Below, piece by piece: positions 1 through 23,099 of a DNA stretch of 23,099 nt; position 1 is the first letter of the stretch; every line of letters begins with the position of its first letter. Made by a program: the position numbers and the translations under genes. This DNA comes from a virus: positions 1 through 23,099 of the IMG/VR virus record IMGVR_UViG_3300046820_000447, one strand, 5' to 3'. Below the pieces are notes generated by a model, which made no database searches, had not been told where the DNA came from, and saw nothing but the letters and a program-made list of their open reading frames with translations.

Positions 1-354
1 CTCCATGTACTTATTGATCAGAGCTGGATTCCTCAAAGAAACGTAAGCATACATTGCTCCGTTTTCTTTTCCGTATTCTGACAGGGTGTCTATCAAGAAC
101 TTAATCGCTTCTTTGCGATCGGGTTCTCTGTAGTCAAAGCTAGACACAATGAACTCTATCCAAACTGCTTTTGAGTTGGTAAAGTATATGTATCCAGCAC
201 AAATGTCAACACCGTCCTTGCAGACCATGATGCCACCTCTCCCGCCATTTGGCAAAAAGTTTCTAGAAGGTGCGGCCCATCTCCACTGACTCCACCACTT
301 TGTGAGCGTGTTGTCGTAGTCAAGATCTGTTAGTGGCCTCGCCGTGAAACTCAT
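1..354 (-). CDS. GNAT-like acetyltransferase-fold protein (partial, C-terminus off the left edge)
   Basis: The gene starts with ATG at 354 and stays open for 118 codons to the window edge, so the C-terminus is missing. The N-terminus (MSFTARPLTDLDYDNTL) is followed by a Trp-rich stretch, a strand pair around VCKDGVDICAGYIYFTN, then WIEFIVSS and a helix with an Arg/Lys-rich start (EPDRKEAIKFLIDTL). It ends near SLRNPALINKYME. This alternation and the closing 'LRNPxLIxKY' pattern fit the N-acetyltransferase (GNAT) fold found in small phage proteins located next to tail genes. The acetyl-CoA P-loop is not clearly conserved, so activity is uncertain and a structural use of the fold is possible. 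A TAnnTTTG element lies 7 nt upstream of the ATG. The fold assignment is from pattern recognition; the substrate is unknown. Confidence 0.6.
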   Translation of the reverse strand, partial: MSFTARPLTDLDYDNTLTKWWSQWRWAAPSRNFLPNGGRGGIMVCKDGVDICAGYIYFTNSKAVWIEFIVSSFDYREPDRKEAIKFLIDTLSEYGKENGAMYAYVSLRNPALINKYME

Positions 355-361
355 TGCTACG

Positions 362-369
362 CAAAGATA
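362..369 (-). promoter_or_regulatory. TAnnTTTG promoter element (TATCTTTG)
   Basis: On the minus strand this reads TATCTTTG, a match to the Bacteroidota -7 consensus TAnnTTTG. It lies between the stop of the 249-residue protein and the ATG at 354, with 7 nt between element and ATG. The flanking GC plus TATCTTTG is identical to the element at 8657-8664. No convincing -33 TTG was seen. Confidence 0.55.
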
Positions 370-372
370 GCG

Positions 373-388
373 AAGTTATGGGTAACTT
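373..388 (-). terminator. Small hairpin at the end of the 249-residue gene
   Basis: A 6-bp inverted repeat (AAGTTA / TAACTT) with a 4-nt CCCA loop overlaps the TAA stop at 376-378. No T-tract follows, so termination would be weak. It is listed because it sits just before a TAnnTTTG element, the same arrangement as at three stronger sites in the window. Confidence 0.25.
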
Positions 389-1125
389 TTGAATACCTGT
401 GAAGAAATGGCAAATAATTCTACAGCGCTAGAGCTTGTATTTTCAAGCAGCACTTGCATGTAGTATCCTCGTGCTCCGTAGGACTCGGCAACTGCATTCT
501 TGACGAACATGATAAAGTTTCCTACCGCTGGAACTGTTCCACCCAAAACCATGACAATGGTCACCGAGTTTGACGTTACGTTTGTTACCTGTCCAGAAAC
601 CAAAGCCGTTCCGCTTGGAATTGTGTAGATCAAGTCACCAACGCTTATGATTGAACCAATGTCGAACAAGAAGTCTATTCTGTACGTGGCTGCCGCAATC
701 AAAGTAACAGCAGACGCATTCCCAATCCCTTGAGTAGACAACGCTTTGTAGTCAACTGTGTCTGGGTTTCTCCTAATGTACGTGAAGTAGTCTCCCTCCT
801 TTAGCTCAAAGTACGACGCCTCCATGACTCCAGAGTTTAGGTCTGTGGTGATGGTGGTCTTCCAAGGAGAGTCTGTCTCACACGCCAGCGTCTTGAACAT
901 CTTCGACTCGCTAGGAGCGTCGTTGAATACCACAGTTACCGTTGACGGGGATGAAGCGGCTCCGTACCAACTATTGCGTGTAGCATTTGTGTTGTGCTTC
1001 CATAACTCACCGCTCTTGAACGTGTACAAAAAATTGTTCATGTTGGTCATCCATTCTGGATAGTAAGAGTGGAACGATGTCCACCCTTCTAGCATTGGTG
1101 AGTATGTAAGAGTATAATTAGCCAT
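376..1125 (-). CDS. Phage virion/tail-associated protein, function unknown (249 aa)
   Basis: This 249-residue protein is encoded directly after the giant tail protein, with only 17 bp between the two. Its N-terminal half is rich in aromatic residues, with GWTSFHSYYPEWMTNMNN at residues 14-31 followed by LYTFKSGELWKHNTNATRNSWYG. This pattern resembles structural proteins encoded near tail genes in other aquatic phages. The C-terminal half has a beta-rich insert of about 60 residues (GSIISVGDLIYTIPSGTALV, then GTVPAVGNFIMF) that looks like a small barrel. No signal peptide, membrane segment or catalytic motif is visible. A TAnnTTTG element 4 nt before the ATG suggests it can be transcribed separately. 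A role as virion component is inferred from position and composition only. Confidence 0.6.
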   Translation of the reverse strand: MANYTLTYSPMLEGWTSFHSYYPEWMTNMNNFLYTFKSGELWKHNTNATRNSWYGAASSPSTVTVVFNDAPSESKMFKTLACETDSPWKTTITTDLNSGVMEASYFELKEGDYFTYIRRNPDTVDYKALSTQGIGNASAVTLIAAATYRIDFLFDIGSIISVGDLIYTIPSGTALVSGQVTNVTSNSVTIVMVLGGTVPAVGNFIMFVKNAVAESYGARGYYMQVLLENTSSSAVELFAISSQVFKSYP

Positions 1126-1129
1126 TACG

Positions 1130-1137
1130 CAAAGTTA
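1130..1137 (-). promoter_or_regulatory. TAnnTTTG promoter element (TAACTTTG)
   Basis: The minus strand reads TAACTTTG, then CGTA and the ATG at 1125. The element fills most of the 17-bp gap after the 1971-residue gene. The 4-nt spacing to ATG would give a leaderless or nearly leaderless transcript. No -33 TTG was seen at the expected distance. Confidence 0.5.
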
Positions 1138-1142
1138 CAACA

Positions 1143-4100
1143 TTAGCAGGCTTGAGTTAGTACCCATGCGGTTCCGCTCCACTGGTGTGCATTTGTTGGT
1201 GCCGCTTGGTTCTTGTAGAAACCAGCGGGTGCAATAGTAGTTCCAGATGAGTTCAAGTACAATGTTCCGCTTGATCCAACTGTTCCGTTCGTCCAGTATG
1301 AGTAGTATGCAGTAGACGCACAAACTACCGACTTCGTTCCAGCGTCCGTCAAGAACACCTCGGTAAGTCCAGGGGCCTCACCGGTGCATATTGCACAGCT
1401 TGCGGATGTAACCAACGTAGTAGGCACGGTGAATGTAGCTGTCTGTGGTAAAACGTCTGCAGTTTTGGTCCAGCAGTTACCGTCTGTGGTCTTGAAGATA
1501 GTTCCGTTTGCAATTACTCTCGTCACGGCATCATAAAGAACTGCACTGTAAGTGCTGTTACACAAAGTGGCTTGGTAGTAACCACCAGCTGGAGGAGTAG
1601 GAGGAGTTGGAGGAGTAGATCCGCAATTAAATACCGCCAAAACTACTCCATCATCAGAGATTTGGCAACTTTGGTTGTTGTTGATCTTGTACCACAAGTT
1701 ATTGCCGTCGAACATGTTTCCGCCCCTTGCTTGCAAGTAAACGGTGTCTCCAACGATTGGGTATGTGTAGTATCCGTTGTGGTACAATGGATCCCATCCG
1801 AGAACCAATAGAGCACAAGCGGCAGCTGATGTTGCTTGTCCACTAATAAACACGTCAAATGGGGTTGCTGGGGCGTCGTTCAATACAGAAGAAACAGTTA
1901 TTTGCGTAGAAGGTCCAGTGCCAAAACAGTTTGTAGCCGTGAATATGGCCTGGTAATCTCCAATTCCCTCTACCGTTCCAACAATAGTACCTGTTGCTGT
2001 GTCAAATCCAAGGCCCGCTGGAAGCGAGTATCCAGAGCATGGTGCAGTCACGGCGAGCGTAGCGTCAGAAGATCCAGAGATTTTAGTAACAGTTCCAGAC
2101 TCAAAGCACCTAGACACTGTCTCTCCGCTAGACACAGTAGCTGTCTCGTAGTAACCTGTCTCACAGTTGGCTCCGTAGAACACGGCTCCGTTAGAACCTC
2201 CGTACAATGAGAATGAACTACAAGAAGAAACTAGATTATAGCTTGTTGGGCTATTTGTAGCAGGTATTTTGATGTTTACTACTTGGCCAACCACAAACTC
2301 CATGTCAGACGCGGTTACAATTGGAGGTGCAGTTTCAGAGCACACGCAAGATGCAATCTCAGTTACCACGCCAGACGAAGTAACAAACATCAAGTTCGTT
2401 CCTGTCTTGTGGTATGCATTCCCTCCGTTGTAAACGGTGGCTCCAGTAGACTCGTTGTAGATCGTGCAACCAACAGCAACTACTCCGCCGTCCGCGTTGT
2501 GATACTTGGTGGTTGACGGTGTCTGAGAACAAACGTTTGCGATGGTACCGTTGGTGGTATCAAGAGTAAACGAAGTCAAAGACGCACAAGCTGTAGTAGC
2601 TGTCCAGCTATTTGATGATAGTGGAGAGTAAACAGTAAGCACGGTTTCAGCTGTTGAGTTTTTAACGTAGCTCAAAGTTCCTGTGCTGTTGTTGACAAGT
2701 CCGTTGTATGGTGATGATAAGTTGATTTCAGAAGCTGGAACACCGGCAGCGATCAACGCGTTGTAGTTAGCAAGACTGTTAAGACCAACATAGCCAGAGT
2801 CAGCGACAACATTGCCACCCACAGAAATCGTGAATCTGTCAGGCGTAGACTGTGCGTCGTAGGTATAAGAAACTCTACCATTGTTGGCGCTCATGTTTAC
2901 GATGGTCGGCGTGGTAGCCGCAACCCCGCTGTAAGACACAGATGATCCACAGCTCACAGTGTTTCTGTAGTCCCATATAAGGTACAGGTACTGCTCGTTT
3001 GATGGGGCAGAGTAAACAAATGTTCCAGAGTACTCAATGCCAGCGAGTGACATCGTGATTGGTGTTGCAAGGCCAAGAACTGTGGCGTAGTCTTCTGCAG
3101 TGTATTCTGTATTAGACACCAAGTAGTATACCTTGTTCCCGGCTGTCGGAATGAACGGGTTCAACTCAGCATCCAATGAAGACGTAGCGTCTTTGTACGC
3201 ATACACGGTAACCGTGTCGCCGGGGGCGGGTATTCCATTGATTCCAGCAACGTCAGACGCAGTGTCGTAAAGCGTCACATCTGTTGGCTTGAACACAACG
3301 TCATTGAATTCATATCCGGCAGTTCCAGAACTTGTGTAGTTATACTTCTGTGTGCTAACCTTTCCGCTTTCGCTAGGCTCTCCAATTACGAATGTAGACC
3401 TACGCTTTATTACAGTAGCGGTCTGTGTGATGGTGAACGTTCTCACAACACCACAGCTCGCAGTAATTGTAAGCGTTGCTGTCCTAGACACGCCGGTGTT
3501 GTTTGCGGCGATGTCAGCGCTAACGTCTTGGTTTCCTGTTCCGCTTGATGGAGCTACGGTCATCCACGCCGGTATATTTGTGATAACCCATCCAGAGTTT
3601 GACTGAATGTCAAATATGTTTTTAGACTGAGACGTCTTGTCTACAGTCAATGTAGACGGAGTGACAACCAACTCACACGCAGATGCAGTATCGTCGTTAG
3701 ATGTGAGTACATACATTTGGTTGTAAGGGTCAAATACGCCAATCTTTTGTCTGTTGATACCAGCAATAAATAGATCCTTGAACCAGTCCCGCATGCCCTG
3801 CATGGAGATTTCTTGTATTGAGTTTCCTGCAACCCTTAATGCCACACCACGTCTAGCGTCAGTGAAGAACATGTCGCTTCCCCAAACAGCAAAGCTTTCT
3901 GGGTTGTAGCTGATTCCGTACTCGCCTGGGAACGCGATTTGAGTACCGAGAATTTCTGGAACGCTAGTAACCGATCCGCCACCAGTTGAGTCGCTGAGCA
4001 AGTTCTTGCCGTAAAGCACGACAGACACCTTGTTTTCCTGGAACACGACCAAGTCTGTATCCCTAGAGTACAACTTTTGGATGCTTCCAAAGAAGCGGTC

Positions 4101-7058
4101 TACGTACTTGAAGTTCGCGGTAGACAAGTTGAACTCGTTGAGTCTGTTGGTACCGGTGTCTTCTCTGAACACGCCACTGTAAGTAAGGCCATTTGTAACT
4201 GACTCTTGCTCATAGTTTTCAATTGTGCTCAATGTTCTTGGGCTGTACTTCATCAATGGCGCGTTGAAGTCGTCGCGAATACGATCGCTCTCTACGCCAT
4301 TTCTAAAGCAAAATGCATTGTATACATTGTCTAAACTAACTACGGCCGACTTCTTAGAAGTTCCAGCACCGGCTCTTGTTTGTGTTGTAACGTTGCCCTC
4401 GTGAAGTCCATTACTAACGCCAAAGGTTGCTCCCTCGTGGTAGATGTCCGCATCGTTAACGTCTGGAACGGTTTCAAGAATAACAGGGTTGTCAATCTGT
4501 GTAATTGTAAAGTCTACCGTGATAATAGATGGCTTGCAAGGATCTCCAGCATCTTTGAATCCCTGGCTTTCGGCATTTCCATATCCAAGAATAAACATAC
4601 GAACTGCTCCAAACTTGCTCTGTGCAAGCTGGTTCATCCTCTGGCCATTGTTGAACTGGAAGAATCCGTTAGACGGAGAGTTCTGTTCACTCCTTCTAAA
4701 GTATATGCTCTTGTATCCCTTGTTGGTGCCATCAACAAGCATCTTGAACTGTATGTAAGCACCATCTTCGATGAACCACTCCTCGATGTTTGAGTAGTTA
4801 GAAGAAGAAACAAACGTTTGCTTTGCCTGCTCTCCGCCACCTACAACCTTAGTCTCGTCTATCTGGAAGGTAATTGTTGCACCTGCCTTAATTTCTAGGT
4901 CGTTATTATTTACTAGATCAAGAGGAACCACAGCACATGCACCGATAGGGTCTTTAGCAAAGATGCCTCCTGTTTTAAAACTAGTTCTGTCACCAAAATA
5001 GTTAAGACCAGAATTGCTCCTACAGTTTACTACCCACTTGTCTTTAACCGTGTGGCCAGCGACAGTAGCAAATCTTATTGCAATTACGTCAGTTCCAGTC
5101 TCGTCTCTCAAGTTCTGAACACCACCGGTAATAGTAACGCCCTGTTGTACATACGTTGAAGATCCAAACATCTTGTATTTAAATGTGTTTGTTCCGTCGA
5201 TCTCAATGTAGTACCTAATGTCTTTTACGTCACTCTTTGCAAGCCAGTTGTTTGAGTTTTCGATACCCAAGTTGTTCAGCCCACTTCCGTAGAATATTGG
5301 ATTTTCGATGTATCCAAATCTAGACAACAATGGGTTTGCGTTGTTAAACCCACATGTTGTTTTGTATATGCCATCTATTCTTGCAGACGTGGCTCCGATA
5401 CCTGTGCAACTGTAAGAAAAGATATTTTCGTCCAAGAAGTTGAAGTTGTCGTCTACCTTTATTTTGATATAAACGCCTTCTATGTTTGGCTTGGATGGAT
5501 TGTTCAAGAAGTCTTTAGGCTTGGTCTCAACCTCAAGCACTTTGTACTGCTCAGCACTGTAGGTAATGCCTGCAGAGTCAGCCTTTATTACGATGTAGTC
5601 GTTTGATTTAACCTTGTCTACGTCAGACTCGTTGATCTTCATGTAGACAAATGGTCCATCAGTATAGAACAGGGTCGGGAATATGTTGTAGTAAGAACCC
5701 TTGTTCTGCTTGATCATGACGCGATACTTTGTAGCAAAGTCTGGCGCCTCGTTGTTGATCGTCAATACTAGCTTATTGCCGGTATCTGAATTCTCTGGAC
5801 CAATGTACACAGAGTTCTCTACCGTGGTAAGAACAGTGCTCATTCTTCCGTATGCGTCAACATAGCAGATACCAATTTCGTAGTCCCTATCGCTACGCAT
5901 GGTCTTTACAGGCTCTCCAATTACATAAGAACCAGAGGCCCTGTTTTCTGGAACTACCTCTATTCCGTAGTTCATCTGGATAGCGCCTTTTGCTATGTCT
6001 ACGATGTTATAGAACTGTGTGTAGTTTCCATAAATCAATCTGCTTCCAATAAGCTCCTGCGCCTTTGCTTTCAACGGAACGTTGTCAAACAACCGTGTCA
6101 GCTGGTTTGCTGGGAGCACGCTGTATATTTTGTTGTTCGAGAATCCGTTTAACGTAGCAGTTGTTCCAGAAAAACTTACAGCGCTGATTTTACCAGAAAC
6201 GATGTCCTGGCGAGAGAAGTTGTCAATGACGTTTACGTTCAATCCAGCAGCGTCTTTAAACACCAACTGAATTTCTTTTACGACGCTAGACCCAATGTTG
6301 AATGAAACATCTACTGCGTTGTAGAAGTTCACCATAGACTTGTTGGAGCCAGTCCCGTAGTCGTACTGGAAGTCCTTTGGAAAGAATGCGACCTCAGAGA
6401 ACGGAGCAAGCGAGCTGTACTCGTTGTTCTGGTACTTGTACCGATAAGAGAAGTACAAGAACTTGTCTGTGATGTTGTTTGTTTGTGAGTCGTCGGTCTT
6501 TAACGCAAGCGTAGGCGCCGTCAATGGTGGCTTTACGATTACGTTAACGTCTTCCTCTGTGAATGTATTGAAGCCATAGTTGGTCTTCGTGTCTATTCTG
6601 CGTGGCGGGTTTAGCCCGTCGGTCCAGAACAAAAGGTCGCTGATGTAGTTTACTCCGGTAATCAAGTACTGCGTATTGAAATTAAGAACGTTCGCAGCAC
6701 CGGCTCTTGTGTCCATCACAAGGACAGACGTCAGGCCAGTAAGCTCGTTGTAAGACGCGATGATGTTTCCACCAACTGCCTTTACAAACCAGAACACCAA
6801 GAACTCAGAAGGCACAGATATAGATCCGATCGTCTTTGCACCTGTCAAAGAAAATGCAGAACCAGAAAAAGCAGTAGCTGCAGCAGCGAGTCCGCTAACC
6901 TTGGTATTTCCAAGCTCATTCGACAGCGCCCCGACGTCAGACCCTTCGGACGTGCCGACAGTTACGTTCATTGCATCTCTGTATTGTCCATCAGGGATCA
7001 GGCGCTCGTCCAGATCCTTGTTCATTATACCAGCTACTAGGCTTCTCTTTAATTCCAT
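1143..7058 (-). CDS. Giant tail protein: stabilisation/muzzle-like core fused to a BACON domain and Ig-like modules (1971 aa)
   Basis: The N-terminal ~1100 residues begin with GIMNKDLDERLIPDGQYRDAMN (residues 10-31). This signature is typical of the long 'tail stabilisation' proteins of crAss-like and related podoviruses, which build the distal tail. After about residue 1120 the architecture changes. Residues ~1124-1218 form a BACON-like domain (W-I-T-N-I-P-A-W-M-T-V-x-P-S-S-G-T-G, then NNTGVSRTATLTIT and a closing FTITQTA). Further beta modules follow, including an Ig/He_PIG-like stretch near 1671-1723 (LPAGLGFDTATGTIVGT), a TPPTPPTPP linker near 1814-1822, and a Cys- and Gly-rich C-terminus ending TAWVLTQAC. 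BACON domains are thought to bind carbohydrate, so the C-terminal third may contact host glycans. The start overlaps the previous stop as TAATG, so translation is probably coupled. Confidence 0.8.
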   Translation of the reverse strand: MELKRSLVAGIMNKDLDERLIPDGQYRDAMNVTVGTSEGSDVGALSNELGNTKVSGLAAAATAFSGSAFSLTGAKTIGSISVPSEFLVFWFVKAVGGNIIASYNELTGLTSVLVMDTRAGAANVLNFNTQYLITGVNYISDLLFWTDGLNPPRRIDTKTNYGFNTFTEEDVNVIVKPPLTAPTLALKTDDSQTNNITDKFLYFSYRYKYQNNEYSSLAPFSEVAFFPKDFQYDYGTGSNKSMVNFYNAVDVSFNIGSSVVKEIQLVFKDAAGLNVNVIDNFSRQDIVSGKISAVSFSGTTATLNGFSNNKIYSVLPANQLTRLFDNVPLKAKAQELIGSRLIYGNYTQFYNIVDIAKGAIQMNYGIEVVPENRASGSYVIGEPVKTMRSDRDYEIGICYVDAYGRMSTVLTTVENSVYIGPENSDTGNKLVLTINNEAPDFATKYRVMIKQNKGSYYNIFPTLFYTDGPFVYMKINESDVDKVKSNDYIVIKADSAGITYSAEQYKVLEVETKPKDFLNNPSKPNIEGVYIKIKVDDNFNFLDENIFSYSCTGIGATSARIDGIYKTTCGFNNANPLLSRFGYIENPIFYGSGLNNLGIENSNNWLAKSDVKDIRYYIEIDGTNTFKYKMFGSSTYVQQGVTITGGVQNLRDETGTDVIAIRFATVAGHTVKDKWVVNCRSNSGLNYFGDRTSFKTGGIFAKDPIGACAVVPLDLVNNNDLEIKAGATITFQIDETKVVGGGEQAKQTFVSSSNYSNIEEWFIEDGAYIQFKMLVDGTNKGYKSIYFRRSEQNSPSNGFFQFNNGQRMNQLAQSKFGAVRMFILGYGNAESQGFKDAGDPCKPSIITVDFTITQIDNPVILETVPDVNDADIYHEGATFGVSNGLHEGNVTTQTRAGAGTSKKSAVVSLDNVYNAFCFRNGVESDRIRDDFNAPLMKYSPRTLSTIENYEQESVTNGLTYSGVFREDTGTNRLNEFNLSTANFKYVDRFFGSIQKLYSRDTDLVVFQENKVSVVLYGKNLLSDSTGGGSVTSVPEILGTQIAFPGEYGISYNPESFAVWGSDMFFTDARRGVALRVAGNSIQEISMQGMRDWFKDLFIAGINRQKIGVFDPYNQMYVLTSNDDTASACELVVTPSTLTVDKTSQSKNIFDIQSNSGWVITNIPAWMTVAPSSGTGNQDVSADIAANNTGVSRTATLTITASCGVVRTFTITQTATVIKRRSTFVIGEPSESGKVSTQKYNYTSSGTAGYEFNDVVFKPTDVTLYDTASDVAGINGIPAPGDTVTVYAYKDATSSLDAELNPFIPTAGNKVYYLVSNTEYTAEDYATVLGLATPITMSLAGIEYSGTFVYSAPSNEQYLYLIWDYRNTVSCGSSVSYSGVAATTPTIVNMSANNGRVSYTYDAQSTPDRFTISVGGNVVADSGYVGLNSLANYNALIAAGVPASEINLSSPYNGLVNNSTGTLSYVKNSTAETVLTVYSPLSSNSWTATTACASLTSFTLDTTNGTIANVCSQTPSTTKYHNADGGVVAVGCTIYNESTGATVYNGGNAYHKTGTNLMFVTSSGVVTEIASCVCSETAPPIVTASDMEFVVGQVVNIKIPATNSPTSYNLVSSCSSFSLYGGSNGAVFYGANCETGYYETATVSSGETVSRCFESGTVTKISGSSDATLAVTAPCSGYSLPAGLGFDTATGTIVGTVEGIGDYQAIFTATNCFGTGPSTQITVSSVLNDAPATPFDVFISGQATSAAACALLVLGWDPLYHNGYYTYPIVGDTVYLQARGGNMFDGNNLWYKINNNQSCQISDDGVVLAVFNCGSTPPTPPTPPAGGYYQATLCNSTYSAVLYDAVTRVIANGTIFKTTDGNCWTKTADVLPQTATFTVPTTLVTSASCAICTGEAPGLTEVFLTDAGTKSVVCASTAYYSYWTNGTVGSSGTLYLNSSGTTIAPAGFYKNQAAPTNAHQWSGTAWVLTQAC

Positions 7059-7957
7059 TACTTGATCCAGTTTCCTTGATTTCTCAATACCATCAAAATA
7101 CGATTGGGCTTGATATTAGAAAGTCTGATCTTAGCGTTTCTAAGCATTGCAGACTTTTCTTCTCTCGCTCTACGTACAATGTACTCTTGCACTCCCACTT
7201 TGTTATTCAAGATAGCCCACTTGATGTAGCTATAAATAAAGTCTTCTGCCAACTTGTTTACCTTAACTGCGTCGTCATCGCCGTTCTCAAGACCATCAGA
7301 GATGTACTCAATCACGACAAGCCTGTTGCTCATTCCAGAGCTGAAGTTGATTACGCCAGAGGCCTTGTCAATTCTGAATGTTGGGTTAACGTTGGCAACC
7401 TCTGAGTTTAAGCCAAAGAATCCACCAAGGCTGTAGTTGAAGTACCAGTAGTCATCGATGTTCCATCCCCAACGCCCGTTTGCCCAGCCCTCGCCAGTAA
7501 ACAATGTCTGTGGATATCCTTGAATTCTCTTGATGTCAAGCTCTGACGTGCCAGTGATAACGCTACCGTTCTGGTCGTACAGTATGTTGTCACTAGAATC
7601 TTTCAAGTATGCCTGTGCGTAGTTGACGCTCATGTTCTCGCTGAGAGTAAACAGAGTGCCCTCTACTTCCATAGAGATCCTTGCATAGTTAACGTAGTCT
7701 GGAGGAAGGACCAACTTGAGGTCTTCTCCAACGTTAAGCTCTAGCACCTTTACGTTTCTGGCCGCGTCGTAGTTCAGCTCCTGTATTGCACGCTTTGCGT
7801 GAAACAACACATTGTATCTCTTTGTAACGCCTATTAATTTGTCGTCGCCAACATACATAAGCATGAAGTTGTTCACTATGTCAGACAGGCTGACATACTG
7901 GTACTCTCCACTGTTGTTGGGGTCCGAGTAGTATGCTTGATTAGTTATGTATGCCAT
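7058..7957 (-). CDS. Tail tubular / head-tail connector protein (P22 gp4 / T7 gp11-like role, 299 aa)
   Basis: The N-terminus (YQYVSLSDIVNNFMLMYVGD at residues 19-38, then HAKRAIQELNYDAARNVKVLE and LVLPPDYVNYARIS) matches the pattern of short-tailed phage connector proteins often labelled 'tail tubular protein'. In these proteins an N-terminal helical bundle is followed by a beta domain. Length near 300 residues is usual for the group as found in crAss-like and related phages. The C-terminus is helical and basic (YIVRRAREEKSAMLRNAKIRLSN), as expected for a ring subunit docking on another ring. It sits between the 230-residue ring protein and the long tail protein, sharing TAATG overlaps with both, so the three are probably translated in series. 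The family call is from recognised sequence pattern; the stoichiometry is unknown. Confidence 0.7.
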   Translation of the reverse strand: MAYITNQAYYSDPNNSGEYQYVSLSDIVNNFMLMYVGDDKLIGVTKRYNVLFHAKRAIQELNYDAARNVKVLELNVGEDLKLVLPPDYVNYARISMEVEGTLFTLSENMSVNYAQAYLKDSSDNILYDQNGSVITGTSELDIKRIQGYPQTLFTGEGWANGRWGWNIDDYWYFNYSLGGFFGLNSEVANVNPTFRIDKASGVINFSSGMSNRLVVIEYISDGLENGDDDAVKVNKLAEDFIYSYIKWAILNNKVGVQEYIVRRAREEKSAMLRNAKIRLSNIKPNRILMVLRNQGNWIK

Positions 7958-8649
7958 TAGCTTTGCTTAGTTTGTTCAGAGTTGTCAGATCCGGTAGCGA
8001 ATTGTACAACCTCTGCTTCGCGAAGATTAACACCAGAATATGACAAAATCTTGTACACTAGGTCGTTTTGTGCGCTTTCCGGAAGCTCAAAGTCTTGATA
8101 GTCAACAGCTGACTGGTTGAATATAGGCGAGCCTGCCACGACAGTATATGTCCACTTAGGATCAACAGGGTAGCGAACATACAACGAACTGACGTTGCTC
8201 TGGATGGTCGTTGGGTAAACTTTAATATCATTTCCTTTTTGATAGTATGCGGGGTAGGCTACAGTCGGTGCGGTAATGTTTGAGTTTAACAAGTTCATCA
8301 CCTTGTTCTGGGCCACAAATTCAATCTCTTTAGTGCCGTATAATACAACATTAATGTAGTACCAATCACTAGGAAGGGCAAACGATTGATTAGGGCCAGA
8401 GTACGATAGATTGCTAGATGTAGAAAATGTATCAATTGTTTCTGATATGTTTTTTTGAATGTCTGAATAACCGTCATTAGCCAACCTTCCATTTCTTTTG
8501 TTCACCCAGTTGGTGTAGTCGTAGAAGTACTGCTCAAATATCTCAAGCTGCGCTTGTTTGGCGAATAGGTTGAACTCTTCCGGTGTAATGTAACCGTTGT
8601 TATCCTTATTAAGGATAGCCATAACAGTATTTCTAACCGTGTTTATCAT
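7957..8649 (-). CDS. Head-tail adaptor / ring protein with an EF-hand-like loop (230 aa)
   Basis: This 230-residue protein is the first gene of the connector-tail unit. The N-terminus is helical and carries NKDNNGYITPEEFNLFAKQA at residues 14-33. Its first twelve residues fit the EF-hand loop spacing (N14, D16, N18, G19, I21, E25). A Tyr-rich helix follows (FEQYFYDYTNW), then a beta-rich middle with FALPSDWYYINVVLYG and VYPTTIQ. These features resemble small ring or adaptor proteins that sit between portal and tail in crAss-like phages. The position directly before the tubular-like gene supports this. A strong hairpin and a TAnnTTTG element lie immediately upstream, with 7 nt from the element to the ATG, so it should head a new transcript. 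Calcium binding is not established. Confidence 0.6.
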   Translation of the reverse strand: MINTVRNTVMAILNKDNNGYITPEEFNLFAKQAQLEIFEQYFYDYTNWVNKRNGRLANDGYSDIQKNISETIDTFSTSSNLSYSGPNQSFALPSDWYYINVVLYGTKEIEFVAQNKVMNLLNSNITAPTVAYPAYYQKGNDIKVYPTTIQSNVSSLYVRYPVDPKWTYTVVAGSPIFNQSAVDYQDFELPESAQNDLVYKILSYSGVNLREAEVVQFATGSDNSEQTKQS

Positions 8650-8656
8650 GTCCTCA

Positions 8657-8664
8657 CAAAGATA
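8657..8664 (-). promoter_or_regulatory. TAnnTTTG promoter element (TATCTTTG)
   Basis: The minus strand reads GC-TATCTTTG and then 7 nt (TGAGGAC) before the ATG at 8649. The element begins directly after the T-tract of the terminator at 8665-8692. It would drive the ring, tubular and giant tail genes. The -33 TTG is not evident. The GAGGA in the spacer is too close to the ATG for a normal Shine-Dalgarno site. Confidence 0.6.
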
Positions 8665-8692
8665 GCAAAAAAGAAGGGGACATTGCGTCCCC
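8665..8692 (-). terminator. Rho-independent terminator after the 247-residue gene
   Basis: On the minus strand a perfect 6-bp stem GGGGAC / GTCCCC (8676-8692, loop GCAAT) is followed by TTCTTTTTTGC. The stem starts 6 nt after the stop codon of the 247-residue gene. GC-rich stem plus T-run is the standard intrinsic terminator form. It directly abuts the next promoter element. Confidence 0.8.
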
Positions 8693-8698
8693 TCCTAT

Positions 8699-9442
8699 TT
8701 ATGAAAGTTTAGACTGTACCATCTCTGCGATGGGCTTTCCCTCTTCCGAATCAAAGAAGGCGGTCAACACAGACACTGGATCATCTCCAGGCTGAATGTT
8801 CATCAGCTTGCGCTTGTTACCGGTCATGTTAAACCAAATCTCACGGTTGTTGTTTCTCATTGCAAACAGGCCAGCGGACAATGCTTTAGATGCCATTGCT
8901 GTCTCTGCCAAGTCTGGATCGTTGATCATCTCCAAGAACTGAATGGGATAGCTTCTAGCATAAAGCAAGATGTCTCTCTTCAACTCTGGCGTAGTCATTG
9001 TATCCACGACACCACCATAGATCAAACGTCCTACAGACTCCATGGTCTCAAGGCTCATCTCTCTAGCGGCGATCTGTGCGTCTAACTCGATGTTTAATTC
9101 TTCGATGTCTAGCGTGGCTTCTTTCTCTGTGTTCAACTCCTTAAACACGTCACCATTCAATGGGTGCATGTCCAAGAACTTGCCAAGGATTGGATTGCTT
9201 GCAGGAACTACCAAGTTGCCGTCCTCAAATACGATCGGCTCAAGGATTGCCTTGTCGTCCTGTTCGTCTTCAAATACTGACTTCTGGTTTCTAGAATAAC
9301 GCAACGCACGGTTGGCGGTTCCGTCAAAGTGAAGCAAGGAAAAACGTTTTGTGTTTCTTGATGGAAGTGTGTAGCTCAATGGAGCCTCTTCTCTAATAAG
9401 GACAAACACTCTGTCCTTAATTTGGTTAGTTGGATTTTTCAT
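8699..9442 (-). CDS. Conserved phage protein between capsid and connector genes (247 aa)
   Basis: The function of this protein is not recognised. The N-terminus contains FVLIREEAPLSYTLPSRNTK and an acidic linker (FEDEQDDKAILEPIVFEDG). A segment NPILGKFLDMHPLNG at about residues 80-94 resembles a motif in phage proteins encoded beside capsid genes. The C-terminal half is mostly helical (ELNIELDAQIAAREMSLETM, then ELKRDILLYARSYP) with no membrane segment or signal. The gene is isolated as its own unit: terminator and promoter element upstream, terminator and promoter element downstream. Its place just after the major capsid gene makes a head-associated or head-completion role plausible, for example an accessory capsid protein or a connector assembly factor. 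A protein carried inside the head is the main alternative. No catalytic motif is visible. Confidence 0.55.
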   Translation of the reverse strand: MKNPTNQIKDRVFVLIREEAPLSYTLPSRNTKRFSLLHFDGTANRALRYSRNQKSVFEDEQDDKAILEPIVFEDGNLVVPASNPILGKFLDMHPLNGDVFKELNTEKEATLDIEELNIELDAQIAAREMSLETMESVGRLIYGGVVDTMTTPELKRDILLYARSYPIQFLEMINDPDLAETAMASKALSAGLFAMRNNNREIWFNMTGNKRKLMNIQPGDDPVSVLTAFFDSEEGKPIAEMVQSKLS

Positions 9443-9463
9443 AATTTGATTTAATTAACGCTG

Positions 9464-9491
9464 CAAATATAAACAAAAAGGGTGAGTACAA
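9464..9491 (-). promoter_or_regulatory. Best-matched Bacteroidota promoter: TTG - 17 nt - TATATTTG
   Basis: On the minus strand a TTG (9489-9491) is followed after 17 nt by TATATTTG (9464-9471). Both parts fit the Bacteroides/Flavobacterium -33 and -7 boxes. The TTG lies inside the loop side of the terminator hairpin, so terminator and promoter physically overlap. There are 21 nt from the -7 element to the ATG at 9442, leaving a short AT-rich leader. Confidence 0.65.
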
Positions 9492-9503
9492 TTGTACCCA
9501 CCC
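9471..9503 (-). terminator. Rho-independent terminator after the major capsid gene
   Basis: A near-perfect inverted repeat at 9480-9503 gives a 10-bp stem in RNA (one G-U pair) with an AAUU loop. On the minus strand it is followed by TTTTTGTTTAT. It lies 23 nt after the capsid stop codon, a typical position. It would confine high capsid-level transcription to the upstream unit. Confidence 0.85.
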
Positions 9504-9526
9504 TCTTGTATAATCGGTTGTTACGA

Positions 9527-10927
9527 TTAAGCGGTTTTGAACAAGAAGAAGTTGTTCGCGCCCAATGTGCACAATGCACGCTCAGACAAGAAGTTAACTC
9601 TCATTGCATCCAAATCGCTAGTAGAAGCACCACCGGCAGAACCAGTAATCCAAGTCTTGTAGCGACGGTTCTCAGTTTCGCTAGCGCGGTAACGAACGTG
9701 CAAGAAAGGACGCTTAGCGTTCTTACCCATCACCATGTCGTAAACGCTAGTAGAACCAGCAGGGACCAACACACCATTAACTTCACCACCAACGATACCA
9801 CCACGCAAAGTTGCGTCGTTCAAGTATTTCCAGTCGGTCTTGTAGAAGTCATAACCACGCTTGAAACCTTTGAAGCCCAAGTTCAAGGCCATAGTTTCGT
9901 CGTTGTTGAACACACCGTAGCTAGTACCGTTAGCACCGTAGCTGTTCTGAGAAGCCAACATGTCGTCGATGTCGAAACCGAAGTTACGGTTAACGAACAA
10001 CATGTTCTCTTGGATAGCACCCTGCTTGTCCAAACGCTGAATGATCGCGTCGAAGTCAGCCAATGTGCTTGGGTTACCACCAGCCCATACGTTACCGCGT
10101 TGCTCGATGGTGTAGAACAAACCTTTGGTACCCTTGTTTCCAACGTCACCAGTTACAGCGATAGCACCAGAACCAGTTTCAGCAGGAACACCTTCTACCA
10201 TAGACATTTCCAAGTAGTCCTCGAAACGCAAACGAGTTTCGTGCTCAGACTTGATGTACCACAAGTAGCCAGTTGCACCATTCTCAGTAGTAACTTCTAC
10301 CCATCCGATCTGAGCCATGTCAGAACCAGATACTTCGTAGTTGTCCTTGATGATGATAGGGCTGTTGTCGAAGATGCTGTCTTGAGCTTCCAAAGAACCA
10401 GACATACCGTTTGATCCTTTTTTGAATTCAGAACCATAAACGAAAGCGGTAGAAGCAACAGATACAGGGATGTTTTGTCCAGGACCATTGTAGTAAGCAA
10501 CGGTGAAGGTCAAACCAGAAACGGCAGTAATGATAGCTTTGTCGCTTTGAGTACCACCAGAGTTGCGAGACAAGAACACAGTCTGACCTACGCGGAAGTT
10601 ACATGCAGTAATACCTGCATCAGCAACAGTCCAAGTAGCGGTGTCAGAACCGGCAGCAGCAGCAGAAGTACAGCTTACATACTTGGTATGCAAACGACCT
10701 TGCTCTGCCCACTTGATCAAGTCAGAGTTAGAAGGCATCTCAGCACCAACTTGGCGCAAGAAAGATGCGATAGAGCGATTACCATAACGCTCGAATTCTT
10801 TCTCGTAAGTATCAGGAAGATACTGATTCAAGAAATCGAAGTTGGTAATGTAGTTTGAGGGTAAAGTTGCCTTTACGGACGAGGGGGTTATAGCAAACCC
10901 AGGACTCGCTTGAACTGATCCAGCCAT
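9527..10927 (-). CDS. Major capsid protein (466 aa)
   Basis: This is the capsid subunit, expected to have the HK97 fold. Supporting signs are its position after portal and scaffold-like genes, its length of 466 residues, and a pattern typical of crAss-like and related capsid proteins. These include NFDFLNQYLPDTYEKEFERY near residues 28-47, FLRQVGAEMPSNSDLIKWAE, and a C-terminal LGANNFFLFKTA. A small beta insertion at about residues 80-165 (VSCTSAAAAGSDTATWTVAD to VYGSEF) may be a surface domain. Its arginine codons are almost all CGT or CGC, unlike neighbouring genes that also use AGA, AGG, CGA and CGG, which indicates selection for strong translation. The leader is A-rich and lacks a Shine-Dalgarno site. 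A strong terminator follows. Capsid maturation cleavage cannot be judged from sequence alone. Confidence 0.85.
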   Translation of the reverse strand: MAGSVQASPGFAITPSSVKATLPSNYITNFDFLNQYLPDTYEKEFERYGNRSIASFLRQVGAEMPSNSDLIKWAEQGRLHTKYVSCTSAAAAGSDTATWTVADAGITACNFRVGQTVFLSRNSGGTQSDKAIITAVSGLTFTVAYYNGPGQNIPVSVASTAFVYGSEFKKGSNGMSGSLEAQDSIFDNSPIIIKDNYEVSGSDMAQIGWVEVTTENGATGYLWYIKSEHETRLRFEDYLEMSMVEGVPAETGSGAIAVTGDVGNKGTKGLFYTIEQRGNVWAGGNPSTLADFDAIIQRLDKQGAIQENMLFVNRNFGFDIDDMLASQNSYGANGTSYGVFNNDETMALNLGFKGFKRGYDFYKTDWKYLNDATLRGGIVGGEVNGVLVPAGSTSVYDMVMGKNAKRPFLHVRYRASETENRRYKTWITGSAGGASTSDLDAMRVNFLSERALCTLGANNFFLFKTA

Positions 10928-10957
10928 AGTTTTTTAGTTTTTGTTTTTTGTTGTTTG
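10928..10957 (-). promoter_or_regulatory. A-rich, G-poor translation leader of the capsid gene
   Basis: The 30-nt gap before the capsid ATG reads on the minus strand as runs of A broken by C and T (for example AACAAACAACAAAAAACAAA), with no Shine-Dalgarno site and no TAnnTTTG. Unstructured A-rich leaders are known to favour initiation in Bacteroidota, so this probably raises capsid translation from a shared scaffold-capsid mRNA. Confidence 0.55.
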
Positions 10958-12082
10958 TTATTTGTTACGCATTTTTATCTTTAGCCCGCTTCCGTGGTCA
11001 CTGTCTAGCGCTACAACTTTAAACCCACTAGTTGGTGTTAACTGAGGCGTTGACCGAACGTCCATCTGGATGTTCTTTGACTCCTTAGCAACACTGTCTA
11101 CCGCAGCGGCCATGCCTTGCTCATAAAAGTGCTTGGCAAAACCGTCGGGGTTCATAGCTACAGCGATAGCTCTGTGATATGCAGCAGCGTCCTTCACGTA
11201 TCCATTCTCGTCTAAGAACGAACCAATGAACTTACTGATGTCAGATTGAGCTTTCTTCATTTGTTCTGGACTGCCAGGCTTAAACGAGATTTCTTTATCG
11301 TCGACCTTAAATTCAAAACCTTTGAACTGGTCGCTGAAAAGCTCTTCCGTTTTCTTGGCAAAGAACTCTGAGCGCTCTAACTGAGACTTCTGCACTTCCT
11401 CGGACTCTTTGGCATATCTTTTAAAAGCCTCGTACTCACCCTTCTCGTCATCAGAAACTAAGCCACCCCTTGACTCAAGAGGTATCTTGTATTGTTCCTT
11501 CAATTGATTGAAGTGGTCCTTGGCCTTAGCAAGATCTTTTTTCATTGCTAGCTTCTTTCTCTTGATTTCCTTTGGATCATCAAGATCTTCATCAAACTCG
11601 TACCTGCTTTCGATTTCAAACTTTACGTCTTCTTCATCGAACTCTGGGTTCTCTTGCTTGATGTAGTCAGCTAACAGTTGATTTGCAGGAACTGAATCGT
11701 AGTCCTTATTCAATTGAATAAAGTCTTCGATGCCTCGACCGGTCTCCTTCTTGTATTTCAAAAAGGCCGACACGTCTTCTGGAAGTTCCTCCGCATCTTT
11801 TCTCGCCTGGAACAAGTCATCAACAGAGTTGATTTCCTTGTTGTACCGACTCTTTAAGTATGTAAGAACGTCTTCGTCTCCGAGTTCCTTGGCAACTGGT
11901 GCCTCAGTCTCTTCGACTTTTTCTATTGTGCCATCAGACCCCACTACTGTGGTCTCTACTGGTTTTTCTTCGGAAGAGATGCCGTGCTTCTCTTCGTGTT
12001 CCTTTAGGAGTTGCTCTTCCACTTCTTGAACAGATTTCTGCTCCTCGAAGGCAACGTCCTTCACTTTAAATTCAGTTTGCAT
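10958..12082 (-). CDS. Scaffold-like acidic coiled-coil protein (374 aa)
   Basis: The gene lies between portal and major capsid genes, the usual site of the scaffolding protein that guides capsid assembly. The product is strongly charged and mainly helical. It has an acidic N-terminus (EVEEQLLKEHEEKHGISSEE), a repeated acidic segment (NPEFDEEDVKFEIESRYEFD near residues 149-168), a Lys-rich helix (KEIKRKKLAMKKDLAKAKDH) and a basic tail (GSGLKIKMRNK). A C-terminal helix carries GYVKDAAAYHRAIAVAMNPD, a segment also typical of proteins encoded just before capsid genes in this phage type. A basic C-terminal tip after an acidic body fits scaffold binding to capsid protein. No protease motif is seen. 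The role is inferred from position and composition; an internal virion protein is the alternative. Confidence 0.6.
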   Translation of the reverse strand: MQTEFKVKDVAFEEQKSVQEVEEQLLKEHEEKHGISSEEKPVETTVVGSDGTIEKVEETEAPVAKELGDEDVLTYLKSRYNKEINSVDDLFQARKDAEELPEDVSAFLKYKKETGRGIEDFIQLNKDYDSVPANQLLADYIKQENPEFDEEDVKFEIESRYEFDEDLDDPKEIKRKKLAMKKDLAKAKDHFNQLKEQYKIPLESRGGLVSDDEKGEYEAFKRYAKESEEVQKSQLERSEFFAKKTEELFSDQFKGFEFKVDDKEISFKPGSPEQMKKAQSDISKFIGSFLDENGYVKDAAAYHRAIAVAMNPDGFAKHFYEQGMAAAVDSVAKESKNIQMDVRSTPQLTPTSGFKVVALDSDHGSGLKIKMRNK

Positions 12083-12104
12083 ATTTAATTAGATTATTTC
12101 GTCA

Positions 12105-12112
12105 CAAATTTA
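12105..12112 (-). promoter_or_regulatory. TAnnTTTG promoter element (TAAATTTG)
   Basis: The minus strand reads TAAATTTG, 22 nt upstream of the scaffold ATG at 12082 and 3 nt after the hairpin at 12116-12136. It would drive the scaffold-capsid unit. No -33 TTG is visible at 17-20 nt. Confidence 0.45.
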
Positions 12113-12115
12113 CAC

Positions 12116-12136
12116 AAAATAGTGACACACTATTTT
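12116..12136 (-). terminator. Hairpin overlapping the portal stop codon, possible weak terminator
   Basis: A perfect 9-bp inverted repeat (AAAATAGTG / CACTATTTT, loop TGT on the minus strand) contains the portal TAG stop at 12130-12132. The stem is A/T-rich and ends in TTTTGTGT, so it may act as a modest terminator or as a processing site. It precedes the promoter element of the scaffold-capsid unit. Confidence 0.45.
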
Positions 12137-14562
12137 GGCTCAAATCCAGCAAGGTCAAACCCGTCAAGGGTGTCCTCATTAGACTCGAAGTCTATCGGAG
12201 GAAGATTGTTCTTTCTTTGATCAATCAACTTTGACTGTTGAGTGTTCTGAATAGAAACCCTCTTATCTTTAGCCTCTTCTTTCATCTTGTCTTTCTCTGT
12301 AAGAACCTGTGACTCAAGACCCTTAAGTTGCATGTTCATCTGGAACTCTTGCTGCATTAATTGAAGTTTAATGCGAGCTTCTTGCTCCATTGTTTGAATT
12401 GCAAACATTGACTCTGCCTCTTTGATTTGAATCTTAGACTGAGTATCTGCCTGGATCTGTTGCATCTTGGCCTCGGCCGCTGCCTGTGTGGCTGCGATGT
12501 TAGAGTCAGACTGGAACTTAGACATCATCTGCTGCTTGTCCATGTCTCTCTTCTCCTTGTCCTTGCGCTTAACCTTCAACAATTGATTGGCAAGCTTCAA
12601 GTTCTTGATCTCCCGGATGTCGATTGCATCTTCCAGTGCGATCTGGTCTCTGCTCAATGCCATCTGAATGTTGGCCTCAAGCTGTTGCTTCTCTTCTTCG
12701 TCTGGAGAAACCTCGATGAAGATACCAAAGTTGTGCAGGTAAAGCTCCTTGATGCTGTCAAGAATCTGGATGTTGTACTTACCGATCTGGTTTGCAAACT
12801 CGTCTCTGAAGTCAGCGTACTCCAAGATGTCAGAGATACGGCAAGATAATGCCTCAGAGAGTCTGCGTGTGATAAATATACCGCCGTCGAGAATGTGTCT
12901 CGTGGCAGTATTCGAGTTAGCCGCAGCGAGCTTCTGTACGCCCACCAAAGCATCCGAGCTAGGCATAGACCCATCTCGTGCCTCGTTGAGGCCTGTAACG
13001 TCACGCAGCATGCTCATGTACTGGTTGTATGCTGCGATCAGACTAGATATTTTTCCTTGTGCGGCGCTAGAGTTTAATTCTTGAATCGGAACGCGTGCGT
13101 TGTTGAACTCACCGTCCTGTGTGTAGCTTCTTCCGATTACACTACCGGTCTGGAAGTACATGCGAAGAGCGTCCTCTGGGTTGTATGCGGCACCATTGCC
13201 CAAGTCAACCTCGTTGAGTCCGTCTGCATCGATGAATACACCGTCTGGTACCATCTTAGACAACACCTGCTGTAACTTGAGGTGCGTCATCTGAATCAAG
13301 TCGGCAAACGCTGTCATGCGTCGGCCCAATGACTCGATGGCTCCCTTGTACATGCGAGGGGCAACCATCACGTAGTTTGAGTACGCGAACTGTGACGCAG
13401 ACTTTGGTCTGGCCATGTTCTTAGACATTTCCCACTTGATCAACTTGTTTGAACCAAGGACCATGATGCCCTCGTACCAAACGTCAATACGCTTCTCTAC
13501 CTTCTCAAACCTTTCTTCGGTCTGGTCAGCTGGCGGGTTGAAGCCCTCGTCCTTGCGGATTACGCGCTCTCCACCGTTGTCGAGAAACTTCTTCTTGTAT
13601 ACAAATGTCTTGTCGGTCTTGTAGTTGAAGTACAACAGGGTAACCACGTCCTTGTCGAACAGGTCGTTCCTGTATGTACGCATCACGCCGTAGTAGTCCC
13701 ACCACGCGGTGCCCAACTGTGAAATCTCTTCTAGTTCTTCCTTGGTGATGTCGGGCTTGATCTTGATTAACTCGGTGATCGGAACCTGTTTTACCTCACC
13801 CCAGTAGAATACGTCATCGAAGTAGGGTGACTCGGTGTAGCTGTAGACCACGTTGGCGGGATCGACATACTCAACCTTAACTCCGGCTCCTGGATAAAAT
13901 GAATGTTTGACACCACCGATACCCAATGTGGTAAGGTCGTAGTCGACACGTTTTTTAGTGTCTGCATAGTTATTTTGTTCGAGTAGGGTGTTAATTGCTT
14001 CTTCTTCAGCGATCTCAATGCTTGGCTTGTACTTCAGCTGCATGTAAAGCTGCAACTCCTCGTCGTTTGACGGAAGCTCTTCCACGTTGGTGTTGAACGC
14101 GTCAACGCCAAACTGCTCCTTTGTCTGGAGCAAAAAGTCCTTAGCGACCATGTCGCCCTCAATCATGTCTTGGAACTGATTGCGCTTCTCAGCGGCCATC
14201 GCGTCTTGGGCGACTGCCTTTACAGAGAAATTTCGGTCGGCCATTCCATTAACAACAATGTCAATGAACTTCGGCATGATTGGAACTGGCGTCCAAGAAA
14301 GGTTAAGGTACGACAAGTCGCCATCGAATGACATCTCCTTCTTGTACTTCTCAACAGACTGTTCACCACGTGCATACAATCGAAGACGGTGAAACTCAAT
14401 CCACTGGTTGTAGAACCTGCACGAGCCAGCGTCCTTACGGAACCACTCTGACTGGACAGCAAGTCCAACCTGTAGGCCAAACTCTTGGGACGCCTTTTGT
14501 GCGTCTGTGGCCAACTGACTTGGGAACGTCGTTGGATTGATTACTATTTTCGGATCTGTCAT
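12130..14562 (-). CDS. Portal protein (810 aa)
   Basis: This is the portal, the dodecameric ring through which DNA enters the head. It follows the large terminase by a TAATG overlap, as in most tailed phages. Size (810 residues) and pattern resemble the large portals of crAss-like and related Bacteroidota phages. The central region includes SKNMARPKSASQFAYSNYVM and a later helical part with RDVTGLNEARDGSMPSSDAL (about residues 540-560). From about residue 660 the chain becomes a long Gln/Lys/Met-rich coiled coil (QQMMSKFQSDSN, MQQIQADTQSKIQIKEAESM, QLMQQEFQMNMQLKG), which would form the portal barrel or crown inside the head. The acidic C-terminus ends GFDLAGFEPK. A hairpin overlaps the stop codon. 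Confidence 0.8.
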   Translation of the reverse strand: MTDPKIVINPTTFPSQLATDAQKASQEFGLQVGLAVQSEWFRKDAGSCRFYNQWIEFHRLRLYARGEQSVEKYKKEMSFDGDLSYLNLSWTPVPIMPKFIDIVVNGMADRNFSVKAVAQDAMAAEKRNQFQDMIEGDMVAKDFLLQTKEQFGVDAFNTNVEELPSNDEELQLYMQLKYKPSIEIAEEEAINTLLEQNNYADTKKRVDYDLTTLGIGGVKHSFYPGAGVKVEYVDPANVVYSYTESPYFDDVFYWGEVKQVPITELIKIKPDITKEELEEISQLGTAWWDYYGVMRTYRNDLFDKDVVTLLYFNYKTDKTFVYKKKFLDNGGERVIRKDEGFNPPADQTEERFEKVEKRIDVWYEGIMVLGSNKLIKWEMSKNMARPKSASQFAYSNYVMVAPRMYKGAIESLGRRMTAFADLIQMTHLKLQQVLSKMVPDGVFIDADGLNEVDLGNGAAYNPEDALRMYFQTGSVIGRSYTQDGEFNNARVPIQELNSSAAQGKISSLIAAYNQYMSMLRDVTGLNEARDGSMPSSDALVGVQKLAAANSNTATRHILDGGIFITRRLSEALSCRISDILEYADFRDEFANQIGKYNIQILDSIKELYLHNFGIFIEVSPDEEEKQQLEANIQMALSRDQIALEDAIDIREIKNLKLANQLLKVKRKDKEKRDMDKQQMMSKFQSDSNIAATQAAAEAKMQQIQADTQSKIQIKEAESMFAIQTMEQEARIKLQLMQQEFQMNMQLKGLESQVLTEKDKMKEEAKDKRVSIQNTQQSKLIDQRKNNLPPIDFESNEDTLDGFDLAGFEPK

Positions 14563-16772
14563 TATCTTATGAGCTCACTCTGAGAGCCTTTATTGTCGTA
14601 TTGTGCAAATTTAAGGCTTATTTTTGACTTCTTTACCTCTGGAACATATAAATGTCTTTGCGTTGCCATTACGGCAAGACCAGAGCTAATAGATGCGTCA
14701 TGCTTGGTACGATTGTTAATGTCAAATCGCGCCCAGTCCTCAAGAGTTCTGATGAATGGCATAACGCCCATCTCGTCTGACGGACGGTAAGTTCCCTCAA
14801 AATCAATGCCCACATACTTCTCGATGTAGCTCTCGATAGCGGCCGCGTGTGCCTGCTTCACGTCCTCGGACGTGTTCGGTATTCCACCAAGCTCCATCTC
14901 TGTCTTTGACAGCTTTGACACGTGCTTGTCTGGTCTGTTCATCGAGAACGCACGATAGCCCCTGTTCTTGAAGTGGTACAATAGACGTGGCTTGTTGTTC
15001 TCCACAAGGATCGGCATGCCATAGAACACGCACGCCATCAGCACGTCCTCGAAGAATATCTCTGCCGTCTGTGGTCTTGCGATGTACTCAAGGAAGAACT
15101 CGTTGGTCGGCCCCTCGTCCATGTGATACTTTGCTAGGCCGTGTAGCGATCCGTTAGAACCACCGCCCCCAACGGCGCCAGAGATGTCGTATGGGTCACA
15201 CCCAAAGCAGCCCATGTGTTCGTTCCCCGGCTTGAACTTACCGTTTACACGCAGCACCCTGTTTCTCTTGTTAGAGTCTGGAATCCATGACACCAAGAAA
15301 CGCCCGGTCCTGTCTGGAGTCCACACCACTTCAGAGTCTTTAACGCCGTCCTTCCAGTGAAATGATCCACGGGTGATGGACTGGATGCCGGCCATCGAGT
15401 CGTTGTAGTCGATCTGCTGGTATATCTTGGTAAGATTGAACAGAGATGACTTTGACTCGTCCCTAAACGCGTGTGACTCGGTGCGTGGGAACTGACGATA
15501 GAATTCGTTCAACGCGTCCGCGTCGCCCTTCAAAGCTGCAACTTCGTTGTCCCAGTACTCCACAACGCTCTGGTATATGTAGCCGCCGTCGATGCCCTTC
15601 ACGGGCTCCTCTGGCTTCTCAAGCACCGGCCATCCGTGCTCGTCAATAAATCCTTCAAAGTTCCACTCCATGGGAATGAACAGAGAATAAAGACCGCTCT
15701 TTGTCTGTCCGTTATTACTTCTCTTCTTTGGGTCTGAGTCGTAGTACAGGTCCTTGAATCCAGATCCGCCCTTTTCAAGTGCATTAGACGTAGAGCCCAT
15801 CATACACTTTCCGATGATCCTAGAACCAAGTCGAAGACACGTCTTTGTTACACGCCAGTTGTTTTCAATGTTATTCGGTGGTAGCCATTTACCGCTCTCG
15901 TCATGTACGAGTAGCTTCAGCTTCTCACCATCATAGCTGTTGTCAGCCGTGTTCTTCCAGTCGATAGACGTGTCAAGTCCCTCGATGTCCTCGTCGTTCT
16001 TGTCCATGTTCTTCCGCGTAATCTTCGACGCTGGAACACGGTAGCCAAGCTCTGTCTTTGGCTTGTCCATACCGTCCTGCACTGGCTTGAAAAAGAACGG
16101 GTAGTTGCTCGATATCGGCACCACCTTGTCGGTGAACATGATCTTGGCGTCGTTACCTGTCTTTGACAGAATGCCAAGCCTTGCGTTCTTTGATATCGTT
16201 GCCGTATTTACCAATTCAGCCGAGCTCATGAACGAGAATCCAGAACGACGGTTCTTCAAGTAGCACATCCCAAAGCAGCGAGTGTCGGCCTTGCACGCCT
16301 CCCAGAAGATAAAGAATATCCTGTTGGACTCACGGAACTCTGGAAGACCAACGTCAATCTTTGTCCACTGCAGGTACATGTAGTGCGTTCCCGTAATGTA
16401 GGTCTTCTGCTTTTTGTTGATGAACCAGTATCCGTTCTCGCGTCTGTCAAACTCTGTCTCGATGTAGTCAATCCACTTCGTCTTGAACTGGTTGTCGTAC
16501 TTGTTCCAGTCGAACATGCTCTTGATCTTCGCAAGTTCTTTTGGGTATTCTTGTGGCATCCATCGTGCGTCCCTGTCCTCTACATTCGACGGGCGTGGCA
16601 GCGCGATCCTCAGTCCGTTGATCTCGTAGATCGGACCAATGGTTCCGTCCTTTGAGATGACAACAAAGTCATACTGCGGGTCGTAGCCGTATCTCCACGA
16701 CTTCTCGATGTTCTTCTTGCTGAGGATGTCTGGCTTTACGACCTCCTTGAGTATCTGATACAGCTTTGTCAT
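14562..16772 (-). CDS. terL: Terminase large subunit (ATPase and nuclease, 736 aa)
   Basis: This is the DNA-packaging motor protein. The ATPase part shows an unusual Walker A-like KNRRSGFS (residues 173-180), Walker B LLVHDE (D291, E292) and a coupling motif GSTSN (T328-N330). The C-terminal RNase H-type nuclease shows FGCDPYD (D526, D529), VENN (E591) and KHDASISSGLA (D692), giving the expected acidic triad D526/E591/D692. The N-terminus (YDFVVISKDGTIGPIYEINGL) matches the extended start seen in terminases of crAss-like and related phages. The start overlaps the upstream small-subunit candidate as ATGA, and the stop overlaps portal as TAATG. The Walker A lacks the final G-K-T/S of the classic P-loop, though such R-R-S-G-F-S variants recur in terminases. 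Length is at the upper end for the family. Confidence 0.9.
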   Translation of the reverse strand: MTKLYQILKEVVKPDILSKKNIEKSWRYGYDPQYDFVVISKDGTIGPIYEINGLRIALPRPSNVEDRDARWMPQEYPKELAKIKSMFDWNKYDNQFKTKWIDYIETEFDRRENGYWFINKKQKTYITGTHYMYLQWTKIDVGLPEFRESNRIFFIFWEACKADTRCFGMCYLKNRRSGFSFMSSAELVNTATISKNARLGILSKTGNDAKIMFTDKVVPISSNYPFFFKPVQDGMDKPKTELGYRVPASKITRKNMDKNDEDIEGLDTSIDWKNTADNSYDGEKLKLLVHDESGKWLPPNNIENNWRVTKTCLRLGSRIIGKCMMGSTSNALEKGGSGFKDLYYDSDPKKRSNNGQTKSGLYSLFIPMEWNFEGFIDEHGWPVLEKPEEPVKGIDGGYIYQSVVEYWDNEVAALKGDADALNEFYRQFPRTESHAFRDESKSSLFNLTKIYQQIDYNDSMAGIQSITRGSFHWKDGVKDSEVVWTPDRTGRFLVSWIPDSNKRNRVLRVNGKFKPGNEHMGCFGCDPYDISGAVGGGGSNGSLHGLAKYHMDEGPTNEFFLEYIARPQTAEIFFEDVLMACVFYGMPILVENNKPRLLYHFKNRGYRAFSMNRPDKHVSKLSKTEMELGGIPNTSEDVKQAHAAAIESYIEKYVGIDFEGTYRPSDEMGVMPFIRTLEDWARFDINNRTKHDASISSGLAVMATQRHLYVPEVKKSKISLKFAQYDNKGSQSELIR

Positions 16773-17056
16773 TTGGAGAACCTTTCAGCGAATCCCTTTT
16801 TAGTCTCAACGCCGGCCGGTGTCGCCTTCTCCTCTGGAGCCTCCAGCATGTTTCGCTCCTCCTGGATCCTCTTGAGGATGTCAAAGGCGTCCATGATGGC
16901 AAGCTTCTTGGTGGCAGCGGCGTTCTTCAGCTTGTCCGCAGACAGGTCCGTGTCCGTGTTGTTGGTCAGAATAGGCTCCTTGGCCACAGAGATGAGCTCA
17001 TGAATAGCCCTCTCTGCCGCCTCGATGATCTTCTCTTTGAATTCTTTCTCCGTCAT
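16769..17056 (-). CDS. Candidate small terminase subunit (95 aa)
   Basis: The protein is short, charged and helical: a first helix (EKEFKEKIIEAAERAIHELI), a linker (PILTNNTDTDLSAD), a second helix (AATKKLAIMDAFDILKRIQE) and a polar tail ending KKGFAERFSK. It has no membrane segment. It lies directly upstream of the large terminase with an ATGA overlap, where the DNA-recognition small subunit is normally encoded. I chose ATG at 17056 over the in-frame ATG at 17068 because it makes an ATGA overlap with the preceding stop, the pattern used by neighbouring genes. The small-subunit call rests mainly on position, size and helical make-up; no clear helix-turn-helix was recognised. Confidence 0.45.
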   Translation of the reverse strand: MTEKEFKEKIIEAAERAIHELISVAKEPILTNNTDTDLSADKLKNAAATKKLAIMDAFDILKRIQEERNMLEAPEEKATPAGVETKKGFAERFSK

Positions 17057-17610
17057 AACGCTACGCATATGTTTTTGCTCAACATCCGGTATAACTTCTC
17101 TCCGTCAACCGTGAACGGGTACTCGCTCTCTGGCTGGAAGCTTATCAAGTCTCCATCGTTGAGGCCCTTTGAGTACAGGTACTCGTTTCCGTACTTAAGG
17201 ACACCAAGCAGTGGCTGTTCCCTCTCTGGGTCGACTAACACCTGGTCCTGTAGGTTGTCTACCGGTTTTACCATGCAGTACGGGTGTGGAGCTTTCCAAT
17301 GTACGTCGTGCCTGTACAGGAAGTACTGCTCGTGGTCAACCAAGAATGTCTTGTCGCGGAAGTGTGACGGTCCGTACACCTCCTTACCACGCATGTCGAA
17401 GTATTTCCGAAATACGTTGTGGTGAACCATCAGTGTGTCACCGGGAACGATCTCCCCGGTGTATCCAATCGGAGTGGCGATGACCTTGGCAAACCTATTG
17501 GTTACCGTGTGGTCCTCCTTTGAGGCGCTCAGTACGAGGCCGTAATCCGTTGTGTTGTCGTAAAGCTTGTCGCCAACAGGCTCTACCACAAAGTAGAGCG
17601 GTGATTTCAT
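17053..17610 (-). CDS. GroES-like (co-chaperonin fold) phage protein (185 aa)
   Basis: The N-terminal two thirds follow the order of a GroES-type barrel. A start strand YFVVEPVGDKLYDN is followed by GLVLSAS, a strand ANRFAKVIATP-like segment (TNRFAKVIATPIGYTGEIVP), then GDTLMVHHNVFRKYFD and a closing DHEQYFLYR. In GroES the matching elements are the first strand, the mobile loop, 'V.VGD.VL' and 'y.il.e.dilA'. The last ~80 residues (from HWKAPHPYCMVKPVDNLQDQ) appear to repeat strand elements. It may help the host chaperonin fold the capsid protein, as T4 gp31 does, or it may simply reuse the fold. It precedes the terminase genes with an ATGA overlap. The fold call is from pattern only and the mobile loop is not confirmed. 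Confidence 0.45.
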   Translation of the reverse strand: MKSPLYFVVEPVGDKLYDNTTDYGLVLSASKEDHTVTNRFAKVIATPIGYTGEIVPGDTLMVHHNVFRKYFDMRGKEVYGPSHFRDKTFLVDHEQYFLYRHDVHWKAPHPYCMVKPVDNLQDQVLVDPEREQPLLGVLKYGNEYLYSKGLNDGDLISFQPESEYPFTVDGEKLYRMLSKNICVAL

Positions 17611-17615
17611 TTTAT

Positions 17616-17834
17616 TTAAAAGTCTATGTCGTATTCAATAGAGACTGGCATGTTACTGTTGAAAGACTTCCAAAGCAGTATACCAGAAGAGTTCTTGATC
17701 CATATCTCTATAGACCCTCCCTCACGCATGATGATAAGGTCAATGGTATACTCGCCACGCAGAACTTCCTGCCCATGAAGATAGTTCATGGCGTTCTTGT
17801 AGTCAGCACCTATTGAAACCTTACGTATAATCAT
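17616..17834 (-). CDS. Small conserved phage protein, function unknown (72 aa)
   Basis: This 72-residue protein begins MIIRKVSIGADYKNAMNYLH and ends MPVSIEYDIDF. The middle contains a likely beta hairpin (YTIDLIIMREGGSIEIWIKN) and WKSFN. No membrane segment, Cys pair or catalytic motif is present. It starts inside the end of the 87-residue gene (4-bp ATGA overlap) and ends 5 bp before the GroES-like gene. I recognise the overall pattern as a small protein carried by related phages beside terminase genes, but no function is known to me. Confidence 0.6.
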   Translation of the reverse strand: MIIRKVSIGADYKNAMNYLHGQEVLRGEYTIDLIIMREGGSIEIWIKNSSGILLWKSFNSNMPVSIEYDIDF

Positions 17835-18094
17835 AGCGCAATCCAGCCAGTCGACTTGTACTGGTACGTGCCCTCGGTTGCGTCGGTCTGGTAAACCAAC
17901 TGACCCAACACTGGAGACACGATAGCAAGTCTTTGTGCTTGTGTAACTTTAGGAGCACCGGCTCCGAATGTGTATACAGCAACTGCGTCTACAGTTGTGT
18001 TTTTGGTAGACCCACCAGCTGGTGTGTCTGACATTAAAAGCTTTTCAGTACCCACCAAAGCGGTGTCTGTAGCGTAGTTATTAATATTGCCCAT
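17831..18094 (-). CDS. Small structural-type protein (tail-fibre N-terminus-like, 87 aa)
   Basis: The sequence MGNINNYATDTALVGTEKLL, then SDTPAGGSTKNTTVDAVAVY, and the end LGQLVYQTDATEGTYQYKST-GW resemble parts of phage tail or fibre proteins, in which 'G-x-x-V-Y-Q-T-D' followed by an aromatic 'Y.STGW' is common. At 87 residues it may be a short stand-alone module or a virion decoration. It overlaps the coiled-coil gene upstream by 14 bp and the 72-residue gene downstream by 4 bp, so it belongs to the same operon. There is no signal peptide. Confidence 0.55.
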   Translation of the reverse strand: MGNINNYATDTALVGTEKLLMSDTPAGGSTKNTTVDAVAVYTFGAGAPKVTQAQRLAIVSPVLGQLVYQTDATEGTYQYKSTGWIAL

Positions 18095-18329
18095 CTTTTA
18101 TTTCTCCTGTGCTTAAGTCAATAGACACGCTTCCGTACTTTTCGTGCAGCTCAGACTGGAACTTGCCCAACTCTTCAGCTACTATTTCGATCTCAAACAG
18201 AGCGCTCTGTTTTTTTGTTTTCAACCTTGACATAGAAACCTCTATGTCTGCAATGTCCTCTTTCATTGAGCGTACTTTCATGTTCAATGCTTTGAGTTTT
18301 TCTAGTTCGGTAGATTCAAGTATTTTCAT
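18081..18329 (-). CDS. Coiled-coil protein, function unknown (82 aa)
   Basis: Residues ~5-65 are one long amphipathic, charged helix (for example LEKLKALNMKVRSMKEDIAD, then LGKFQSELHEKYG) without proline, so a dimeric coiled coil is likely. The last 17 residues (SVSIDLSTGEIKDGQY) look like a short beta hairpin. The gene overlaps the spanin candidate upstream by 4 bp and the 87-residue gene downstream by 14 bp. No function is recognised; small coiled coils like this can be assembly factors. Confidence 0.55.
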   Translation of the reverse strand: MKILESTELEKLKALNMKVRSMKEDIADIEVSMSRLKTKKQSALFEIEIVAEELGKFQSELHEKYGSVSIDLSTGEIKDGQY

Positions 18330-18736
18330 TTAAGTACAAATCTAATGATAATAATTAACAATAACAAGGTTCCTAGCGCAACTGCTAACGACTTCCAGAA
18401 CGGATCGTTCTTGTAAGTTACCATAGGCGGAAGCTTGAACGGGATCTTTGTAGTAATTCTAACGGTGTCTGACTTGCACTTGGTGTAGACCTTGATTACA
18501 TTGTCCCTTCTGATGACCTGTGTGAAGACAAAGCTATCCTCAAGCGTGATGGTGTCGTAGCATGTAGTAAAAAAGCTGTCGGTAAGTACACGCTCTTTTG
18601 TGACAAACTGGGTGTCATGAACAAGGACAGTGTCACCACCACTCAGCAGCGACGGGTCCTTCTTGATTGCACGCTTTAGATGCCAGCTTGCACTGCACGA
18701 CGTAAGCAATAATATGGCAACAGCGTACTTGAGCAT
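18326..18736 (-). CDS. Predicted unimolecular spanin (u-spanin) lipoprotein, 136 aa
   Basis: The N-terminus MLKYAVAILLLTSC is a lipoprotein signal with lipobox L11-T12-S13-C14. Ser at the next position favours outer-membrane sorting. The middle (about residues 15-112) is a charged, strand-rich periplasmic region with repeated 'DT' motifs (GGDTVLVHDT, CYDTITLEDS, CKSDTVRITTK). The C-terminus has a transmembrane helix at about 115-131 (LAVALGTLLLLIIIIR) and a 5-residue tail. A lipid anchor at one end and a membrane helix at the other is the defining layout of u-spanins such as T1 gp11, which fuse inner and outer membranes in the last step of lysis. It lies two genes after a holin candidate. It overlaps the preceding gene as TAATG. 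The call is by topology, not by sequence identity. Confidence 0.65.
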   Translation of the reverse strand: MLKYAVAILLLTSCSASWHLKRAIKKDPSLLSGGDTVLVHDTQFVTKERVLTDSFFTTCYDTITLEDSFVFTQVIRRDNVIKVYTKCKSDTVRITTKIPFKLPPMVTYKNDPFWKSLAVALGTLLLLIIIIRFVLK

Positions 18737-18876
18737 TACTTTTTCTTTTTCATTTTGGCGAACGCCATCTTTTCTTTGGCTTCTACTTTCTTGCCCTCTT
18801 TCTTTTCGTGCTTCATTTCAGCTTTCTTTGAGGTGTACTTTTCCATTCCACCGTACTCTGATATTTTCTTTTTCAT
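18736..18876 (-). CDS. Lys-rich small protein (46 aa)
   Basis: This is a 46-residue open frame beginning MKKKISEYGGMEKYTSKKAE and ending FAKMKKKK. More than a third of residues are Lys. It is tightly packed: 4 bp after the DUF6321-like stop, and its TAA overlaps the next ATG as TAATG. An AGGAAG lies 8 nt upstream of the ATG, one of the few Shine-Dalgarno-like sites in the window. No fold is recognised; nucleic-acid or membrane contact is a guess based on charge. Confidence 0.55.
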   Translation of the reverse strand: MKKKISEYGGMEKYTSKKAEMKHEKKEGKKVEAKEKMAFAKMKKKK

Positions 18877-18880
18877 AGTT

Positions 18881-19183
18881 TTAACTTCCTTTTATCCATC
18901 TTTTACTTGGAGACGCCGTCTTGCTCGGGCTCCACTTAACCTTGTCGGCCCAGTAAGCGGCAGACATCTTCCCTTTTGAAATATTCTTGGCGTGACGAGA
19001 CTTAAACGCCTCGCGCTGGCCGGCTGTTTGGTTGGTCTTTACTCCCTGCTGCCCAAAGCGGATCGTCTTGATCTTGTCGCCCTCTTTGGCAACAACGATG
19101 TGTGACTTACTGGGATGTCCAGGAGTTTTCTTTGGCTTATTAAAGCCAGCTACTCCCGCCCTCTCAAGCCTGCTGTCCTTCAT
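18881..19183 (-). CDS. DUF6321-like basic protein (100 aa)
   Basis: The product begins MKDSRLERAGVAGFNKPKKT and continues with SHIVVAKEGDKIKTIRFGQQ, then REAFKSRHAKNISKGKMSAAYWADKVKW. I recognise this as the pattern of DUF6321, a small basic domain of unknown role carried by phages and other large DNA viruses. I chose the ATG at 19183 because the domain starts there; the in-frame ATG at 19219 would add 12 poorly conserved residues and a 56-bp overlap with the holin candidate. With 19183 the overlap is 20 bp. The chain has many Lys, Arg and Ser residues and no membrane segment. Function is unknown; a packaged or DNA-bound protein is possible. Confidence 0.65.
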   Translation of the reverse strand: MKDSRLERAGVAGFNKPKKTPGHPSKSHIVVAKEGDKIKTIRFGQQGVKTNQTAGQREAFKSRHAKNISKGKMSAAYWADKVKWSPSKTASPSKRWIKGS

Positions 19184-19400
19184 TTTTATTTGCGAATTTA
19201 TCGATGCTTGTGAATCCAAGGCACGCGATCACCACAAACTCAACCGCAGACACTAGGTCCTTGCTTGGCGCGATATCCTCTGGGCTCAAGCTATTGTGTG
19301 CCATCGTTCCGAAAAGAATTAACGCACCAACGATCCCAACGACGCGCTTGGAAGAGACTTCTCCCTTGTCGCCCTTAAACATTTCTATTAACTTTTTCAT
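19164..19400 (-). CDS. Holin candidate with two membrane helices (78 aa)
   Basis: The 78-residue chain has a charged cytoplasmic-type N-terminus (KKLIEMFKGDKGEVSSKR), a first hydrophobic helix at about 20-34 (VVGIVGALILFGTMA), a polar loop with SLSPEDIAPSKD, a second helix at about 49-66 (LVSAVEFVVIACLGFTSI) and a charged tail. Two helices, short length and charged ends fit a class II holin, which opens the inner membrane at lysis time. The spanin candidate is three genes downstream. A TAnnTTTG element sits 5 nt before the ATG, so it could head its own transcript, useful for timing. No endolysin gene was found in the window, so the lysis role is inferred. Confidence 0.6.
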   Translation of the reverse strand: MKKLIEMFKGDKGEVSSKRVVGIVGALILFGTMAHNSLSPEDIAPSKDLVSAVEFVVIACLGFTSIDKFANKNEGQQA

Positions 19401-19405
19401 TTATG

Positions 19406-19413
19406 CAAAGTTA
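19406..19413 (-). promoter_or_regulatory. TAnnTTTG promoter element (TAACTTTG)
   Basis: The minus strand reads TAACTTTG, including the TAA stop of the 140-residue gene, and then 5 nt (CATAA) before the ATG at 19400. It would start a lysis-packaging transcript with an almost absent leader. The element is identical to the one at 1130-1137. No -33 TTG was seen. Confidence 0.5.
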
Positions 19414-19833
19414 AACAACATTTATAATAATCCCGTCTTCTATAACTATCGTTCTTGTCATTCCGATCATCTCCCCCTGGACAATTACGGCTCCCGTATA
19501 CCCAACGACAGAAGTCAAAGCCCCAGAGTTGTATTTGACAGGGCCTTTGGCTGTTAGCCCAGGCATTTCGATTGATTGTGTTCTTATTGTTGGACCAGCT
19601 ATAGGCCCGTCTGAGGACAAAGATCTTGACGCGTGTATTGATCCTCCTGCGAATAAATTTCCAAAGTCGTTTATTTTATTTGCGACACACGGAAGAGACT
19701 CAACAACACCCCCAGATAGTCTAACCCTTTCACTGTAGTCAACAGATGAGTAGCTAGACGACCCATAGAGAACAGAGTTTTCAGATATCTGCTCTCCTCC
19801 AATTACACTTATGTCCGTTAGGAACTTTTTCAT
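19411..19833 (-). CDS. Small virion/tail-associated protein, function unknown (140 aa)
   Basis: The protein is 140 residues, Ser/Gly/Ile/Val-rich and probably all beta. It begins MKKFLTDISVIGGEQISENS and has YSERVRLSGGVVESLPCVAN in the first third. The end is repetitive and beta-like (GYTGAVIVQGEMIGMTRTIV). The 'Y-S-x-R-V-x-x-x-G-G-x-V-E-S' segment recurs in small proteins encoded near phage fibre genes. It is translated from a TAATG overlap with the 368-residue fibre-like gene, so both are likely parts of one virion structure. No signal peptide or catalytic motif is visible. Confidence 0.5.
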   Translation of the reverse strand: MKKFLTDISVIGGEQISENSVLYGSSSYSSVDYSERVRLSGGVVESLPCVANKINDFGNLFAGGSIHASRSLSSDGPIAGPTIRTQSIEMPGLTAKGPVKYNSGALTSVVGYTGAVIVQGEMIGMTRTIVIEDGIIINVV

Positions 19834-20939
19834 TATGCCACCTTTGTTACCAAAACCCTCAATGTATTAGCGGCCTGAGGCAAAGCAAACCCAAGGGTAA
19901 CTACATTCGTATTGGTTCTAACAACATCGCACTCTACGGTTGCGCCACTTGATATCTCGTAAATTTGAACCATAACGTCTAAAGATCCAAGATTATGAAT
20001 TACAACCATACTATTGGCTGGCGAAGATGGGCCAGTCGCTGCGTAGTTCGTAGTTCCAATTATATTAGCAGCCATTTCGGCCGCAGTAAGGTACTGCACG
20101 ACTCCAGAATTTGCTACTAGATACTGATTTCCAGAGTATGCGCCTCCTGCAGGAGTTATAGATCCAATGTGAAATGGCTTGTCTACGGTGGACCAATATC
20201 CAAGACTTTCCTTCCACAAGAAAGACACGTTTGGAGATGTGCCCCTCTCTACTTCTATACCCGCGTCCTGTGTTGGAGTTCCAACCTCGTCTTTGTTTAG
20301 GATAATAATGTTGTCTCCAATCTCTACGATATTTGAATTAATGTAAGTTACGTTACCGTTTACGGTTAAGTTCCCTCCAATAGTTACCGTAGTTCCATCG
20401 TCTGTGATGGTTGAGTTGGCAAAACCAGTTCCGTTCCACTTTGTTAAGTAGTTGTTAGTCAATGATGCCGCGCCATTAACCGCAACGTTGTCAGCATTGA
20501 CCGTAATTCCCAGCCCCGCTCCGACATTTAGAGTTGTTGACCCGCCAAGAGAAACAGACCCGCCATCTATAAGCCCAGATCCTGCGATTATAGACAGGGA
20601 CGAATTCACGAGCATGGCGTTTGTTATTCCGCCATTTTTTACAAACAATTGGTTAGAGCCGTTTATCCCAATAGAAGAGTTGTCGTAAACGGTTCCTATT
20701 GTCAAGTCCCTTGTTCCTGTTATCGATATACCTACACCCGCCGTCAATGACCTTAAGTCGCCCCCAACGTCAACCCATGTAGTTCCGTCCCAGTAATAAA
20801 TAGACTTGTCGCCAACACTACTGTCGTAATATATTTGACCCTCTACCGGAGATGATGGTGGTGTGGCAAGATTTTGAATTCTTGCATTTTGTAATTCGTT
20901 TTGGTTTAAGTCTATGGAGACTAAAAATTTCTTTGCCAT
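19833..20939 (-). CDS. Tail fibre / receptor-binding type structural protein (368 aa)
   Basis: The N-terminus (LVSIDLNQNELQNARIQNLA, then EGQIYYDSSVGDKSIYYWDG-TTWVDVG) is a widespread phage fibre start, in which an anchoring segment is followed by a small 'YYDSxxGxxxxYYWDGTxW' module. The middle is low-complexity beta sequence (GVGISITGTRDLTIG, GSGLIDGGSVSLGGSTTLNV, GNLTVNGNVTYINSNIVEIG), which suggests a trimeric beta-helical shaft. The C-terminal ~70 residues (MVVIHNLGSLDVMVQIYEIS to LRVLVTKVA) form a compact tip domain of the type also seen in other phage fibres. The gene starts 1 bp after the 290-residue gene ends. Fibre function is inferred from repeats and modules; the receptor is unknown. 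Confidence 0.7.
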   Translation of the reverse strand: MAKKFLVSIDLNQNELQNARIQNLATPPSSPVEGQIYYDSSVGDKSIYYWDGTTWVDVGGDLRSLTAGVGISITGTRDLTIGTVYDNSSIGINGSNQLFVKNGGITNAMLVNSSLSIIAGSGLIDGGSVSLGGSTTLNVGAGLGITVNADNVAVNGAASLTNNYLTKWNGTGFANSTITDDGTTVTIGGNLTVNGNVTYINSNIVEIGDNIIILNKDEVGTPTQDAGIEVERGTSPNVSFLWKESLGYWSTVDKPFHIGSITPAGGAYSGNQYLVANSGVVQYLTAAEMAANIIGTTNYAATGPSSPANSMVVIHNLGSLDVMVQIYEISSGATVECDVVRTNTNVVTLGFALPQAANTLRVLVTKVA

Positions 20940-20940
20940 G

Positions 20941-21813
20941 TTAGTTTAGATATGCTTTTCCTGAGAATGGGGACGAAAATGTTATTGTTAAGTTACTTTG
21001 GTCTGTGTAATGAACATCTCCGATGACGTCATTATTTGCAGAGTCAACTACGCTTACAGATGGAAATTTATTTAATGTGTGTGCTATATTCCATGTGCTT
21101 GCCGGGGCTCCTTGCGTATAGGTGTACGTTTCTGGCAACATTGTCTCGTTTATCCAAAGGCTAGTGGCCGAGTCGTAAGACAATACTTGATTGTTTTGTG
21201 GTGACGTTATTTTTACGTCGTGAAGCTCGTACAGCTCGTACCCGTTTTGAATATTAACCTCGATCACGCCCTGTGTTGGGTGAGACCTTACAACAATACC
21301 TACGTATACTAAGTGGGCTGGTGCTAGTTGCTTTACGGTTGTGTACCCTCCTGGTATGGTAGAGCTGAGGTATAACTGAGTGCCCTCAGCTATGGCCTGC
21401 GTGTCTAACCCTGCTAGCTTGCCAACCACTACGACAAATCCGTTGTTGTTGTTTGTAATATCGTCTCGCACAAATCCAAATGTCTGTGCAGACGTGGCAT
21501 CTCCGGTTGCAATTGCTTTTGTTATTGTTGGTAAATTTCCGTGAGCTCCGTTGATGTATATAACGGTGCCCCTAGTAATGGTGGAGCCGGTTTGGTTGTA
21601 TACCTCTGTGATTAATGTTGTTGAGCTAGAAGCCGGGATTGGCCCTGCAAGAGATATTGTTACGTCGCCCTGTCCGGTCGATGGGCTTATTGTGATATTG
21701 TCTCCTGCAATAATTTTAGATACGTAACTTGCGTTTACACGCTTTAATATATAGTCTATAGACTTCCTTACGTCAACTAGATACTCGGAATATTTGGTAG
21801 GTGGTCTAAACAC
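20941..21813 (-). CDS. Fibre-type virion protein, GTG start (290 aa)
   Basis: Translation starts at GTG (21813); no ATG occurs in the first part of the frame. A helical N-terminus (KYSEYLVDVRKSIDYILKRV) is followed by the well-known phage fibre module NQTGSTITRGTVIYINGAHG, then VRDDITNNNNGFVVVVGKLA and SHPTQGVIEVNIQNGYELYE. The C-terminal ~55 residues (TWNIAHTLNKFPSVSVVDSA ... SSPFSGKAYLN) form a tip domain shared by many fibre and virion proteins. A TAnnTTTG element lies only 4 nt before the GTG, so the mRNA may be leaderless. It heads a three-gene block with the 368- and 140-residue proteins. Fibre or baseplate-attached function is inferred from the recurring modules. Confidence 0.7.
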   Translation of the reverse strand: MFRPPTKYSEYLVDVRKSIDYILKRVNASYVSKIIAGDNITISPSTGQGDVTISLAGPIPASSSTTLITEVYNQTGSTITRGTVIYINGAHGNLPTITKAIATGDATSAQTFGFVRDDITNNNNGFVVVVGKLAGLDTQAIAEGTQLYLSSTIPGGYTTVKQLAPAHLVYVGIVVRSHPTQGVIEVNIQNGYELYELHDVKITSPQNNQVLSYDSATSLWINETMLPETYTYTQGAPASTWNIAHTLNKFPSVSVVDSANNDVIGDVHYTDQSNLTITFSSPFSGKAYLN

Positions 21814-21817
21814 CCTA

Positions 21818-21825
21818 CAAATATA
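21818..21825 (-). promoter_or_regulatory. TAnnTTTG promoter element (TATATTTG)
   Basis: The minus strand reads TATATTTG followed by TAGG and the GTG start at 21813. It sits in the 17-bp gap after the 87-residue gene and is identical in core to the element at 9464-9471. No -33 TTG was recognised. Confidence 0.5.
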
Positions 21826-21830
21826 CGGCT

Positions 21831-22094
21831 TTACTTTTTAGTTGACTTGCCATTCGATCCCTGCCTGGCGCGATTTTTTGACTTGTTTTCAAGCACCATC
21901 TTGCCTGACTTTGTGTGAGACAGGTCCATAGACTTTCTCTTGCCATAGATACCTCGCTCGCGTGCCTCTGCGTTTAGCTCAGCGCGATACGCACGTCGTT
22001 TGGGGCTTGACTGGTAGGCCTTCTCCTTTGAGTAGTCCCTGCCGGTTGCTTTGTTGCTGCCCGCCCTAGTATTTTTTCCTGTAATCTTTGCCAT
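21831..22094 (-). CDS. Small basic HNH-like protein, probably inactive (87 aa)
   Basis: The chain is very rich in Lys, Arg and Ser. It contains AYQSSPKRRAYRAELNAEAR, then MDLSHTKSGKMVLENKSKNR and ARQGSNGKSTKK. The layout (RxxRxxxNxxRR-like helix, then D-x-x-H, G-K, and NRxR) resembles small phage HNH-type proteins that usually read 'VDHxxPLSxGGxNxxxNLRVVSxxxNR'. Here the second conserved His/Asn group is degraded, so nuclease activity is doubtful. The gene overlaps the 35-residue membrane peptide by 29 bp. An AGGAG (22104-22108) lies 9 nt upstream of the ATG. The HNH relation is a pattern-level guess. Confidence 0.5.
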   Translation of the reverse strand: MAKITGKNTRAGSNKATGRDYSKEKAYQSSPKRRAYRAELNAEARERGIYGKRKSMDLSHTKSGKMVLENKSKNRARQGSNGKSTKK

Positions 22095-22173
22095 CCAAGT
22101 ACTCTCCTATAATGTATGAAATTCCTATTGTAAAGGTAATAAATAAAACCCCAAACAAGAAAGTCTCCATCAT
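22066..22173 (-). CDS. Single-span membrane micro-protein (35 aa)
   Basis: This short frame starts with ATG-ATG at 22173 as an ATGA overlap with the stop of the 114-residue gene. It encodes MMETFLFGVLFITFTIGISY, then IIGEYLDGKDYRKKY. Residues ~4-22 are hydrophobic enough to cross a membrane, followed by a charged, basic C-terminus. It ends inside the next gene (29-bp overlap). The tight coupling supports it as a real gene. A lysis-related role (antiholin, second holin) or host-membrane effect is possible but unproven. Confidence 0.5.
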   Translation of the reverse strand: MMETFLFGVLFITFTIGISYIIGEYLDGKDYRKKY

Positions 22174-22514
22174 CGCTTCTTTACATTGCTTACCCGCGAT
22201 CCCATGCCGACTCTTGACTTCTCGGCTTTCTTTGCTGCGAGCTTCGACGGGCTCATTTCTGTCTTGGTTACCGGCGTCTTTGACGACACTCGCTTTGACG
22301 GGCGGCAGTACTCGTTAGACCCACCTGAACCGCATGCCTTCCCGCTTTTGGTATCTACCCACTTCTCCTTGCCCCAACGCTTCAGGTCAGCACCGGCCTT
22401 TGTCTTCTTGACAGAGCCAGATGCCTTGCGGCACTTAGCAATGGCCTGTGACGCCCTCGCGGACGGGAACACGGCGTACTGTGCCTTGACCTTGGTGTAG
22501 CAAGCGTCTTTCAT
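22170..22514 (-). CDS. DUF5872-like basic Cys-containing protein (114 aa)
   Basis: The centre reads LKRWGKEKWVDTKSGKACGS, followed by GGSNEYCRPSKRVSSKTPVT. This Trp/Lys plus 'CG...YCRP' arrangement is what I associate with DUF5872, a short domain of unknown role in phages and large DNA viruses. Four Cys are present (C5, and the group around KCRKASG, ACGSG and EYCRP), and three of these could form a small metal site, though this is inference. The N-terminus (ACYTKVKAQYAVFPSARASQ) resembles the preceding small motif 'V..sY..wPSAyAS.aivkCRK' of related proteins. The start overlaps the previous stop as TAATG and the stop overlaps the next start as ATGA. No function is known. Confidence 0.6.
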   Translation of the reverse strand: MKDACYTKVKAQYAVFPSARASQAIAKCRKASGSVKKTKAGADLKRWGKEKWVDTKSGKACGSGGSNEYCRPSKRVSSKTPVTKTEMSPSKLAAKKAEKSRVGMGSRVSNVKKR

Positions 22515-22660
22515 TATCCTTGTCCCTTGTAGGGCTTACGATAGTTCTTAGAAGTCTTAAGAGAAGAGTTTTTCTTCTTTGACACGACGCCTGGACGCTT
22601 GATGGATGCCTTTGGCTTCCACTTCGCTGCCTCTTTTGTTGATTTTACTTTTGCTGCCAT
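22514..22660 (-). CDS. Small Lys-rich protein (48 aa)
   Basis: This frame encodes MAAKVKSTKEAAKWKPKASI, then KRPGVVSKKKNSSLKTSKNY and a short end. About a third of residues are Lys or Arg. It starts 16 bp inside the 134-residue gene and its TAA overlaps the next ATG as TAATG, so it fits the coupled gene string. No fold is recognised. Confidence 0.5.
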   Translation of the reverse strand: MAAKVKSTKEAAKWKPKASIKRPGVVSKKKNSSLKTSKNYRKPYKGQG

Positions 22661-23049
22661 AGGTACATTCTGAAATAGTCGAACTCTTCTTTTCCGCCTT
22701 CCTCGACGTAGTTGAGATAAGCGTCGTATGCAGGGCCGGTCATTTTAATCTCCTCGATGGCTGTGTCAAGTCCCGAACTAATCATTTTAGCTGCTAACAT
22801 CTCTGACTTTTTCTCAGCAGCTACTACCGCCTCTTTGAGGTCGGCCTTCTCCTGTTGCTTTTGTGCAACAAGTGCTGCACTTTTAGACTGTGCCATCTGT
22901 GTAACCTGCGAGGCCATCTGTAAGTTGCTCTTGATCTTAGCCATCATTACCTCGATTTCGTCGACCGGTGGTGCCGAAATAGCCCCAACAGGAAACGCTA
23001 GCTCTATGGCGAACAAAAACGCAAATAAGGCGATTAGAGCGTACCTCAT
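22645..23049 (-). CDS. Secreted or membrane-anchored coiled-coil protein (134 aa)
   Basis: The N-terminus MRYALIALFAFLFAIELAFP is a clear signal peptide or membrane anchor, with a possible cleavage region after VGAISA (near residue 26). The rest is helical and charged, with an Ala/Gln/Lys-rich coiled coil (ASQVTQMAQSKSAALVAQKQ, then EAVVAAEKKSEMLAAKMISS) and an acidic, aromatic end (YLNYVEEGGKEEFDYFRMYL). A periplasmic location is likely. It starts as an ATGA overlap with the preceding gene. No family is recognised; an internal virion or envelope-interacting protein is conceivable. Confidence 0.55.
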   Translation of the reverse strand: MRYALIALFAFLFAIELAFPVGAISAPPVDEIEVMMAKIKSNLQMASQVTQMAQSKSAALVAQKQQEKADLKEAVVAAEKKSEMLAAKMISSGLDTAIEEIKMTGPAYDAYLNYVEEGGKEEFDYFRMYLWQQK

Positions 23050-23099
23050 AGCTTTTTGACGGTATTTATAATCCGAAGCTCAGTTATTGCAGCAGAGAG
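23046..23099 (-). CDS. C-terminal end of an upstream gene (partial, 17 aa)
   Basis: From the right edge, the minus strand is open in one frame and reads LSAAITELRIINTVKKL followed by TGA (23046-23048). This TGA overlaps the ATG of the 134-residue gene as ATGA, the same coupling used throughout the window, so it is probably the true end of the preceding gene. Too little is present to say what it encodes. Confidence 0.4.
   Translation of the reverse strand, partial: LSAAITELRIINTVKKL

Follow-up and report, generated by a model that had tools for sequence, protein, structure and literature searches.

The window, by which we mean the whole analysed stretch of 23,099 nucleotides from IMG/VR record IMGVR_UViG_3300046820_000447, carries on its minus strand an open reading frame (18326-18736, stop codon included) for a protein of 136 residues, with a lipoprotein signal at one end and a predicted membrane helix at the other (Table 1). 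The lipobox is exactly where the first-pass annotation had placed it, L11-T12-S13-C14, and the C-terminal helix that it had seen at about 115-131 is indeed found, with limits lying slightly later: the hydrophobic segment extends over residues 117-135 with a mean of 2.8 (Kyte-Doolittle), and both of our AlphaFold models display a helix at 113-135. The exported part contains two cysteines, Cys59 and Cys87, and all four DT dipeptides of the protein (35-36, 41-42, 61-62, 90-91), which had been described as repeated strand motifs. Their excess is modest on this protein alone, shuffled residues giving a mean of 1.28 and reaching at least four in 220 of 10,000 shuffles; the distant family member L148 has six against a shuffled mean of 0.94, a number reached in none of 10,000 shuffles.

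A simple rule of our own for this layout, namely a lipobox after a hydrophobic stretch, one C-terminal transmembrane segment and no other, picked the candidate and nothing else among 23 non-overlapping window ORFs of at least 60 aa. Applied to four related records, scanned in pieces with 1 kb overlap, it returned exactly one ORF each, the homologue, out of 87, 75, 77 and 45; extension to all six frames added a single ORF, in G002.

Table 1. Coordinates of the candidate gene, its neighbours in the window and the inverted-layout proteins of related phages.
Feature	Position	Strand	Evidence or remark
u-spanin candidate gene, 136 aa	18326..18736	-	ORF, homologue alignment, layout scan
Lipoprotein signal peptide, residues 1-14, lipobox LTSC with Cys14	18695..18736	-	lipobox in 41/41 distinct homologues
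Predicted periplasmic part, residues 15-112: WHxxRAxKKxP, DT strands, beta strands 60-66, 70-77, 80-87	18401..18694	-	alignments and AlphaFold
Cys87 codon, exported cysteine, nearly invariant	18476..18478	-	homologue alignments
Predicted C-terminal membrane helix, residues 113-135, then Lys136	18332..18400	-	hydropathy and AlphaFold
82-aa ORF, probably coiled coil, conserved neighbour; starts 4 bp inside the candidate's 3' end	18081..18329	-	sequence and relatives
46-aa Lys-rich ORF overlapping the candidate's start (TAATG)	18736..18876	-	read from sequence; homologue L065:6516-6656
Small basic ORF (K gene), phrog_7595; to 19219 with TTG start	18881..19183	-	between holin-like gene and candidate in many relatives
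Holin-like gene, 78 aa, two hydrophobic segments	19164..19400	-	26% identical to L148 holin-like protein (BLASTP E 1e-7)
134-aa protein, signal-like N-terminus	22645..23049	-	homologue directly precedes holin-like gene in some relatives
Inverted-layout proteins	L125:7482-8105, L179:1037-1660, L180:5001-5612, L184:4929-5555		N-terminal TM, DT-rich or coiled span, C-terminal amphipathic beta-like region
Inverted-layout proteins	L128:3280-3879, L126:10195-10740, L129:19411-20058		N-terminal TM, DT-rich or coiled span, C-terminal amphipathic beta-like region

A two-TM holin-like gene lies 427 bp upstream of the candidate; neither its product nor the corresponding protein of L148 has a holin-family match in Pfam or PHROGs. 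The 46-aa ORF may be translationally coupled to the candidate gene through the shared TAATG, and the 134-aa protein with the signal-like N-terminus is a possible lysis accessory. The 23,099-base window holds no endolysin gene. Relative G001 has an endolysin candidate (phrog_33083, E 9.7e-8) about 16 kb upstream. The 192-aa protein at L066:3366-3944, matching phrog_33083 (endolysin, E 9.7e-8) and phrog_3000 (function unknown, E 1.7e-31) and nothing in Pfam, is a possible endolysin of the window lineage. A long GroES-like protein (phrog_13932) is encoded at 17053-17610 of the window, two genes before the terminase; elsewhere in relatives L066, L068 and L125 there are genes for GroEL-like and short GroES-like proteins.

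The terminase of the window matches 93 records of our phage collection, the best being MW202828 with 70%. These comprise phages of Flavobacterium (68), Cellulophaga (15), Tenacibaculum (2) and Maribacter (1), besides six uncultured ones and one Caudoviricetes. Because 86 of the 93 belong to phages of these four Bacteroidota genera, the host is likely a member of the Bacteroidota, in agreement with the first-pass annotation.

Scanning IMG/VR yielded 61 loci with a best-segment identity of 46-98% to the window protein, 59 of them with a visible lipobox and two (L027 and L061) cut before it. A second branch (L143-L164) was reached by searching with member L044; hhalign shows homology of the near and distant branches from end to end (probability 99.8, 137 columns), and the window layout is kept in relatives down to 31% identity. 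Conservation was assessed on the 41 distinct proteins of three alignments, each made of representatives only: A1 (the window and 22 of the 61 loci), A2 (17 of the 22 loci L143-L164) and A3 (27 sequences, both branches mixed, adding L143). All 41 have the lipobox, in which the residue at -1 is small and that at -3 hydrophobic, 40 have the C-terminal TM (L164 falls below the cut-off), mostly followed by a tail with Lys or Arg, and 40 have at least one exported cysteine. A borderline hydrophobic segment in the middle of the protein (1.5) is also seen in two homologues (L146 and L153), and four carry an acidic residue between +2 and +5. Family motifs are WHxxRAxKKxP after the lipid cysteine and, in the core of nearly all members, CxxDT.

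Pooled over 18 gapless homologues, dN/dS is 0.114 for the whole protein; it falls to 0.083 in residues 15-112 and rises to 0.41 in the TM segment. These ratios are rough because synonymous differences are high (pS about 0.6). Such low values argue for a real gene, the exported part of which is constrained and the anchor of which mainly needs hydrophobicity. The proteins of L028-L041 are 83-87% identical to that of the window over residues 1-106, and from about 107 their C-terminal stretch before the TM differs sharply, so that the anchor region looks as if it had been exchanged.

No significant named relative of the family was found in PHROGs, Pfam or 50,697 phage records, and tblastn of the window protein, L164 and L148 against those records gave nothing at E<=1. 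Four tblastn matches of L052, obtained on extending the threshold to E 10 (E 0.1 to 4), were judged to be due to chance; the two that were inspected both lie inside giant crAss-like phage genes. Likewise, none of six pattern matches in bacterial genome contigs is a relative, and the PHROG matches named 'Rz-like spanin' (best E 0.055 and 0.18) were judged chance; in the search giving 0.18, phrog_24125 (unknown function, E 0.0012, the best PHROG value for any family member) and phrog_2943 ('polymerase', 0.0024) ranked above.

Structure prediction and topology analysis, proposed in the first-pass annotation as a check, gave a predicted beta core and C-terminal helix; neither a fold devoid of an extended periplasmic span nor a helix shown not to cross the membrane came out of them. 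The model used here, built from A3 with its 27 sequences (mean pLDDT 69.5, pTM 0.31), supersedes an earlier one from 23 sequences (pLDDT 58) and reveals a three-strand core (60-66, 70-77, 80-87) in addition to the helix. In ten-residue blocks, pLDDT is 80-88 over the strands and 77-89 over the helix, below 50 at 37-41 and in most of 99-109, with the rest of the exported part at low confidence as well. By arithmetic and not by prediction, the 98 exported residues at 0.34 nm each would measure about 33 nm at most, enough for the periplasm if extended. Among viral models, Foldseek ranked the unnamed A0A516MPR0 (33% identity, E 7.2e-6), a probable relative present in UniProt, before a protein of Polaribacter phage P12002S, A0A0F7IKL3 (E 0.0049, probability 1.00, TM about 0.31), which had been first with the earlier, weaker model (E 0.017); TM-scores to the viral matches are only about 0.3. 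The PDB gave nothing by sequence (best E 0.46) or by fold (best E 0.73).

The genes around the homologues were counted at 86 loci, 62 of the near branch (window included; L116, which has a holin-like gene upstream, was left out) and 24 distant-branch or bridging ones, counts which do not represent independent events because several loci are near-identical contigs. In the near branch, a two-TM holin-like gene lies 261-930 bp upstream at 48 loci and 3.4-3.7 kb downstream at three; ten show none within the available stretch, which for L044 and L052 is about 5 kb on each side, and the cut locus L061 gives no reading. At the distant or bridging loci, it lies upstream in 18 of 24 (within 1 kb in 15) and downstream in L174 (740 bp) and L175 (3,419 bp), and was not found at four; in L175 it overlaps an amidase gene. 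Seven of these 24 loci carry an M15 peptidase gene, always 60 bp after the spanin gene, the copy of L148 matching PF08291 (E 4.9e-18) and a PHROG endolysin (E 5.6e-36). At six of the seven, the holin-like gene directly precedes the spanin gene with an overlap of 1 to 4 bases; the contig of the seventh, L146, starts 94 bases before the spanin gene. A DUF5675 gene (PF18925) is nearby at 13 of the 17 distant or bridging loci without M15. Between the holin-like and the u-spanin gene, L164 has a histidine-kinase-like HATPase (L164:3888-5221; PF02518, E 9.9e-14) and a response-regulator-like ORF.

Taken from sequence and predicted structure, the 136-aa ORF very probably, at roughly 85%, encodes a unimolecular spanin (u-spanin) of a Bacteroidota phage, a lysis protein breaking the outer membrane, as the first-pass annotation had proposed from the single-gene layout. 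It is the best reading because the layout is complete and conserved, a holin-like gene is linked, and distant homologues occur in cassettes with holin-like and endolysin genes. In the proposed mechanism, Cys14 would become the first residue and receive the lipid once the signal peptide is removed, and this end would sit in the outer membrane, in its inner leaflet. Residues 15-112 would bridge the periplasm as an extended chain that includes a small core of three beta strands, and the C-terminal helix would stay in the inner membrane. As long as the peptidoglycan is intact, the spanin molecules would be trapped in its mesh; after holin and endolysin action, they could cluster, collapse and fuse both membranes, and the progeny would be released. 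The positive-inside rule, the lipoprotein sorting and surface-export signals of Bacteroidota and the action of globomycin served as general background.

This kind of protein is known, also for Bacteroidota phages; the window family is new as a named family and ordinary in mechanism. According to PMC6139136, a u-spanin is one protein with a lipoprotein signal and a C-terminal TMD; the exported domain of the prototype, T1 gp11, is predicted to be mainly beta, and the long coiled coil belongs to i-spanins. The window protein shares with T1 gp11 the single gene, the lipobox, the mainly beta exported part and the single C-terminal TM, and the opinion of the first-pass annotation that strand motifs replace a usual coiled coil does not hold, since catalogued u-spanins are mainly beta. 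T1 gp11 was shown to complement a lambda spanin defect, whereas the function of the window protein is predicted, and the latter gave no tblastn match at E<=1 in the 50,697-record collection, which includes T1. The 2018 catalogue (PMC6139136) lists 58 u-spanins in 13 families, none with an exported cysteine, which is an observation and not a definition; the conserved exported cysteine (Cys87) is thus a specific difference.

The first-pass annotation also held that few spanins are defined for phages of this host group. This is contradicted by two papers, one stating that Bacteroidetes phages exclusively use unimolecular spanins (PMC12596118), the other annotating them in Cellulophaga phages Ingeline and Nekkels (PMC8776804). 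Nekkels1_70 of Cellulophaga phage Nekkels_1, which we infer to be the 'potential unimolecular spanin' of PMC8776804, and the P12002S protein A0A0F7IKL3, which shares phrog_30696 with it, come from Bacteroidota phages, too, and resemble the window protein in lipobox, C-terminal TM and one exported cysteine in a CD[ST] context, but show no homology to it beyond the signal peptide (hhalign probability 9). The annotated CDS of the P12002S protein (L178:28321-28776) begins too late (VLLNSC...), an upstream ATG at 28324 giving a full lipoprotein signal with lipobox LNSC besides the C-terminal TM; directly upstream lies a gene for an M15-like peptidase (PF13539, E 6.5e-5, narrowly missing the curated cut-off), and we regard the protein as an unannotated u-spanin candidate. 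Our literature search found no bench test of a Bacteroidota-phage spanin, and the window family, with its lysis-gene context, is a source of a testable one.

One alternative is that the 136-aa protein is the outer-membrane partner in a two-component system together with an i-spanin-like coiled-coil protein of 65-86 aa with an N-terminal TM. The gene of the latter is found at 21 of the 86 loci; in part of the near branch, it and a signal-peptide gene come directly before the holin-like gene, the three forming a run. Rz-like spanins of PHROGs match its product weakly (E 0.028 and 0.12), with better scores for an exonuclease and for two PHROGs of unknown function. The gene is present, however, at only one of the 24 distant or bridging loci, at six of which the candidate stands directly between the holin-like gene and the M15 gene, and the 136-aa protein possesses an anchor of its own, which o-spanins do not have. 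Lambda Rz/Rz1, according to PMC6139136, are two proteins, an N-terminal-TM coiled coil and a lipoprotein, whereas lipobox and TM here reside in one ORF; the presumed end result, fusion of the inner and outer membrane, is the same. We consider such a partnership improbable, and keep as a rival the possibility that the spanin of the phage is the product of the 85-aa coiled-coil gene and not the 136-aa protein. The run of coiled-coil and signal-peptide genes is seen at L065:18993-19250 and 18592-18996, at L078:7318-7943 and at 22645-23049 of the window, and possibly encodes lysis regulators or an i-spanin-like pair.

Only a shade less improbable is a phage lipoprotein unrelated to lysis, active for example in superinfection exclusion, whose C-terminal helix would be incidental. 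The window does lie among late structural genes, and in L042, L043, L051, L057, L058 and L060 the gene is located behind a long gene that we assume to encode the portal (720-765 aa in five of them; 476 aa in L060, where it is cut), away from the holin-like gene where seen; against this stand the TM retained in nearly every homologue and the lysis genes around the distant branch. That the protein is no lipoprotein at all, both hydrophobic ends residing in the inner membrane, might be read from the weak score of the Pfam lipobox model (E 0.66), but is highly improbable with a lipobox cysteine, small -1 and hydrophobic -3 residues in every homologue.

The u-spanin layout returned no ORF in five named relatives (0 of 27, 29, 23, 19 and 15 in the examined part of each genome) under our rule, which would overlook an atypical lipobox like the possible one of phi19:3. 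Four of them have an apparently inverted-layout protein next to or near an endolysin. In MW202828, Phage_holin_4_1 (PF05105, E 6.5e-9) is followed by a 207-aa protein that begins with a TM, carries DT repeats and ends in an amphipathic region, and then by an M15 endolysin (PF08291). A further search gave seven loci, of which five were inspected. L180, L182 and L183 present a two-TM gene, a 203-aa homologue of the MW202828 protein and a third gene, weakly NlpC/P60-like in L180 (E 0.0074, under the cut-off), and in L184 a 208-aa homologue is encoded close to an M15 gene (PF13539, E 7.8e-15). Cellulophaga phi38:1 gp084 and Gundel_87 directly follow an endolysin or annotated peptidase gene, and in elemo, gp32 comes three genes after the M15 gene; the grouping of Gundel_87 and elemo gp32 rests on layout, because they are only 18% identical to the MW202828 protein.

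Given their position near endolysin genes in relatives without the window u-spanin, these are possible spanins, the C-terminal region of which might insert in the outer membrane. A beta-moment test on six of them was mixed, with 5, 36, 32, 45, 8 and 270 of 500 shuffles reaching the value, compared with 86 and 397 for two window-family controls. An odd lipobox is possible as well, because a cysteine stands just after the hydrophobic segment in five of the six. Homology to the window family was tested and not detected. We propose, with considerable doubt, that the spanin slot of this lineage is filled by non-homologous single proteins of opposite orientation: either the window family, with a cysteine that may dimerize covalently, or proteins that start with an inner-membrane helix, continue with a DT-rich span and end in an amphipathic beta region that would insert in the outer membrane. 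If true, the latter would be a spanin architecture that we did not meet in our literature search. In Cellulophaga phage phi19:3, no inverted-layout protein was recognised; two genes after its GH108 endolysin gene, L127:8706-9074 encodes a protein with a hydrophobic start containing SIAC, a likely coiled middle and a C-terminal TM, possibly another u-spanin with an odd lipobox.
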